The notes under the pieces were generated by a model. The model was not told where the DNA came from and ran no database searches. It saw nothing but the letters and a program-made list of their open reading frames with translations. A stretch of DNA of 64,000 nucleotides from positions 310,001-374,000 of the forward strand of contig NZ_RJUU01000003.1 in the NCBI RefSeq assembly GCF_003751445.1. The letters are read 5' to 3'. The stretch is from Streptomyces sp. 840.1 (GTDB taxonomy: Bacteria > Actinomycetota > Actinomycetes > Streptomycetales > Streptomycetaceae). Of the stretch, positions 1 to 64,000 are shown in pieces. The translations under genes were made by a program, and so were the position numbers. The first letter of the stretch is position 1. Each line of letters opens with the position of its first letter.

Positions 1-1323
<1,323 letters not shown>

Positions 1324-1340
1324 GCTTATCGGTTCTCCAT

Positions 1341-1412
1341 CTGTCTGCTGTCGGCCGGCTGTCTTCCGTCGGGCGACTGTCTTCCGTCGGCCGGCTGTCT
1401 TCCGTCGGCCGG
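1341..1412. repeat. Four tandem 18-bp repeats upstream of the UvrA-like gene
   Basis: Four head-to-tail copies of an 18-mer, consensus CTGTCTTCCGTCGGCCGG, occupy 1341-1358, 1359-1376, 1377-1394 and 1395-1412. The last copy is exact, the third is exact, the second differs at two bases and the first at three. The array ends 18 bp before the ATG at 1323, so it lies in the 5' leader or promoter of the UvrA-like gene. No protein-coding frame explains it. Confidence 0.85.
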
Positions 1413-1560
1413 GCTGAGGACTGTGGGCATGGTTCTACTTGGCCGACGTGTCCGTGGCAACGCATCCCGGCGGGCGGTGCCGGCCGGGATGCGCGACGGC
1501 CGTCCCCGCTGGTCCCCGCGCCCGCTGTGCCGGGCGCGCGGGACGGCTCAGCGGCCTTGC

Positions 1561-1917
1561 TCAGGTGTCCTGCAGGATCCCGAGCACATTGCCGTCCGGG
1601 TCCGTGAAGGTGGCCACCAGGCGTCCGCCGCCGACGTCGTGCGCGGGCTCCTTCACGGTGGCGCCCGCCGCCGTCACCTCGGCCAGCTTCGCCTCGATGT
1701 CGGGTACCTCCCAGTAGGTCACGGGCGAGGCCACGCCCTGCCCTCCCCCGTCCGGCACGAGACCGATGTGCTGGCCACCGGCCTCGTAGCCGACGTAGTA
1801 GGGCGCGTCCGCCTGCGGCTCCACGCCGAGCAGAGCCGTGTACACCGCCTTGGCGGCGGTCAGGTCGGACACGGGGTGCAGGACGGTCTTGATTCCCTTG
1901 GCGGCAGAGCCGGTCAT
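1561..1917 (-). CDS. VOC (glyoxalase/bleomycin-resistance fold) protein
   Basis: This is a 118-residue single-domain protein. The ATG at 1917 is chosen because a CAGGAG ribosome site lies about six bases upstream. It carries the beta-alpha-beta-beta-beta pattern of the vicinal oxygen chelate family: an N-terminal PVSDLTAAKAVYTALLG helix, then GYEAGGQHIGLV, and a C-terminal FTDPDGNVLGI strand whose residues usually give a metal ligand. Length and layout match YybH/PhnB-like small VOC proteins. The substrate cannot be read from sequence. It stands alone between the UvrA-like gene and the IclR regulator. Confidence 0.85.
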   Translation of the reverse strand: MTGSAAKGIKTVLHPVSDLTAAKAVYTALLGVEPQADAPYYVGYEAGGQHIGLVPDGGGQGVASPVTYWEVPDIEAKLAEVTAAGATVKEPAHDVGGGRLVATFTDPDGNVLGILQDT

Positions 1918-2186
1918 GGTCGCTCCTGTGGTTCGTGAGGCGCGGGGCCCCATGCGGACGGTCGCGCCGGGCCGGCCCGGAGGTACGGAGCCGGCGGTCG
2001 CGGTCGGCGCCCGATGTCCGGGCGCTCGGTGTCTGGCCATCACGCTAGCTGCGGCCCGGTGACCGCGCTTCTCCATTCCTGACCGGTCCCCGCAGGGGTC
2101 CCGGAACGCGCTGCGCCCCTTCGCCTCGGCACGCACCCCAGGTCAGGGCCGTGTACCGGTCGTATTGCTGCCGTCCGGCACCGGGT

Positions 2187-2204
2187 CCATGCTTGGGAGC
2201 ATGG
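2187..2204. promoter_or_regulatory. Inverted repeat overlapping the IclR start
   Basis: CCATGC (2187-2192), spacer TTGGGA and GCATGG (2199-2204) form a perfect 6-bp inverted repeat that contains both candidate ATG codons of the downstream IclR gene. It could be an autoregulatory operator or an mRNA hairpin limiting translation. The arms are short, so chance is possible. Confidence 0.35.
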
Positions 2205-2959
2205 GTGACGAGGGCGGCCCCGAGCTCATCGCGTACGTCGAGCGTGCCCTCCGCGTGATGGAGGCGGCAGGATCGCACTCGGCGGATGTCCCCGTGCGGC
2301 AGCTGGCCCGGGAGGCGGGTCTGCCCGTGGCCACCGTCGAACGGCTCCTGAGGGCGCTCGCACGGGACGGCTATCTGACCGAGGCGGCCGACGGCGCGTT
2401 CGCCCTCTCCCCCGAGCGCTCGTCGCCGGGCGCCGCGGGCGACGGGCGTGGGCTGCCGGCCCGTGTAAGGCCCGTTCTGAAGTCGTTGCGCGACGACCTC
2501 TCGGCCGCGGTCTACCTGACCCTGTACGAGGAGGGCGAGATCCGGGTCCTGGAGATCGTCGACAGCGCCCGAGCCCCTCGGGTGGATCTCTGGGTCGGTT
2601 TCCAGGACGCCGGACACGCCACGGCTCTCGGCAAGAGCGTGCTGCGAGAGCTCGACGAGCAGGCGCGCGCCGAGTACTTCTCCCGGCATCCGCTGACCGA
2701 TCTCACCCCCCGCACCATCACACGGCGGGAGGAGCTGCTGCGGCAGCTCGACTCCACGCCGGCGGCGCCGGTCGTCATGGACCGGGAGGAGTACGCGCGC
2801 GGGACGACCTGCATAGCCGTGCCCGTGTACAGCGGTGACCAGATCGGTTCGCTCGGCATCTCCTTCCGGTCGGACCGGATGTACCGGACCACCCGGGTCC
2901 GGGCCGGACTGCTGTCCTCGGCGATGCGCGTGACCATGGGCCTCTCGCTGCCCGACTGA
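2201..2959 (+). CDS. IclR-family transcriptional regulator
   Basis: The protein has about 252 residues. An N-terminal winged helix-turn-helix (ERALRVMEAAGSHSADVPVR through ATVERLLRALARDGYL) is followed by the IclR effector domain with typical stretches such as HATALGKSVL and GTTCIAVPVYSG. These proteins bind promoters as dimers or tetramers and respond to small metabolites, often acids from aromatic or glycerol catabolism. Start choice is uncertain: ATGs at 2189 and 2201 are both in frame and neither has a well-spaced ribosome site; 2201 gives the usual short N-terminus. It is monocistronic, and no obvious target operon lies next to it, so the effector is unknown. Confidence 0.88.
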   Translation: MGDEGGPELIAYVERALRVMEAAGSHSADVPVRQLAREAGLPVATVERLLRALARDGYLTEAADGAFALSPERSSPGAAGDGRGLPARVRPVLKSLRDDLSAAVYLTLYEEGEIRVLEIVDSARAPRVDLWVGFQDAGHATALGKSVLRELDEQARAEYFSRHPLTDLTPRTITRREELLRQLDSTPAAPVVMDREEYARGTTCIAVPVYSGDQIGSLGISFRSDRMYRTTRVRAGLLSSAMRVTMGLSLPD

Positions 2960-3135
2960 CGCACGCCGGGCCTCGGCAGGACCCGGGATGGGCCGGGCCG
3001 GTCCCCGACCACGCCCCGTTTCCCGGCAGTTCGAGAAAATCCGTGGCGGTCCGGTGTCGCGAGCGATACGGTCGTCGCGATGATGACTCACTCTGTTCAC
3101 AGATTGGGGGACCCGTCCGCGCAAGGTGAGTGCTG

Positions 3136-4575
3136 ATGCTCACCGAGACCGCGAACCGGGATTCCCGTATTTCCTACTGGCTGCGCGTGCGCGAGTTCGC
3201 CGTGCCGCCCTCCATGATCGAGACCGCGACCGGCCGCCGTTCCTCCGGGGACTGGGCAGGCGCGTGCGCCGCCGCCGGCGTAGACGTCGATCTGAACCTG
3301 CATTCCGTGGCGGACGCCCACGGCCGCGAGCTCGCGGCCCGTGTCCGGGCCGATCTGCGGCATCTGGCGCCCGACCTGCTGCGCTGGCACCTGCCTCGAA
3401 CGGCTCCCGACGGGCTGCTGCGCCCGGGTCTGACCATGGCACTGGCCCGGTACCAGGCCGGGGGCCGGGACGGCCCGTACCCGGTGCAGCTCGTGATCCG
3501 GACGCCGCCGGCCTGGGCGGACGGCGGTCAGCGCATCAGCCTCGCGCTGTGGGCCGGTTCCCTCTGCGACGCCGCTGCACGACGGCACCCGCATCCCCAC
3601 CCCAGCCGGCGGTTCCGGCTCGATCTGCACCGCCACCTCTGGGACGCGCGCAGGGCCGGCGAGCTGCGGAGCCGCTCCGGGGCCGGCCGGCCGGCCGCCG
3701 GCCCGCGCCCCGTACCGGACCTGCCGCTCCCGGGTCCTGTGCCGGCGCTGCGGCTGTACCGTTTCGCCGTCGACCGGTGGGCGGACGAGGCCGGGATCCT
3801 GCTCCGGGCCGAGGGGCTGCCCGCCGGTCCCGTCACCGTGCGGTGCGGGGCCGGGCACCGGCTGCTTCTGGACCCGGCCGTGGACGGGGACGGCCCCGGG
3901 CCGCCCGCGCTGCGGATCTCGGCGGCGCCCGCCGAGGGGGGCGCCACCGCGCTGCCGGTCCTGCCCGACGCGGCGGCCTGGATGCCGCCCGACCTGGAGC
4001 TGCTCCGGGCCGGTGCGATCGAGGCCGGACGGCTGCACCCGCTGGTCGCCTCGGCCCTGGCACCGGAGCACGCGCCGTCGAGCGACCACCGTGATCCGGA
4101 CCCACCGGGCGGACCGCGCCTCGTGGAGTGCCGGGGCGCCCGGCACCGGATCGGGCTGGTCGACGGGGTGCTGGCGCCGCTCGACCACGATCCGGCCGAG
4201 ATCCGCCGCGAGGAGTTGCTGGTCGCCCTGACCGGCAATCCGCTCCCCTGTCTGCGGGCCATCGACGAGGCACACCGCCGCCCGCACTGCCTCAGCGGGG
4301 TACGGGAACGGCTCCTGCACGGCGACATCAGCGGCGCCCTGGCCGTCGTCGAGGGTCTGCTCGGCCCCGACGCGGTGCTGCGGGGCGGCGCCCTGCGGGA
4401 CGAGCTGGAGGCCGCCGCCCAACGGCGTTTCACCCACGGCCTGTTCAGGGCCGGCCTGACCGGCGGCGGACCGGGGTCCGCGCCCGGCCGGTTCTTCCCG
4501 GCTCGTCCCCGTTCCCTGCCCCGTCCCCGTTCCGGTGACCGTACCCCCCGCCCACGCCTGGCGACCTTCCGCTGA
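3136..4575 (+). CDS. Unrecognised protein, first gene of a MoxR/VWA operon
   Basis: A 479-residue protein with strong G/C third-position bias. The ATG at 3136 has AAGG at 3123-3126 as ribosome site; a GTG at 3130 is less well spaced. I recognise no domain. The N-terminal half is a mixed alpha/beta region rich in Trp, Arg and Leu, and the last ~50 residues are an Arg/Pro-rich, probably disordered tail. There is no signal peptide or membrane segment. It is followed after 112 bp by a MoxR ATPase and then by a metallopeptidase/VWA protein, so it is most likely a dedicated partner or client of that AAA machine. This role is inference from position only. Confidence 0.75.
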   Translation: MLTETANRDSRISYWLRVREFAVPPSMIETATGRRSSGDWAGACAAAGVDVDLNLHSVADAHGRELAARVRADLRHLAPDLLRWHLPRTAPDGLLRPGLTMALARYQAGGRDGPYPVQLVIRTPPAWADGGQRISLALWAGSLCDAAARRHPHPHPSRRFRLDLHRHLWDARRAGELRSRSGAGRPAAGPRPVPDLPLPGPVPALRLYRFAVDRWADEAGILLRAEGLPAGPVTVRCGAGHRLLLDPAVDGDGPGPPALRISAAPAEGGATALPVLPDAAAWMPPDLELLRAGAIEAGRLHPLVASALAPEHAPSSDHRDPDPPGGPRLVECRGARHRIGLVDGVLAPLDHDPAEIRREELLVALTGNPLPCLRAIDEAHRRPHCLSGVRERLLHGDISGALAVVEGLLGPDAVLRGGALRDELEAAAQRRFTHGLFRAGLTGGGPGSAPGRFFPARPRSLPRPRSGDRTPRPRLATFR

Positions 4576-4687
4576 CCTGAGGGCCCCGCCCGTCTCGCGT
4601 GCCTCGTGCGCGCGTCAGGACCGCCGTGCCGAGAACCGCGCGCCACGATCCGCACATCACGAACCCACAACCGACAGGTGATCAAAC

Positions 4688-5965
4688 ATGCCCTCATACG
4701 CACCGTTCGCGACCCACGACGCCCCTGCCCGACCGGCCGAACCGGCCACCGCCCATGTCCCTCAGCTCGACGTCGCAGGTGAGCTGCTCGCCCTGCTGCG
4801 CGACACCGGCACCGAACCGCGCCCCGACACACAGCTGGAGGCGCTGACCCTGGCCGTGGCCGCCGACCTGCCGGTGATCCTCTGGGGCGAGCCCGGAATC
4901 GGCAAGACCGCCGCCCTGACCCAGCTCGCCGCGTCCCTGGAGCTGCCGCTGACCACCGTCATCGCCAGCGTGCACGAGCCGTCCGACTTCTCCGGGCTGC
5001 CCATCGTCGGCGACGACCCTGCGGAACAGGGGGTGCCGATGGCCCCGCCGGACTGGGCCGTGCGGCTCGTACGGGCCGGCCGGGGGCTGCTGTTCCTGGA
5101 CGAACTGTCCACCGCGGCCCCGGCCGTGCAGGCCGCCCTGCTCCGCCTCGTGCTCGAACGGCGGATCGGCTCCCTTCGGCTGCCACCCGAGGTACGGATC
5201 GTGGCGGCCGCCAATCCCCGGTCCTCGGCCGCCGACGGCTGGGAGCTGAGCCCGCCCCTGGCCAACCGGTTCGTCCACCTCCAGTGGGCCCACGACCACG
5301 AGGTCGTGGTGCGCGGGCTCGGCGGGACCTGGCCCCGTGCGACGCTGCCCCGGCTCTCCCCCGACGCACTGCCGCAGGCGGTGGAGTTCGCCCGCCGCGC
5401 GGTGTGCGGGCTGCTGTCCGCGCGCCCCGCGCTCGTGCACCGGCTGCCCAGCAACGAGGCCCGCCGGGGCGGCCCTTGGCCCTCGCCTCGGACCTGGGAC
5501 ATGACGCTGTCACTGACCGCCTTCGCGACCGCGGCCGGTTCCTCCCGTGAAGTGCTCTCCGCGCTGGTCCGGGGCACGGTGGGGGACGGCCCGGGGCTGG
5601 AGCTGCTGGCGAGCCTGGACCGGATGGACCTGCCCGACCCCGAACTCCTGCTGGCCGACCCGGCCTCGGCCGTCCTGCCCGAGCGCGGGGACCTGCGTCA
5701 GGCAGCGCTGGACGGCGTGGTGGCCGCTGTCCGCAACCGCCCCGAAAGGCCCCGCTGGGACGCCGCGTGGGAGCTTCTGGTCCGGGCGCTGGAGACCGGG
5801 GCCCCCGATCTGGTGGTCGTCCCCGCGACCACACTCGCCTCGCTGCGCCAGGAGGACTGGGACGTGCCCGCCGCCATCGAGCAGCTGGCCGGGGTCGTAT
5901 CACTGTCCCGCCGCGCGGACCGGGCGGCGGCCCGTACGGCAGCCGCCGCACAGGCCCGCCGATGA
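4688..5965 (+). CDS. MoxR-type AAA+ ATPase
   Basis: A 425-residue cytosolic AAA+ protein. Walker A is GEPGIGKT (residues 67-74), Walker B is LLFLDE (about 133-138), followed by the MoxR-like STAAPAVQAALLRLVLERR stretch, and sensor 1 is the Asn of AAANP (about 175). The start at 4688 has AGGTGAT as ribosome site. MoxR ATPases work with VWA-domain partners as chaperones or metal-cofactor insertases. Its stop codon overlaps the next gene's start by four bases (ATGA, 5962-5965), which indicates translational coupling with the VWA partner. Confidence 0.92.
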   Translation: MPSYAPFATHDAPARPAEPATAHVPQLDVAGELLALLRDTGTEPRPDTQLEALTLAVAADLPVILWGEPGIGKTAALTQLAASLELPLTTVIASVHEPSDFSGLPIVGDDPAEQGVPMAPPDWAVRLVRAGRGLLFLDELSTAAPAVQAALLRLVLERRIGSLRLPPEVRIVAAANPRSSAADGWELSPPLANRFVHLQWAHDHEVVVRGLGGTWPRATLPRLSPDALPQAVEFARRAVCGLLSARPALVHRLPSNEARRGGPWPSPRTWDMTLSLTAFATAAGSSREVLSALVRGTVGDGPGLELLASLDRMDLPDPELLLADPASAVLPERGDLRQAALDGVVAAVRNRPERPRWDAAWELLVRALETGAPDLVVVPATTLASLRQEDWDVPAAIEQLAGVVSLSRRADRAAARTAAAAQARR

Positions 5966-7242
5966 CGGCCGGGACGCAGGAATCGCGCCGGACACCGGCC
6001 GCGCCGCTGCCGCTGGACGTCGACAAGCTCTTCGCCGCCCGGCTGCACGCCGCCCGGGTCCGCCCCTACCTGGCGACGGCGCTGTTCGCGCTGCACACCG
6101 TCGAATCGCGGCGGGTGCCGACGATGGCCGTCGACCGGCACTGGCGGTGCTACGTCTCCCCGGCGTTCGTGGCGGCCACCCCGGTGGAGGAACTGGCCGG
6201 GGTGTGGGTGCACGAGATCTCGCACCTGCTGCGCGACCATCACGGACGCGGTGACCGGGTCGCGCGGGAGCGCGGGCTGACCGGCCCGGGTGAACGTCTG
6301 CGGATGAACATCGCCGCGGACTGCGAGATCAACGACGACGTGTTCGGCGAGGGGCTGGCCCGGCCGGAGGGGGCCGTCGACCCGCGCGGCCTCGGGCTCC
6401 CCGAGGGGGAGCTGATGGAGGACTACCTGCGGCAGTTCCGCCTGGGGCCGCGTACGCAGGACCTCGCCTGGCTGGACTGCGGCAGCGGGGCCGACGGGCT
6501 GGAGAGGGAGTGGGACCTGGGGCCGGAGGGCGCTCACGGCCTGAGTGCCCAGCAACAGGACGCGGTCCGGTTCCGGGTGGCCCAGGGCATCACCGGCCGC
6601 CCGGGAGACGCTCCGCAGGGGTGGCAGCGGTGGGCGGAGGAGGCGTTCCACCCGCCGCAGGCGTGGCGGGAGTTGCTGGGGGCGGCCGTGCGCTCGGCGG
6701 CCTCGGGCCCCGGGACCGGCCAGGACTACACCTACGGCCGGCCGTCCCGCCGTTCGGCCGGGGTGCCCGGCGCCGTGCTGCCGAGCCTCCGCCGCCGGCC
6801 GCCCCGGGTCACCGTGATCATCGACACCTCCGGTTCGGTCAGTGACGCCGAACTGGGCAGCGCGCTCCTGGAGGTCGCCGCCATCTCCCGCTCCGTCGGC
6901 GGCCGCCGGGACCTCGTCAGCGTCCTGTCGTGCGACGCGGCGGCCGGAGTCGCGCACCCGCTGTGCCGCGCCGAGGGCATTGCCCTGATCGGCGGTGGGG
7001 GTACGGACCTGCGTTCGGGTTTCGCCAGGGCGCTGCGGGCCCGGCCCCGTCCTGACGTCGTGGTGGTCCTCACGGACGGGCAGACGCCGTGGCCCGCGGC
7101 GCGGCCGGCATGCAGGACGGTGGTGGGCCTGTTTCCCCGGCGCCACTCGCGCGGGTCGTGGAGCGAGGACGATCCCGACTACGTGCCGGACTCGCCGCCC
7201 GCGTGGGCGCGCACGGTCGAGATCGGCTCGTCCTGCGGGTAG
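5962..7242 (+). CDS. Putative metallopeptidase plus VWA-like domain protein (DUF2201 type)
   Basis: A 426-residue protein. The N-terminal part has a zinc-metallopeptidase motif HEISH (residues 84-88) followed by NIAADCEIND, the arrangement of the DUF2201 N-terminal domain. The C-terminal part is a VWA-like domain with the MIDAS motif DTSGS (288-292), a later GGGGTDLR supplying the MIDAS threonine, and VVVVLTDG. It is translationally coupled to the MoxR ATPase upstream. Whether the HExxH site is an active peptidase is not known for this family. Together the two genes form the classic MoxR/VWA pair. A long hairpin terminates the operon at its stop codon. Confidence 0.92.
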   Translation: MTAGTQESRRTPAAPLPLDVDKLFAARLHAARVRPYLATALFALHTVESRRVPTMAVDRHWRCYVSPAFVAATPVEELAGVWVHEISHLLRDHHGRGDRVARERGLTGPGERLRMNIAADCEINDDVFGEGLARPEGAVDPRGLGLPEGELMEDYLRQFRLGPRTQDLAWLDCGSGADGLEREWDLGPEGAHGLSAQQQDAVRFRVAQGITGRPGDAPQGWQRWAEEAFHPPQAWRELLGAAVRSAASGPGTGQDYTYGRPSRRSAGVPGAVLPSLRRRPPRVTVIIDTSGSVSDAELGSALLEVAAISRSVGGRRDLVSVLSCDAAAGVAHPLCRAEGIALIGGGGTDLRSGFARALRARPRPDVVVVLTDGQTPWPAARPACRTVVGLFPRRHSRGSWSEDDPDYVPDSPPAWARTVEIGSSCG

Positions 7243-7299
7243 GGCCTGTCTTCGAACTGCCGTCGTCGCCCGGCAGACGGCAGTTCGAAGACAGGTCCT
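7241..7299 (+). terminator. Long near-perfect hairpin after the MoxR/VWA operon
   Basis: Positions 7245-7264 and 7276-7295 are perfect 20-bp complementary arms around an 11-nt loop. Counting one G-U pair, the stem extends to 24 bp (7241-7264 with 7276-7299) and overlaps the VWA stop codon. There is no U-run, as is usual for Streptomyces terminators. A stem of this length is unusual; it may also be a relic of a mobile-element end. Confidence 0.75.
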
Positions 7300-7400
7300 G
7301 GGGCCTGTCCGGTGGGCCCGTCCGGCGTTGCCCGCAGGGCCCGGGGCGGCCCGCCTGCTAATGTGGAGACGCTGTTCAGCGTGTACGGAGGAGATCAGAC

Positions 7401-7430
7401 ATGGCGGGTGACGACGACATCTCCGGGTGA
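7401..7430 (+). CDS. Nine-residue leader peptide upstream of ABC-F gene
   Basis: ATG at 7401 to TGA at 7428-7430 encodes MAGDDDISG. It has a strong ribosome site (GGAGGAG, 7387-7393) at good spacing, which nothing else nearby would use. It lies 130 bp before the ABC-F start at 7560. Short leader ORFs upstream of antibiotic-resistance ABC-F genes act in ribosome-mediated attenuation, where a drug-stalled ribosome changes RNA folding. Here the stop codon lies inside a hairpin. Translation of the peptide is inferred. Confidence 0.6.
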   Translation: MAGDDDISG

Positions 7431-7439
7431 TACCCGGAG
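7421..7439 (+). promoter_or_regulatory. Hairpin overlapping the leader ORF stop codon
   Basis: CTCCGGGT (7421-7428), loop GAT, and ACCCGGAG (7432-7439) form a perfect 8-bp GC-rich stem. The TGA of the leader peptide spans the last stem base and the loop. A ribosome at the end of the leader would melt this stem, a layout expected for an attenuator or translational switch controlling the ABC-F gene. Confidence 0.55.
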
Positions 7440-7559
7440 CTGACCGGCCACCGGCGGGCGCCCAGGAGCGCAGCCGATGTGGCCATGTCGTTGTTCCCTC
7501 TGTCCATATCCCCGGGGCCGCACTGCGTGCCGTCCCGGATCACACGCGAGGTCCCCCGC

Positions 7560-9194
7560 ATGTCCGACGCATCCGTCATCTGCTCCGGCCTGTCCTTCTC
7601 CTGGCCCGACGACACCCCCGTCTTCCATGACCTGTCCTTCGCCATGGGGAGCGGCCGTACGGGTCTCGTCGCCCCCAACGGGTCAGGCAAGAGCACTCTG
7701 CTCAAGCTGATCGCCGGTGAGCTCCGGCCCGCCTCGGGCACCGTCTCGGTTGGCGGCACGCTGGGCTATCTGCCGCAGAGCCTTCCGCTGACCGGCGACC
7801 TGACGGTGGCCGAGGTCCTGGGGGTCGACGCGGTGATCCGCGCCCTGGACGCCGTCGAGTCCGGCGATGTCGGCGAGGACCACTTCGCGGTCATCGGTGA
7901 CGACTGGGACATCGAGGAGCGCACCCGCGCGCAACTGGACCGGCTCGGCCTGACCGGCATCGCCCTCGACCGGAGCACCGGCACGCTCAGCGGCGGACAG
8001 GTCGTCTCGCTCGGTCTGGCGGCCCAGTTGCTGAAGCGGCCCGATGTGCTGCTGCTCGACGAGCCGACCAACAACCTGGACCTGGCAGCCCGGCACTCGC
8101 TCCATGACGCGCTCGACGCGTGGGGCGGCACCCTGCTGCTCGTCAGCCACGACCGTGCGCTCCTCGGCCGCATGGACCGTATCGCCGAACTCGGCAGCGA
8201 CGAACTGCGCCTCTACGGAGGGAACTTCGCCGCCTATGAGGAAGCCGTCCGGGCCGAGCAGGAGGTTGCCGAGAAGAACGTGCGCAACGCCGAACAGGAA
8301 CTGAAGCGGGAGAAGCGGGAGTTGCAGCAGGCCCGCGAGCGCGCCGAGCGCCGGGCGAGCAACGCCGCGCGCAATCTCAAGAGCGCCGGCCTTCCGCGCA
8401 TCTTCGCCGGGAACATGAAGCGGGGCGCCCAGGAGTCCGCGGGCCGGGCCGGTCAGACCCATGCCGCCCGGGTGGGTGAGGCCAGGGCCCGGCTGGACGA
8501 GGCCGGCCGGGCGGTGCGCGACGAGCAGCGCATCACCCTCGAACTCCCGGACACCGTCGTCCCCGCCGGACGTACCGTCCTGCTCGCCGAGCGGGTACGG
8601 GTACGCCTCGGTGGTAGGGAGCAGTTCGCCGGTGAGGGCGTCGGTCTGACGATCCGCGGCCCCGAGCGCATCGCGCTCACGGGCGCCAACGGTGCAGGGA
8701 AGAGCACCCTGTTGCGGCTGATCAACGGCGAACTCCGGCCGGAGGGCGGCGAGATCAGGCGGCTGGACGGGCGGATCGCCTATCTGTCGCAGCGGCTCGA
8801 CCTGCTCGACCTCGACCGTACGGTGGCGGAGAACTTCGCCGAGTCCGCCCCGCACCGGCCGGAGGCGGAGCGGATGAACCTGCTCGCGCGCTTCCTCTTC
8901 CGGGGCGACAGCGCCCACCTGCCGGTCGGGCTGCTGTCCGGTGGCGAGCGCCTGCGGGCGACCCTGGCCTGCGTGCTGTGCGCCGAACCGGCCCCGCAGC
9001 TGCTGCTCCTGGACGAGCCGACCAACAACCTCGACCTGACGAGCGCGGATCAGCTGGAGGGCGCGCTGAGCTCGTACCGGGGAGCGTTCGTGGTCGTCAG
9101 TCACGACGAGTCCTTCCTCGGCAGGATCGGCGTGGACCGGTGGCTGAGGCTGGCGGACGGCGAGCTGGTGGAGACCGGGGCTCCGCAGATGTGA
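7560..9194 (+). CDS. ABC-F protein, candidate antibiotic-resistance type
   Basis: A 544-residue soluble protein with two ABC domains and no membrane segment. Domain 1 has Walker [10 protein letters not shown], signature [10 protein letters not shown] and DEPTNNLD. Domain 2 has [18 protein letters not shown] and DEPTNNLD. A charged helical linker of about 100 residues, rich in Glu/Arg/Lys, separates them; in ABC-F factors this element enters the ribosomal E site. The ATG at 7560 is preferred over an in-frame upstream ATG at 7479 because a GAGG ribosome site precedes it and the domain begins at once. The leader ORF and hairpin upstream suggest inducible ribosome protection against an antibiotic. 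Which drug is unknown. Confidence 0.9.
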
Positions 9195-9274
9195 ACCGCT
9201 GACGTGCCGTCCTGGCCCGCGCCCGAGGCAGGACGCCCGGCGGGCCGCGAACCGATCACGTGGGAGAGGCCACC

Positions 9275-10915
9275 ATGCCCGCAACCGCACTGCTCGCACA
9301 CGACATCGTCCGCACCCTCGGCACCAAGCGCGTACTCGACGGGGTGTCCCTCACCGCCGCGCCCGGCCACCGCATCGGCCTGATCGGTGAGAACGGTGTC
9401 GGCAAGTCGACTCTGCTGCGCCTGCTCGCCGGTACGGACGAGCCCGACGGCGGCAGCGTCACCAGGCCCGCCGACGTGGGCTTCCTGCACCAGGAGATGG
9501 TGTTCGACGCCGCGGCGACAATCGCCGACGTGCTGGACGACGCGCTGCGCGAGGCCCGGGAGGACCTCGCGGCCATCGACCGGCTCACCGAGGAGCTGGC
9601 CCGCACCCCGCAGGACTCCCCCGGTTACGCCGGACTGCTGGCGGCGTACGGCCACCGGCTCGAACTGGCCGAGGAGCGCCAGACCTGGGACGCCGACCGG
9701 CGCGCCGCCGTCCTGCTCACCGGGCTCGGACTCGCGGCCCTGCCGTACGGGCGGACGCTCGGCTCGCTCTCCGGCGGGCAGCGCGGCCGGCTGTCACTGG
9801 CCGCGCTGCTGGTGCGGCGGCCCTCGGCCCTCCTGCTGGACGAGCCGACCAACCACCTCGACGACGAGGCCGCCGCCTTCGTCGAGGAGCAGCTGCGCGG
9901 GATGCCGGGCCCGGTCGTGATCGCCAGTCACGACCGGGCCTTCCTCGACGCGGTCTGCACCGACCTGATCGACCTGGATCCGGCCGTCGAGGGCCCCGTG
10001 CGCTACGGCGGTGGCTACAGCGCCTACCTGGCAGTGAAGCGGGCGGAGCGGGTGCGCTGGGAACGGCAGTACGCCGAGGAGCGGGAGGAGGCCGAGGCGC
10101 TGCGCCGCTCGGCCGATGTGACGGCGCGGCAGGTCGCGCCGGACCGGGGTCCGCGCGACAGCGAGAAGATGGGGTACGGCCTGCGGGCGGGCCGGGTGCA
10201 GAGCCAGATCGCCCGCCGGGTCCGCAACGCCTCGCGCCGGCTGGCGGAGCTGGAGCGGCGGCGGACCGGCGAACCTCCGCAGCCGTTGCGGTTCCGGCAC
10301 TCGGGGCACTCGGGGCTCGCGGGAGCGTCGCCCGAGGGCACCCTCGTGTCCCTGCGCGGGGTGCGCGTGCCGGGACGCCTGGCCGTCGGCCGGCTCGACG
10401 TGGCGGCGGCCGAACGGCTCCTGGTCACGGGCGGCAACGGCGCGGGGAAGTCGACGCTGCTCGCCGTGCTCGCGGGGCGTCTTGCCCCGGAGGGCGAGGT
10501 GACCAGGCGCCCGGGGCTGACGGTCGGGCTGCTCGCGCAGGACACCCGGTTCGCGCGGCCGGACCGTACCGTCCGTGACACCTACGAGCGCGCGCTGGGT
10601 GCCGACCGGGCCGAGGCGGTGCCGCTGACCTCACTCGGCCTGATGCACGAGGCAGACCTGGACAAGCAGGTGGGGCGGCTGTCGGCCGGCCAGCGGCGCA
10701 GGCTCGCGCTGGCCCTGCTGACGGCCCGGCCTCCGCAGCTCCTGCTGCTCGACGAGCCCACCAACCACCTGTCCCCCCGGCTCTGCGACGAGCTGGAGGA
10801 GGCGCTCGGACCGGGGCCCGGCGCCGTCGTGGTGGCCAGCCACGACCGCTGGCTGCGCGAGCGGTGGCAGGGCCGAGGCATCCGGCTTCACCCGGAGCCG
10901 GGGGCCGTCGGATAG
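9275..10915 (+). CDS. Second ABC-F protein
   Basis: A 546-residue tandem ABC ATPase. Domain 1 has Walker A GENGVGKST, signature LSGGQRGRLSL and DEPTNHLDD. Domain 2 has GGNGAGKST, signature LSAGQRRRLAL and DEPTNHLS. The linker includes a long Arg/Glu helix and is distinct from that of the preceding ABC-F protein, so the two are not a recent duplication. ATG 9275 has GGGAGAGG as ribosome site. The gap to the first ABC-F gene is 80 bp, so cotranscription is possible. The second signature has Ala in place of Gly (LSAGQ), a tolerated variation. Function is ribosome-associated translation control or antibiotic protection. Its 3' end overlaps the convergent XRE gene by 28 bp. Confidence 0.9.
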   Translation: MPATALLAHDIVRTLGTKRVLDGVSLTAAPGHRIGLIGENGVGKSTLLRLLAGTDEPDGGSVTRPADVGFLHQEMVFDAAATIADVLDDALREAREDLAAIDRLTEELARTPQDSPGYAGLLAAYGHRLELAEERQTWDADRRAAVLLTGLGLAALPYGRTLGSLSGGQRGRLSLAALLVRRPSALLLDEPTNHLDDEAAAFVEEQLRGMPGPVVIASHDRAFLDAVCTDLIDLDPAVEGPVRYGGGYSAYLAVKRAERVRWERQYAEEREEAEALRRSADVTARQVAPDRGPRDSEKMGYGLRAGRVQSQIARRVRNASRRLAELERRRTGEPPQPLRFRHSGHSGLAGASPEGTLVSLRGVRVPGRLAVGRLDVAAAERLLVTGGNGAGKSTLLAVLAGRLAPEGEVTRRPGLTVGLLAQDTRFARPDRTVRDTYERALGADRAEAVPLTSLGLMHEADLDKQVGRLSAGQRRRLALALLTARPPQLLLLDEPTNHLSPRLCDELEEALGPGPGAVVVASHDRWLRERWQGRGIRLHPEPGAVG

Positions 10916-11460
10916 CGGACGAAGAGGACGCCGTGCACGTCGGCGTCCGGTGCGCTGTAGATGTGGGGCTCGTCGGCCCGCCACCGCGCGGACGCACCGG
11001 GGCCGACCGTCCGGGTGTCGTGGGGCGGGCCGACGACGGCGGTGCCCGACAGCACCATCAGGCTCTCCCCCGTGCCCGGGACGTGCGCCTCGGATTCCTG
11101 GGTGGCGCCGGCGCGGATCGTCACGCGGAACACATCGGTGACCGCCGCGTCGTCCTCGTACCGCTCCAGCAGGACCGCGGTGACGGCGCTGCCCGAGACC
11201 CCGGGAAGGCCTTCGGTCCAGCCGGGGGCGGAACCCGGTCCGCCCTGCTGCGCCGGGTCGCCGAGGAGGGCGCTGAGTGGCCGGCCGAGGGCGGTGGCGA
11301 GGGCGTAGAGGGTCTCCAGGGTGGGGTTGCGCCGGCCGCTCTCCAGCTCGGAGAGCGTGCCCTTTCCCACCCGTGAGCGCCGGGACAACTCCGAGAGGGA
11401 CAGGTCCTGTTGGTGCCGCAGCGCCCGCAGTCGGCGCCCGACGTCCTCATTCGGTCCCAT
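10888..11460 (-). CDS. XRE-family regulator with C-terminal cupin domain
   Basis: About 190 residues. An N-terminal helix-turn-helix of the Cro/CI type (RLRALRHQQDLSLSELSRRS through KGTLSELESGRRNPTLETLYALA) is fused to a small cupin domain (IRAGATQESEAHVPGTGESLMVLSG onward) that should bind an effector. Such regulators commonly control a neighbouring catabolic or transport gene. The gene diverges from a BenE-type permease, and two 16-bp operators lie between them, so control of the permease is likely. An upstream ATG at 11481 is an alternative start. Confidence 0.9.
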   Translation of the reverse strand: MGPNEDVGRRLRALRHQQDLSLSELSRRSRVGKGTLSELESGRRNPTLETLYALATALGRPLSALLGDPAQQGGPGSAPGWTEGLPGVSGSAVTAVLLERYEDDAAVTDVFRVTIRAGATQESEAHVPGTGESLMVLSGTAVVGPPHDTRTVGPGASARWRADEPHIYSAPDADVHGVLFVRYPTAPGSG

Positions 11461-11487
11461 CGGCGTCCAGCCACCCCGCATTCCCGG

Positions 11488-11517
11488 TTGACGGGTGTCA
11501 GCCCGCCTCTCTAGTGT
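11488..11517 (+). promoter_or_regulatory. Candidate promoter of the BenE-type permease
   Basis: TTGACG at 11488-11493 and TAGTGT at 11512-11517 form a sigma-70-like promoter with an 18-bp spacer on the plus strand. The first operator copy begins within the -10 element at 11516, so a bound regulator would block initiation. Confidence 0.5.
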
Positions 11518-11547
11518 TCCATAAACAGAACGTTCCGTATACGGAAC
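11516..11547. promoter_or_regulatory. Two abutting 16-bp operators (GTTCC-N6-GGAAC type)
   Basis: GTTCCGTATACGGAAC at 11532-11547 is a perfect 16-bp palindrome. Directly before it, GTTCCATAAACAGAAC at 11516-11531 is an imperfect copy with the same outer bases and length. The two boxes touch without a gap, about 1.5 helical turns apart. They lie between the divergent XRE-cupin and permease genes and are the most likely binding sites of that regulator. Confidence 0.75.
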
Positions 11548-11615
11548 ATGCTCGCGGTGCGCCGGTCCCGGTGCTGATCGAAGGCGTCCGCACCGCACGG
11601 GGGAAGTGGCTCACC

Positions 11616-12857
11616 ATGTTCGTGCTCGCCCGCATTCGCTCGGCCGCGCCGCTCTCGGCCGTGGCCGCAGGACTGATCGCCGTCATGGTCGGGGTCACCA
11701 GTTCGGCGGCCCTGGTCTTCACGGCCGCGAGGGCGGCGGGGGCCGACTCGCGCGAGATCTCCTCCTGGATGCTCGCGCTCGGTGTGGGCCTGGCCTGCAC
11801 CTGCGTCGGGCTGTCGCTGCGCTACCGGGCCCCCGTCGTCACCGCGTGGTCGACGCCTGGAGCGGCGCTCCTCACGACCGGCCTGAGTGGTGTGTCCATG
11901 CCCCAGGCGGTCGGCGCGTTCGTCTTCTCCGGGCTGCTCATCCTCCTCAGCGGGGTGACGGGCTGGTTCAGCCGTGTCATGGGCCGGATCCCGGTTCCGC
12001 TGGCGGCCGCGCTGCTGGCCGGGGTCCTGCTGCGGTTCGGCACGGGGCTGTTCAGCACGATGCACGGCAGCTTCGCCGTCGCCTTCCCGATGTTCGTGCT
12101 CTATCTGCTGGGGCGGCGCCTGCTCCCCCGGTACGCGGTGCTGCTGGCGCTCGGCGCGGGCGTGGTGGCCACGGTGTTCACCGGCGGCTGGCAGCCGGAC
12201 AAGGTCCGCTTCGCGCTGGCCACCCCGGTCTTCGTCACCCCGGAGTTCGACTGGAAGGTGCTCGTCAGCGTCGGCGCCCCGCTGTTCGTGGTCACGATGG
12301 CCTCCCAGAACCTGCCCGGGGTGGCCGTGATCCGGGGCGCCGGCTACGACGTACCGGTGTCCCCGCTGATGACCTGGACCGGGGCGGCCAACGCCGTACT
12401 GGCACCGTTCGGCGCGTTCGGCCTCAACCTCGCCGCCATCACGGCCGCCATCTGTACGGGCGAGGAGGCCCACCCCGACCGCGACAGGCGCTATCTGGCG
12501 GCGGTCTGGGCAGGCGTCTTCTACCTCTGCGTGGGCCTGCTCGGCGCGACCGTCGCCTCGCTCCTGACCGCGATGCCGCACGCGCTGGTCCTGGCGATCG
12601 CCGGAATCGGCCTGCTCGCCACCATCGAGTCCTCCCTGTCCACGGCTCTGGCCGACAAGTCCTCCCGGGAGGCGGCCGTCGTGACCTTCCTCGCCACGGC
12701 CTCCGGGGTGACGCTCCTCGGCATCGGATCCGCGTTCTGGGGGCTGCTGGCTGGCCTGATCACCGGCGCGATCGCCTCCTTGGGGCGGCCTGGCCGCGAT
12801 GCCCCCGCCCCGGCCCCCGGACCCGAGGCATCGCCGCGCGAACTGCGCGTCCCGTAA
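11616..12857 (+). CDS. benE: BenE-type benzoate/H+ symporter family permease
   Basis: A 413-residue integral membrane protein with about 11-12 hydrophobic segments. The pattern matches the BenE family: an early segment followed by SSWMLALGVGLAC, a repeat region around VTAWSTPGAALL, MASQNLPGVAVIRGAGYDVPVSP split across one loop, and FGAFGLNLAAITAAICTGEEAHPD. ATG 11616 has GGGGAAG as ribosome site. The likely role is proton-coupled uptake of benzoate or a similar aromatic acid. No benzoate-degrading genes are nearby, so substrate is uncertain. Regulation by the divergent XRE-cupin protein is inferred from the operator pair. Confidence 0.88.
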   Translation: MFVLARIRSAAPLSAVAAGLIAVMVGVTSSAALVFTAARAAGADSREISSWMLALGVGLACTCVGLSLRYRAPVVTAWSTPGAALLTTGLSGVSMPQAVGAFVFSGLLILLSGVTGWFSRVMGRIPVPLAAALLAGVLLRFGTGLFSTMHGSFAVAFPMFVLYLLGRRLLPRYAVLLALGAGVVATVFTGGWQPDKVRFALATPVFVTPEFDWKVLVSVGAPLFVVTMASQNLPGVAVIRGAGYDVPVSPLMTWTGAANAVLAPFGAFGLNLAAITAAICTGEEAHPDRDRRYLAAVWAGVFYLCVGLLGATVASLLTAMPHALVLAIAGIGLLATIESSLSTALADKSSREAAVVTFLATASGVTLLGIGSAFWGLLAGLITGAIASLGRPGRDAPAPAPGPEASPRELRVP

Positions 12858-12965
12858 CAGCGGCCGGGGCCCTGCCCGGCGGGCCGGCCGGGTGCGCGGC
12901 AGCCGGCTGTCCTGTCCGTGGAACTGGGTTGCCGCGCACGGCGCGAGCACGGTGGGATGGACTCC

Positions 12966-14759
12966 ATGCCGAAAGCGCTTGCGCCCGTCCCCGCCGGACC
13001 GCTCACCCCCTTCGACCACCTGGACCACCGCTACCGCGGTGAGAACCCGGTACGCACCCTCGGCCATCTGTTCCACCCGGACCGCGGCCGGCTGGCGCTG
13101 GCGGTCCTCGTCTTCGTCGTGAAGCACAGCCCGATCTGGCTGCTCCCACTGATCACCGCGACCGTCCTCGACGTGGTCGTCCAGCACGGCCCGGAGTCCG
13201 GAATCTGGGAGTCCACCGGCATCCTGCTGTTCATCCTCGTCATCAACTATCCGCTCCACCAGTGGTACGTACGGCTCCTCGGCGGCAGCATCCGCCGGAT
13301 GGGCATCACTCTGCGCTCCGCGCTGTGCCGCCGGATGCAGCAGCTGTCCATCGGCTACCACGCCCGGGTCAGTTCGAGCGTGCTGCAGGCCAAGGTGGTC
13401 CGCGACGTGGAGTCCGTGGAACAGATGATGCAGCAGAGCGCGGACATGGGTCTCGGCGCCGTGGTGACCCTGGTCGGCGGCCTGGTCGTCATCGGCCTCC
13501 GCGTACCTGCGTTCCTGCCCGTCTTCCTCGTCGTGGTGCCGGCCGCCGGGTTCCTGGTGATGAAGCTGCGCGCACGGCTGCGCAGCCACAACGAGTCCTT
13601 CCGCCGCGAGGTCGAGCAGCTCTCCTCGCGGGTGGGCGAGATGACCACACTCATCCCCATCACCCGAGCCCACGGCCTGGAGCGGACGGCGCTCGGCCGG
13701 GTCGACGGCTCGCTGCGCCAGGTGTTCGCGGCCGGGCTCCGCCTGGACACCGTGAACGGCCGCTTCGGCTCGCTGGCGTGGGTGATCCTCAACTCGCTCG
13801 GTGTGCTGTGCCTGACGGGTTCGGCCCTGGTCGCCTATCACGGGTGGATGCCGATCACCGCGGGCGACGTGGTGATGCTCAGCTCCTTCTTCACCGTACT
13901 GACCGGCTCCGTGACCACGCTGCTCGGCCTGGCCCCCGTCCTCACCAAGGGCCTGGAGTCCGTGCGTTCGGCGGGCGAGGTGCTGCAGGCCCCGGACCTG
14001 GAGCAGAACGCCGGCAAGGCACAGGTGGAGCGGGTCACCGGCCGCATCGACTTCGAGGACGTGGGATTCGCCTACGACGACGCGGCCCCGGCGGTCGACG
14101 GGTTCACCCTCTCCGCACGGCCGGGCGAGACGATCGCCCTGGTCGGCGCCTCGGGCGCGGGCAAGTCGACCGTCCTCAACCTGCTCATCGGCTTCATCCG
14201 GCCCACCTCGGGCCGCATCATGCTGGATGGCACCGACATGGCCGGGCTCGACCTGCGCAGCTACCGGCGCTTCCTCTCGGTGGTGCCGCAGGAGTCGATC
14301 CTGTTCGAGGGGAGCATCCGCGACAACGTGACGTACGGGATGGGCGACACGGACGAGGCCACGCTGACGCGCGCGCTGGAGGACGCCAACGCGCTGGAGT
14401 TCGTACGGGATCTGCCGCTCGGCCTGGACACGGTCGTCGGCCAGCGCGGCGCGCGGCTCTCGGGCGGGCAGCGGCAGCGGCTCGCGATCGCCAGGGCGCT
14501 GATCCGCGACCCCCGGGTGCTGGTGCTCGACGAGGCCACCTCCGCACTCGACAACCACTCGGAGGCCCTCGTCCAGGAGGCCCTGTCCCGTCTGGTGAAC
14601 GGCCGGACCGTGTTCGTCGTCGCCCACCGTCTCTCGACGATCCGGAACGCGGACCGCATCGTGGCGATGGAGGGCGGCCGGATCGCGGAGATGGGCTCGC
14701 ACCGCGAACTGCTGGACAGGGACGGCGTGTACGCGGGGCTCCAGCCGGCTCGCCCGTGA
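12966..14759 (+). CDS. ABC exporter half-transporter (fused membrane and ATPase domains)
   Basis: About 597 residues. Six membrane segments occupy roughly residues 40-320, followed by an ATPase domain with Walker A GASGAGKST, a Q-loop VVPQESILFEGSIRDN, signature LSGGQRQRLAIARAL and Walker B VLVLDEATSALD. This is a homodimeric or heterodimeric type IV exporter of lipids, peptides or drugs. The start is taken at 12966 because GGTGGGATGG is spaced for it; 12957 is an alternative. It stands alone; a strong hairpin follows. Confidence 0.9.
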   Translation: MPKALAPVPAGPLTPFDHLDHRYRGENPVRTLGHLFHPDRGRLALAVLVFVVKHSPIWLLPLITATVLDVVVQHGPESGIWESTGILLFILVINYPLHQWYVRLLGGSIRRMGITLRSALCRRMQQLSIGYHARVSSSVLQAKVVRDVESVEQMMQQSADMGLGAVVTLVGGLVVIGLRVPAFLPVFLVVVPAAGFLVMKLRARLRSHNESFRREVEQLSSRVGEMTTLIPITRAHGLERTALGRVDGSLRQVFAAGLRLDTVNGRFGSLAWVILNSLGVLCLTGSALVAYHGWMPITAGDVVMLSSFFTVLTGSVTTLLGLAPVLTKGLESVRSAGEVLQAPDLEQNAGKAQVERVTGRIDFEDVGFAYDDAAPAVDGFTLSARPGETIALVGASGAGKSTVLNLLIGFIRPTSGRIMLDGTDMAGLDLRSYRRFLSVVPQESILFEGSIRDNVTYGMGDTDEATLTRALEDANALEFVRDLPLGLDTVVGQRGARLSGGQRQRLAIARALIRDPRVLVLDEATSALDNHSEALVQEALSRLVNGRTVFVVAHRLSTIRNADRIVAMEGGRIAEMGSHRELLDRDGVYAGLQPARP

Positions 14760-14834
14760 CGCGCCACCCGGCCCCGTGACGCCGTGCCGCGAGCACGACG
14801 GGGACCGGCCGGGCGCGGCGCGACGGGGACCGGC

Positions 14835-14864
14835 GGCCCGGGAGGTCCACGGGCCTCCCGGGCC
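14835..14864. terminator. Hairpin between convergent genes
   Basis: GGCCCGGGAGG (14835-14845) and CCTCCCGGGCC (14854-14864) are perfect 11-bp arms with an 8-nt loop. It lies between the ABC exporter and the convergent NicO gene and probably ends transcription from both sides. Confidence 0.7.
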
Positions 14865-14957
14865 ACCGGCACGGGGTCAGGGCCGTACGGTGCAGAGCGC
14901 CAGCAGTGTTCATGGCCGCCCCGCTCGCCCGCTTCCGGCGGATCACGCTCGGCTGAC

Positions 14958-16661
14958 CTACCAGGGGCCGGCCGCCGCCCGCAGGGTCAGGAGCGCTCCG
15001 ACAGCCAGCACGAGCACGGCCGAGGCGGCCGGACCGGCCCCCGCGAACCGCGCGAACGGGGCGCGCAGGCGGGCGTAGTTGTCCGCCCGCGCCTCGAACC
15101 TGTCCCGCAGCCGCACCAGCAGCAGGCCCGCGAGGGTCAGCGTCGCGGCCATTCCCAGGCCGTATCCGACGACGAGCAGCACCCCGAAGGCGGTGCGCCC
15201 GAGAGCGATCGCACCGAGCAGGACGACCAGGGCGGAGGGGCTGGGGACGAGACCTCCGGCGATCCCCATCCCGATCAGCCCGGTGCGTGACGTTCCGGCC
15301 CGGTGCGGGGCGAGGTCCGGGGCCGGACGGGGAACGTGGCTGTGGTCAAGGTCCCTGGCCGGGGCGAGGACCGCGCCGCTCCGCTCGGTCGCGACCGGCT
15401 GCGCCCCGCGCCGCCTCGGTACGAACCGTGCCGGAACGGGCGGGCCTGGCGGGCCGGACGGGAGCGCCGGTTCCGGGGCGTGGTCGTGATGGTGACCCTG
15501 ATCGTCGCTGTGGTCGTGGTCGTGACCCTGGTCGTGGTGATGACCGTGGCCGTGGTGATGACCGTGGCCGTGGTGATGACCGTGGTGGTGGCCGTGGGCC
15601 GGGCGTTTCGTCAGTGCTGCACGCAGGAGCCACATGCCGATCCCGGTGACCATCAGCCCGCTGATGAGCCCGAGCCAGGTCAGCACGGTCTCTCCCGCCA
15701 GCGACGTGGCGAGCGGCAGGGCGAGACCGAGCGCCAGCACCCCTGCGGTATGGGTGAAGGTGACGGTGACTCCGACCGTGACCGCGTCCCTCGGGGAGCC
15801 GCGGCGGCCCGCCAGGTACGCGGCCATGATCGTCTTTCCGTGACCCGGGAGGGCCGCGTGCGAGGCGCCGAGTACGAGGGAGAGCAGCAGGGCCAGAAGT
15901 CCTGCGGGAACGGTCAGTTCGCGCCGCCCCACCAGTGCGTCGAAGACTCCGGACACCCTGTCGAGCGCCGCGGTGACCGGGCCGGCCCCCGGCAGCATCG
16001 TCCGCGCCACGGCTGCGGGCCGGCCCTCGCCGGGTTCGGTGTGCAGCCGGGCCGAGCGCTGGTCCAGGGTGGTGGCCAGCGGATCCTTGGGGTAGTGCCG
16101 GAGCTCGTCGGTGGGCGAGGTGGCGGGCAGCGCCGACCGGGTGAGCGTGACGCCGAGGCCGCGCGCGGTCATCTCCTGCCAGCCGACGCGCCGTTCGTCG
16201 TACTCCGTGCGCACGTCGATGTCCGCGGGCCCGCCCAGGTCCGCACGGGCGGCGAGGGTACAGCTGAGCCTGCTGGTCCGCAGGCCCCCTTCGCCGGGCC
16301 GGAACTCGAACGTGCTGCTCACGGCCCTCCAGCGCACCGGTGTGCCGGCGATGTCCAGCCGCAGCTGCCGGGTGAGCTGCGCGCAGTCCCCGGCGGCGAA
16401 GGACCGTGTCTCGGCCGCGTCCACGTCGCCGTTGTGGTCCCGGTCGACGCGCGGGCGTTCCTGTGCGGTGGCGATCTCCGCGCGGTCGACCACGACGAGC
16501 GCGTCGACGGCGTCCTCGCGGAAGGTCAGCCCGGTGTGGTGGTTGACCGTGAAGTTGCCCAGCGGGTGTGCGTGCGCCGCGGTGGCGAGGCCGGCCAGGA
16601 GGACCGTGAGTGTTCCCGTGAGGGTCAGGGAGGCGAGGAGGCGCGAGGGCGTGCGGTTCAT
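14958..16661 (-). CDS. NicO-family nickel/cobalt exporter-like membrane protein with periplasmic domain
   Basis: 567 residues. A signal peptide (residues 1-31) leads into an exported domain that contains an EF-hand-like stretch DRDHNGDVDAAE. A membrane part follows with NicO/RcnA features (HAALPGHGKTIMAAYLAGRRG, then VTFTHTAGVLALGLAL, later GGLVPSPSALVVLLGAIALGR). A cytosolic loop of about 45 residues is dominated by His, Gly and Asp, a probable metal-binding buffer. The likely function is nickel or cobalt efflux. It overlaps the TPR gene by four bases (16658-16661) and so is translationally coupled to it. Confidence 0.85.
   Translation of the reverse strand: MNRTPSRLLASLTLTGTLTVLLAGLATAAHAHPLGNFTVNHHTGLTFREDAVDALVVVDRAEIATAQERPRVDRDHNGDVDAAETRSFAAGDCAQLTRQLRLDIAGTPVRWRAVSSTFEFRPGEGGLRTSRLSCTLAARADLGGPADIDVRTEYDERRVGWQEMTARGLGVTLTRSALPATSPTDELRHYPKDPLATTLDQRSARLHTEPGEGRPAAVARTMLPGAGPVTAALDRVSGVFDALVGRRELTVPAGLLALLLSLVLGASHAALPGHGKTIMAAYLAGRRGSPRDAVTVGVTVTFTHTAGVLALGLALPLATSLAGETVLTWLGLISGLMVTGIGMWLLRAALTKRPAHGHHHGHHHGHGHHHGHGHHHDQGHDHDHSDDQGHHHDHAPEPALPSGPPGPPVPARFVPRRRGAQPVATERSGAVLAPARDLDHSHVPRPAPDLAPHRAGTSRTGLIGMGIAGGLVPSPSALVVLLGAIALGRTAFGVLLVVGYGLGMAATLTLAGLLLVRLRDRFEARADNYARLRAPFARFAGAGPAASAVLVLAVGALLTLRAAAGPW
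15534..15587. repeat. 18-bp coding tandem repeat in the His-rich loop
   Basis: Three copies of GTGGTGATGACCGTGGCC (plus-strand reading) at 15534-15551, 15552-15569 and 15570-15587, the last with two changes. On the minus strand each unit encodes a six-residue Gly/His block of the metal-binding loop. Repeat number could vary between strains. Confidence 0.8.
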
Positions 16662-18004
16662 CGGGCGGCTTCGATTCTGCTGAGCGCGGTGCGTGCCCGT
16701 GGGGCGTCCACCGGATGGAAGTGGGGGTCGGTGTCCAGGGCGCGACGGAGGTCGGTGCGGGCGGCCCCGGTCCGGCCGAGCGCCTGGTTGATCAGCGCCC
16801 GGTGGTAGTGGAACGGTGCGCTCACGGTGCCCAGTGCGAGTGCGAGGTCGGCCTGTTCGATCGCCTCGGTGTCGCGTCCGGCCCGGTGCAGGGCCCAGGC
16901 GTACGCGTCGTGGACCGCGATGAAGGGCCGTCGGCGCAGTGCGGCGCGTCCCATCTCGACAGCGGTCTCCGGGTTGCCGTGGTCGGCCTCGAAGAGCACC
17001 GCGTCCGCGTCCGGCGCCCCGCCGCTCGCCTTCCGCAGGGTTTCCTGCGCCCTGAGTACGTCGTACTGCTCCTCGGCCGCCTCCCGGTGTCCGAGGAGCC
17101 GCTGGAGGTCGCCGAGCCCGAGAAGGTACTGGGGCAGGGGCGCGGCGGCGACGGCAGCGGTGAAGTCGGTGACGGCCTGCCCGGAGTGGCCGAGCGCGGT
17201 GTGGGCGCGGGCCCGTGCCTCCAGGAGGGCGGCGTCGCCCGGGAGTACGGCAAGTCCGGCGCCGGCCAGTTCCAGGGCGGTGCGCGGATCCCCGGTCTCC
17301 AGGGCGAGGGTGGCGAGGTGGGTGAGGGCGAACGCCTTGTCGGCCGGGGTGCCGGCCGCCTGGAGGGACTTGTTCATCAGGTCGCGGGCCCGCGCCGTGT
17401 CGCCACGGAGTTCCCAGCTGTACGAGGCGCGCGCGAGGGCGCTGCTGTCGGGCCTGAGGTCGGTCATGCGCTGGACCGCCGCGTAGGAGTCCTCGTAGCG
17501 GCCGAGCTGGGTGAGCGCGTCGGCCAGGACCCCCTGGGCGGGCGCACTGTAGGGGTTGTCGGTGGTGGCGCGCTGCGCCCAGGTCAGGGCTCCGGCGAAG
17601 TCGTGGCGGGCGGATTCGAGGGCGCCCATCCCGGTCTCCGCCGCGAAGTTGCCGGCCGGCTGGAGGGCGAGGGACTTGCGCAGGGCGGCCTGGGCCCGGT
17701 CGTAGGTGGCCGCGTCCGCCGTGCTCCGGGCCTGTTGTACGTAGGCCATGCCGAGGGAGGACCAGCCGCCGGGGTCGGCGGGCAGTTCGCGTACGTGCGT
17801 CCGCAGGGCTTCGGTGGCGTCCTTGCCCCGGGGCGCGTCCTGGCCGGGGGCGGCCGTGGGCGTGGGCGCCTGCTGGGGGGCCAGGCCCAGCGCCCCGACC
17901 GTGAACAGCGTGCCTCCCAGGGCGATGGTGACCGCGGTACTGCGCAGTCGTCGTCTGCCGGCTCGGGCGGGGGGCGCGGGGACTCGGTCGGTCGCGGCTG
18001 GCAC
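16658..18004 (-). CDS. Membrane-anchored TPR-repeat protein
   Basis: About 448 residues from the GTG at 18004, which has GGGAG as ribosome site; an in-frame GTG at 18094 gives a longer but less well-supported start. A single N-terminal membrane segment (IALGGTLFTVGALGL) is followed by a Thr/Pro-rich linker and then about eight to ten tetratricopeptide-like helix pairs to the C-terminus. TPR proteins are protein-protein scaffolds. Its position between a NicO exporter and a DUF4331 protein, with a four-base overlap to the exporter gene, suggests that it assembles with them at the cell surface. Confidence 0.85.
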   Translation of the reverse strand: MPAATDRVPAPPARAGRRRLRSTAVTIALGGTLFTVGALGLAPQQAPTPTAAPGQDAPRGKDATEALRTHVRELPADPGGWSSLGMAYVQQARSTADAATYDRAQAALRKSLALQPAGNFAAETGMGALESARHDFAGALTWAQRATTDNPYSAPAQGVLADALTQLGRYEDSYAAVQRMTDLRPDSSALARASYSWELRGDTARARDLMNKSLQAAGTPADKAFALTHLATLALETGDPRTALELAGAGLAVLPGDAALLEARARAHTALGHSGQAVTDFTAAVAAAPLPQYLLGLGDLQRLLGHREAAEEQYDVLRAQETLRKASGGAPDADAVLFEADHGNPETAVEMGRAALRRRPFIAVHDAYAWALHRAGRDTEAIEQADLALALGTVSAPFHYHRALINQALGRTGAARTDLRRALDTDPHFHPVDAPRARTALSRIEAAR

Positions 18005-18091
18005 TGGTTCTCCCGGTGGTGTGGGACGGGCGGGGGGAGGCGGCGGTGTCCGGACCGGCCGACCGGCCCGGACACCGGTGTGACCCGGGAT

Positions 18092-18110
18092 CACCCCTGG
18101 ATCAGGGGTG
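18092..18110 (-). terminator. Short hairpin after the DUF4331 gene
   Basis: CACCCCTG (18092-18099), spacer GAT and CAGGGGTG (18103-18110) form a perfect 8-bp stem five bases past the DUF4331 stop. It may reduce transcription into the downstream TPR and NicO genes. The stem is short and has no U-run. Confidence 0.45.
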
Positions 18111-18115
18111 GCAGG

Positions 18116-19681
18116 TCAGCTCGTGGCGCGGCGCCGGCGCAGGCGCAGTCCTCCGACACCCAGCAGGGCGACGCCCGCGGTGCCGATCGCGGCCGCGTTC
18201 GACGGCGTCATCGCCGGCTTCCCGGCGCGGCCGGACGGGCCGCTGTTGACGCTCTTGGTGTGCGGGAGCGCGAGGTACGGGAAGCGCGTACCGAAGGGCA
18301 CCTCATTGGCATCGACCTTGTCGCCGTCCGCGAGCGCGGGGACGAGCTTGCCGGTCTGGGCGGCTCCTTCGACGGCCTGGAGGGAGATGTCGATGACGTC
18401 GTCGGTGAGGCGGCGGCCGTTCGGGAAGCCGGCCAGGTCCCCGGCGAGGACGCCGAGCCTGTTGGGCTTCGCGGTCGGCGGCACGGCCATGTTCAGCCGC
18501 AGCTCCTCGGCCGGGACGATCTTCTTGAGCGAGGCGTCCTTGTTCAGCCGGTGGGCGTTCAGATCGGCCTTGACCGGCCCGCAGGCCTTGCAGATGCCGG
18601 TGAGGTAGATCTCCGCGAGGTCCTTGCGCGGGGCCTTCGGTGCCGGCACGCCGTACACCTTCTGGATCAGCTTCGGCAGGATCGGGTCCAGCACCTTGTC
18701 CACGACCGGCTGGACGGTGCGGTCCTGGCTGGGGTTGAGGGTGTTGAAGGCGTCCTTGTACTTGAGGGGTACGACGACCTCGTTGACGAGCGGGTTGCCG
18801 AGGCGGGAGACCTGCTTCCACCCGGTGTGGGCGCTCGCGGTACGGGAGTCGGTGACCTGGACGCCGCGGCGCTCGGTGGTCGACCAGATCCCGACCACCG
18901 GGTTGCGGGTGGCGTTGCCCCGCAGTGCCAGGTCCTTCTTGGGGATCTGGAGTGCGACCGAGTTGACGTTGTACCCGGCGAGGGTGTCCTGGCCGCGTTC
19001 GCCGAGGTTCCCGCCGTAGAGCAGGTCGAAGACGCGCAGGTCGGCGAAGAACGGGTCCTCCGCCTGGCCGGCGAACGCCTTGCCGCCGCCCGGGGCGTTG
19101 CGGACCGCCTGGGCGCGCAGGGTGGCGTAGTTCGGCATGGACGCCTTGCCGACGTTCGACGGCGCCACGGGGGCCCCGCGCAGCACCGTGGAGGTGCCGC
19201 GGGAGGTGGTCACCGTGAGGTCGTAGACCTGCCGGATGTTCAGGTCCGGGTCGTTGAGCGAGGTGACCGGACCGGTGTTGTAGAGGAACTGTCCGCCCGC
19301 GTCCCGGGTGAGGGTGCGAAAGCGCCAGGTGTAGGTGACGTCCGCGTTGCCGTCGCCGGTGTTGTCGATCTTGATGTTGTACCGGGCGTCGTCGGCGAAC
19401 TGGTAGAAGTTCGGGCCCCCGTTGGGCTCCTCGAACGGGATCCAGTTGGCGGCGAGCGTCACCGTGTCGGAGCGGTCGGGGCTGGTGAAGGCGTACACGT
19501 CGGTGTTGTCCGCGCGCGGGTCACCGGCGATCAGCGGGGCCTCGCGGTGGCTGGAGGCCGCACTGATTCCGGGTGCGAGCGTGAGAACGCCGAGCCCCGT
19601 GGCCAGCGCACCGGCGCCGAGGACGAGGAGGGAGTGGTCGAGGACGCGCCGGCTGCGCGGCCTCGGAGTGGGGGACGTCAA
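18116..19681 (-). CDS. DUF4331-family secreted, membrane-anchored protein
   Basis: About 521 residues from a TTG at 19681, selected because GAGAGGACC lies at ribosome-site distance. An N-terminal signal sequence (HSLLVLGAGALATGLGVLTL) is followed by SSHREAPLIAGDPRADNTD, the conserved opening of DUF4331. A large exported beta-rich domain follows, with a CKACG cysteine pair near the end. The C-terminus has a membrane segment (AAIGTAGVALLGVGG) and an Arg-rich tail, as in cell-surface proteins held in the membrane. The biochemical role of DUF4331 is unknown. The genes downstream on the same strand are the TPR protein and NicO exporter. Confidence 0.88.
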   Translation of the reverse strand: MTSPTPRPRSRRVLDHSLLVLGAGALATGLGVLTLAPGISAASSHREAPLIAGDPRADNTDVYAFTSPDRSDTVTLAANWIPFEEPNGGPNFYQFADDARYNIKIDNTGDGNADVTYTWRFRTLTRDAGGQFLYNTGPVTSLNDPDLNIRQVYDLTVTTSRGTSTVLRGAPVAPSNVGKASMPNYATLRAQAVRNAPGGGKAFAGQAEDPFFADLRVFDLLYGGNLGERGQDTLAGYNVNSVALQIPKKDLALRGNATRNPVVGIWSTTERRGVQVTDSRTASAHTGWKQVSRLGNPLVNEVVVPLKYKDAFNTLNPSQDRTVQPVVDKVLDPILPKLIQKVYGVPAPKAPRKDLAEIYLTGICKACGPVKADLNAHRLNKDASLKKIVPAEELRLNMAVPPTAKPNRLGVLAGDLAGFPNGRRLTDDVIDISLQAVEGAAQTGKLVPALADGDKVDANEVPFGTRFPYLALPHTKSVNSGPSGRAGKPAMTPSNAAAIGTAGVALLGVGGLRLRRRRATS

Positions 19682-20424
19682 GACTGGTCCTCTCGGCAAC
19701 GGATCACCGCCGCACCGCCTGGCCGGGGCGCAGGCGCGGGTGCGGGGCGATACGTGGGATGGGCGGAACGGGCCGACGATCCCGCGCACGGGAAGAATTC
19801 CGTGCGCCTGTCGCGGGGGCTGCGCCCGCCGCCGATCGTCGGGGCGACAGCGAACCACATTTCTCCGCCAAGGATTCACGTATTTCCCGGCAAGAATTCT
19901 GGCGGTGGACCCCACTTCTGACATAACCGCAGATGAACGCACCACTGAGCCCTGCCGGAACTGCGCGAAATGAACGGGGAACACACTCCGGATGTAGGCC
20001 ATAAGTGCCACCACCCACTTATTGCGAACCATTCGCATCAAGCCGCCGCCATTTACGCGCGCCAGAAGTACGATCATTCACCCGTACGGACCTCCACCGA
20101 AGCCCTTGAATCACCTCAACGCCGCAGATTTTTGGTGCATCTTCACTAATTGCGCCCGGACGGCAATCCGTGACCGACTCGGCTACGGATCACTCAAGAA
20201 CGGCCGGACAGATGTCACTCGCGGCAGCTTCGGAGAGGAATTCGGACAGAGATACCTTATTGCCCGTCAACGCGTATCCGGCGATCGGTAATTCGGGTGA
20301 CCGAAGGACTGGTGCCGCAGTTCGGCGTTGCCTTTTTCTATTCCGCTCCGGCCCAGGACTTCCGGTCCGCACATGAAATCGATGAACCCGGGAATCACCC
20401 GTCCCGTAAACACAGGAGAAATTG
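19682..20424. other. 743-bp gene-free region of visibly lower GC
   Basis: No convincing gene on either strand. Base composition from about 19840 to 20420 is clearly less GC-rich than the rest of the window. It holds one perfect 8-bp inverted repeat (19784-19807, GCGCACGG arms) about 100 bp upstream of the DUF4331 gene, and should contain divergent promoters for DUF4331 and the anti-sigma gene. No sigma-factor gene is present although one is expected next to an anti-sigma factor. Confidence 0.7.
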
Positions 20425-20721
20425 GTGTCCGACGTTCATATGCTGACAGGCGCGTACGCGCTGGACGCACTGCAGGAGCGGGAACGCACAGCGGTGGAGG
20501 CCCACTGCGCCGGATGTCCCCCTTGCCTTCGCGAGTGCGAGGAGTTCAGGGCGACCGCCGCCCGGCTGGGGATGGCGTCGACGACGATTCCGCCCGCGGC
20601 CCTGAAGGGGCGCGTGCTCGACATCGTCCGCGCCACGCCCCGGCAGCCGCCGTGGCGGCTGCGGATGAGCGACATGGGCCGGCGGGCGGCCGTGCGGCTG
20701 CGGCGCCGCACGCTCCGCTGA
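20425..20721 (+). CDS. Truncated zinc-binding anti-sigma factor (RskA-like N-terminal domain only)
   Basis: 98 residues from a GTG at 20425 with AGGAG six bases upstream. The sequence opens DVHMLTGAYALDALQERER and has the ZAS-type motif HCAGCPPC (His-x3-Cys-x2-Cys), then ATAARLG and ALKGRVLDIVRA, as in RskA-like anti-sigma factors. Those proteins normally continue into a membrane segment and an extracytoplasmic domain (about 230-260 residues). Here the frame stops after an Arg-rich tail and no such segment follows in any frame. No sigma gene is adjacent. It may be a decayed remnant or a soluble anti-sigma domain. It faces the fasciclin gene, a known SigK/RskA-type partner locus. Confidence 0.8.
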   Translation: MSDVHMLTGAYALDALQERERTAVEAHCAGCPPCLRECEEFRATAARLGMASTTIPPAALKGRVLDIVRATPRQPPWRLRMSDMGRRAAVRLRRRTLR

Positions 20722-20761
20722 GCGCGCGGCGCACGGCGCCCGCGACCCCCGGGACGCGCAG

Positions 20762-20821
20762 AAAAAGCCCCGCCGCGAGCCCGGACCGGGGGGCTGATTC
20801 CGGTCGGGCACGCGGCGGGGC
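20762..20821 (-). terminator. Intrinsic terminator of the fasciclin gene
   Basis: GCCCCGCCGCG (20767-20777) pairs perfectly with CGCGGCGGGGC (20811-20821). On the minus strand the stem is followed directly by five T residues (20766-20762), making a canonical rho-independent terminator 28 bp past the fasciclin stop. Confidence 0.8.
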
Positions 20822-20848
20822 GGCTCTGCTGTCCGGCGTCGGCCGTGA

Positions 20849-21499
20849 CTACTTGGGCATCAGGACCGTGTCGATGATGTAGACCGTGGCGTTGGCGGTG
20901 GGCACGTTGCCGCACACCACACTGGCGCTGTCGTTGACCTTGTAGGACTCACCGGAGCCGGAGGTGGTGAGCTTGGACTTCTGGAGGGTGTCGAAGCTGC
21001 CGTTCTCCAGCTGCTTCGGGGTGAGCTTCTGCCCGACCACGTGGTAGGTGAGGATCTTGGTGAGCGTCGCCTTGTCGCTCAGGACCTTGTCCAGGTCGGC
21101 CTTCGGGATCTTTGCGAAGGCCTCGTTGGTGGGCGCGAACACCGTGATGTTCTTGGCGTTGTTGAGCGTGTCCACCAGACCGGCCTTCTTGACAGCGGTC
21201 ACCAGGGTCGACAGGTCCGGGTTGTTGGAGGCGGCCGTGGCGACCGGGTCCTTGGACATGCCGTCGAAGCTGCCCGCGCCTTCCTTCGGGACACCGGCAC
21301 AGGCCGGGCCGAACGGCTTGTCCATCGAGGCGGAGTCGGCCGTGGCCGGGTCCGAGGCGTCCGGAGCGGCCGCTGCGGCACTGGACTTGCTGTCCGACGC
21401 CTTGTCGGAGCTGTCGTCCGAGCACGCGGTCAGCGCCAGCGGAAGGACGGCGGCTGCGGCGACGGCGACGGCTGCACGACGGTAGCGAAGGGCGTTCAT
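20849..21499 (-). CDS. Fasciclin-domain surface lipoprotein
   Basis: 216 residues. A lipoprotein signal ends with the lipobox LTAC (Cys 26). A Ser/Asp/Ala linker follows, then one FAS1 domain with characteristic stretches (NITVFAPTNEAFAKIP, LTKILTYHVVGQKL, ANATVYIIDTVLMP). FAS1 proteins mediate adhesion or surface interactions; the mycobacterial relatives MPT70/MPT83 are controlled by SigK/RskA. ATG 21499 has AAGGAGAACAAC as ribosome site. The presence of a truncated RskA-like gene facing it fits that link. Confidence 0.92.
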   Translation of the reverse strand: MNALRYRRAAVAVAAAAVLPLALTACSDDSSDKASDSKSSAAAAAPDASDPATADSASMDKPFGPACAGVPKEGAGSFDGMSKDPVATAASNNPDLSTLVTAVKKAGLVDTLNNAKNITVFAPTNEAFAKIPKADLDKVLSDKATLTKILTYHVVGQKLTPKQLENGSFDTLQKSKLTTSGSGESYKVNDSASVVCGNVPTANATVYIIDTVLMPK

Positions 21500-21876
21500 G
21501 TTGTTCTCCTTGATGGAAATACGGGGGGACAGAAGTCGCAGCCGGCGGCTGCGTCTGCGACGGGTGCGGGCGGCAGCGGCCGGTCAGGACGGCCTGGTGC
21601 TGATCGCTCGCACGGTCGGGAAAGGTCTTGATGCGCGTCCGGTCCGGACACCACCGGCCCGGCCGACGGCTCGGCCGTCTGGCGCGGCAGGTATCGAGGT
21701 GCTCCGGAGGATCGTCACGCAGCTGGTTCGGTGCCGACCGCCCGGCGGATTGGTCGATCACTCGATCAGGAGAAAAATTCCTGAAACGCAGACAGACGCG
21801 GCCGGTAGGGGTACAGCGCTCTTGTCCCGGTATCGCACCCTCGCGCCGAACGCCGTCCCGCCGGGCGGGCGATCAT
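21500..21876. other. 377-bp divergent intergenic region
   Basis: No gene found. It should hold divergent promoters for the fasciclin and MFS genes. A small inverted repeat TCAGGA / TCCTGA (21766-21771 and 21779-21784, 7-nt A-rich spacer) is the only local structure I noticed. Confidence 0.5.
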
Positions 21877-23094
21877 ATGGTGACGAGTGTGATCGTTCGT
21901 GAGCGCGCGCTGAACACAAGTGACCGACACCCGGGCTATCTGGCTGCGGCGGTGGTGTTCGCCATCGGTATGGCCGGCACCACCCTGCCCACGCCGCTGT
22001 ACGGGCTCTACCAGCAGCAGATCGGCTTCTCCGAGCTGATGGTGACCGTCGTCTTCGCCGTTTACGCCCTCGCGGTCATCACCGTGCTGCTGCTGGCGGG
22101 CAACTACTCGGACAAGGTCGGCCGCAGACCCGTACTCCTGTGCGCGATGGGGCTGTCGGCCGCGAGTGCCGGATGCTTCCTCCTGGAGCGCGGACTGCCG
22201 CTGCTCTTCACGGGGCGGCTGCTGTCCGGTTTCGCCGCCGGGCTGCTGAGCGGCGCCGCGACGGCGGCGGTCATCGAGCTGGCCGCTCCCGCGCAGAAGG
22301 CGCGGGCCGGGTTCGCCGCCACCGCCGCGAACATGGGCGGCCTGGGCTGCGGACCGCTGCTGTCGGGGCTCCTCGCGCAGTACACGCCCTGGCCGCTGAC
22401 GCTGCCGTTCTGGGTCCATCTGGGGCTGGTGGCCGTGGCATCCGGGATCACCTGGTTCCTGCCGGAGACCGTGGCCGATCCGAAGCGGTGGCCGCGCCCG
22501 GCGCCCCAGGGGATGGCGGTCCCGCCCGAGGTGCGGAGCGTGTTCGTGCCCGCCTCCGTCGCGGCCTTCGCCGGCTTCGCGCTGCTCGGGCTGTTCACCG
22601 CGGTCGCGCCGAGCTTCGCCTCGCAGACGCTCGGGGTGCACAACGCGGCCGTCACCGGGGCCGTGGTGTTCTCCGTGTTCCTGGCCTCGACGTTCGGACA
22701 GTCCCTGACCCAGCGTTTCGGGGCCCGCCGCGCGCTCCCGGCCGGCTGCGGCATCCTCATGGCCGGGCTGGTGCTCGTGGCGTCCTCGCTCATCGCGGAG
22801 TCCCTGCCACTGCTGGTCCTGGGAGCGCTGTGCGGCGGCACCGGCCAGGGCCTCGCCTTCCGCGCGGCGCTCACCCTGGTCAGCGGCGCGGCCCCGGCCG
22901 AGCACCGCGGCGGGACGATCTCGGCGTTCTTCGTCGTCGCGTACACCGGGATCTCGGTACCGGTCGTCGGGGTCGGCGCCATCGCCACCTGGCTCGGGCT
23001 GCGCGAGGCCGGGCTCGTCTTCACGGGCTGCGTGCTGCTGCTGGCGGCGGGGGCGGGAACGTACGCCGCGCTCAGGCCGCCGCCGGGGACCTGA
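21877..23094 (+). CDS. MFS transporter (drug efflux-like)
   Basis: About 405 residues with twelve predicted hydrophobic segments. The loop 2-3 signature GNYSDKVGRRPVLL is the MFS motif A variant, and the first helix region ends TLPTPLYGLYQQ, a common feature of Bcr/CflA-like and SCO-type drug transporters. The start is taken at ATG 21877; a GTG follows directly, and the ribosome site is weak. No regulator sits next to it. Likely proton-driven export of a small molecule; substrate unknown. Confidence 0.85.
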   Translation: MVTSVIVRERALNTSDRHPGYLAAAVVFAIGMAGTTLPTPLYGLYQQQIGFSELMVTVVFAVYALAVITVLLLAGNYSDKVGRRPVLLCAMGLSAASAGCFLLERGLPLLFTGRLLSGFAAGLLSGAATAAVIELAAPAQKARAGFAATAANMGGLGCGPLLSGLLAQYTPWPLTLPFWVHLGLVAVASGITWFLPETVADPKRWPRPAPQGMAVPPEVRSVFVPASVAAFAGFALLGLFTAVAPSFASQTLGVHNAAVTGAVVFSVFLASTFGQSLTQRFGARRALPAGCGILMAGLVLVASSLIAESLPLLVLGALCGGTGQGLAFRAALTLVSGAAPAEHRGGTISAFFVVAYTGISVPVVGVGAIATWLGLREAGLVFTGCVLLLAAGAGTYAALRPPPGT

Positions 23095-23138
23095 CCGCCG
23101 GGCGGGACGGCCGCGGCCAGGTGCTCCCGGCCCGGGGC

Positions 23139-23876
23139 TCAGTCGGTGGTGCGGCGCAGGACCAGGCTGACGAAGCCCCAGGTGTCGCGGTAGCCGCGCA
23201 GCCATTCGGTGCGGCGGGTGGCGGACAGGGCGAGCAGCTCCGCGCCGTCCGGGTGGCCGGGGTGGTCCAGCGCCCAGTCGGCCATCGTCCCCCAGCAGGC
23301 CCATTCGTAGTCGTCCAGCTCCTGCCGGGTGCTCACGTGCCCGTGGACGGGCGTCCAGCCGGCGGCCATGACCCGGTCCACGGTCGTCGCCAGGTCGGCG
23401 AAGTCCCCGAGCATCTCGATGGCCTCCGGCGACGGCTCCCGCTCCCAGAACCCGTCACCGATCAGCACCCGCCCGCCGGGAGCCAGGTGTTCGCGGGCCG
23501 CGGCCAGGGTGGGCAGCAGTCCGCCGAAGGCATGGGCGGCCCCGACGCTCAGCACCAGGTCGAACCCGTGCGGCGAGACGAAATCGGCGGCGGGCACCTG
23601 GTGCAGGGTCAGGCGGTCCCCCACTCCGAGCGCGACGGCACGCGTGCGGGCGTCCGCCAACGCGCCCTCGGAGATGTCGACGCCCTCGGCCCGCAGCTCC
23701 GGGCGGGCGGACAGTGCGCGCAGGAGCCACTCCCCGGCGCCGCAGCCGAGGTCGAGCACGCGCTCGTCGCCGCGCGGGGTGCCGTGGTCCAGCAGCCCGC
23801 GGACCGAATCGTCGTCCAGCGGGGACTTGATGGGGTGGTGGGCATGGGCGATTCCGGAGATCTCTTCTCGGTTCAC
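23139..23876 (-). CDS. Class I SAM-dependent methyltransferase
   Basis: About 245 residues. The SAM-binding motif I is VLDLGCGAGEWLLRAL, followed by GVDISEGAL (acidic loop residue) and FDLVLSVGAAHAFGG. The DYEWACWGTMADWALDHP stretch in the C-terminal part resembles YcgJ-like or UbiE-like small-molecule methyltransferases. The GTG at 23876 is used; an internal ATG is about 11 codons later. It lies convergent to the MFS gene. Substrate unknown. Confidence 0.82.
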   Translation of the reverse strand: MNREEISGIAHAHHPIKSPLDDDSVRGLLDHGTPRGDERVLDLGCGAGEWLLRALSARPELRAEGVDISEGALADARTRAVALGVGDRLTLHQVPAADFVSPHGFDLVLSVGAAHAFGGLLPTLAAAREHLAPGGRVLIGDGFWEREPSPEAIEMLGDFADLATTVDRVMAAGWTPVHGHVSTRQELDDYEWACWGTMADWALDHPGHPDGAELLALSATRRTEWLRGYRDTWGFVSLVLRRTTD

Positions 23877-23956
23877 CGGCGCAGCCTGACAGCACCGAGG
23901 ACCACGTGCACGTGTTTTTCTCCGCCCCGTGCCCCGGCAGTGTGGCGGGCGGGGCC

Positions 23957-24814
23957 TCAGACGGTCGCGATCAGCAGGTCCTCGCCGCTCGACGGGCGAA
24001 GACCGTCGGTCCGGTTCGCGAAGTAGCGTCCGGCCAGCTGAGGTCCCGACACGTGCCGGGCGCCCCCGAACCCGGCGGCTTGGGCCAGTGCGAGCATCTC
24101 CTGCGGCGTGTGGAAGCTGATGAAGGGCGTTCCGGACGCGAGCGCCCTCGGCTTGGTCTCCTCCAGCCGGTCGCGGTCCACGTCGTCGACGAGTTCGGCC
24201 GGCAACATGAACGTCATGGCGAGCGTCGAGCCGGGGGCGAGCCCGCCGAGCGTACGCAGGGTCGCCGCGATGGCCGGCGCCGTGAGGTACACCGTGACAC
24301 CGGCACAGACGACGAGTGCCGGCCTGTGCGCGTCGAAGCCGGCGTCCACCAGCCGTGGCAGCCAGTCCCCGCCCGCCTCGAAGTCGACCGGCACCAGCCG
24401 GAGCCGGTCGGGAATCCCGTAGCCGAGCTCGATCAGCCGCCGGCGCTTCCAGGCCTGGGTGTCCGGCCGGTCGATCTCGAAGACCCGGAGCCGGGAGGCG
24501 GTGTCGGGCCGGCGCTGCGCGTAGGTGTCCAGACCGGCGCCGAGGATGACGTACTGGTCGATGCCCTGGCTGACCTCCTCGGCCACCAGGTCCTCGACGA
24601 AGCGGGCGCGGGAGACGGTGGAGGCGCGGAAGCCGGCGGTGGCGTCCGGGTCCATGTCCGGACGGCTGCGCCATCCCTCGTCGGGCGCCACCAGCCGCAG
24701 GCCGATCTCGTCCTCGAACACGTGTGGCGCGGCGTCGATCTGTACGTGCATCGCCCGCCAGAGCGCGACCCGCACCGCGGTGTTGTCCGGCACTTCGTAC
24801 CGCTGGTCCGCCAT
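23957..24814 (-). CDS. Class I methyltransferase of the LCMT/Ppm1-like family
   Basis: 285 residues. QYVILGAGLDTYAQRRP is the family SAM-binding motif, followed by VFEIDRPDTQAWKRRRL and later VVCAGVTVYLTAPAI, all typical of the bacterial leucine-carboxyl-methyltransferase-like O-methyltransferases common in actinomycetes. ATG 24814 has GGGAAAG upstream. These enzymes often modify polyketides or lipids. No biosynthetic cluster is present here, so the substrate is open. Confidence 0.85.
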   Translation of the reverse strand: MADQRYEVPDNTAVRVALWRAMHVQIDAAPHVFEDEIGLRLVAPDEGWRSRPDMDPDATAGFRASTVSRARFVEDLVAEEVSQGIDQYVILGAGLDTYAQRRPDTASRLRVFEIDRPDTQAWKRRRLIELGYGIPDRLRLVPVDFEAGGDWLPRLVDAGFDAHRPALVVCAGVTVYLTAPAIAATLRTLGGLAPGSTLAMTFMLPAELVDDVDRDRLEETKPRALASGTPFISFHTPQEMLALAQAAGFGGARHVSGPQLAGRYFANRTDGLRPSSGEDLLIATV

Positions 24815-25145
24815 GGCTTTCCCACTCCCTGAGGTCGGCGCCCGGCCGGGCGGAGCCATTTTTACGCTACCCAAATAGTTACATACTCCTACTTTCCAGC
24901 TATTTACCCCGGACCACGCATGGGTCGCGGGGGCGGGCGCCACGACGGGACGGACCGGCGGTTGCCGCGTCCCGCGCTCCCGGGGCTGCCGGAACCGGCC
25001 ACCCCCGCCCTGACGTGCGAATCCCGTGAGCCGGGTCACTTAGCGAGGGCCGCCGCGCATGGCTTCGGGCTTCCGGGGAAGAGGGCCAGACCGCCGGGGT
25101 TCGCCCGGTCCCATCCGTACGGCCACCGAAAGGGCAGCACACGAC
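24815..25145. other. Divergent intergenic region with an AT-rich core
   Basis: 331 bp without a gene. The stretch 24860-24910 is strikingly AT-rich for this genome and is bounded by AAATAG (24873-24878) and CTATTT (24900-24905), an inverted repeat 33 bp across. It probably carries the promoter of the methyltransferase gene and possibly of the betaine operon. Confidence 0.5.
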
Positions 25146-26630
25146 GTGTCGGCACAACACACGATCCAGGTAGCGGGAGAGTGGCGAGCCGCCGCATCCG
25201 GCGCCACGCGCGAGGTTCTCGATCCCGTGGACGCGACCGCCTTCGCCGTCGTCTCCGAGGGCGACGCGGCGGACGCGGACGCGGCCGTCGCCGCGGCCAG
25301 GGCCGCATTCGACGCGGGTCCCTGGCCGCACACGCCGGTCGCGGAGCGCGCCGCACTGCTCAGGCGGGTGGCCGGTCTGCTGGAGCGCGACCGGGAACGG
25401 ATCGGCGCTCTGGAGTGCCGGGACGCCGGGAAGACGCTCGAAGAGGGCCGGGTCGACGTCGACTGCGTCCGGGACGCCTTCCGTTACTTCGCCGACCTCG
25501 TCATGAACGAGAGCGGCGGGCGGGTCGTCGACGCGGGCTCCGAGGAGATCCACAGCGTCGTGGTGCACGAACCCGTCGGTGTCTGCGGGCTCATCACCCC
25601 GTGGAACTATCCTCTCCTCCAGGCGAGTTGGAAGATCGCCCCGGCCCTCGCCGCCGGCAACACCTTCGTGATCAAGCCGAGCGAGATCACACCGCTGACC
25701 ACGGTCGCGCTGATCGCGCTGCTCGCCGAGGCCGGGCTGCCGGCCGGCGTGGCCAACATCGTCACGGGCCCCGGCGCCACCGTCGGCGCGCGGCTCGCGG
25801 AGCACCCCGGGGTCGATCTCGTGTCCTTCACGGGTGGGCTCACCAGCGGGACGAAGGTGATGCGGGCCGCCGCCGACTCGGTCAAGAAGGTCGCGCTCGA
25901 GCTCGGCGGCAAGAACCCCAACGTGGTGTTCGCGGATGCCTGCGCCACCGAGGAGGGTTTCGACACCGCGGTCGACCAGGCGCTCAACGCCGCGTTCATC
26001 CACAGCGGTCAGGTCTGCTCCGCCGGATCGCGGCTGATCGTCGAGGAGTCCGTGCGCGAGCGGTTCGTCACCGAGCTCGCCCGGCGCGCGGAACTGATCA
26101 GGATCGGCCGGGGCACCGACGAGGGCGTCGAGTGCGGCCCGCTCGTCTCCGCACAACAGCTCGCCAGGACCGAGGAGTTCGTGGCCTCCGCGCTCCACGA
26201 GGGCGCGGTGCTGAAGGCCGGCGGCGAACGCCCCGAGGGCCCCGGGTACTTCTACCGGCCCACGGTGCTGGACCACTGCGACCGCTCCATGCGCGTGGTG
26301 CGCGAGGAGGTGTTCGGACCGGTCCTGACCGTCGAGACGTTCCGTACCGAGGACGAGGCCGTGACCCTCGCCAACGACACGGAGTACGGGCTGGCCGGCG
26401 GCGTGTGGACCGCCGATCCGGGCCGGGGCCGCCGGGTCGCCGCCCGGCTGCGCCACGGCACCGTCTGGATCAACGACTTCCACCCCTACCTGCCGCAGGC
26501 CGAGTGGGGCGGCTTCGGCAAGTCCGGCATCGGCCGGGAGCTGGGTCCGACGGGTCTCGCCGAGTACCGCGAGTCCAAGCACATCTACCAGAACCTCGCC
26601 CCGCGCCCGGTGCGCTGGTTCGCGGGCTGA
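25146..26630 (+). CDS. betB: Betaine-aldehyde dehydrogenase-type ALDH
   Basis: 494 residues from a GTG at 25146 with AAAGGG upstream. The NAD-dependent ALDH hallmarks are present: PWNYPLLQASWKIAPALAAGN, the nucleotide-binding FTGGLTSG, the catalytic Glu of ELGGKNP (about residue 252) and the catalytic Cys of SGQVCSAGSR (residue 291). PEEVFGPV-like and FGKSGIGRELG segments end the protein. Neighbours are a GMC oxidoreductase and a glycine-betaine ABC importer, so it most likely oxidises betaine aldehyde to glycine betaine in osmoprotection. Specificity is inferred from context. Confidence 0.9.
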   Translation: MSAQHTIQVAGEWRAAASGATREVLDPVDATAFAVVSEGDAADADAAVAAARAAFDAGPWPHTPVAERAALLRRVAGLLERDRERIGALECRDAGKTLEEGRVDVDCVRDAFRYFADLVMNESGGRVVDAGSEEIHSVVVHEPVGVCGLITPWNYPLLQASWKIAPALAAGNTFVIKPSEITPLTTVALIALLAEAGLPAGVANIVTGPGATVGARLAEHPGVDLVSFTGGLTSGTKVMRAAADSVKKVALELGGKNPNVVFADACATEEGFDTAVDQALNAAFIHSGQVCSAGSRLIVEESVRERFVTELARRAELIRIGRGTDEGVECGPLVSAQQLARTEEFVASALHEGAVLKAGGERPEGPGYFYRPTVLDHCDRSMRVVREEVFGPVLTVETFRTEDEAVTLANDTEYGLAGGVWTADPGRGRRVAARLRHGTVWINDFHPYLPQAEWGGFGKSGIGRELGPTGLAEYRESKHIYQNLAPRPVRWFAG

Positions 26631-26644
26631 CAGGAGCAGAGGCG

Positions 26645-28183
26645 ATGGAGAACCTGACCCACTACGACTACGTCATCGTCGGCGGCGGCACGGCCGGTTC
26701 GGTGATCGCTTCCCGGCTGACCGAGGACCCCGGCATCACCGTCGCCCTCATCGAGGGCGGCCCCAGCGACGTGGGACGCGACGACGTCCTGACCCTGCGC
26801 CGCTGGATGGGACTCCTGGGCGGTGAGCTGGACTACGACTACCCGACGACCGAGCAGCCCCGCGGCAACTCCAACATCCGGCACAGCAGGGCCAGGGTGC
26901 TCGGCGGCTGCTCGTCCCACAACACCCTGATCGCGTTCAAGCCGCTGCCGTCCGACTGGGACGAATGGGCGGCGGCCGGCGCGCAGGGCTGGGACGCCCC
27001 GTCGATGGCCCCGTACTTCGACCGGCTGCGCAACAACATCGTCCCCGTCGGCGAGGCCGACCGCAACGCCATCGCCCGTGACTTCGTCGACACGGCGCGG
27101 ACGACGCTCGAGGTGCCGCGCATCGAGGGGTTCAACAAGGCCGCCTTCCAGGACGGTGTGGGGTTCTTCGACCTCGCCTACCACCCCGAGAACAACAAGC
27201 GCTCCTCGGCCTCGGTGGCGTATCTGCACCCCTTCCTCGACCGGCCCAACCTCCATATCGCCCTGGAGACCTGGGCGTTCAGGCTGGAGCTCGACGGCAA
27301 CCGGGCGACCGGGGTCCGGGTGCGGACCGCGGACGGCGCCGAGCGGCTCGTGCGCGCCCGGCGCGAAGTGGTGCTGTGCGCGGGCGCGGTGGACACCCCT
27401 CGGCTGCTGATGCACTCCGGGATAGGCCATCGCGCGGAGCTGGAGAAGCTCGGCATACCGGTGGTGCACGACCTGCCGGGCGTGGGTGAGAACCTGCTCG
27501 ACCACCCCGAGTCGGTCATCGTCTGGGAGACGCACGGGCCGATACCCGAGAACTCCGCGATGGACAGCGACGCCGGGCTGTTCGTCCGCCGGGACCCGCA
27601 GAGCCCGGGGCCCGACCTGATGTTCCACTTCTACCAGATCCCGTTCACGGACAATCCGGAACGGCTCGGCTACGAGCGCCCCGAGCACGGGGTGTCCATG
27701 ACGCCGAACATCCCGAAGCCGAGGAGCCGCGGCCGGCTCTATCTGACCAGCCCCGACCCGGAGGTCAAACCCGCCCTGGACTTCCGCTACTTCACCGATC
27801 CGGAGGACTACGACGGCCGGACGCTCGTCGACGGGATCAGGATCGCCCGCGAGATCGCCGCGCGGGAGCCGCTGGCGGGCTGGCTGAAGCGGGAGGTCTG
27901 CCCGGGGCCCGAGGTCACCTCGGACGAGGATCTGAGCGAGTACGCGCGCCGGGTCGCGCACACCGTCTACCACCCGGCGGGAACGTGCCGGATGGGCGCG
28001 GCCGACGACGCGCTCGCCGTGGTCGCACCCGATCTGCGCATCCGCGGTCTGGACGCGGTCCGGATAGCCGACGCGTCGGTCTTCCCGACGATGCCGGCCG
28101 TCAACCCGATGATCGGGGTCCTGATGGTCGGGGAGAAGTGCGCCGAGCTGCTCGGCGCCACTGATGGGGGTCATGTCCGATGA
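26645..28183 (+). CDS. GMC-family FAD oxidoreductase, probable choline dehydrogenase
   Basis: 512 residues from ATG 26645 with AGGAG upstream. The N-terminal FAD motif is [20 protein letters not shown] signature 1 is around [12 protein letters not shown], signature 2 around [18 protein letters not shown], and the C-terminal active site [13 protein letters not shown] supplies the catalytic His. It follows the aldehyde dehydrogenase by 14 bp. The pair would convert choline to betaine aldehyde and then to glycine betaine. The membrane-anchor seen in some choline dehydrogenases is absent. It overlaps the ABC ATPase gene by four bases. Confidence 0.9.
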
Positions 28184-29229
28184 GCACACCACCGCACGTC
28201 TTCTCCGTGAACAACCTCTGGAAGGTCTTCGGGCCGAAGGCCGACCGGGTGCCCGGCGACCCCGAGCTCGCCGAGCTCGACGGCGCCGGACTGCGTGAGC
28301 GGACCGGCTGCACCGCCGCCGTGCGCGACGTCTCCTTCGATGTCCGCAAGGGCGAGGTGTTCGTCGTGATGGGCCTGTCCGGTTCCGGCAAGTCCACCCT
28401 CGTGCGCTGCCTCACCCGGCTCGTCGAACCGACGTCCGGCGAGATCGTCATGGACGGCGAGGACGTGCTGTCGATGAACGCGGGACGGCTGCGGGAACTG
28501 CGCCGCCACCGCGCCGCCACGGTCTTCCAGCACTTCGGTCTGCTGCCGCACCGCTCGGTCGTCGACAACATCGCCTACGGGCTGGAGATCCAGGGCATGG
28601 GCCGGGCCGAACGGCGCTCCCGCGCTGCGGAGTTCATCGCCAAGGTCGGACTCGAAGGCCTGGAGGACCGGCGCCCCGGGGAGCTCTCCGGCGGGCAGCA
28701 GCAGCGCGTCGGGCTGGCGCGGGCCCTGGCCGTCGACCCCGAAGTGCTGCTGTTCGACGAGCCGTTCAGTGCCCTGGACCCGCTCATCCGGCGGGACATG
28801 CAGGAGGAGGTCGTGCGCCTGCACCGCGAGGAGGGCCGCACGATGGTCTTCATCACCCACGACCTGAACGAGGCACTGAAGCTCGGTGACCGGATCGCGC
28901 TGATGCGGGACGGCCGGATCGTGCAACTGGGCACCCCCGAGGAGATCGTGGGGTCGCCGGCCGACGACTACGTCCGGGACTTCGTGCGCGATGTCCCGCG
29001 CGAACAGGTGCTGACCGTCCGGGCGGCGATGCGTCCGGCGGACGGCGCCGAGAGTGTCTCGGGTCCGGCGCTGGCACCGGAAACCACCGTCTCGGAGGCG
29101 ATCGAGGCGGTCGTCCGCACCGGGGAGACCGCACGTGTGGTCGACGGGGGACGCTGCCTGGGCGTGGTCGACCACGCGTGTCTGCTCGGCGTCGTGGCCG
29201 GGATTCCGGCCGTGAGGGAGGCCGCGTGA
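28180..29229 (+). CDS. Glycine betaine/proline ABC importer ATPase
   Basis: 349 residues, starting inside the GMC stop (ATGA overlap). Walker A is GLSGSGKST, the Q-loop is [10 protein letters not shown], signature is [15 protein letters not shown] and Walker B is [15 protein letters not shown]-terminal part of about 75 residues has one CBS-like module ([27 protein letters not shown] split by a turn). The family is ProV/OpuAA. Uptake of glycine betaine or choline is likely. Confidence 0.92.
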
Positions 29230-29323
29230 TGCGGACGAACCGTCCGACGGCCCCACCGGGCCGCACCGGCGCCCGCCGCCCCGGGCACGGGACGCCCTCC
29301 CCCACGAGCCGGAGGTGTCCGCG

Positions 29324-31282
29324 ATGACCGCGACCGCCACCCCCGCGCGCCCCACCGGCCTCGGCTCGTCCGGGGCCGCCGCCGCCCTCGCGCGGCACCG
29401 CACCGCACTTGTGCTGGCCGCGACGGTCGTACTGCTGGCGCTGGGCACCGTCCTGGCGGGCCGGGGCGCCTGGCCCGGAGACCTCACCGTCGACCTCACC
29501 GGTCCGCTCGGCAGCGTCAGCGACTGGATCATCGACAACCGCGACACGCACCCGCTGTTCCTCTACTTCTTCGGGCACATCAGCAACGGCGTCGTCCTCT
29601 CGGTGCGCGCCGTCTACCTGGTGCTGCTCGCGGCCGGCTGGGCCGGGGTCACCGCGGCGGTCGGGCTGATCGCGTGGCGGGTGGCGGGTGTGCGGCTCGC
29701 CCTGTCCGCCGTGGCGGCGCTGCTTTGCTGCGGGCTGCTCGGCATGTGGGTGCCGACCATGCAGACCCTGGCGCTGATGGTGGTCGCGGTCCTGGTGTCC
29801 GTGGCGCTCGGCGCGCTGCTCGGCCTGGCCGCGGGACTGTCGGACCGGTTCTTCCGCGTGCTGCGGCCGGTGCTCGACACCATGCAGGTGATGCCGGCCT
29901 TCGCGTATCTGCTGCCGGTGGTCCTCGTCTTCGGCATCGGAGTGCCGGCCGCCGTGCTGGCGACCGTCGTCTACGCTGCGCCGCCGATGGCCCGGCTGAC
30001 CGCCCTCGGGCTGCGCGACGCGGACGCGGGCGTCATGGAGGCGGCCGCTTCGCTCGGCGCCACCGGACGGCAGCGGCTGCTGACGGCCCGGCTGCCGCTC
30101 GCCCGCAGGGAACTGCTGCTCGGCCTCAACCAGACGATCATGATGGCCCTCTCGATGGCGGTCATCGCCTCCGTGATCGGCGCCGGCGGTCTCGGTGACC
30201 GCGTCTACCAGGCCCTGGCCTCCGTGGACGTCGGCGCCGCCCTGGCGGCCGGAATCCCGATCGTGCTGCTCGCCGTGATCCTCGACCGGGTCACCGGCGC
30301 GGCCGGCAACGGGCTCGACACCGCACCCCGCGCCGGATCGGCCCGGCTGGGCTGGGCCGTCGCCGCGGCCGGCACCGTGGCCGTCGCCGTCGGGGCCCGC
30401 CTCGTCGCCGGGACGGGCTGGCCGGACGGCTGGACGGTCGCGGTGGCCGAGCCCGTCAACCGGGCCGTCGGCTGGATGACCGACCACCTGTACTCAGGTG
30501 TCCCGGTCGTCGGCGGCACGGCGGACTGGGCCGGACGTTTCACCACCTGGGTGCTGGACCCGGTGCGCGACGGACTGCAGTGGCTGCCCTGGTGGGCGGT
30601 GCTGCTGCTGATCGCCGTGCTCGCCATGCTGATCGGCACCTGGCGCACCACGGTGACCGCGGTCCTCGCGATGGCCGCCATCGGGGTGCTCGGCGTCTGG
30701 GACCCGGCGCTGGACACGCTCTCCCAGGTGCTGGCCGGCGTCGCGGTGACCCTGGTGACCGGCTTCGCCGTCGGGATCGCCGCCTCGCGCAGCGGACGGG
30801 TGGAGCGGCTGCTGCGCCCGGTCCTCGACGTGTTCCAGACGATGCCGCAGTTCGTCTACCTCATCCCCGTCGTCGCCCTGTTCGGCGTCGGCCGCGCGCC
30901 GGCGGTGGCCGCCGCCGTCATCTACGCGCTGCCCGCCGTCGTCCGCATCACCACCCAGGCCCTGAAGGGCGTCGACCCGGTCACGATGGAGTCCTCGCGT
31001 TCGCTCGGCGCGACCGGCGTCCAGCAGCTGCTGAAGGTGCAGCTTCCGCTGGCCCGGCCGGCGCTGCTGCTCGCCGTCAACCAGGGCGTCGTCCTGGTGC
31101 TCGCCGTCGTGGTCATCGGCGGTCTCGTCGGTGGCGGGGCGCTCGGCTACTCCGCGGTGTTCGGCCTCGCCCAGGGCGACCTGGCGACCGGGCTGGTCGC
31201 CGGAGCGGCGATCGTCCTGCTCGGGCTGATGCTCGACCGGGTCACCCAGCCGACCGCACGCCGCTTCGGAAAGGGGGCCTGA
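29324..31282 (+). CDS. Tandem-fused glycine betaine ABC permease
   Basis: 652 residues from ATG 29324 with GGAGG upstream. Two complete ProW-like permease domains lie in one chain: the first has the EAA loop EAAASLGATGRQRLL, the second ESSRSLGATGVQQLL, about 330 residues apart. There are about 12-14 membrane segments in total. Ordinary ProW/OpuAB permeases have one such domain and form homodimers. Here a single chain supplies the whole pore, allowing the halves to diverge. It is followed one base later by the binding-protein gene. Confidence 0.9.
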   Translation: MTATATPARPTGLGSSGAAAALARHRTALVLAATVVLLALGTVLAGRGAWPGDLTVDLTGPLGSVSDWIIDNRDTHPLFLYFFGHISNGVVLSVRAVYLVLLAAGWAGVTAAVGLIAWRVAGVRLALSAVAALLCCGLLGMWVPTMQTLALMVVAVLVSVALGALLGLAAGLSDRFFRVLRPVLDTMQVMPAFAYLLPVVLVFGIGVPAAVLATVVYAAPPMARLTALGLRDADAGVMEAAASLGATGRQRLLTARLPLARRELLLGLNQTIMMALSMAVIASVIGAGGLGDRVYQALASVDVGAALAAGIPIVLLAVILDRVTGAAGNGLDTAPRAGSARLGWAVAAAGTVAVAVGARLVAGTGWPDGWTVAVAEPVNRAVGWMTDHLYSGVPVVGGTADWAGRFTTWVLDPVRDGLQWLPWWAVLLLIAVLAMLIGTWRTTVTAVLAMAAIGVLGVWDPALDTLSQVLAGVAVTLVTGFAVGIAASRSGRVERLLRPVLDVFQTMPQFVYLIPVVALFGVGRAPAVAAAVIYALPAVVRITTQALKGVDPVTMESSRSLGATGVQQLLKVQLPLARPALLLAVNQGVVLVLAVVVIGGLVGGGALGYSAVFGLAQGDLATGLVAGAAIVLLGLMLDRVTQPTARRFGKGA

Positions 31283-31283
31283 G

Positions 31284-32249
31284 ATGGCTCGCCCGCGTAC
31301 CCCGCTCGTCGCGCTCCTCTCCGCCACGGCCCTGGTCGCCGTGGCCGGCTGCGGCGCGGCCGACATGACCCAGCAGTCCTCGCCGTTCGCCAACGCGCAG
31401 GGCGCGAAGACCGTGACCCTGTCCGTGCAGTCGTGGGTCGGCGCCCAGGCGAACGTGGCGGTCGCCCAGTACCTCCTCGAACACGAGCTGGGCTACCGCG
31501 TCGACACCGTCCAGATCGACGAGGTGCCCGCCTGGGACGCCCTCAGCCAGGGCCGGGTGGACGCCATCCTGGAGGACTGGGGCCATCCCGACCAGGAGGC
31601 CAGGTACGTCAAGGACAAGAAGACGATCAGTCCGGGCGGCGAGCTCGGTGTCACCGGGCACATCGGCTGGTTCGTACCGACGTACTTCGCCAAGGAGCAT
31701 CCCGACGTCACGGACTGGCACAACCTCAACAAGTACGCCGCACAGTTCCGCACGCCGGAGAGCGGTGGCAAGGGCCAGCTGCTGGACGGCTCCCCGTCCT
31801 ACGTGACCAACGACAAGGCACTCGTGCGGAATCTCGGCCTGGACTACCAGGTCGTGTTCTCCGGGTCGGAGGCCGCGCAGATCACCCAGATCAAGCAGTT
31901 CGCCAAGGAGAAGAAGCCCTTCCTCTCCTACTGGTACAAGCCGCAGTGGCTGTTCGAGAAGGTGCCGATGACGGAGGTGAAGCTGCCGCCGTACAAGGAC
32001 GGCTGCGACGCCGACGCCAAGAAGGTCGAGTGCGCCTACCCGCAGACACCGCTGAAGAAGTACCTCAACGCCCGCTTCTCGGGCAGCGGCGGGAAGGCCG
32101 CCCGGTTCCTGAGGAACTTCTCCTGGAGCACCGAGGACCAGAACGAGGTCGCCCTGATGATCGCCGATCAGAAGCTGTCGCCCGAGGACGCGGCGAAGAA
32201 GTGGGCCGACGAGAACGAGCGGACGTGGCGGGCCTGGATCCCCCGCTGA
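31284..32249 (+). CDS. Glycine betaine-binding lipoprotein
   Basis: 321 residues. A lipoprotein signal ends with VAGC (Cys 23). The mature part is an OpuAC-like solute-binding protein with the stretches SWVGAQANVAVAQYLLEHELG and AWDALSQGRVDAILEDWGH, and several Trp residues typical of aromatic cages for quaternary amines. It begins one base after the permease stop. It completes the operon for choline oxidation plus betaine uptake. Confidence 0.9.
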   Translation: MARPRTPLVALLSATALVAVAGCGAADMTQQSSPFANAQGAKTVTLSVQSWVGAQANVAVAQYLLEHELGYRVDTVQIDEVPAWDALSQGRVDAILEDWGHPDQEARYVKDKKTISPGGELGVTGHIGWFVPTYFAKEHPDVTDWHNLNKYAAQFRTPESGGKGQLLDGSPSYVTNDKALVRNLGLDYQVVFSGSEAAQITQIKQFAKEKKPFLSYWYKPQWLFEKVPMTEVKLPPYKDGCDADAKKVECAYPQTPLKKYLNARFSGSGGKAARFLRNFSWSTEDQNEVALMIADQKLSPEDAAKKWADENERTWRAWIPR

Positions 32250-32262
32250 CGCAGCGGGCCGG

Positions 32263-32282
32263 CCGGACGGGTCCCCGTCCGG
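32263..32282. terminator. Hairpin after the betaine operon
   Basis: CCGGACGGG (32263-32271) and CCCGTCCGG (32274-32282) are perfect 9-bp arms. It lies between the betaine operon and the convergent small gene and probably terminates both. Confidence 0.6.
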
Positions 32283-32327
32283 ACGGCCCGCCCGTCCGCC
32301 GTGCTCGCCTGCCCGCTCGCTCGCTCG

Positions 32328-32564
32328 CTACGGAACGAGCAGGCGGAGCAGGTGGGCGCAGCCGGCCGATTCGCTCGGGTGCCGGGCGATCACCTCGTAC
32401 GTACCGCGTTCGTACGCCCCGGTCTCCCACGCCCCGTCGGGGGCCCGCCGCAGGAACAGGAAGTCGGTGGGGGTGGGGGCCGGTTCGTGGACTCCCTCGA
32501 TGCGGTAGTAGCCGTCGGCCACTCCGGCGGCGTCCAGCGCGGCCCGCAGTTCCCGGCGGTCCAT
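32328..32564 (-). CDS. Small protein cotranscribed with a TNT-domain gene; possible immunity partner
   Basis: 78 residues, no signal peptide and no membrane segment. Residues include a helix (RRELRAALDAAGVADGYY) followed by an antiparallel beta-like stretch (DFLFLRRAPDGAWETGAYER). It starts seven bases after the stop of the upstream secreted TNT-domain gene on the same strand. A small cytosolic protein encoded directly behind a TNT-type NADase is the expected position of an immunity factor. It does not resemble the mycobacterial IFT protein in length. Role is inferred only from position. Confidence 0.75.
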   Translation of the reverse strand: MDRRELRAALDAAGVADGYYRIEGVHEPAPTPTDFLFLRRAPDGAWETGAYERGTYEVIARHPSESAGCAHLLRLLVP

Positions 32565-32571
32565 GCCGGTG

Positions 32572-33246
32572 CTAGGCGGCGGGAGCGAGGTAGCCGTGTT
32601 CCAGCAGCCACTTGACGTTCAGCCGCTGGCCCTCGCCCGGGTCGAGGAAGACCGCGTCGAGCTTGATCTGCTGGCCTCCGCCGGACTGCTCGAACCAGGG
32701 GGCGATGCTCCCCTGCCACACCCAGAAGGGCTTGGCGACCTTGTACACCCGGTAGTCGCAGGGGAAGGCCGCTTCACGGGTGTTGAGGTTCTGCGGCGGC
32801 AGTGCCCGCTCCGCGTACGAGTCACCGGCCGGGGCCAGGAACCCGCCGTACTCGGATCCGAACCGGTCCAGGCGCTGACCGGGGCGCAGCTTCGAGGGCT
32901 CCTTGTCGACCTGGCCGTTGACCACGCCGAAGCCGTCGTTGGGCGGGTACTTCCAGCTGCCGGAGTCGGCGGGCCCCTCCCAGTACTTCTTCAGGAAGGC
33001 CTGCGGCGAGAGGCCCCCGGTCCGCTCGTAGCCCTTCAGGAGCGGGCCCACCGGGGCGCGGTTCCTGTTCGGCAGCCACTGCGGGCCGAGCCGGGCGTCG
33101 TCGTGGAACTCGCCGGTGCAGGGCTCGTGCCGGGCGATGCTGCCGGCCGGCCGGTTCTCCGGCTTCGCCGCGGCGCTCGCGGCGGGCGCCGCGATCAGTC
33201 CGGCGGTGATGCCCAGCGCGGCAAGTACCGTGCGCATGCGGTGCAT
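32572..33246 (-). CDS. Secreted TNT-domain protein (putative NAD+ glycohydrolase)
   Basis: 224 residues. An N-terminal Sec signal peptide (about residues 1-26) precedes a C-terminal TNT-like domain (DUF4237). Recognisable features are RPGQRLDRFGSEYGGFLAPA (about 121-140), SYAERALPP (143-151) and SGGGQQ (188-193); Arg 125 or 128 and the Gln after the GGG run match positions that matter in TNT and fungal NADases. Cys 43 and Cys 163 could form a disulfide. TNT enzymes hydrolyse NAD+. Secretion from the producer and a tiny cytosolic gene downstream suggest a toxin or extracellular NADase. Confidence 0.85.
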   Translation of the reverse strand: MHRMRTVLAALGITAGLIAAPAASAAAKPENRPAGSIARHEPCTGEFHDDARLGPQWLPNRNRAPVGPLLKGYERTGGLSPQAFLKKYWEGPADSGSWKYPPNDGFGVVNGQVDKEPSKLRPGQRLDRFGSEYGGFLAPAGDSYAERALPPQNLNTREAAFPCDYRVYKVAKPFWVWQGSIAPWFEQSGGGQQIKLDAVFLDPGEGQRLNVKWLLEHGYLAPAA

Positions 33247-33335
33247 TCGGGTGTCCCCTCAAGTACTGATGATCTACCAGTGAGGTGACAAAGGGTAGCC
33301 GCACGGTCACCGTGGGGCTCGACACCATGCCGTTC

Positions 33336-35171
33336 TCAGACCGCGGTGCCGTCCGCGGCATCGGGCGGGGACGCCTCGGTGAGGGCGAACCAGGCGGTCT
33401 TGCCCTCGGGTTCGGGCCGTACGCCCCATTGGTCGGCCAGGATGTCAAGGAGCAGCAGCCCCCGTCCCGACGAGGCGAGTTCGACCGGGGTCCGCTGGTG
33501 GGGCAGTTCGTCGCCCCGGTCCATGACCTCGACGAGCAGTCTGCGCCGGCCGGTCTCCCCGGTGACGTAGGCGGTGAGTGAGCCGTCCTGGTCGGTGTGC
33601 ACGAGTACGTTGCCGAGCAGTTCCGTCGCCAGGAGGACCGCGGTGTCCACCTGGTCGGGCCGCGCCCAGTCGTACAGCAGCGCCTTCAGCTCGGCGCGTG
33701 CCTCGGCCAGGCCCTCGCCCTGGTCCTGGCCGATGGTGAGTACCAGGCGGCGCTTGTCGACCTCGGCGCGCGGCTTCACGGAGTCGCGGCGCACCAGCAG
33801 GAGCGCGATGTCGTCGCCGTCGCGGGCGGCGCCCTCCCGGGCGCCGGGTTCGGGGCTGAGGACGGCCGACATCAGCCGGTCCGCCATCGCTTCGAGGTCC
33901 TCGACGGGGCCGGGCGAGAACGCGTCGCGCACCCGCACCCAGCCGCTGTACATGTCGTGGCCGCCGTTCTCGATCAGGCCGTCCGTGCACAGCATCAGGA
34001 CCTCGCCGTCGTGCAGGCGCAGGGTGTCGACGGGGTAGTCCTCCTCGCCGGGCATCAGGCCGAGCGGCAGTCCGCCGCTGATGTGCTTGATCAGGCAGGT
34101 GCCGTCCGGAGTCCGCAGGACGGGGTGCGGGTGGCCTGCGCGTGCGATGTGCAGGTTGCCGGTGGACGGGTCGGCCTCGATGTAGAGGCAGGTGGCGAAC
34201 CGGTCCTCGTCCAGGGTGGTCAGGAAGCGGGAGGCCCGTGCCAGTACGGCGTCCGGGCCGTGCCCCTCGGCGGCGTACGCGTGCACGGCCGTGCGCAGCT
34301 GGGCCATCAGCCCCGCCGCGTGCACATCGTGGCCCTGTACGTCTCCGATGACCAGGGCGAGTCGGCCGCTGGGCAGGTCGATGCTGTCGTACCAGTCCCC
34401 GCCGACCATGAGCCCTCCCCCGGTCGGCACGTAGCGGGTGGCGACGCTCAGGCCGGTCATAGCGGGACCTGCGGCGCGCATGCTCCGGCGCAGGCCGCGG
34501 GAGAGGGCCAGTTCCGCCTTGCCGGCCCGTGCGCGTTCGAGGACCTGGCCGACCATCCGGCCGGTGACGGTCAGCAGGGCGCGCTCGCTCGTACTGAAGG
34601 GGACGGGTGAGCGGAAGGCGGCGAGCCATACTCCGACGACCCGCCCGGCGGTCACCAGCGGCAGGAAGGCCCAGGCGTTGCGGCCCTTGCGGGCCGACAT
34701 GTGCCAGGTGGCCGGGAACGCGGCGCGGTACTCCCGCGTCGAGGCCAGGAACACCGCCCGGCCGGTCCTGGCGACCTCGGCGGCCGGGTATTCGGTCGTC
34801 ATCGGCATCCGGAAGCCCTGGTCGACCATGCCTCCGGGCCGGAATCCGTGCTGGGCCAGCGCGCTGAGGTGCCCGTCGCCGATTCCGAACACGCACTGGC
34901 CGTCGAGCGGGAAGTCCGGCGCGTACAGCCCGGCCACCAGTCTCAGCGCCTCGTCGAGCGAGTCGGACTCGCCGATCGCGTGACCGGCCGAGAGCAGGAG
35001 CGAGTCGCGGCGTCTGACCGCATCACCGGGCGGGACGCCCTCGGCGGCGGGCCGGCTCCCCCGGCCGTCCCGCGGCGCCGGGGACGGGGCGTCCATCCGG
35101 TTCAGCTCGGCGATCTGGTCCAGCTCGGCCTCGAACTCCTCCGGCGGCGGTTCATGCCGTTCACCACCCAT
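33336..35171 (-). CDS. GAF-SpoIIE phosphatase-HATPase regulatory protein
   Basis: About 611 residues from ATG 35171 with GAAGGG upstream. A GAF-like sensor region occupies roughly residues 55-190, a PP2C/SpoIIE phosphatase domain roughly 215-430 (GGDWYD and GDVQGHD carry metal-binding Asp; DGDDIALLL ends the domain), and an anti-sigma-type HATPase roughly 470-600 (ATELLGNVLVH, VMDRGDELPH, GRGLLLLDILADQWG). One chain therefore joins an anti-anti-sigma phosphatase with an anti-sigma kinase-like domain, a combination common in Streptomyces for partner-switching control of SigB/SigF-type factors. The partner is not nearby. Confidence 0.9.
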   Translation of the reverse strand: MGGERHEPPPEEFEAELDQIAELNRMDAPSPAPRDGRGSRPAAEGVPPGDAVRRRDSLLLSAGHAIGESDSLDEALRLVAGLYAPDFPLDGQCVFGIGDGHLSALAQHGFRPGGMVDQGFRMPMTTEYPAAEVARTGRAVFLASTREYRAAFPATWHMSARKGRNAWAFLPLVTAGRVVGVWLAAFRSPVPFSTSERALLTVTGRMVGQVLERARAGKAELALSRGLRRSMRAAGPAMTGLSVATRYVPTGGGLMVGGDWYDSIDLPSGRLALVIGDVQGHDVHAAGLMAQLRTAVHAYAAEGHGPDAVLARASRFLTTLDEDRFATCLYIEADPSTGNLHIARAGHPHPVLRTPDGTCLIKHISGGLPLGLMPGEEDYPVDTLRLHDGEVLMLCTDGLIENGGHDMYSGWVRVRDAFSPGPVEDLEAMADRLMSAVLSPEPGAREGAARDGDDIALLLVRRDSVKPRAEVDKRRLVLTIGQDQGEGLAEARAELKALLYDWARPDQVDTAVLLATELLGNVLVHTDQDGSLTAYVTGETGRRRLLVEVMDRGDELPHQRTPVELASSGRGLLLLDILADQWGVRPEPEGKTAWFALTEASPPDAADGTAV

Positions 35172-35356
35172 CCGGCATCCCTTCGTCCGATGTCCGTCGC
35201 CGACTGTTCGTACCATGCTCCGACGGTGGAGCCGGGTCCGCAGTGCGAGGGGGCGTGACGGCGCGGTGCACGGAGCCGTGCGGGGCGCCGGGGCGCGGGA
35301 ATCCGAAGGGACGGAAAGGGCGGTGGGCCGACGCCCGAACGGGGCGGGCCGGCCCG

Positions 35357-35518
35357 TCAGCGGTACGCGGCAGACCTGCGTACGTCGCTGAAGTCGACGG
35401 CCTGGCCGGCCTCGCGCAGAGTCTCCTCAGCCACTCGGCGCACCTCCGCCAGAACGTCCCCGTGTTCCTCCACGAGACCGGCGTAGATCGGTGCCTCGGA
35501 ACTGTCTGTGAAACTCAC
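35357..35518 (-). CDS. Small unrecognised 53-residue protein
   Basis: GTG at 35518 with TGAGG about ten bases upstream, ending at TGA 35357. The sequence is acidic and helical (IYAGLVEEHGDVLAEVRRVA, then EETLREAGQ, AVDFSDVRRSAAYR). Codon use is less extreme than in neighbours (ACA, AGT present). It could be a small regulator. Support is modest. Confidence 0.5.
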   Translation of the reverse strand: MSFTDSSEAPIYAGLVEEHGDVLAEVRRVAEETLREAGQAVDFSDVRRSAAYR

Positions 35519-35710
35519 GTCGAACTGCCTCAATCGGTTGGGTATGCCATCGTTCGGCCGGAAACAGGGGCCGATTCTACGTGGTCCGCCGTCGGGGCCG
35601 CGGGCGGCACCGGGGAGTGGACGTTGCGGGCGATACCCGGTTTCGGCTGTGTTTGCCGTCCCGGGGGCCGGACGGGGCATGAGATCCTGCGCCGGGCGCG
35701 GAGAAAACGG

Positions 35711-35741
35711 TTGACCTCAAGTCAACTTGAGATCTTAGCGT
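35711..35741 (+). promoter_or_regulatory. SoxR-type promoter (19-bp spacer with SoxR box)
   Basis: -35 TTGACC (35711-35716) and -10 TAGCGT (35736-35741) are separated by 19 bp, the spacing of MerR-family promoters. In the spacer, CTCAAGTCAACTTGAG (35716-35731) is a perfect inverted repeat with two central bases. It matches the SoxR consensus CCTCAAG-N4-CTTGAGG nearly completely. Redox-active compounds would open this promoter for the ABC exporter gene. Confidence 0.85.
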
Positions 35742-35802
35742 TCTGTCTGCGCCCCGGGCCGTGTCCGGTCGACGGGAGCATCGATTCGCCCCGGAGGCAC
35801 GC

Positions 35803-37704
35803 ATGAGTATGGAAGTCACGGCTTGGTCATCGCTGCACAGTGCGATGAGCGCCCAGCAGGACCGCCGGCCGTTCTCCCGGGCCACCGTGCGTCGGATCGC
35901 CGCCTTCGCCCGGCCGCGCCGCCGTGAGCTCTACCGCTTCCTCGTGCTGAGCGTGGTCACCGCCCTGCTGGCGGTGGCCACGCCGGTACTGGCCGGCCGG
36001 GTGGTCAACGCGATCGTGCAGGGCAAGGAGAACGGCACGGTGACCCGGCTGGCGCTGGTGATCGCCCTGATCGCCGTGGCCGAGGCGGGGCTCGGCCTGC
36101 TGACCCGCCTGCTGTCGGCCACCCTGGGCGAGGGTCTGATCCTGGATCTGCGCACAGCGGTCTTCGACCACGTGCAGCGGATGCCGGTCGCCTTCTTCAC
36201 CCGGACCCGCACCGGGGCCCTGGTGAGCCGGCTCAACAACGACGTCATCGGGGCTCAGCGGGCGTTCAGCAACACCCTGTCCGGCGTGGTGTCCAACCTG
36301 GTGACCCTGTTGCTGACCCTCACGGTGATGCTCACCATCTCCTGGCAGATCACCCTGCTCGCGCTCGTCCTGCTGCCGGTGTTCGTCGTGCCCGCGCGGC
36401 GGATGGGCTCCAGGATGGCCCGGATGCAGCGTGAGGCGGCCGGTCACAACGCCGCCATGGGCACCCAGATGACCGAGCGTTTCTCGGCTCCCGGCGCGAC
36501 TCTGGTCAAGCTGTTCGGCCGTCCGGCCGACGAGTCCGCCGAGTTCGCCGCTCGCGCCGGCCGGGTCCGGGACATCGGGATCCGTACGGCCATGGCGCAG
36601 TCGACGTTCATCACGGCGCTCACCCTGGTGTCCGCGCTGGCTCTCGCGCTGGTCTACGGGCTCGGCGGCTACTACGCGCTGCGCGGGAGCCTGGAGCCGG
36701 GTGCGGTCGTGGCGCTCGCGCTGCTGCTGACCCGGCTCTACGCCCCGCTGACCGCGCTTGCCGGTGCCCGGGTCGAGGTGATGAGCGCCCTGGTGAGCTT
36801 CGAGCGGGTCTTCGAGATCCTGGACCTGAAGCCGCTGATCGCCGAGAAGCCGGATGCCCGCAAGGTGCCGGACGGCCCGGTGTCGGTGGAGTTCGACGGG
36901 GTGTCCTTCGGCTACCCGTCCGCCGACAAGGTCTCCCTCGCCTCTCTCGAAGAGGTCGCGACGCTCGATTCCCGGGGCGGTACGGAGGTCCTGCACGATG
37001 TCTCCTTCCGTGCCGAGCCCGGCCGGATGGTCGCCCTGGTCGGCTCCTCGGGCGCGGGCAAGTCGACGATCGCGCAGCTGCTGCCCCGGCTGTACGACAC
37101 CGATGCCGGCGCGGTGCGGCTGAACGGCGTCGACGTACGCGATCTGAGCGCCGACTCGATCCGCGAGACCCTCGGCATGGTCACCCAGGACGGGCACCTC
37201 TTCCATGAGTCGGTCCGCGCCAACCTCACGCTGGCCAGGCCCGGAGCGAGCGAGGAGGAGATCTGGGACGCCCTGCGCCGCTCCCGCCTCGACGGGCTGG
37301 TGGCCTCGCTGCCCGACGGCCTCGACACGGTCGTGGGCGAGCGCGGCTACCGGCTCTCGGGCGGTGAACGGCAGCGGCTGACGATCGCCAGGCTGCTCCT
37401 GGCCCAGCAGCGCGTCGTGATCCTCGACGAGGCGACCGCGCACCTCGACTCGACGTCGGAGGCGGCCGTGCAGGAGGCGCTGGCGGAGGCGCTGGAGGGA
37501 CGCACCGCCGTGGTGATCGCCCACCGGCTCTCGACGGTGCGGGCGGCCGACCTGATCCTGGTCATCGAGGAGGGCCGGGTGGCCGAGCGCGGCACGCACA
37601 GCGAGCTGCTGGCCGCGGGTGGGCGGTACGAGGAGCTGTACCGGACGCAGTTCGAGTCGCCGGCGGCGAACGGCGCGCGCCCGGAGTCCGTCCCGGCCGA
37701 ATGA
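35803..37704 (+). CDS. SoxR-controlled ABC exporter (fused membrane and ATPase domains)
   Basis: 633 residues from ATG 35803 with GGAGG upstream. Six membrane segments (about 50-330) precede an ATPase domain with Walker A GSSGAGKST, Q-loop MVTQDGHLF, signature LSGGERQRLTIARLL and Walker B VVILDEATAHLD. A SoxR box in a 19-bp-spacer promoter lies upstream. In S. coelicolor, SoxR directly activates an ABC exporter of this kind in response to redox-active antibiotics such as actinorhodin. The expected role is efflux of redox-cycling metabolites, made by this strain or by others. No soxR gene is in the window. Confidence 0.92.
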   Translation: MSMEVTAWSSLHSAMSAQQDRRPFSRATVRRIAAFARPRRRELYRFLVLSVVTALLAVATPVLAGRVVNAIVQGKENGTVTRLALVIALIAVAEAGLGLLTRLLSATLGEGLILDLRTAVFDHVQRMPVAFFTRTRTGALVSRLNNDVIGAQRAFSNTLSGVVSNLVTLLLTLTVMLTISWQITLLALVLLPVFVVPARRMGSRMARMQREAAGHNAAMGTQMTERFSAPGATLVKLFGRPADESAEFAARAGRVRDIGIRTAMAQSTFITALTLVSALALALVYGLGGYYALRGSLEPGAVVALALLLTRLYAPLTALAGARVEVMSALVSFERVFEILDLKPLIAEKPDARKVPDGPVSVEFDGVSFGYPSADKVSLASLEEVATLDSRGGTEVLHDVSFRAEPGRMVALVGSSGAGKSTIAQLLPRLYDTDAGAVRLNGVDVRDLSADSIRETLGMVTQDGHLFHESVRANLTLARPGASEEEIWDALRRSRLDGLVASLPDGLDTVVGERGYRLSGGERQRLTIARLLLAQQRVVILDEATAHLDSTSEAAVQEALAEALEGRTAVVIAHRLSTVRAADLILVIEEGRVAERGTHSELLAAGGRYEELYRTQFESPAANGARPESVPAE

Positions 37705-37709
37705 CGAGG

Positions 37710-37747
37710 GAGGCGCCCCCCGGTCCGTGCGGACCGGGGGGCGCCTC
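37710..37747. terminator. Strong bidirectional terminator hairpin
   Basis: Perfect 17-bp arms at 37710-37726 and 37731-37747 with a GTGC tetraloop. It lies between the convergent ABC exporter and PepSY genes. Confidence 0.85.
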
Positions 37748-37773
37748 GTGTGCGGGGCCGTGGGGTGGCCGGG

Positions 37774-38634
37774 TCAGTCGTTGTCGACGTGCTCGCCGGT
37801 GACGGAGCCACTGGCCGCGTCGATGTCGACCGTCGTCTCCTTGAAGTCCTTGGCGACGACGTCGACGGACCAGACGAGGACGTTCTTGTCGTTGTCGTCC
37901 AGGTCGAGGGAGGTGACGGTGCCCTTGGCCTTGGCGGTCGCGGCCTTGGCCGCCTGCTGCGGCGTCTGCGTGGCCTTGGCGATGCGCTCGGCGGTGCGGG
38001 ACTTCTCCTGCGCGTCCTGGTCCGGGTCCTCGACGGACTGGAGCACCTTGCCGGAGACGGCGTCGATGCGCACGGTGTGCTCGGTGCCGTCCTTCGCCAC
38101 GACGGCCGCCACCCACTCCGGGCCCTTGGCGGCGGGGCTGGCGGACGGGGAGGCGCTCGCTCCGGAGGGCGATGCGCCGGCACCGCTCGGTGAGGAACTG
38201 GCACCGGACGGGGAGGCGCTCGCACTCGCGGACTCGGACGCGCCGGCGGTCGCGCTCGCACTCGCGGACGCGTCGGTGTCGTCGTCGGACTTCCCCGGGC
38301 CCTTCAGGTCGAGTTCGATCACCTTGCTTCCCGCGACGGCTCCCTCGGCCGTGGTGAGGGCCTTGTCGAAGGTGATCTTGGTGGAGGCCAGCAGCTTCTT
38401 GCGCTTCTCCTGGTCCTTGGTCAGCGAGGCGCTCGGGCTGGGCGTGGGGCTGGTCGTCCCTTCCGGGACGGCGCGCGCGGCTTCGGAGGTCTCCGTCCCC
38501 GTCGACGCGCTGCCGCTGTCCTGGCCGCAGCCGGTGAGCAGGGCCGCGGTCAGGACGACGCAGGCGGCGCCGGCCGCACGGAGGCGGTGGGCGCGGAGGA
38601 GTCCGGTGTTCTTCGGTCGGGGGTGATAGGTCAT
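37774..38634 (-). CDS. PepSY-like lipoprotein with Ser/Ala/Pro-rich linker
   Basis: 286 residues from ATG 38634. The lipobox is LLTGC (Cys 36). The protein has a low-complexity linker (about residues 115-170) of repeated Ser/Ala/Pro/Gly. Two PepSY-like modules surround it, with the pattern VAAVVAKDGTEHTVRIDAVSG and WSVDVVAKDFKETTVDIDA. PepSY domains commonly inhibit peptidases outside the cell. The linker suggests attachment across the cell wall. No protease gene lies next to it. Confidence 0.82.
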   Translation of the reverse strand: MTYHPRPKNTGLLRAHRLRAAGAACVVLTAALLTGCGQDSGSASTGTETSEAARAVPEGTTSPTPSPSASLTKDQEKRKKLLASTKITFDKALTTAEGAVAGSKVIELDLKGPGKSDDDTDASASASATAGASESASASASPSGASSSPSGAGASPSGASASPSASPAAKGPEWVAAVVAKDGTEHTVRIDAVSGKVLQSVEDPDQDAQEKSRTAERIAKATQTPQQAAKAATAKAKGTVTSLDLDDNDKNVLVWSVDVVAKDFKETTVDIDAASGSVTGEHVDND

Positions 38635-38859
38635 GCCGGCATGCCTAACCGCCGTGCGGCCCCGGCATGTGGGGTGACGGGTCGGAGTCACCCGATCAAC
38701 CGTGTTCCGGCCCGGACCCGCCCGTCCCCGGCGCAGCGAGCCGGTGCGAGGGGCGGGCGACGGCGAGAGGACCGGTTCCCTGGTGTGCCACGGGAAATCG
38801 GCTTCCGATATTGGCTCCCGCGGGTCGCGATCCGGGCGTTTTGGTGCGAGCCTGGATGC

Positions 38860-39177
38860 ATGACCTGGGCGTCCTGGACGACACGCGGAGTGTATTCGGG
38901 GCACGGCGGCGTGCTCACCGAAGAGGTCGGGCCGCTGTCGGGCGATCTGACCGTGCACACCACATGGGCCGATGACACGGCACAGATAACCGTGCAGTAC
39001 ACCGACGCGGCCGACTGGTTCACCATGTCGGGCAGCCCCGTCCCCTGCTCCTCCGAGGAGGAGAGCCGGACCCTGCACGAGGCCGTGGTGAACGCCGTCC
39101 GGCGGGGTGCGGCGGCCACCGTGCCGGCCGCGTGCCCGGAGCGGGACGGGCGGACCGGCGAAACCGCCTCCGAGTAA
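38860..39177 (+). CDS. Small unrecognised actinomycete-type protein
   Basis: 105 residues from ATG 38860. It has a beta-rich, Thr/Trp-rich N-terminus (TWASWTTRGVYSGHG; DLTVHTTWADDTAQITVQY) and a C-terminal amphipathic helix (EEESRTLHEAVVNAVRRG). No signal peptide. I do not recognise the family. G/C third-position bias supports coding. The ribosome site is weak. Confidence 0.65.
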   Translation: MTWASWTTRGVYSGHGGVLTEEVGPLSGDLTVHTTWADDTAQITVQYTDAADWFTMSGSPVPCSSEEESRTLHEAVVNAVRRGAAATVPAACPERDGRTGETASE

Positions 39178-39218
39178 GCCACGACCACGGGGCCCGTCCG
39201 AGCCGGTACCCGGCGGAG

Positions 39219-39244
39219 CGCCCGCACGCGAAGGCGTACGGGCG
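39219..39244. terminator. Hairpin between the small gene and the ABC binding protein
   Basis: CGCCCGCACGC (39219-39229) and GCGTACGGGCG (39234-39244) pair at ten of eleven positions around a GAAG loop. It lies between converging transcription units. Confidence 0.6.
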
Positions 39245-39286
39245 CGCGGCGGGAACCGGTGCGGTTAGGCGGACCCGCTCCACCGG

Positions 39287-40324
39287 TCAGTGGGCCTTCT
39301 TCACGAACTCCGTCGTGTACGTCTTGGAGAGGTCGACGTCCGCGTTCTTGAGGTTGGGGTTGAAGGCCTTCAGGACCCGCTCGACGGTGGCCGGACCGTC
39401 CGGGGGCATCACCCCGTCGGTGGTGAACATCGGCAGGGTGTTCTTGATGGACTGTGCGTAGAGCGCGGCGCCGCCGCCCTGCGCGTAGTCGGCGGGCATC
39501 TTCGCGGCGATCTCGTCCGCGCTGTGCGTCGACATCCACTTCAGGGTCTTCACGAAGGCGTTGGCCAGCTTCTGCACGGTCGCCTTGTGGGCGTTGACCC
39601 ACTCGGTCTGCATGTAGAGGCTGGAGGACGGGTAGAGCCCGCCGAGCGCCTTCTTGGACCCCTCCGGGGTCCGCATGTCGATGAGGATGCTGCCGAGCTT
39701 CTTGTCCAGGATGGTGGCCACGGTCGGGTCGGTGGTCATACCGCCCTGGATGGAGCCCTGCTGGAGCGCGGAGATGAACGTTTGGCCGGCTCCGACCGCT
39801 ACGGGGGTGAACTCGCTGGTCTGCACCCCGTTCTTCACGGCGAGGTACTTCGTCAGGAAGTCGGTCGAGGAACCGAGTCCCGTCACGCCCAGCTTCTTGC
39901 CCTTGAAGTCCTTGGCCGAGCCGATGTCGCCGGCCGCCTTGTTGGAGACCATCTCGACCTCGCCGGGCGCCTGGGAGAGCTGGACCACCGACTCGACGTG
40001 CTTGCCCTTCACCTGGAGATCGAGCGTGTGGTCGTAGAAGCCCACGGTTCCCTGTACGTCGCCGGAGACGAGCGCGGTCTCCGCCTGGACGCCGGCGGGC
40101 TCGGTCAGCAGCTGGACGGCGACTCCCTCGTCCTTGAAGTAGCCGAGCCGCTCGGTGAGCATCGCGGGCAGGTAGATGACCTTGTCCAGGCCGCCCACCA
40201 TGATCTTCACGCTGTCGTTCTTGTCGCCGGACGCGGAGGTGGAGTCGCCTCCGCAGGCGGTCAGGCTCGCCGCGGCGAGGGCTCCGGCGACGGCGAGTGC
40301 CGGGATCCGGGGGGACATACGCAT
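39287..40324 (-). CDS. ABC substrate-binding lipoprotein, NMT1/SsuA type
   Basis: 345 residues from ATG 40324. The lipobox is LTAC (Cys 24). The mature part has the NMT1/SsuA-like fold: GLDKVIYLPAMLTERLGYFKDEGVAV region, then GDVQGTVGFYDHTLDLQ, and GKKLGVTGLGSSTDFLTKY. Such proteins bind sulfonates, nitrate, bicarbonate, thiamine precursors or aromatic acids. It is followed on the same strand by the permease and ATPase genes, forming one uptake system read from 42048 downward. Substrate is not readable. Confidence 0.88.
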   Translation of the reverse strand: MRMSPRIPALAVAGALAAASLTACGGDSTSASGDKNDSVKIMVGGLDKVIYLPAMLTERLGYFKDEGVAVQLLTEPAGVQAETALVSGDVQGTVGFYDHTLDLQVKGKHVESVVQLSQAPGEVEMVSNKAAGDIGSAKDFKGKKLGVTGLGSSTDFLTKYLAVKNGVQTSEFTPVAVGAGQTFISALQQGSIQGGMTTDPTVATILDKKLGSILIDMRTPEGSKKALGGLYPSSSLYMQTEWVNAHKATVQKLANAFVKTLKWMSTHSADEIAAKMPADYAQGGGAALYAQSIKNTLPMFTTDGVMPPDGPATVERVLKAFNPNLKNADVDLSKTYTTEFVKKAH

Positions 40325-40379
40325 CTGGTTCACGTCCTTGTGAAGAGGGTTCCCCTGAGGGGAGGGAGGGTGGCGAGGG

Positions 40380-41243
40380 TCAGCGCGCGGTGTCGGCGTC
40401 GGCCGGTTTCCAGCGGAAGAGCTTCTTCTCCAGGAAGGTGAGCAGCCCCTCGGCGAGCAGCGCGACGACCGCGAGGATGGCCATGGCGGCGTACACACCG
40501 GCCGCGTTGAAGGTGCCCTGCGAGGCGGCGACCAGCAGACCGAGTCCCTTGGTGGCGCCGATGTACTCACCGACGATGGCGCCGATCAGGGCGAAGCCGA
40601 AGCTGACATGGAGGCTGGTGAAGATCCATGAGGTGGCGGAGGGAATGACCACCTGAAGGGTGACCTGCCGGTTGCTGGCGCCCAGGATCCGGGAGTTGGC
40701 GACCAGGTTGCGGTCGACCTCCCTGGCGCCCTGGAAGGCGTTGAAGAAGACCGGGAAGAACACCAGGACGACCGCGGAGGCGACCTTGGACGCCGGGCCC
40801 AGGCCGAACCAGATCAGGAAGATCGGGGCGAGCACGATGCGCGGCAGGGCGTTGAGGACCTTGATGTACGGGCCGAGGACATCGGCGGCGAAGCGGACCC
40901 GGCCGAGCGCGATACCGAACAGCACACCGGCGATCACGCCGATGACCCAGCCGAGCAGCGCCTCGTAGAGCGTGTACCAGATCTGCTCCCACAGGGAGCC
41001 CTGGGCGGTGCCGTCGGTCACCCAGGTACGGATCTGCTCCCAGATCTTCGACGGCATGGAGAAGTTGAACGGATCGATGACGGCCGTCCTGGCCAGCCAC
41101 TCCCACAGTCCGACGACCGCGACGAGGACGGCGATCCGGCTGGCCAGTACCAGCATCCTGCGGTTGCGTGCGGCCCGCGCCCTGGCCTCGGTCCGGCCGG
41201 TGCCGCTCGCGGCGGCGGTCTTGGTGACGGTCTCAGGCAGCAT
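40380..41243 (-). CDS. ABC permease (TauC/SsuC type)
   Basis: 287 residues from ATG 41243 with GAGGGG upstream; a GTG at 41252 is an alternative. About six membrane segments and the EAA-type loop ANSRILGASNRQVTLQVVIP. The start overlaps the ATPase gene end by 11 bp. It is the membrane part of the NMT1/SsuA-type uptake system. Confidence 0.9.
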   Translation of the reverse strand: MLPETVTKTAAASGTGRTEARARAARNRRMLVLASRIAVLVAVVGLWEWLARTAVIDPFNFSMPSKIWEQIRTWVTDGTAQGSLWEQIWYTLYEALLGWVIGVIAGVLFGIALGRVRFAADVLGPYIKVLNALPRIVLAPIFLIWFGLGPASKVASAVVLVFFPVFFNAFQGAREVDRNLVANSRILGASNRQVTLQVVIPSATSWIFTSLHVSFGFALIGAIVGEYIGATKGLGLLVAASQGTFNAAGVYAAMAILAVVALLAEGLLTFLEKKLFRWKPADADTAR

Positions 41244-42048
41244 CGGCCGCACCCCTCTCGCGGGTGATGCGGACCTCTTCGCCGAGCGAGGACCAGATCT
41301 CGCGGTAGATCTCCAGGAACCGGGGCTCCAGGCGCACCTGTTCGACCTTGCGCGGACGCGGCAGGCCGATCTCGAAGACCTCCTTGACCGTGGCCGGTCC
41401 GGCGGTCATCACGACGACCTTGTCGGCGAGTGCGATGGACTCCTCCAGGTCGTGTGTGACGAAGACGACGGAGGCTCCCGTGCCTCCCCACAGCTCCAGC
41501 AGCTCGTCGGACATCAGGGCCCGGGTCTGCACGTCGAGTGCCGAGAACGGCTCGTCCATCAGCAGGATCTCCGGGTCGTTGACGAAGGTCGCGGCGAGTG
41601 CGACCCGCTTGCGCTGCCCCCCGGAGAGCTGGTGCGGATAGCGGTCCTCGAAGGAGGACAGACCGACCCGGTCGAGCCAGGCCCGCGCACGTTCCTTCGC
41701 CTCCGCCTTCGGCACGCCCCGGAAGCGGGGGCCCGCCATGACGTTGGACAGAACCGTCCGCCAGGGGAAGACCGCGTCCTGCTGGAAGACGAAGCCGACC
41801 TTGTCACCGATGCCGCGCACCGGCTCGCCGGAGACCAACACCTCCCCCTCGGTGGGCTCCTCCAGCCCGCTGATCAGGGTCAGGGTGGTCGACTTGCCGC
41901 ATCCGGTCGGACCGACGACGGCGACGAACTCCCCCCTGCCGATCGTCAGATCCAGATCCCGTACGGCGGTGTGGAGCGCCCCCGACGGAGTCCGGAACGC
42001 TTTGCTCGCCCCCCGCAGCTCGATGGCGGGGCTCGTTTCGCTGTTCAT
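41233..42048 (-). CDS. ABC ATPase (TauB/SsuB type)
   Basis: 271 residues. Walker A is GPTGCGKST, the Q-loop is FQQDAVFPWRTV, signature is LSGGQRKRVALAATF and Walker B is [12 protein letters not shown]. The family energises nitrate, sulfonate or taurine-like uptake. It is the first gene of the three-gene operon and diverges from a two-component kinase gene, with 218 bp between them. Confidence 0.92.
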   Translation of the reverse strand: MNSETSPAIELRGASKAFRTPSGALHTAVRDLDLTIGRGEFVAVVGPTGCGKSTTLTLISGLEEPTEGEVLVSGEPVRGIGDKVGFVFQQDAVFPWRTVLSNVMAGPRFRGVPKAEAKERARAWLDRVGLSSFEDRYPHQLSGGQRKRVALAATFVNDPEILLMDEPFSALDVQTRALMSDELLELWGGTGASVVFVTHDLEESIALADKVVVMTAGPATVKEVFEIGLPRPRKVEQVRLEPRFLEIYREIWSSLGEEVRITRERGAADAA

Positions 42049-42266
42049 GGGGCGGGACGCTAGGGGCGCTCCGGGCCCGGCGGGAGCCTTGCGCCCACAA
42101 CTCCGGGTTCTGCCCGTTACCCGGGGTTCTGCTCATTGTGCTCACTGCCGTACAACGAAGCGGAGACGAGGGCTAGGCAGCGAGGTCAGAGCCGTTTACC
42201 TTGCGTTAACACCGAGCGGATCGGAGTACCGGATTCGAGGACCGCGGGAGAGCAGAGGACACGGAC

Positions 42267-43865
42267 ATGCGCATTCACTGGCCCCGCCGTGTCTTCGCCC
42301 AGGTGCTGCTCACCCAGGTGGTGATCACGACGGGGGTGGTCATGCTCGTCACCGGGCTCTTCCTCGCCCCGCTCAGCCACGAGCTCGACGACCAGGCGAT
42401 GCGGCGGGCGCTGTCCATCGCCCAGACCACCGCCGCCGAACCCGGCCTGGTGGAGAAGCTGCTCAGCTCCCGGCCCGATCCGGCCGGGCCCGTACAGGCG
42501 GAGGCGGAGCGGATCCGGCGGGCCACCGGGGCGCTGTACATCGTGGTGATGGACACCCGGGGAGTGCGCTGGTCGCACACCGAGACCGACCGGATCAGCG
42601 AACGCGTCTCGACCGATCCGAGTACGGCGCTGGCCGGCCGCGAGGTCATGCAGATCGACATCGGGACCCTGGGGCGCTCCGCCCGCGCGAAGGTCCCGCT
42701 GCGCGACCGGGCCGGCACCGTGGTCGGGGCCGTCTCGGTGGGCATCGCGTACACGAGCGTCCGGCAGGGGCTGCTCGGCACCATTCCGGTGCTCCTGCAG
42801 TACGCGGGGGCCGCGCTCGCGGCGGGGGTACTGGCGGCCCTCGTCGTCTCCCGCCGTGTCCAGCGCAACACGCACGGGCTGGCCTTCGCGGACATCTCCG
42901 CGCTCCTGGACGAGCGCGAGGCGATGCTGCACAGCATCCGCGAGGCGGTGCTCGCCCTCGATTCGCGCGGGCGGATCCGGCTGCTCAACGACGAGGCGCA
43001 GCGGCTGCTGGAGCTGACCCCGGACGCGGTCGGCCGGACGCTGGGCGAGGTGCTGCCGCCGGGGCGTACGACGGAGGTGCTGGCGGGCCGGGTCGACGGC
43101 GCGAATCTGCTCACCGTCTCCCGGGGGCGGGTGCTGATCGCGAACCGGATGCCGACCGGCGACGGCGGCGCCGTCGTGACGCTGCGCGACCGCACCGAAC
43201 TCGAACTGCTCGGCCGCGAGCTGGACTCCACGCACGGACTGCTCGACGCGCTCCGCGCCCAGGACCACGAGCACGCCAACCGGCTGCACACCCTGCTGGG
43301 CCTGCTGGAGCTGGGCAGGCACGAGGCGGCGGTGGACTTCGTCACCGAGGTGTCCGACGGCCGCCGTGCCTCGGCCGAGCAGGTCGCGGAGCGCGTGAAC
43401 GATCCGCTGCTCTCGGCACTGCTGGTGGGCAAGTCCGCCGTCGCCGCCGAGCGCGGCGCGTCCTTGCTGGTCTCCCCCGCCACCCGGCTGCCCGACGTCG
43501 TGGTGGACCCGCGCGACCTGGTGACCGTACTGGGCAACCTCATCGACAACGCCCTGGACGTCGCCACGCTGGTCGAGGTGGAGCTGCTCGCCGAGGGCAC
43601 CACCGCCGTCCTGCGGGTCAGCGACGACGGCCCCGGAGTGCCCGTCGGCATGCGGGAACAGATCTTCACCGAGGGGTGGTCCACCAAGGAGTCCCCGGCC
43701 CACCGGGAGCGCGGGCTCGGGCTGGCGCTGGTGCGGCGCCTGGCGGAGCGCTACGGCGGCGCGGCCCGGGTCACGGCCAGGGCCGGTGGCGGCGCGGTCT
43801 TCACGGTCGTCCTGCCGGAGGCGCTCGCCGTCCGGCAGCGAGTCGAAGCGGGAGAGTGGCAGTGA
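42267..43865 (+). CDS. CitA/DcuS-type sensor histidine kinase
   Basis: 532 residues. Two membrane segments (about 10-30 and 170-195) flank an extracytoplasmic sCache/PASp-like sensor domain. A cytosolic PAS domain follows (MLHSIREAVLALDSRGRI), then the dimerisation helix with the phospho-accepting His (DHEHANRLHTLLGLLELG) and the ATPase with N-box (NLIDNALDVA) and G boxes (DDGPGVP, RGLGLALV). This family senses C4-dicarboxylates, citrate or related acids. It is read with the response regulator (four-base GTGA overlap). It diverges from the ABC uptake operon and probably controls it. Confidence 0.92.
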   Translation: MRIHWPRRVFAQVLLTQVVITTGVVMLVTGLFLAPLSHELDDQAMRRALSIAQTTAAEPGLVEKLLSSRPDPAGPVQAEAERIRRATGALYIVVMDTRGVRWSHTETDRISERVSTDPSTALAGREVMQIDIGTLGRSARAKVPLRDRAGTVVGAVSVGIAYTSVRQGLLGTIPVLLQYAGAALAAGVLAALVVSRRVQRNTHGLAFADISALLDEREAMLHSIREAVLALDSRGRIRLLNDEAQRLLELTPDAVGRTLGEVLPPGRTTEVLAGRVDGANLLTVSRGRVLIANRMPTGDGGAVVTLRDRTELELLGRELDSTHGLLDALRAQDHEHANRLHTLLGLLELGRHEAAVDFVTEVSDGRRASAEQVAERVNDPLLSALLVGKSAVAAERGASLLVSPATRLPDVVVDPRDLVTVLGNLIDNALDVATLVEVELLAEGTTAVLRVSDDGPGVPVGMREQIFTEGWSTKESPAHRERGLGLALVRRLAERYGGAARVTARAGGGAVFTVVLPEALAVRQRVEAGEWQ

Positions 43866-44560
43866 TTGACGTTCTGGTGGTGGACGACGACTTCCGGGTG
43901 GCGGAGATCAACGCGGCCTACGTGACCAAGGTGCCCGGTTTCCGGGTCGTCTCCCGCGCCCACACGGCCGCGCAGGCGCTGTCCGTCCTGGAGCGCGAAC
44001 ATGTCGATCTGATCCTGCTCGATCACTATCTGCCCGACCGCACGGGGCTCACGCTGGTACGTCAGCTGCGTCAGCTCGGCCACCCCGCCGACGTGATCAT
44101 GGTGACGGCCGCCCGCGACGTGGTGACGGTGCGGACCGCGCTGCGGTACGGCGCCCTGCAGTACCTGGTCAAGCCGTTCAGTTTTGGTGGCCTGCGCTCC
44201 AAGCTGGAGAGCTACGCGACGCTGCGCCGCACCCTGGACGGTGTGGAGAGCCGTCGCGGCGAGGCCGGTCAGGAGCAGGTCGACCAGATCTTCGGGGCGC
44301 TGCGCACCTCGGAGTCCGTCGTCGCGGCCGGGCTCCCGAAGGGGCACTCGGCGCCGACCGCCGATGTCATCCGCCAGGTGCTGCTCGCGGCCGGTGAGCC
44401 GCTGTCCGCGCACGAGGTCGCCGCGCGGGCCGGTCTGAGCCGGTCGACCGCCCAGCGGTACCTCAAGTACCTGGAGGGTGCGGGCCGGATCAGCCTGACC
44501 CTGAAGTACGGGGACACCGGCCGCCCGGAGCACCGCTACGCCTGGGCGGTGGCCGGCTGA
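43862..44560 (+). CDS. CitB/DcuR-type response regulator
   Basis: 232 residues from a GTG at 43862 that overlaps the kinase stop. The receiver domain has Asp 8-10, phosphorylation Asp 54 (ILLDHYLPD) and Lys 104 (YLVKPF). The C-terminal part has a helix-turn-helix (LSAHEVAARAGLSRSTAQRYLKYL) of the CitB type. It is the cognate partner of the kinase. Likely targets are the divergent ABC operon and its own promoter in the 42049-42266 region. Confidence 0.92.
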   Translation: MIDVLVVDDDFRVAEINAAYVTKVPGFRVVSRAHTAAQALSVLEREHVDLILLDHYLPDRTGLTLVRQLRQLGHPADVIMVTAARDVVTVRTALRYGALQYLVKPFSFGGLRSKLESYATLRRTLDGVESRRGEAGQEQVDQIFGALRTSESVVAAGLPKGHSAPTADVIRQVLLAAGEPLSAHEVAARAGLSRSTAQRYLKYLEGAGRISLTLKYGDTGRPEHRYAWAVAG

Positions 44561-44693
44561 GGGACCGCTCCCCCGCAAGCGCGCAACCTCTCTGCAACGT
44601 CCGGCCGGGTTGCATGGGGGCCATGCACGCACCGCGATCCCCGCGGTGCCCGGAAGGAGACCGATCCGTGAACCGATGCGAGGGTGTGCGGCC

Positions 44694-45056
44694 ATGAGCT
44701 CCGCGCAAGCGCCGCCGGTGGAGCTCACACCCGCGGCCGCGGATCTGCTGCGGCGGCTGCGCGAGCTGCACGGGCCGCTGATGTTCCACCAGTCGGGCGG
44801 CTGCTGCGACGGCAGCGCGCCGATGTGCTACCAGGACGGGGAGTTCCGCACCGGCGGCTCCGACGTACTGCTCGCCTCCCTGGAGGTCGACGGGATGGCG
44901 GAGACCGTTCCGTTCTGGATGTCGAGGAGCCAGTCCGAGGTGTGGGCGCACACCCGGCTGATCGTGGATGTGGTGGAGGGCCGCGGCAGCGGCTTCTCGC
45001 TGGAGGCCCCGGAGGGGGTGCGGTTCCTGATCCGGTCGCGGCTCGTGGGCGGCTGA
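44694..45056 (+). CDS. DUF779-family protein
   Basis: 120 residues from ATG 44694. The conserved motif is FHQSGGCCDGSAPMCY, with adjacent cysteines, then EVDGMAETVPFWMS and FSLEAPEGVRFLIRSRL. DUF779 genes are usually next to aldehyde dehydrogenases and are thought to help them. No aldehyde dehydrogenase is adjacent here; the nearest is about 18 kb away. Function unknown. Confidence 0.85.
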   Translation: MSSAQAPPVELTPAAADLLRRLRELHGPLMFHQSGGCCDGSAPMCYQDGEFRTGGSDVLLASLEVDGMAETVPFWMSRSQSEVWAHTRLIVDVVEGRGSGFSLEAPEGVRFLIRSRLVGG

Positions 45057-45078
45057 CCGGATGCGCGTGGGCCGGGCG

Positions 45079-45837
45079 TCAGGCCCGGGGCCCGCGCGCA
45101 CCGCCGGGTCCACGCCGCGCGCTCGTCCGCCGGTCGAGGAGTTCGCGGCGGATCTCGGCGGCCGTGCTCCTGGCCCGGTCCGAGGTGGCCCTGCGGTCCG
45201 CCTGGGCGGGCACGAACCGGTGCAGCGCCTGCCCGCAGCGCGGGCAGGCGGTGTCGTTGTGGAGCAGCCTGCCGTCCTCGCACCGGGAGTCCTCGCAGCG
45301 TGCCGAGGTCAGCAGGTGTCCGGCGATCTCCAGGGGCGGCCAGCGGCGCCGGCCGTCCTCGTCCTTCTCCTGGAGGGTGTGGGCCCAGCGTGCGTTCCAC
45401 CGGCGCTCCACCCGGTCCAGGAGCTGGTCCGGGGTGCGCCGGCCCAGCTCCCGCTGGATCATCTCGACGAGTTCGGCGGGGTAGCGGCCGCCGAACTCCC
45501 TCATGAGGGGCTGCGGAAGCGCGTGCAGGAGGTAGCCGACGGGATCCGCGCCCGCCCGCTGCCACTTGCGGCACTGGCAATCCCCGTCCGCCGACAGTGG
45601 GGTGCGGCAGCGGCTGCACAGGCCCCGGCAGTCGCCGCACAGTCCGTGGTCGAGTCCGTCCAGGTGCCGGGCGGGGGCCCGGCCGCACTCGCGGCAGCAG
45701 GAGGCGCACAGGCCGCAGAGCCGCTCGAAGCCGACGGCCGTCGTCCAGGGCCGCTGCTGGCAGCGGCAGCAGCGGCTGCTGTTGCAGTGCTCGTGGTGCA
45801 CGGCGGCCGGTTCGCGTCCCAGTGGGGGCAATGACAT
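45079..45837 (-). CDS. Cysteine-rich (zinc ribbon-like) unrecognised protein
   Basis: 252 residues from ATG 45837 with GGAG upstream. Nineteen cysteines: fifteen in residues 18-89, arranged in CxxC-type pairs (CCRC, CGLC, CREC, CGDC, CSRC, CQC), and four more in a C-terminal module that ends CPRCGQ. Between them lies a helical region (VGYLLHALPQPLMREFGG and onward). The pattern suggests several structural zinc sites for binding nucleic acid or protein. No known domain recognised, and no signal peptide. Confidence 0.75.
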   Translation of the reverse strand: MSLPPLGREPAAVHHEHCNSSRCCRCQQRPWTTAVGFERLCGLCASCCRECGRAPARHLDGLDHGLCGDCRGLCSRCRTPLSADGDCQCRKWQRAGADPVGYLLHALPQPLMREFGGRYPAELVEMIQRELGRRTPDQLLDRVERRWNARWAHTLQEKDEDGRRRWPPLEIAGHLLTSARCEDSRCEDGRLLHNDTACPRCGQALHRFVPAQADRRATSDRARSTAAEIRRELLDRRTSARRGPGGARGPRA

Positions 45838-46049
45838 GGCTGCGCTCTCCGGGTCCCTCGCTCGGTGCGGCGCCCGGCAGCCGTTGCCGTGCCGGACGGG
45901 GATACGGTACGCGGTGTCCCGCACCCCACCGGACCGTTTCATACCCGAATGCCCGAGGCCCCCGTACAGCCGCACAAGGCAATGAACTGACCGAAATAGG
46001 AAAGTTCCCTTGTATACCGGATCATTCGTGTGCGGTGACGAGCCGCTGC

Positions 46050-46080
46050 TTGACCTTGCCGTTGGCGGCAGGGTTGAACG
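46050..46080 (+). promoter_or_regulatory. MerR-type promoter of the SDR/MerR pair
   Basis: -35 TTGACC (46050-46055) and a -10-like TGAACG (46075-46080) are 19 bp apart. The spacer holds the imperfect inverted repeat CCTTGCC-GTTGGC-GGCAGGG (46054-46073). The -10 ends eight bases before the SDR ATG, and no ribosome site is present, so the mRNA may be leaderless. The MerR protein encoded second in the operon is the likely regulator. Confidence 0.55.
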
Positions 46081-46088
46081 ATTGCCGC

Positions 46089-46859
46089 ATGAACAGCAGC
46101 TCAGCACCTTCCAGGCCTTCCGCCGACCGCGTCGTCGCCATCACCGGTGCGGGGACCGGCATCGGCCGTGCCACCGCCCACGCCTTCGCCGCCGAGGGGG
46201 CCACGGTCCTCGTCATCGGGCGGCGCCCCGGCCCCCTCGGAGAGACCGCCGCCGGGCACGACCGGATCGTGCCACTGGTGGCCGACATCACCGGCCCCGG
46301 CGAGCCCGAGCGGATCGTCCGCACCGCCCAGGAGACGTACGGGCGGCTCGACGTACTGGTCAACAACGCCGCGGTGGTCCGCAGCGCCGCCCTCGACGCC
46401 GTGACCACCGAGATCATCGAGCCACAGCTGGCCACCAACCTGGTCGCACCCCTCCTGCTCTCCCGGGCCGCGCTGCCCCTGCTGGAGGCCTCCGCCGGCG
46501 TCATCGTGAACATCAGTACGTCGATCGGGCAGCGGGGCTGGCCGAACGGCTCCGTCTACGCCGCGACCAAGATGGCCATGGAGCTGTTCACCCGCACCTG
46601 GGCGGTCGAACTCGCGCCGCGCGGCATCCGCGTGGTGGCGGTCGCGCCCGGTGCGATCGGTACCCCGATCGGCAAGCACCAGGGGCTGACGCCGGAGCAG
46701 CTGGCGGCGCTGCGGGAGTGGCAGCTGGCGCACACTCCGATGCGGCGGCGCGGCACCCCCGAGGAGGTGGCGCGCTCGATCACGTATCTCGCCTCGCCCG
46801 ACGCCTCGTTCATCACCGGTGCGGTTCTCCCGGTCGACGGCGGTGCCGTGGTCGCGTGA
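46089..46859 (+). CDS. Short-chain dehydrogenase/reductase
   Basis: 256 residues. The cofactor motif is TGAGTGIGRA, followed by DVLVNNAA, the catalytic Ser of INISTSIG and YAATK (Tyr-x3-Lys), with the FITGAVLPVDGG ending of classical SDRs. There is no ribosome site, but a MerR-type promoter ends eight bases upstream, which suggests a leaderless transcript. It is followed by the MerR gene after 26 bp. Substrate unknown; SDR genes under MerR control often handle toxic carbonyls. Confidence 0.88.
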   Translation: MNSSSAPSRPSADRVVAITGAGTGIGRATAHAFAAEGATVLVIGRRPGPLGETAAGHDRIVPLVADITGPGEPERIVRTAQETYGRLDVLVNNAAVVRSAALDAVTTEIIEPQLATNLVAPLLLSRAALPLLEASAGVIVNISTSIGQRGWPNGSVYAATKMAMELFTRTWAVELAPRGIRVVAVAPGAIGTPIGKHQGLTPEQLAALREWQLAHTPMRRRGTPEEVARSITYLASPDASFITGAVLPVDGGAVVA

Positions 46860-46885
46860 TAAGAGTGAACGGGGAGGTGGTGGGG

Positions 46886-47392
46886 GTGCTGATCGGCGAG
46901 CTGGCCGGGGCCACCGGCACGACCGCGCGTGCGCTGCGCCACTACGAGCAGGCCGGGCTGATCACCTCCCGGCGGGCGGCCAACGGCTACCGGGTGTACG
47001 AGGCGCGCGCGGTCGTCCGGGTCCGCAACATCCGCCATCTGCTGGCCGCCGGGCTCACGCTGGACGACGTCCGGGCCTTCCTGCCCTGCCTGGACGGCGA
47101 TGTCGTCGCCTCCCCGCCCTCGCCGCTCGGACTGCGGATCGCCCGCGAGCGGCTCGCGGTCCTCGACGCGCGGATCGCCGCCCAGACCGAGGCCCGGGAC
47201 CGGCTGGCCGAGGCGCTTCGGGCGCTGCCCGGTGACCCGGCCCCGCCGGGTAGAGCCACCGGGGCGGCGACGGGGTCAGGGCCGGATGCTGCTCACCACG
47301 TCGGCGGTGGCCGTGAGGCCCTCCTGGATGGTGGGCGCCATGCTCGTCCCCGCGAGGAAGAACCCCAGCAGGCCGCAGACCAGCGCGTGTGA
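46886..47392 (+). CDS. MerR-family regulator with odd C-terminal extension
   Basis: 168 residues from a GTG at 46886, preferred because GGGGAGG lies eight bases upstream. The N-terminal MerR winged helix is LIGELAGATGTTARALRHYE and NGYRVYE, with a dimerisation helix. From about residue 125 the sequence (Gly/Ala/Pro/Arg-rich) loses family character and reads antisense through most of the convergent small membrane gene (47276-47470). In another frame a stop (TAG) lies at about 47251, directly after an expected MerR end. A one-base indel in the preceding C/G-rich tract could explain the extension. Confidence 0.8.
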   Translation: MLIGELAGATGTTARALRHYEQAGLITSRRAANGYRVYEARAVVRVRNIRHLLAAGLTLDDVRAFLPCLDGDVVASPPSPLGLRIARERLAVLDARIAAQTEARDRLAEALRALPGDPAPPGRATGAATGSGPDAAHHVGGGREALLDGGRHARPREEEPQQAADQRV

Positions 47393-47470
47393 GATCTTCA
47401 GTCCGCCGTTGCGGAGGAAGATCACCGCCAGGATCAGCAGAAGCAGTACCAGTGAGATCGAAATGGCCAT
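47276..47470 (-). CDS. Small one- or two-helix membrane protein
   Basis: 64 residues from ATG 47470 with a strong GGAGGAGG ribosome site. One hydrophobic segment (ISLVLLLLILAVIFL) is followed by a short basic stretch and a second (ALVCGLLGFFLAG), then a Thr-rich tail. The pattern is that of small Streptomyces membrane proteins of unknown function. It overlaps the 3' end of the MerR gene tail to tail. Confidence 0.75.
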   Translation of the reverse strand: MAISISLVLLLLILAVIFLRNGGLKISHALVCGLLGFFLAGTSMAPTIQEGLTATADVVSSIRP

Positions 47471-47641
47471 GGCCAACCTCCTCCGCCGCGCCTGAATTGC
47501 GGCATTCGGCGGCCAGTTTGGCGTAGCGCAGAGGCCATCCGGCGCACTGGCGTGTCCGCCAAACGGGTAGGGCTGGGCGAACACGCGCGGGGTGCCGGGC
47601 GGCTCCCGGTCAGCCGGAACTGCCGGGGCCGCCCGGCCGCG

Positions 47642-48760
47642 TCACGGCGCGGGCAGTTCCATCAGTTCCGCGACGGTCCCTCGGTGGCGGCCCGCCGTGC
47701 CGTACGCGATCGAGTCGGCCTTGGCGCGCTTGAGGTACAGGTGCGCCGGGTGCTCCCAGGTCATCCCGATTCCGCCGTGGAGCTGAACGCACTCCTCCGC
47801 CGCGTGGACGGCGACCCCGGAGCAGTACGCCTGCGCGACGGCCACCGCCAGCGGCGCGTCGGGGCTGCCGGTGGCCAGCGCGTCCGCCGCGTTGCGCGCC
47901 GCCGCCCGCGCCGAGACGACCTGCAGCCAGAGCTGGGCCATGCGGTGCTTGAGCGACTGGAACGAGCCGACGGGGCGGTTGAACTGGCGGCGCTCGCGGG
48001 TGTACCGGACCGTCTCGGTCAGGCACCACTCGGCGAGCCCGAGCTGTTCGGAGGCGAGGAGCCCGGCTCCGGCCAGCAGCCCCGCGCGCACCGCTTCCCG
48101 GCCTGCCGGGGCGTCCGCGAGGCGGGTTCCGGTGGCCCCGGCCAGGGTGACGGTGGCGAGCGGGCGGGTCAGGTCGAGCGCGACGAGCGGCTCGACGGCG
48201 ACGCCCTCGGCGTCCGCGGGGACGGCGTACAGCCCGTCGGCGGCCGGGACCAGCAGCACATCGGCGGCGGCCGCGTCGGCAATCGGGCCGAGCGTGCCGT
48301 CGAGCTGCGCGGTCACGGTGGGCGGGCCGGGCGCGGCTGCGGAGAACGGCACCGCGAGTACCGCGACCTTGCGGCCCGAAGCCAGGTCCGCGAGGAGTGC
48401 GGCCACCGGCCCGTCCTGGGCACCGAGCGCCAGCAGCGTCTCGGTGGCGACGACGGAACTGGTCAGGTAGGGCGCGGGGGCGACGCGGCGCCCGAGTTCC
48501 TCCATGACCACGGCGGCCTCGCGGTGTCCGGCGCCCTGTCCGCCGAGCTTCTCGGGCACCAGGAGTCCGGCAGCGCCGATGCCGGTGGCGAGCGCCTTCC
48601 AGAGCTGCGGGTCCTGCGGCGTGCCGGACTCGGTGCGGGCGATCACCGCCGGCGCGTCGCACCGGGCGTCCAGGAGCGAGCGGACGGCGGCGCGCAGGTC
48701 GTCCTCGGCCTCCGAGTACAGCAGATCGGGCGCCTGGCTCTCTTCGGTCCGTACAGTCAT
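47642..48760 (-). CDS. Acyl-CoA dehydrogenase, probable non-catalytic or partner subunit
   Basis: 372 residues. The acyl-CoA dehydrogenase fold is seen in AEDDLRAAVRSLLD, the middle domain and the C-terminal FQSLKHRMAQLWLQV, with VQLHGGIGMTWEHPAHLYLKRA. It starts within the upstream dehydrogenase stop (TCAT, 48757-48760). The catalytic-glutamate motif IEGGTSE of the neighbour is missing. Paired, complementary acyl-CoA dehydrogenases that form alpha2-beta2 tetramers are known for steroid side-chain degradation in actinomycetes. The pairing here is inferred. Confidence 0.88.
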   Translation of the reverse strand: MTVRTEESQAPDLLYSEAEDDLRAAVRSLLDARCDAPAVIARTESGTPQDPQLWKALATGIGAAGLLVPEKLGGQGAGHREAAVVMEELGRRVAPAPYLTSSVVATETLLALGAQDGPVAALLADLASGRKVAVLAVPFSAAAPGPPTVTAQLDGTLGPIADAAAADVLLVPAADGLYAVPADAEGVAVEPLVALDLTRPLATVTLAGATGTRLADAPAGREAVRAGLLAGAGLLASEQLGLAEWCLTETVRYTRERRQFNRPVGSFQSLKHRMAQLWLQVVSARAAARNAADALATGSPDAPLAVAVAQAYCSGVAVHAAEECVQLHGGIGMTWEHPAHLYLKRAKADSIAYGTAGRHRGTVAELMELPAP

Positions 48761-49944
48761 CGGGACAGGTCCTTCCAGGCGACGTCCTTGTCGTTGCGCG
48801 GTTCGGCGGGCAGGCCGAGCACGCGTTCGGCGACGATGTTGAGCAGTACCTCGCTCGTGCCGCCCTCGATGGAGTTACCCTTCGAGCGGAGGTAGCGGTA
48901 ACCGGCGTCGCGGCCGGTGAAGTCGACGAGTTCGGGCCGGCGCATCGTCCAGTCGCTGTACAACAGGCCCTCATCACCCAGGAGTTCAACTTCCAGGGCG
49001 CTGATCTCCTGGTTGAGCCGGGCGAAGGCCAGCTTCATCCCGGAGCCCTCGGGGCCCGGCTGTCCGGCGACGAGCTGCTGGCGCAGGCGCGCCCCGGTGA
49101 GCCGGGCGACCTCGGCCTCCACCCAGAGGGTGAGCAGGCTCTGGTGCAGATCGTGGGTACGCAGTTCGGGGCGCTCGCGCCAGGTCGCGGCGACCGGTCC
49201 GATCATGCCGCCCTCGCGCGGGATGCGCGCTCCACCGATGGAGACGCGCTCGTTCATGAGCGTCGTCTGCGCGACCTTCCAGCCCTCACCGACCGGCCCG
49301 AGCCGGTGGCTGTCGGGGATGCGAACGCCGGTGAGGAAGACCTCGTTGAACTCGGCCTCGCCGGTGATCTGCCGCAGCGGCCGCACCTCTACGCCGGGGT
49401 CGGTCATGTCGCAGATGAAGTAGCTGATGCCGCGGTGCTTGGGCACGTCGGGGTCGGTACGGGCGATGAGGATCGCCCAGCGCGCCAGATGGGCGCTGGA
49501 CGTCCAGACCTTCTGCCCGTCGACCACCCAGTCCTCCCCGTCGCGGACGGCGCGGGTGGAGAGGGCGGCCAGGTCGGAGCCGGCGCCCGGCTCGCTGAAC
49601 AGCTGGCACCACACCTCGTCCCCGACCCACAGGGGGCGCAGGAACCGCTTCTTCTGCTCGTCGGTCCCGTAGCCGAGGACGGTCGGGGCGGCCATGCCGA
49701 GGCCGATGCCGATACGGCGCGGGTCGTTGTCCGGCGCGTCCGCCGCGGCGAGTTCGGCGTCGACGACGGTCTGCAGGGAGCGCGGCGCGTCGAGGCCGCC
49801 GAGTCCGGCCGGGTAGTGCACCCAGGCGAGTCCGGCGTCGAAGCGGGCCCTGAGGAAGTCGGTGCGGTCGGTGGTGGCCGGGGGGTGAGTGGCCAGCAGT
49901 TCCCGGGTGAGGCGGCGCAGTCGCGCGGCGTCGGGGGCGGTCAT
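48757..49944 (-). CDS. Acyl-CoA dehydrogenase, probable catalytic subunit
   Basis: 395 residues. The middle domain has WCQLFSEPGAGSDLAAL and WVVDGQKVWTSSA. The C-terminus has SIEGGTSEVLLNIVAERVLGLP, the FadE-type catalytic and FAD-adjacent motif. Its start overlaps the quinone-oxidoreductase stop by four bases. It is cotranscribed with that gene and the second dehydrogenase, and would introduce the 2,3-double bond in an acyl-CoA, probably a bulky one. Confidence 0.9.
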   Translation of the reverse strand: MTAPDAARLRRLTRELLATHPPATTDRTDFLRARFDAGLAWVHYPAGLGGLDAPRSLQTVVDAELAAADAPDNDPRRIGIGLGMAAPTVLGYGTDEQKKRFLRPLWVGDEVWCQLFSEPGAGSDLAALSTRAVRDGEDWVVDGQKVWTSSAHLARWAILIARTDPDVPKHRGISYFICDMTDPGVEVRPLRQITGEAEFNEVFLTGVRIPDSHRLGPVGEGWKVAQTTLMNERVSIGGARIPREGGMIGPVAATWRERPELRTHDLHQSLLTLWVEAEVARLTGARLRQQLVAGQPGPEGSGMKLAFARLNQEISALEVELLGDEGLLYSDWTMRRPELVDFTGRDAGYRYLRSKGNSIEGGTSEVLLNIVAERVLGLPAEPRNDKDVAWKDLSR

Positions 49945-50909
49945 CGGGCGGCTCCTGACGGGAGGACGACGATGCGGCCGGTGCTGGTGCCGTCGGCGAC
50001 GCGCTGGACCGCGGCCGCCGCGCCGTCCATCGCGACGCGCTCACTGATCAGCGGCTTGACGACGCCCTCGGCGGCGAGCCGGGTCAGCTCCCGGTGACAG
50101 TCGCGGACCGCCTGCGGGTCCTTGGTGTTGTACAGGCCCCAGTGGAGTCCGAGGACCGAGTAGTTCTTCACCAGGGCGTGGTTGAGCCCCGGGGTGGGGA
50201 TCACGCCGCTGGCGAAGCCGACGACGATCACCCGGCCCTCGAAGGCGATGCACTTCACGGACTTGGCGTACGCGTCGCCGCCGACCGGGTCGTAGACGAC
50301 GTCGGCGCCGCGTCCGCCGGTCGCGTCCTTGACGGCCGCGACGATGTCGTCGGTGCGCCGGTCGATGACCAGGTCGCAGCCGAGGGCGGTGGCCGCCTTG
50401 GTCTTCTCCGCGCCGCCGACGACGCCGATGACGGTCGCGCCGGCGGCCTTTCCGAGCTGGACCGCGGCGCTGCCGACGCCGCCGGCTGCGGCGTGGACGA
50501 GCAGCGTCTCACCGGCCTGCAGCCGTGCCCGCCGGTGCAGCCCGAACCAGCCGGTCTGGTAGCCGATGTGCAGCGCGGCGGCCTCTGCGTCGTCCAGGGT
50601 TTCCGGGGCCGGCAGCAGGGCCGCCTCGTCCGCGACGACGTACTGGGCGAACCCGCCGTCCGGCAGCGCGGGGGTGGCGAGCACCCGGCGGCCGTCCGGC
50701 GTCCTGCCGCAGATCTCCACGCCGGGCGTGAACGGCAGCGGGGGCCGCACCTGGTACTGCCCTCGGCAGAGCAGCGCGTCGGGGAAGTTGATGTTTGCCG
50801 CGAGCACCTCGACGAGCACCTGCCCGTCGCCGGGCGTGGGCCGGTCCGTCTCCTCCAGCCGCATCACCTCGCTCGGCTCGCCGTTCCGGTGCACTCGCCA
50901 TGCCTGCAT
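49941..50909 (-). CDS. Zinc-free quinone oxidoreductase (MDR family)
   Basis: 322 residues from ATG 50909 with GGAGG upstream. The nucleotide motif is VHAAAGGVGSAAVQLGKAAG, with PFTPGVEICG and YDPVGGDAYAKSVKCIAF as in QOR-like proteins. There is no structural zinc lobe. It is the first gene of the operon with two acyl-CoA dehydrogenases. NADPH-dependent reduction of an enoyl thioester or a quinone are both possible. Confidence 0.88.
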   Translation of the reverse strand: MQAWRVHRNGEPSEVMRLEETDRPTPGDGQVLVEVLAANINFPDALLCRGQYQVRPPLPFTPGVEICGRTPDGRRVLATPALPDGGFAQYVVADEAALLPAPETLDDAEAAALHIGYQTGWFGLHRRARLQAGETLLVHAAAGGVGSAAVQLGKAAGATVIGVVGGAEKTKAATALGCDLVIDRRTDDIVAAVKDATGGRGADVVYDPVGGDAYAKSVKCIAFEGRVIVVGFASGVIPTPGLNHALVKNYSVLGLHWGLYNTKDPQAVRDCHRELTRLAAEGVVKPLISERVAMDGAAAAVQRVADGTSTGRIVVLPSGAAR

Positions 50910-50958
50910 GAGGGGCCTCCACAACACTGTCGGCATTACCACTGCTCCGGCGCATACT

Positions 50959-50970
50959 AAGCGGTCGCTT
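50959..50970. promoter_or_regulatory. TetR-like operator before the acyl-CoA dehydrogenase operon
   Basis: AAGCG-GT-CGCTT (50959-50970) is a perfect 5-bp inverted repeat with a 2-bp centre, about 50 bp upstream of the first start codon and inside a longer near-palindrome. The form is like TetR-family operators in acyl-CoA catabolism of actinomycetes. No tetR gene lies nearby. Confidence 0.5.
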
Positions 50971-51068
50971 GCCCCTCTGGGAACAACCTGCGGGTGACCG
51001 CTTCCGCCGGACGGTGACATGCCGGGCCGCGAAGGACGGACGACGGGGCCCCGGGCCGTGGCATGACC

Positions 51069-51107
51069 GTGCGCCCGGCCCCGCCCGCTCGCGGGCGCCG
51101 GGCGCAC
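51069..51107 (-). terminator. Hairpin after the GH84 gene
   Basis: GTGCGCCCGG (51069-51078) and CCGGGCGCAC (51098-51107) are perfect 10-bp arms, with a second perfect 7-bp stem inside (CGCCCGC / GCGGGCG). It lies 15 bp past the GH84 stop on the minus strand. Confidence 0.7.
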
Positions 51108-51121
51108 TGCGGGCCGCCCCG

Positions 51122-53803
51122 CTACTCGCCCACCACCACCTCCGCGATCTGCGGCGCCCCGGCACCCCCGCGCCAGGCCAGCCGCACCGCGTCGGCGCTC
51201 CGGCCGTGCGTGTCGATGTCCGTGTACGCCCCGCCGAGCCTGCCGGCGGTCCGCCATTCGCCGTCCGCGCTCCGCAGCTGGATGTCCGCCGCACCCTCGG
51301 CACCGGCCGGCCGCAGGACCGTCACCGAGCCGACCGCACGCGCGCTGCCGAGCCCCACCTCGAGGAACTCGCCTGCCTGCGGGGCCCGCGCGGCGCGGTA
51401 GACCGTGCCCGGGTCCCCGTCGGCCGCCGAGCCCATGGCGGATCCGGTGGCCGCGGGCGGGTTGCCGGTGACCGCGCCGTCCGTCGTCGCGACGTGGAAC
51501 TCACGTACGACGACCCAGCTGGTCTGGGCCGCAGTCGCCCGCGCCCGCACGTAGCGGGCCTTCGTACCGGCGGGCGCGGTCGCCGCGACGTCGGGCTTGC
51601 CTGAAAAGGCGGTCAGCGGCTGCCAGCTCGTGCCGTCGGCCGAGTACTCCAGCACGCCCTCGTGCAGGTAGTCGTCGGTGCTGCCGGGCTTGCCCATGGC
51701 GAGCGTGATGTCGCCGATGTCCCTGGACCCGCCCAGGTCGACGGTGAACTGATCGTCGACGGCGGGCGCCCCGTCGCTCCAGAAGTACGTGGCGTCGTCG
51801 CCGTCGAGCATCCGGGCGGCGATGTTGCCCTGGTACGTGCCCAGGCTCGTCGAAGCGGCGGGGCGGCCGCTCACGCCGAGGATCCGGTCGTGCTCGGCGG
51901 TGGCCGCGTCGACGAACCCGTCCAGCACTCCGTCACCGACGTGGACCGGCACCTTGCCGCCGCCGAGGCCGGTGTACACGAAGGACGTGGCCCGTTCGAC
52001 CTGGGCGGGCAGCTGCTGCCGGAGCTCCCAGGCCTGTGCGCCGTTCCCGGCGCGGGCCGCCTCGACCATGCGCAGGGCCGTGCGGGACGCGGTAGCCCAG
52101 GCCTCGGTGGCGTCCAGCCAGGGGCCGGAGTCGTCGATGAAACCCCGGTCCGGAAGTGCCGCGCGCAGCCGGGCGGGGGCTGCGCCGAGGTTTCCGAGCA
52201 CGGTGGCGAGCCGCTTCGAGTCGCCGGACTTCCAGTAGCGGGCGACCTCGGCCGCCAGTTCCGGTGCCTTGTCGGTGTTGAGCGCCGAGCTGTAGTTGAC
52301 GTCGGCGAAGGCGCGCAGCGCCTGCTCGGTGCGGGCGTCGCCGCCCGCGTACTCCTTGAGCCCCTTGCCCCACGAGGTTCGCGGGTCGTACGCGGCATCG
52401 TTCCAGGAGTAGTCCGCGACGGTGTACAGCGAGAGCTTCGAGGCGTACGGCTGGATCATCGGGTTGGCGGTGATCCCGGCGAGCCTGCCGGGCAGCCCCT
52501 TCTCCCGCCCGTTGAACGGGCCGAGGAGCAGCCGGTCGGTCGCGTAGTCGTTCACCGGGTAGTTGTCCCAGGTCAGGATCGGGTGCCCGAACACCTTGCG
52601 GGCGGCGTCGGCCTGGGCGTTCGTCATGGTCGGTGCGACGACTCCGACGCCCGTCCACTCGACGAGCACGTCCGGGTCGAGTTGCCCGGACAGTGCCTTC
52701 TTGTACGGGGATTCGCTGATGTTGTAGTACTCGGTGGGAACCATCTGGAGTGGCTGCGCACCGGGGTGGGTGGCGATGAACTCCTTGTTGACCCGGTTCA
52801 GCAGGTACGCCTGCGCGGCTCCCGCGGCCCCGCCGCCGGTCCCCCACTTCTCCTTGTCGGCGTCGCAGTTCCAGTCGGTGTAGCTGATGTCGTCCAGCGG
52901 CACGGCGAAGGTCCGTACGCCGATGTCCCAGATCGTCTGGAACTTGTCGACGAGGGCCTTGGTGTCCGCCTCCGAGCTGTAGCAGACCGACAGGCCGGGA
53001 GAGAGCGCGTAGGTGAACTCGACGTGCCGCTGGACTGCCCGGTCGGCGAGCTCCTCGATCTGCGCCAGCTGGTCGGCCGGGTAGGCGTCGCCCCACTTGT
53101 CGCGGAGGTAGGCGTCGTCCTTGGGCGAGTACACGTAGATGTTCATCTTGTGCTCGCCGTAGTAGTCGAGCTGGTCGAGCCGCGCCTGCTGCGACCAGGG
53201 GGTGCCGTAGAACCCCTCGATGACGCCGCGCAGCGCGGTGCCCGGCCAGTCGCGCACCGCGAGTCCGCCGACACGGGCGCCCGCCCCCTTCCGGTGCGGC
53301 AGTACCTGGCGCAGGCTCTGTGCCGCGTAGTAGGTGCCGGTGGTGTCCTTGCCCGCGAGGACGATGCGGCCCGCCCCGATGCCGAGGACGTAGCCGTCGG
53401 CGGGCAGCCCGGTGGTGCCTTCGAGCTTCTGGGCGGCGAGCGCGGCGGCGTCACCGACATGCACGGTGAGCCCGCTCGTGGCGGCCCGGGTGCTCCGGAC
53501 GACGCGCTGCGCACCGGCCTGTTTCAGGGCGGTCCCGACCACGGAGAGCGAGGACTCGTCGGCCGTTTCGCCGGCCACCACGGTGACGGTGGGGGTGATG
53601 GTGATCCGGTCGGGCCGGCTCTCGGCCGACTGCGGCGTCGGGGTGATGACGGGGGTCCCCTGGCTGCTGTTCCGGGCCTTCGTCGGGGCGCCGGCCCCGG
53701 TGCTGCCGGCCGCCTGCGCGGAGGGACCGGCGGCCAGCAGGCCGCCGACGAGCAGGGCCGCCGAGGCGGCCAGGGCGGTGAGACGAGGTGGGCGAGGCGT
53801 CAC
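51122..53803 (-). CDS. Secreted GH84 beta-N-acetylglucosaminidase with C-terminal carbohydrate-binding modules
   Basis: 893 residues from a GTG at 53803 with GGAGG directly upstream; an in-frame ATG at 53821 is less suitable. A Sec signal peptide (about 1-31) leads to an N-terminal GH20b-like domain (to about 185). The GH84 barrel follows: VIEGFYGTPWS (about 195-204) and the catalytic Asp pair in PLDDISYTDW (304-305). A helical region and two F5/8-type C modules follow (residues about 650-890). It should release GlcNAc from glycans outside the cell. A DasR-like box overlaps its promoter. Confidence 0.93.
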   Translation of the reverse strand: MTPRPPRLTALAASAALLVGGLLAAGPSAQAAGSTGAGAPTKARNSSQGTPVITPTPQSAESRPDRITITPTVTVVAGETADESSLSVVGTALKQAGAQRVVRSTRAATSGLTVHVGDAAALAAQKLEGTTGLPADGYVLGIGAGRIVLAGKDTTGTYYAAQSLRQVLPHRKGAGARVGGLAVRDWPGTALRGVIEGFYGTPWSQQARLDQLDYYGEHKMNIYVYSPKDDAYLRDKWGDAYPADQLAQIEELADRAVQRHVEFTYALSPGLSVCYSSEADTKALVDKFQTIWDIGVRTFAVPLDDISYTDWNCDADKEKWGTGGGAAGAAQAYLLNRVNKEFIATHPGAQPLQMVPTEYYNISESPYKKALSGQLDPDVLVEWTGVGVVAPTMTNAQADAARKVFGHPILTWDNYPVNDYATDRLLLGPFNGREKGLPGRLAGITANPMIQPYASKLSLYTVADYSWNDAAYDPRTSWGKGLKEYAGGDARTEQALRAFADVNYSSALNTDKAPELAAEVARYWKSGDSKRLATVLGNLGAAPARLRAALPDRGFIDDSGPWLDATEAWATASRTALRMVEAARAGNGAQAWELRQQLPAQVERATSFVYTGLGGGKVPVHVGDGVLDGFVDAATAEHDRILGVSGRPAASTSLGTYQGNIAARMLDGDDATYFWSDGAPAVDDQFTVDLGGSRDIGDITLAMGKPGSTDDYLHEGVLEYSADGTSWQPLTAFSGKPDVAATAPAGTKARYVRARATAAQTSWVVVREFHVATTDGAVTGNPPAATGSAMGSAADGDPGTVYRAARAPQAGEFLEVGLGSARAVGSVTVLRPAGAEGAADIQLRSADGEWRTAGRLGGAYTDIDTHGRSADAVRLAWRGGAGAPQIAEVVVGE

Positions 53804-53856
53804 AGATCCTCCATTGATCACTCAAGTCATCAGAGTCGCGCAACACAACTGCACCG

Positions 53857-53899
53857 AATTCAACATCCTGGCGCTTACATGTCAATGGTCTGGACAACA
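53857..53899 (-). promoter_or_regulatory. Promoter of the GH84 gene with a DasR-like dre box
   Basis: On the minus strand, -35 TTGACA (53885-53880) and -10 TGAATT (53862-53857) have a 17-bp spacer. AATGGTCTGGACAACA (plus strand, 53884-53899) overlaps the -35 and matches the DasR consensus ACTGGTCTAGACCACT at 12 of 16 positions, including the core TGGTCT and GAC. GlcNAc-type control by DasR fits the enzyme's product. Confidence 0.65.
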
Positions 53900-53948
53900 T
53901 CACTGCGTGGACCTGGAGTTTTGCCTTCGGAAGCGGTAGTTATGCGCC

Positions 53949-54935
53949 ATGACAGAGCCCATGCACACGCCCGGCCTCGCCGCTCCGCCCGCGCTGGGCG
54001 CCAGCGCGTTACCACCCGGCACGTACGACGGTGCCGTCGTGCTGGTGACCGGCGGCGGCTCGGGGCTCGGCAAGGCGATCGCCGCCGAATTCGCCCGGCT
54101 CGGCGCGGATCTGGTGCTGGTGGGCCGGAACGCCGAACGGCTCGCCGCCGCCCGGGACGAGTTGGCCCCGCTGACCGGCGGCCGGGTCATGACCGCACCG
54201 GCCGACATCCGCGACCCCGGCCGGATCGCCGCCGTGTTCGACGCGGCCGAGGCCCGACTGGGGCTCCCCCAGGTGCTGGTCAACAACGCGGCCGCCAACT
54301 TCCCCTCCCCGGCCGAGGACCTGTCGCCGAACGCCTGGCGGGCGGTGCTCGACATCACGCTGACCGGCACCTGGTTCACCACACGGGAGTTCGGGCGCCG
54401 CCACCTCGCGGCCGGCACCGCGGGCTCGATCGTCAGCGTGGGCGCGTCGTACGCCTGGACCGGCGGCCCCGGATACGCCCACTCGGCCGCCGCCAAGGCC
54501 GGGGTGAAGAACCTGGTCGAGACGCTCGCCGTGGAGTGGGGCCCGTACGGAATCCGGATCAACGGACTGGTGCCGGGGCTGATGCCGCACGAGGACATGA
54601 CCGCCGACATCCGCGGCCAACTGGACCGGGCAGAAGAAGCGGACCCCGGCCACGACGGAACAGACGGGCAGGGCTCGCGCGCCGGGCACGGCTCACGCGA
54701 TGAACACCACGAGCACGACGCGCGCCAGCCCGCGCTCCGGGTCGGACTGCCGCGCGAACTGGGCTGGGCGGCCACGTTCCTGGCCTCGCCGTACGCCGGG
54801 TTCATCTCCGGCCACTCGCTCGTGGTGGACGGCGCGAACTGGCAGCGCCGTTCCCTGGTCGCCCCGCCGGTGGTGCCGGTGCGCGAGCAGCTGGGGCGCG
54901 GTCCGTTCACGCCGCCCGGCCCCGGCGTGCGGTGA
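53949..54935 (+). CDS. SDR, dienoyl-CoA-reductase-like, with a polar insertion
   Basis: 328 residues. The cofactor motif is TGGGSGLGKA and NNAA is present. At the active site, HSAAAKAGV replaces the usual Tyr-x3-Lys, as in 2,4-dienoyl-CoA reductases. Near residues 225-260 lies an Asp/Gly/His-rich insertion (for example GHGSRDEHHEHD) not normal in this family. ATG 53949 lacks a good ribosome site. It diverges from the GH84 gene. Enoyl-CoA hydratase lies just downstream on the other strand, so a fatty or aromatic acyl-CoA route is plausible. Confidence 0.85.
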   Translation: MTEPMHTPGLAAPPALGASALPPGTYDGAVVLVTGGGSGLGKAIAAEFARLGADLVLVGRNAERLAAARDELAPLTGGRVMTAPADIRDPGRIAAVFDAAEARLGLPQVLVNNAAANFPSPAEDLSPNAWRAVLDITLTGTWFTTREFGRRHLAAGTAGSIVSVGASYAWTGGPGYAHSAAAKAGVKNLVETLAVEWGPYGIRINGLVPGLMPHEDMTADIRGQLDRAEEADPGHDGTDGQGSRAGHGSRDEHHEHDARQPALRVGLPRELGWAATFLASPYAGFISGHSLVVDGANWQRRSLVAPPVVPVREQLGRGPFTPPGPGVR

Positions 54936-54936
54936 G

Positions 54937-55770
54937 TCAGCCGCCCTCGAAGTGTGGCGTCCGGCGGGCGGCCTTGGCCGCGTAGCCCTCGGCGCAGTCC
55001 TGCGAGGTGAGGGTGAGCGCGGCCGCCAGCGCCGTCCGGTCGAGCGCGGCCGCCATCCCGGCGTCCGCGAAGGCGTCGACCGAACGCTTGATGTGCCGTA
55101 CGGCCAAGGGTGCGTTGGCCGCCACCGCTTCGGCCACCGACCGTGCGGTGGCCTCCAGTCCGGCGAGCGGCGTGACGCCCTGCAGCAGACCGATCCGCTC
55201 GGCCGTCGCCGCGTCGATCCGCCGGCCGGTGAGCGCGAGGTACTTCGCCCAGCCCGCCCCGGCCTCGCGGGCGATGCGCATGTCGCCGCCCGCGTCCACC
55301 GCGACCCCGATGCCGGCCTCCGGCAGCGCGAACACGGCGTCGTCGGCGGCGATCCGGATGTCGGCCATGAGGGCCAGCTCGAAGCCGAAGCCCAGGCAGT
55401 AGCCCTGGACGGCGGCGATCACCGGCTGCGGGAGCCCGGCGAACGCGGCAAAGCGTTCGTGCACCCAGCGGATGCCCTCGTAGTAGTTCTGGGTGCGCTC
55501 GGACGGGGAGCGCCCGGTGATGGCGCCACCGGGCGCGGTGACGTCGATCCCGGCGCAGAAGGCCCGGCCCTCGCCACGCAGCAGCACCGCCCGGACCGAG
55601 CCGTCGAACCTGATCCGGTCCGCCATGATGCCGAGCTGTCTGCTGCACTCCCAGCTCCAGCCGTTGAGCCGGTCGGGCCGGCAGAGGGTCAGCACACCCA
55701 CGCCGTCCTCGACCCGGAGCGTGATCCGCTCCTCGCCGTGCGGAATGCCGTGATCGAGGATGTCGAGCAC
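54937..55770 (-). CDS. Enoyl-CoA hydratase/isomerase
   Basis: 277 residues from a GTG at 55770 with GGGAGG at good spacing; an ATG at 55797 lacks a ribosome site. The crotonase fold is seen in RAVLLRGEGRAFCAGIDV, the oxyanion-hole region VIAAVQGYCLGFGFELAL and FALPEAGIGV. The last would carry one catalytic acid. The final residues are KAARRTPHFEGG. It ends one base past the convergent SDR stop. It probably works with the SDR and the acyl-CoA dehydrogenases. Confidence 0.9.
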   Translation of the reverse strand: MLDILDHGIPHGEERITLRVEDGVGVLTLCRPDRLNGWSWECSRQLGIMADRIRFDGSVRAVLLRGEGRAFCAGIDVTAPGGAITGRSPSERTQNYYEGIRWVHERFAAFAGLPQPVIAAVQGYCLGFGFELALMADIRIAADDAVFALPEAGIGVAVDAGGDMRIAREAGAGWAKYLALTGRRIDAATAERIGLLQGVTPLAGLEATARSVAEAVAANAPLAVRHIKRSVDAFADAGMAAALDRTALAAALTLTSQDCAEGYAAKAARRTPHFEGG

Positions 55771-55862
55771 CGCCGCCACCTCCCTTAACTGACGCATCGT
55801 CAGGACGCGCTGTGCGGCACAGGGTACGACGCCCCGCCAGGGGCGGCCAGGGTCCGGCCCGC

Positions 55863-56594
55863 TCAGCGCGCGAACAGCTCGAAGGCGACGGCGGGCCGGC
55901 CGCCGAAACGTTCGCCCGACGCCTCGGCGTTGCCGGTGAGGAAAGCGCGGCAGTACTCCTCCGGGTCCTGGTCCGTGAGCACCTCGATGTACGTGCGGTG
56001 GGCGAGCAGCGAACGCACGGAGCGTTCGAGTCCGGCCGTCACGTCGAGGGCGTGGGTCGGTGTCGCCGACCCGGCGACGGCGACCCAGCGCACCCCGTTC
56101 CACGGATCGAGACCCTGCTCGGTCAGCTCCGGGAAGATCCAGCGGTTGCCCGCGTCGGCCACCGCGTCCAGGGCCGCGCGGCCGACCGCGCGGTGGTCGG
56201 GGGTGTTCCAGGCGACGCCGCCCCAGGTGTCGAGGTGGTTGAGCGTGATGACGAGCTCGGGCCGGTAGCGGCGGACGGCCGCGGCGATGTCGCGGCGCAG
56301 CTCCACGCCGTACTCGATCACCCCGTCGCGATGGTCCAGGAACTCCACCCGGCAGACACCGACGACCTCCGCGCTCGCGCGCTGCTCCCGCTCGCGCAGC
56401 GGTGCGCACTTCGCCGGTTCGACGGTGTCGATGCCGGCCTCACCCCGGGACGCCAGCAGATAGCCGACCTCGCGGCCGCCGTCCGTCCACACGGCTACGG
56501 CCGCCGCGCAGCCGTACTCCAGATCGTCGGGGTGCGCCACGACGGCGAGCGCGCGCGTCCAGTCCTCGGGCATGGGTTCCAGTTGCTCGGTCAT
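55863..56594 (-). CDS. PIG-L/LmbE-family deacetylase
   Basis: 243 residues. The metal-binding motif is AHPDD (residues 20-24), with further ligands in NTPDHRAVG. The family includes MshB and Mca, which hydrolyse GlcNAc-inositol or mycothiol conjugates. Length and the AHPDDLEYG start are closer to the N-acetylglucosaminyl-type deacetylases of unknown substrate. It is monocistronic. Confidence 0.87.
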   Translation of the reverse strand: MTEQLEPMPEDWTRALAVVAHPDDLEYGCAAAVAVWTDGGREVGYLLASRGEAGIDTVEPAKCAPLREREQRASAEVVGVCRVEFLDHRDGVIEYGVELRRDIAAAVRRYRPELVITLNHLDTWGGVAWNTPDHRAVGRAALDAVADAGNRWIFPELTEQGLDPWNGVRWVAVAGSATPTHALDVTAGLERSVRSLLAHRTYIEVLTDQDPEEYCRAFLTGNAEASGERFGGRPAVAFELFAR

Positions 56595-56679
56595 ATCGGC
56601 AGGCTAGTGCGGTGACCGACAGCGTGCGCCGGGTTGGCGGTGACGGTGCCGGCGCCCGAACCGGTTGGATGCGGGCCGG

Positions 56680-56986
56680 CATCCGTCCAGGCCGACGTGG
56701 ACACGGTGCGGGATGTCACCCACCGGTTGAACGAGAACGGCCTGGCCTGCCTTGGACCCTCGATGGGCGGGAGGCCGTCCCCGCCTGCTCGGTCCGGACG
56801 ACGAGGACCACGTCGTGCGGGCGGCCACCACCCGCCCGGCCGGGCTCGGCAGGCCCCTCACCCGCTGGTCCATCCGCGAACCGCCGCCTACCGGCGCAGA
56901 GTGCACGGCCTCGTGATCCGGACGGGCCGCGAGGCGTTACGGTGCGTGCTCGCGCGCCGCGGCGTCACCTTTCAGCGCACCGAGAC
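56680..56986 (+). pseudogene. Remnant of an IS630-family transposase (N-terminal HTH region)
   Basis: Three short reading-frame blocks on the plus strand together match the DNA-binding region of IS630-type transposases. Block 1 reads VDTVRDVTHRLNENGLACLG and ends GGRPSP (one frame), block 2 reads VVRAATTRPAGLGRPLTRWS in a second frame, and block 3 reads VIRTGREALRCVLARRGVTF with QRTET, back in the first. At least two frameshifts separate them. The DDE catalytic part is missing; the MerR gene stop follows immediately. It is therefore a dead fragment. Confidence 0.75.
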
Positions 56987-56987
56987 C

Positions 56988-57776
56988 TCATCGGTGCGGC
57001 ATGGGTACGCCTGCGGCGCGGAGCTTGGCCTCGGTGAGCGCAGTCAGCCGTGCCGCGACCGGCGCTCGGTCCTCGCGGTGGTTGTTGATCAGCTCGTACT
57101 GGGCCGAAGCCTTGGCCCATGCCTGCAGGCCGGCGTGATCTCCCTGCAGCGCGGGGCCGGCGAGGTAGTGGTCAGCCATGGCGGCTGCGAGTTCTTCGAT
57201 CCTCGGGTCGTCCGGTTCCCAGGTCTCCGCCTCCCGGCCGCGTTTGGCCAGGTACACGTACTCGGGGTCGTCGAGGCCGTGTTCGAGCTGGTTCAGGAAA
57301 CCGTCGAAGCCCTCCGGCACCAGCACCCGGGCCAGCACCAGGGCCTCGCGCTGCGCGGCCACGTAGTCGGACCCGAAGCCGAGGCCGGGCATCCGGTCCA
57401 GGACCGCACAGGCACGGTCGGGCAGCAGGGCCCTGTCGCCGTCGGCGAGCCGGTGCAGCGTGTCGCGGCGGGCGACCAGCTCATCGATGCGTTCGGTGAG
57501 CTGCCGCTCGACGTCGGCGAGCGCGGACCCGAAACGCGCGGCGTCGGCGTGGGCGTCGGCGTCGAGCATGGGCCCGACCTCGGCCAGCGGCACGCCCGCG
57601 GCGGCCAGCGTCCGTACCTGCACCAGCTGCAGCAGCTCTCCGGATCCGTACCGCCGGTAGCCGGAGCTGTCCCGTTCCGGCTCCGCCACCAGGCCGAGCT
57701 TGTGGTAGTGCCGCACGGCCTTCACCGTGACGCCGACGAACGCCGCCGCCTGCCCGATGGTCACTCCGTTGCTCAT
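56988..57776 (-). CDS. MerR-family regulator (TipA-like, with C-terminal effector region)
   Basis: 262 residues. The N-terminal MerR HTH is IGQAAAFVGVTVKAVRHYHK and SGYRRYGSGELL. The long C-terminal helical region (RIDELVARRDTLHRL then the LERG-like EALVLARVLVPEGFDGFLNQ) resembles the effector-binding part of TipA-like proteins. The gene overlaps the serine hydrolase gene by one base (TGATG). It probably regulates its own operon, whose promoter has a matching operator. Confidence 0.87.
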   Translation of the reverse strand: MSNGVTIGQAAAFVGVTVKAVRHYHKLGLVAEPERDSSGYRRYGSGELLQLVQVRTLAAAGVPLAEVGPMLDADAHADAARFGSALADVERQLTERIDELVARRDTLHRLADGDRALLPDRACAVLDRMPGLGFGSDYVAAQREALVLARVLVPEGFDGFLNQLEHGLDDPEYVYLAKRGREAETWEPDDPRIEELAAAMADHYLAGPALQGDHAGLQAWAKASAQYELINNHREDRAPVAARLTALTEAKLRAAGVPMPHR

Positions 57777-58870
57777 CAGCCCAGCTTGCCGCAGAACACC
57801 TCATCGACGAAACGCTGTTGGGCGCTCCGGAAGGCCGGTGCGATCGACATGCCGGCGTCGTCCACCCAGGTCAGCCCGGCGGTCAGGGTCCTGCTGCCGT
57901 CGGGTGTGCCGTACATCATCGCCGCCGAGCCCATGGTGGCGCCGTTGTGGTGGAAGACGGTGCCACCGTCTGTTTCCTGCGCGAACACCCCCAGGCCGTA
58001 GCCGACGGTCGCTTCCGGGGTGCGCATCTCGGCCAGCAGCTCGGCCGGCAGGAGCTTGCCGCCCATCAGCGCGGAGAAGTACATGTGCAGGTCCCGCGTG
58101 GTCGAGATCATGTCACCACCTGCTCCGACCCAGGACGGGTTCTGACGGGTGACATCGACCGTCCGCTCCTGCCCGGTGTCCTCGTAGCGGTAGTAGCCGT
58201 GGTTGTGCGGCTCGGGGATCTCCGGCGAGGCGCCGGGCGCCACGGTGCCTGTCATCCCCAGGGGTCCCAGGATCAGCCGCTGCAACTCCTCGGCGAACGA
58301 ACGGCCGGTGACCTTCTCGACCACCAGCCGGGCCAGCACGTAGTTGGTGTTCGCGTAGCTCCACCCCGTACCCGGCGCGAACCGCGCCGGCTTGGACAAC
58401 GACAGCCGCACCAGCTCTTCGGGCGGGTAGGACTTGAACCGGTTGTCCACCCACTCCTTGCCCTGCCAGGGGACCCCCAGCACGATCGTCCCGTCCTCGT
58501 AGAGCTCGCCGGTGTGATTGAAGATCCCGCTGGTGTGCTGCAGCAGCATCCGCACAGTGATCCGCCGGTCGAGACCGAACTCGGGCAGGAAGTCATCGGC
58601 CGGGGCGTCCAGACCGATCCTGCCCTCGGCCACCAGCAGGAGCACCGACGTGGCGACGAAGTTCTTGGTGCTGCTGCCGATCCGGAAGTGCCCGTTCGTC
58701 AACGGCTCGGCGCTCTGACCCAGCCTGCTCACACCGGCGCTGCCAACCCACTCGCCCTGCTCGTCGTTCACCCGGAGCTGGACCCCGACGAAGCCGGACT
58801 CGACCAACTCCTCGATCACCTTCTGCAGATCCGGACGACCCTGCCCCTGGACCGAAAGGCTGGTGGACAT
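57776..58870 (-). CDS. Serine hydrolase of the beta-lactamase/penicillin-binding fold
   Basis: 364 residues. The active-site motifs are SSTK (66-69), YAN (about 174) and HHNG. Class C/EstB-type esterases and D-aminopeptidases share this layout. No signal peptide is present, so it is likely cytosolic. It is first in a two-gene operon with the MerR regulator. A substrate cannot be assigned; candidate roles are antibiotic inactivation or ester hydrolysis. Confidence 0.88.
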   Translation of the reverse strand: MSTSLSVQGQGRPDLQKVIEELVESGFVGVQLRVNDEQGEWVGSAGVSRLGQSAEPLTNGHFRIGSSTKNFVATSVLLLVAEGRIGLDAPADDFLPEFGLDRRITVRMLLQHTSGIFNHTGELYEDGTIVLGVPWQGKEWVDNRFKSYPPEELVRLSLSKPARFAPGTGWSYANTNYVLARLVVEKVTGRSFAEELQRLILGPLGMTGTVAPGASPEIPEPHNHGYYRYEDTGQERTVDVTRQNPSWVGAGGDMISTTRDLHMYFSALMGGKLLPAELLAEMRTPEATVGYGLGVFAQETDGGTVFHHNGATMGSAAMMYGTPDGSRTLTAGLTWVDDAGMSIAPAFRSAQQRFVDEVFCGKLG

Positions 58871-59293
58871 GCTGCTCCTTCACATCGGTTGCGCCCGGGT
58901 CGGCGCCGCGCCGTTGCGATGAGCCTGCACCCTGCCCCAAGGTCAACCTCAACCGTGATCCAGCCCACAGCGCCCTTCCGGGCCGATGCCACCGCCGGAC
59001 GAGAACTCCCGGCCCGCCCCAGATCCCGGCCGCCGCCTCGCGGTGGCGATTCGCCCGACCAGGGCTTCACAGGGACAGCTCCAGCCACACGCTCACCGAC
59101 CACGCTGCGGGCCAACTACAGCGCCCAGCAGTCAACGAACCCGCTCAGTCACACGACCGACCCGGCGAACCAACGCGGTCAGCGCACTAGCCGGACCGGG
59201 CGGCCCCGGCCGGCCGGCACATACCCGGGGCCCTCGCGCGCTTTCTCCGGCCCCTCCCCGGACCGCGCCGGCGGCACGCCCACAACCCCCACA
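58871..59293. other. Gene-free region between the serine hydrolase and argG
   Basis: About 420 bp. Frames here are open but short and without ribosome sites. Apart from the MerR-type operator at 58929-58946 I see nothing in it. Confidence 0.6.
58929..58946 (-). promoter_or_regulatory. MerR-type operator before the serine hydrolase/MerR operon
   Basis: On the minus strand, TTGACC (58946-58941) overlaps the imperfect inverted repeat ACCTTG-GGG-CAGGGT (58943-58929). The half-site CAGGGT also occurs in the SDR/MerR promoter at 46066-46074. The -10 is not clear. Confidence 0.4.
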
Positions 59294-60780
<1,487 letters not shown>

Positions 60781-60795
60781 TCCGGGACGTACGGA

Positions 60796-60838
60796 TCCGC
60801 CCGGCCGGGATGCTTCGGTGAGATCCCGGCCGGGCGGA
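60796..60838 (+). terminator. argG terminator hairpin
   Basis: Perfect 16-bp arms at 60796-60811 and 60823-60838 with an 11-nt loop, directly past the argG stop. No U-run. Confidence 0.8.
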
Positions 60839-60876
60839 GCGCGGCCCGCCCGGGACTTGGTTCACCGCGGCTTCGG

Positions 60877-60892
60877 ATACCCCGACGGGTAC
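60877..60892. promoter_or_regulatory. CsoR-family-like operator before the rhodanese gene
   Basis: TACCC-CGAC-GGGTA (60878-60891) is a perfect inverted repeat inside ATACCCCGACGGGTAC. The form is close to the TACCCC/GGGGTA operators of CsoR/CstR repressors. It is 70 bp upstream of the rhodanese start. CstR-type repressors sense persulfides and control rhodaneses. No csoR gene is in the window. Confidence 0.5.
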
Positions 60893-60960
60893 CCTGGCCG
60901 GTCCGGGGCAGGAGAGACCCAGAACCCGCCCCGCCCGGTGAACGAAAGGAAACACCGCTC

Positions 60961-61533
60961 GTGACCAGCCCCGTATCGCTCTCACCAGCCCAGGCCGCGG
61001 CCCGCCTCACGGAGTTCACCGTCATCGATGTGCGGGCCCCGGGCGAGTACGCCTCCGGGCATGTTCCCGGCGCCCTCAACATCCCGCTCGACCGGCTCTC
61101 CGAGGCCGTCCCCGCGCTCAAGTCCGCCTCGGCACGCGGCGCCCTGCTCGTGGTCTGCGCCTCCGGGGTCCGCTCCACCCGGGCCTGCGACATCCTCTCG
61201 GCCGCCGACATCGACGCCGCCACACTGTCCGGCGGCACCTCCGCCTGGGAGGGCGAGGGCCGCGATCTGGACCGCCCCGCCGGCTCCCGGGGCGGCTGGG
61301 CACTGGAGCGGCAGATGCGGCTCGCCGCCGGTTCGCTGGTGGTGGCCGGTCTGCTGGCGGGGGTCAGGTACCCGGCCGCGCGCTGGCTGTCCGCCGGAAT
61401 CGGCTCCGGTCTCGTGTACTCGGCGGTGACCGGCAGGTGCGGCATCACAGCCGCCCTGTCCAGGCTCCCCCACAACCGTGACCCCCGGGCGGCGACCAGC
61501 CTGAACGCGACGCTGGACGCCCTCCAGGGCTGA
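60961..61533 (+). CDS. Membrane-associated rhodanese (sulfurtransferase)
   Basis: 190 residues from a GTG at 60961. The rhodanese domain covers about residues 1-105; its active-site Cys is C66 in CASGVRST. The C-terminal part has two hydrophobic segments (AAGSLVVAGLLAGV and SAGIGSGLVYSAV) of the DUF2892 type. It probably handles sulfane sulfur or persulfide at the membrane. A CsoR-family-like operator lies upstream. Confidence 0.9.
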   Translation: MTSPVSLSPAQAAARLTEFTVIDVRAPGEYASGHVPGALNIPLDRLSEAVPALKSASARGALLVVCASGVRSTRACDILSAADIDAATLSGGTSAWEGEGRDLDRPAGSRGGWALERQMRLAAGSLVVAGLLAGVRYPAARWLSAGIGSGLVYSAVTGRCGITAALSRLPHNRDPRAATSLNATLDALQG

Positions 61534-61570
61534 CCGCCGGCCGGCACAGCGGGATCCGGGCGCCGAGGCG

Positions 61571-61625
61571 GTTTCGGACCCCGTCGCCGCCTCGGACCCC
61601 GTCGCGGCCTCGGCCCCCCGTCGCC
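61571..61625. repeat. Degenerate 18-bp tandem repeat
   Basis: Three successive units of about 18 bp (consensus GCCTCGGACCCCGTCGCC) at 61571-61588, 61589-61606 and 61607-61625 (19 bp), with a partial fourth running into the stop region of the S33 gene. It lies between convergent genes. Confidence 0.7.
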
Positions 61626-61628
61626 GCC

Positions 61629-62924
61629 TCAGGCCTCGTCGCGGGCCAGGGCGAGCAGCCGGTCCAGTACCTTCGGGCCGCCCGCGCGCAGGCCGTCGTG
61701 CTCGTACTCGTCGGTCACCCAGGTGCGCAGCCCCCGGATCGCGGCGGCCGTGCGCAGCGCGTGCGCCGTGTCCACGTACATGTCGTCGTGGTAGACGGCG
61801 GCGGCCACCGGTACCTCGTTGGCGGCCAGGCGCTCCGTGTCGTACAGCGGCTCCCAGCCGCCTCGGGCAGCGAGGAGTTCGGCCGTCTCGCGCAGCGGGC
61901 GCAGGACCGGGTCCACGTCGAAGTGCCAGGGGTGGATGCTCTCGCCGGTGAACAGGACCGGGCCCTCGCCCCGGAGCGCCGCCGCCGCGTCGAACTGCGG
62001 GAACTCGGCGCGCACCCGCTCGGCCGCCCAGCCGGTGGGGCGTTCGCCCTGGCCGTAGATCGCCTCGTGCAGGAGCGCGTACAGCGGATGCCCGGCGAAC
62101 GAACAGGCCGTACGCATGGCCTCCTGGAAGGTGTCGGAGAGTTCGGTGCCGTGCGGGGTGCGGACGAAGGCGTTCTCCAGCAGGTAGTGGAGCTGGTGGC
62201 TGCCGCTGCCGCCGCCGAGCATGATGCCGAGCGACTGGAAGCCCTCGGGTGTCAGCCGGTGTCCGGCGCTCTCGGGACGGTGCTCCGCGAGGTGAGCGGT
62301 GATCTCGCGGGCGCGCTCGACATCCTGCGGGTAGCGGGCGTAGTGCGCTGCGACCTTCCGCTCGATCCTCGGGTACGCGGCCCGGTAGATGTCGTCCGCG
62401 TGGGCGTCGAGCGAGGGCAGGCCGCCGGTGATCAGGACGGTGCTGAGCCCCTCGGGCGCGGCGCAGAGGTAGCGCACGGCGCAGAAGCCGCCGAAGGACT
62501 GGCCGAGCACCGTCCAGGGCGCGCCGCCGGTCAGCGCCGGCCGGATCAGCTCGCAGTCCCGCACGATGCTGTCGGACCGGAAGTGCGTGAGGTAGTCGGC
62601 CTGCTCGCGGGGGCCGCCGCGCAGCGGCAGCGTCTGCCGGTTGGCCGGGGTGGACAGGCCGGTGCCGCGCTGGTCCAGGAGCAGCACCCGGAACTCCCGC
62701 ACGGCACGGCCCAGCCAGGCCTCCGTGCCGGTGAAGCGGCGGGCGCCGAAGCCGGGTCCGCCCTCCAGGTACAACAGCCACGGCAGCTCGTCTGCGGCCC
62801 TGGAAGCGGCCACCACCTCCCGGCCGAAGATCTCGATCTGCTCACCGCCCGGGTCGGTGTGATCGAGCGGCACGGTGAAGTGACGGTCGGTGAGGACGAG
62901 ACCGGGCTGCCGGTAGCTGTTCAA
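61629..62924 (-). CDS. S33-family alpha/beta hydrolase (proline iminopeptidase-like)
   Basis: 431 residues. LEGGPGFGARR gives the oxyanion-hole HGGPG-like segment, and GQSFGG carries the nucleophile Ser 143. The catalytic His is probably in DEYEHDGLR near the C-terminus. Length and pattern are those of prolyl aminopeptidases with an inserted cap (about residues 165-300). It should remove N-terminal proline or cleave small esters. No signal peptide. Confidence 0.88.
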   Translation of the reverse strand: MNSYRQPGLVLTDRHFTVPLDHTDPGGEQIEIFGREVVAASRAADELPWLLYLEGGPGFGARRFTGTEAWLGRAVREFRVLLLDQRGTGLSTPANRQTLPLRGGPREQADYLTHFRSDSIVRDCELIRPALTGGAPWTVLGQSFGGFCAVRYLCAAPEGLSTVLITGGLPSLDAHADDIYRAAYPRIERKVAAHYARYPQDVERAREITAHLAEHRPESAGHRLTPEGFQSLGIMLGGGSGSHQLHYLLENAFVRTPHGTELSDTFQEAMRTACSFAGHPLYALLHEAIYGQGERPTGWAAERVRAEFPQFDAAAALRGEGPVLFTGESIHPWHFDVDPVLRPLRETAELLAARGGWEPLYDTERLAANEVPVAAAVYHDDMYVDTAHALRTAAAIRGLRTWVTDEYEHDGLRAGGPKVLDRLLALARDEA

Positions 62925-63029
62925 GGGTGCTCCTGAATCCGATGTTTCCCGGACAGTTCAGCACACCCGTGTGCCCCGGACGGTCCCGGCCCGTGTGCGG
63001 TGGAACCGGCCGCCTCCTAACGTGCAGTC

Positions 63030-64000
63030 ATGATCCGGTTCGAGCAGGTCGGCAAGGTGTACCCGGACGGTACGAAGGCCGTCCACGAACTGTCCTTCGA
63101 GGTCGCCGAGGGTGAGCTCGTCACCCTGGTCGGCCCGTCCGGCTGCGGCAAGACCACCACGATGATGATGGTCAACCGGCTGATCGAGCCGACCTCGGGA
63201 CGGATCCTGGTGAACGGCGAGGACATCTCGAAGGTCGACCCCGTGAAGCTGCGCCGGGGTATCGGCTACGTCATCCAGCAGGTCGGGCTCTTCCCGCACC
63301 GCACGGTCCTCGACAACACCGCCACCGTCCCGGCGCTGATCGGCTGGAAGCGGTCCAGGGCCCGGGAGCGGGCGGCCGAACTGCTGGATCTGGTGGGCCT
63401 GGATCCGGCGACGTACGGCTCCCGCTACCCCGCGCAGCTCTCCGGCGGCCAGCGCCAGCGGGTCGGCGTGGCACGGGCACTGGCCGCCGATCCGCCGGTG
63501 CTCCTGATGGACGAACCGTTCGGCGCGGTGGACCCGGTGGTGCGGGAGCGGCTGCAGAACGAGTTCCTGAGCCTGCAGGCCACGGTCAGGAAGACGGTCC
63601 TGATGGTCACCCACGACATCGAGGAGGCGGTGCGGATGGGCGACCGGATCGCGGTGTACGGGGAGGGCCGCATCGAGCAGTTCGACAGTCCGGGGGCGGT
63701 GCTCGGCTCCCCCGCCACCCCGTACGTGGCCCGGTTCGTCGGCGCCGACCGGGGCCTCAAGCGGCTCTCGGTCACCACGATCGAACCCGAGGACCTGGAG
63801 GAGCCCCCGGTGGCCCGGCTGGACGAGCCGGTCCGGGTGGCGGCGGCCCGGCTCGGCGCCGCGGGCTCACGGTGGGCGGTCGTCCTGAGCGGTGCGGGCG
63901 AGCTGCACGGCTGGGTGTCGGCGGACGCGTTGCGGATCGCCGGGGAGTCCGGCACGGTGGGCGAACTCGCCCGCCGGATGGACGCGTGGGTGCCGGTCGG
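63030..64000 (+). CDS. Osmoprotectant (OpuCA-type) ABC ATPase, cut by window edge
   Basis: At least 323 residues, running off the right edge. Walker A is GPSGCGKTT, Q-loop is IQQVGLFPHR, signature is LSGGQRQRVGVARAL and Walker B is VLLMDEPFGAVDP. The C-terminal region begins a CBS-like module. ATG 63030 has no ribosome site; a -10-like TAACGT ends seven bases upstream, so a leaderless transcript is possible. The family imports glycine betaine, choline or carnitine. It is a second betaine-type importer, distinct from the ProV-like gene at 28180. Confidence 0.9.
   Translation, partial: MIRFEQVGKVYPDGTKAVHELSFEVAEGELVTLVGPSGCGKTTTMMMVNRLIEPTSGRILVNGEDISKVDPVKLRRGIGYVIQQVGLFPHRTVLDNTATVPALIGWKRSRARERAAELLDLVGLDPATYGSRYPAQLSGGQRQRVGVARALAADPPVLLMDEPFGAVDPVVRERLQNEFLSLQATVRKTVLMVTHDIEEAVRMGDRIAVYGEGRIEQFDSPGAVLGSPATPYVARFVGADRGLKRLSVTTIEPEDLEEPPVARLDEPVRVAAARLGAAGSRWAVVLSGAGELHGWVSADALRIAGESGTVGELARRMDAWVPV

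Follow-up and report, generated by a model that had tools for sequence, protein, structure and literature searches.

The DNA analysed here (the window) is a stretch of 64,000 nucleotides from Streptomyces sp. 840.1. Two ABC-F genes follow one another on its forward strand, and they are preceded by a nine-codon leader open reading frame (ORF) and several RNA elements. The features of the locus are the following.

7359..7364, + strand: TAATGT, a -10-like box of the form TANNNT, which is conserved in position; the predicted transcription start is ~7371 and the predicted 5'UTR ~189 nt
7387..7393, + strand: Shine-Dalgarno (SD) sequence GGAGGAG of the leader, read from the sequence
7401..7430, + strand: leader ORF MAGDDDISG and stop, read from the sequence; the orthologous tiaAL (MVGDDDISG) is published
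7406..7420, + strand: predicted 5' strand of helix P1, inside leader codons 2-7, with the core ACGAC at 7414-7418 (folding, RNAalifold, complementarity)
7421..7439, + strand: P2, the stop-codon hairpin of 8 bp (sequence, fold, alignments, RNAalifold)
7446..7484, + strand: predicted hairpin P3, GGCCACC...GTGGCC, with the most two-sided changes of all helices (fold, alignments)
7485..7498, + strand: predicted 3' strand of P1, the anti-leader ATGTCGTTGTTCCC, with the core GTCGT at 7487-7491 (fold, complementarity)
7499..7510, + strand: pyrimidine tract that follows P1, enriched in U among homologues of the same genus and weak in the window
7548..7551, + strand: SD sequence GAGG of the first ABC-F gene, read from the sequence
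7560..9194, + strand: TiaA-type (ARE5-like) ABC-F ribosome-protection gene, 544 aa (profiles, homologues, tree)
9275..10915, + strand: second ABC-F gene, 546 aa, probable second gene of an operon (profiles, neighbourhood comparison)

Upstream of the ABC-F genes, positions 4688-7242 hold an AAA ATPase (AAA_5) gene and then a DUF2201 metallopeptidase/VWA-like gene, a pair in the MoxR-VWA style. A 24-nt inverted repeat (7241-7299, 96% complementary, 11-nt loop) lies directly at the upstream gene's stop codon and is probably the terminator of that gene; the 18-base core of the repeat was found within the genome only at 7241-7299, once per arm. A promoter and terminator scan of 7200-7600 gave no match, its terminator part covering short-loop hairpins only.

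The first ABC-F protein scored 372.1 bits with NF000355 (ribosomal protection-like ABC-F), which was the best of all models and just under the cut-off of 380. Most of the named proteins that come closest to it are from Streptomyces. In a quick tree the protein was placed in the leader-carrying clade (SH-aLRT 98). Because it lies inside the single clade that carries the leader, the gene is probably TiaA-type. It had been taken from the sequence for an undescribed ribosome-protection factor, a view that is not upheld, since tiaA is published (PMC12421871).

The leader ORF (7401-7430, forward strand) reads ATG GCG GGT GAC GAC GAC ATC TCC GGG TGA. The sequence-only reading had placed a nine-codon ORF with a strong ribosome site at 7387-7430; the ORF is real, and 7387 is where the SD sequence begins rather than the ORF. 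The distance of about 130 bp that it gave to the ABC-F gene is borne out, the ATG at 7560 lying 129 nt after the leader stop codon. The leader was compared across 81 loci, namely the RNA-model matches that lie before a leader (7 of the 88 model matches do not and were dropped; L007 and L009 have the leader but no model match, and so stand outside the 81). In 77 of the 81 loci, a TANNNT box begins at a distance of 25-65 nt before the leader start; the frequency in random 46-nt stretches from the same loci is 2.4%. The start codons, under the start choice used, are GTG in 44 loci, ATG in 36 and CTG in one. The Ser codon is TCC in 73 of the 81 leaders and the Gly codon is GGG in 72; whereas the usage of TCC and GGG in four genes of the window is 0.33 and 0.29. 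With such a bias, the two codons look held by RNA pairing, which suggests that pairing restrains codon choice in the leader.

The three codons preceding the leader Ile are acidic in 78, 75 and 81 of the 81 leaders, respectively, with Leu (4 leaders) or Val (2 leaders) at the middle one. The acidic run and the following ISG-stop might therefore form an arrest or pausing peptide, by which elongation or termination, perhaps ABC-F activity itself, would be sensed; the relief by EttA of stalls at negatively charged residue patterns, treated in the discussion of an mBio 2025 paper (PMC12421871), is in keeping with this. However, stalling was published for the start codon (PMC12421871), and RNA pairing accounts for part of the leader conservation through the TCC/GGG bias. 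Moreover, the middle acidic codon is replaced in the six leaders just mentioned, and the stop codon is shifted in three Nocardia-type leaders. Sensing by the specific peptide is thus considered unlikely. In these three Nocardia-type leaders (L011, L135 and L138) the ORF runs four codons past the usual stop, as ELDISGVTRL or ELDISGATRL, and the P2 hairpin is retained.

The ORF had been said to end inside a perfect 8-bp hairpin at 7421-7439, which the sequence confirms: CTCCGGGT (7421-7428) and ACCCGGAG (7432-7439) pair without a mismatch around the loop GAT, and the leader TGA (7428-7430) shares its first base with the end of the 5' arm and extends into the loop. The region 7398-7500 has a folding energy of -57.2 kcal/mol (200 dinucleotide shuffles, z = -4.19). 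Folded as a single sequence, it gives a three-way junction composed of P1 (7406-7420/7485-7498), P2 and P3 (7446-7484), in which the closing stem P1 is predicted to pair leader codons 5-6 with the downstream anti-leader. Judged by folding and homologue comparison, the junction closed by P1 is conserved, and the stop hairpin forms one of its arms. The hairpin of the sequence-only reading is therefore real, but it would not act alone as the attenuator: it is the P2 arm and is kept when the stop codon moves. The stop hairpin acting alone was ruled out as the attenuator, since L011, L135 and L138 keep it with the stop moved four codons. The distance from P1 to the ABC-F start is as short as 37 nt in L006 and 32 nt in L010 (counted by eye), and therefore little seems to be required beyond P1-P3 and the U tract. 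In full-UTR folds the probability of P1 reaches 0.5 in 36 of 73 loci; these 73 omit 8 of the 81, which have no ABC-F gene or none with an identified start and SD.

The leader is present before all 34 same-genus ABC-F orthologues checked, the window included. An ABC-F with an E-value of 1e-150 or lower is encoded in 143 of 150 same-genus genomes, and 35 have one at 72-100% identity; one of these 35 (G081) is cut by a contig end, and 34 were examined. In an 80-locus homologue set the leader precedes 20 of the 21 clade orthologues, which are 63-80% identical to the window gene; 18 were found by motif, and L010 and L011 are variants. The sequence-only reading had proposed to compare leader and hairpin among orthologues, and in total the leader is kept in 54 of the 55 clade members found by protein search. 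The sole loss on the tree is in L013, which comes from Mycobacterium and belongs to the ABC-F clade but has no leader ORF. The motif search, which would miss a strongly altered leader, found no such leader at the other 59 loci of the 80-locus set, except for one unrelated match (L052). On the quick tree of 82 proteins (L044 and L085 left out), the leader label changes twice, one change being the L013 loss; whereas the mean upon shuffling is 27. By these comparisons the leader is confined to one ABC-F clade.

A covariance model of the leader RNA was run with strict filters against 394 genomes of the class, and 35 matches in 34 genomes were found at E 0.01. The 30 matches of at least 26.1 bits all lie before this ABC-F or, in L128, before its remnant. 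Among the 5 weaker matches, 4 were inspected and have no ABC-F nearby, and the fifth is in G304. The window's own genome has one strong match, the next best being at E 0.53; the 55% identical ABC-F of the same genome (C3:806294, L082) gave no RNA-model match. Rfam covariance models did not match the leader RNA at the gathering threshold, nor at E up to 1. One same-genus genome has a second copy of leader and ABC-F (L151 at G504:C2, 71% identity); its leader reads VIAGDDDITG and is not matched by an anti-leader after P3.

Short ORFs and GC hairpins are frequent in GC-rich DNA, and the leader and its hairpin might be a chance combination of this kind, without function. The probability of this is close to nil: the leader is present in nearly the whole clade and was not found by motif at the other 59 loci searched, covariation is seen in the helices, and translation of the leader has been demonstrated in the S. 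coelicolor orthologue (PMC12421871).

The covariation was examined in three alignments. The first, made with plain MAFFT, comprises 71 loci and excludes short, P3-lacking or strongly diverged ones; 89.5% of its cells pair, compared with 33-52% in slid controls. Two-sided change is found in 12 pairs (6.4 in shuffles) and in 37 cells (9.4 in shuffles); sliding the structure by +1 likewise gave 12 two-sided pairs, but 20 cells. An alignment of 73 loci, which was fitted by the model and thus leans towards the structure, has 91.6% pairing and 15 two-sided pairs, compared with 5.7 after shuffling and 2-7 after sliding. The third alignment, of 35 of the 40 regular leaders then collected (8 aberrant leaders excluded), has 7 two-sided pairs compared with 2.3 in shuffles, and a slide of -1 gives 9. 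From the 35 sequences RNAalifold recovered P2 and the P1 core ACGAC:GUCGU, of which four pairs are unchanged in 35/35 and the fifth is unchanged in 32, with G-U in the other 3. P3 was recovered by RNAalifold in neither the 35- nor the 71-row alignment, and the gappy 71 rows gave almost no structure (-1.07 kcal/mol). Taking the alignments together, P2 and P3 show covariation. The covariation of P1 is thin because coding restrains its 5' strand, and its support is therefore mainly complementarity.

A 5-nt Watson-Crick complement of the bases preceding the Ile codon was found in 47 of 54 loci that came from the protein search only, compared with 6.5 expected by shuffling; these loci were not chosen by the RNA model, and the scan covered the non-coding sequence as far as the ABC-F SD. 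It is missing in L007, L008, L009, L011, L016, L098 and L154, although L154 does pair if G-U is allowed. Within 20 nt after P3, the complement is present in 62 of the 81 model-matched loci (63 with G-U; 2.1 expected), which had themselves been selected with the structure model. The 18 loci without it, even allowing G-U, are L008, L011, L016, L033, L098, L120, L121, L135, L136, L138, L139, L142-L146, L151 and L155. Eight leaders have a variant five-mer: five are unmatched, and three (L010, L133 and L154, the last with G-U) are matched, having changed on both sides. The changed anti-leaders of these three would serve in 1-3% of ordinary tails. On this evidence, the P1 complementarity includes three compensated lineages. 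In the alignment and pairing counts, related sequences are treated as separate, and their independence is thereby overstated.

Duplex energies of leader and anti-leader showed a modest shift relative to shuffled non-coding parts (80 loci, mean z -1.19; p at most 0.05 in 22 of the 80). Swap tests with six variant leaders were mixed. The own pair beats most ordinary tails in L010, L138 and L011, the advantage of the own tail is smaller in L135 and L154, and in L133 the own tail is no better, as 82% of ordinary tails equal or exceed it. With the tails of L011, L135 and L138, ordinary leaders pair more strongly than the own leaders.

Another long-range helix, in which the region of the leader start would pair with a segment after P1, was also considered and is not claimed. 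Permutations were as good in 123 of 2000 trials for the 45 same-genus loci and in 380 of 2000 for the 36 others; a control segment did better, with 8 of 2000, and the window does not have the helix. A segment like CCCACGUCUGC, with about 10 bp of complementarity to the leader start, follows the U tract in L107, L120, L103 and their relatives; it is limited to a same-genus subgroup and is absent from the window.

The closest known system is tiaA (SCO0636) of S. coelicolor, which is preceded by the leader MVGDDDISG (mBio 2025, PMC12421871). For this orthologue, leader translation, toeprints and drug-induced production were published: ribosomes stall at the start codon of tiaAL in the presence of lincosamides, tiamulin or pristinamycin IIA, and erythromycin causes no start-codon stalling. 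High tiamulin MICs were reported for 3 of 7 strains with tiaA homologues (PMC12421871). The window is similar in its leader (MAGDDDISG), in the length of its 5'UTR (~189 nt predicted, compared with 194 nt in S. coelicolor) and in the ARE5 ABC-F downstream; pairs of ARE5 genes also occur in that paper, and the genome of the window has its second, 55% identical ABC-F at C3:806294. The two differ in that the available text of PMC12421871, whose main text does not contain the word "operon", does not speak of another ABC-F behind tiaA, whereas the window has one; and the leader stem here was derived by comparison of many loci. Literature was searched for the leader, gene tags, tandem ABC-F genes and the three-way junction, outside subscription papers, preprints and supplements: PMC12421871 alone was found for the leader, and no paper for tandem ABC-F genes, where the search was strict and hence weak.

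Other leader-controlled ABC-F genes are also comparable. The lmrC gene of S. lincolnensis is likewise an ARE5 ABC-F under ribosome-mediated attenuation that responds to the same drug classes, and its uORF2 partly overlaps a terminator; it differs in having four putative uORFs, with constitutive expression upon loss of the uORF2 start, and in that premature termination has been mapped experimentally (PMC8546547). For msrD, a ribosome stalled on the leader msrDL obstructs a terminator before the ABC-F gene, and mefA and msrD form an operon of resistance genes; whereas the leader is MYLIFM, erythromycin induces arrest at its stop codon, and the terminator is Rho-independent and was demonstrated by deletion (PMC10314930). 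The genes cplR, vmlR, vmlR2 and lsaA also have very short leaders and respond to drugs that halt early translation, but these leaders are MR[I/M], MIN, MK[L/Q] and MAGN, and the cplR terminator doubles as a stem that hides the SD (PMC10201436).

The system is thus real, conserved and of a published kind; it is not a new kind, because both the leader and the drug response are published for the orthologue. The proposal of an antibiotic-sensing leader attenuator gains support from the MVGDDDISG orthologue and its drug stalling (PMC12421871), and from the conservation of the leader. The leader of the window is very likely a ribosome-mediated attenuator of the tiaA type. According to the proposed mechanism, the mRNA would start near 7371 and the nine-codon leader would be translated. 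In normal translation, the ribosome would complete the leader and depart, and codons 5-6 would pair with the anti-leader, so that P1, P2 and P3 would close into a junction ending in the pyrimidine/U tract, a terminator-like barrier. A lincosamide, streptogramin A or pleuromutilin would stall the ribosome on the leader start codon, where it would cover the 5' strand of P1; P1 would be prevented, and the downstream ABC-F would be expressed. The strand of the barrier stem under the stalled ribosome would be leader codons 5-6, the core of P1, and the loss of P1 in the model follows by construction from a footprint set by hand at the start codon.

Whether P1 acts on transcription or on translation is less certain, and a block to transcription is somewhat favoured. 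For the 45 same-genus loci, U makes up 0.42 of the 8 nt after P1 and 0.21 of the remaining spacer, the first base of the tract being non-C by construction; in the 36 other loci the values are 0.33 and 0.16, and the tract of the window itself is U-poor. Because a U-enriched tract follows P1 in these loci, occlusion of a terminator-like junction by the stalled ribosome is preferred.

It is also possible, if rather less probable, that the leader RNA gates the ribosome site of the ABC-F gene and that a ribosome stalled on the leader frees this site. In S. coelicolor the transcriptional tiaA reporter was constitutive and only the translational one inducible, and a figure legend of the paper leans towards translational control; the authors suspect their strong RBS (PMC12421871). 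A single stem that both terminates and hides the SD is known from cplR of C. difficile (PMC10201436). The sequence-only reading had suggested folding with the leader occupied or free, and in the window the unpaired probability of the ABC-F SD indeed rises from 0.01 to 0.28 with a ribosome on the leader start; but no general opening was found across 73 loci. Upon modelled stalling the SD became more open by more than 0.1 in 12 of them and more closed by more than 0.1 in 31, and the start codon opened in 30 and closed in 26. In free folds the leader SD region pairs with ~20% of the ABC-F RBS bases on average, yet the value is 0.204 for the own RBS and no better than the 0.202 for the RBSs of other loci, though a generic pairing would be masked by shared base composition. 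No conserved pairing partner hiding the ABC-F SD was found in the folds of the 73 loci.

Occlusion of the terminator-like junction would also bear on the second ABC-F gene, which starts 80 nt downstream of the first gene's stop codon. Its nearest model is NF000171 (TlrC/CarA/OleB/SrmB, ARE4), with 461.9 bits, the cut-off of 800 not being reached. Of the 83 loci compared, one is without the first gene, and in 5 the sequence behind it is shorter than 300 nt. A same-strand homologue of the second gene occurs in 30 of the remaining 77; the value for L162 is unreliable, and the flanks are 1.5 kb in some loci. In 25 of the 30, the distance between the genes is 75-95 nt as estimated from alignments. 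The second ABC-F follows the first in 28 of 40 same-genus loci and in 2 of 37 elsewhere, and in these two the genes nearly touch or overlap. The genome G456 (L128/L169) keeps the leader but, by eye, just about 35 codons of the first ABC-F, with the second ABC-F behind this remnant; this is one genome, and an assembly fault is possible. One sensor for two protection genes is suggested because the tandem occurs in 28 of 40 loci and G456 keeps both the leader and the second gene. From gene order, the second ABC-F probably shares the leader control, and in the window genome it would then be expressed together with the first upon stalling.

Taken as a whole, the reading in which one leader senses peptidyl-transferase drugs and drives a two-gene ABC-F operon, with the leader codons as one strand of the barrier and one drug class pre-arming the cell against another, is given a probability of about 0.45. 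What is new here is a conserved structure that names the bases expected to pair, which bears on the question of transcription versus translation in tiaA, and a likely common drug sensor for two ribosome-protection genes. If the two-gene reading is true, the TiaA-type factor would cover lincosamides, streptogramin A and pleuromutilins, and the second ABC-F would come from the macrolide-protecting TlrC/OleB side. Through such a shared sensor, exposure to one drug class would ready the cells for another.
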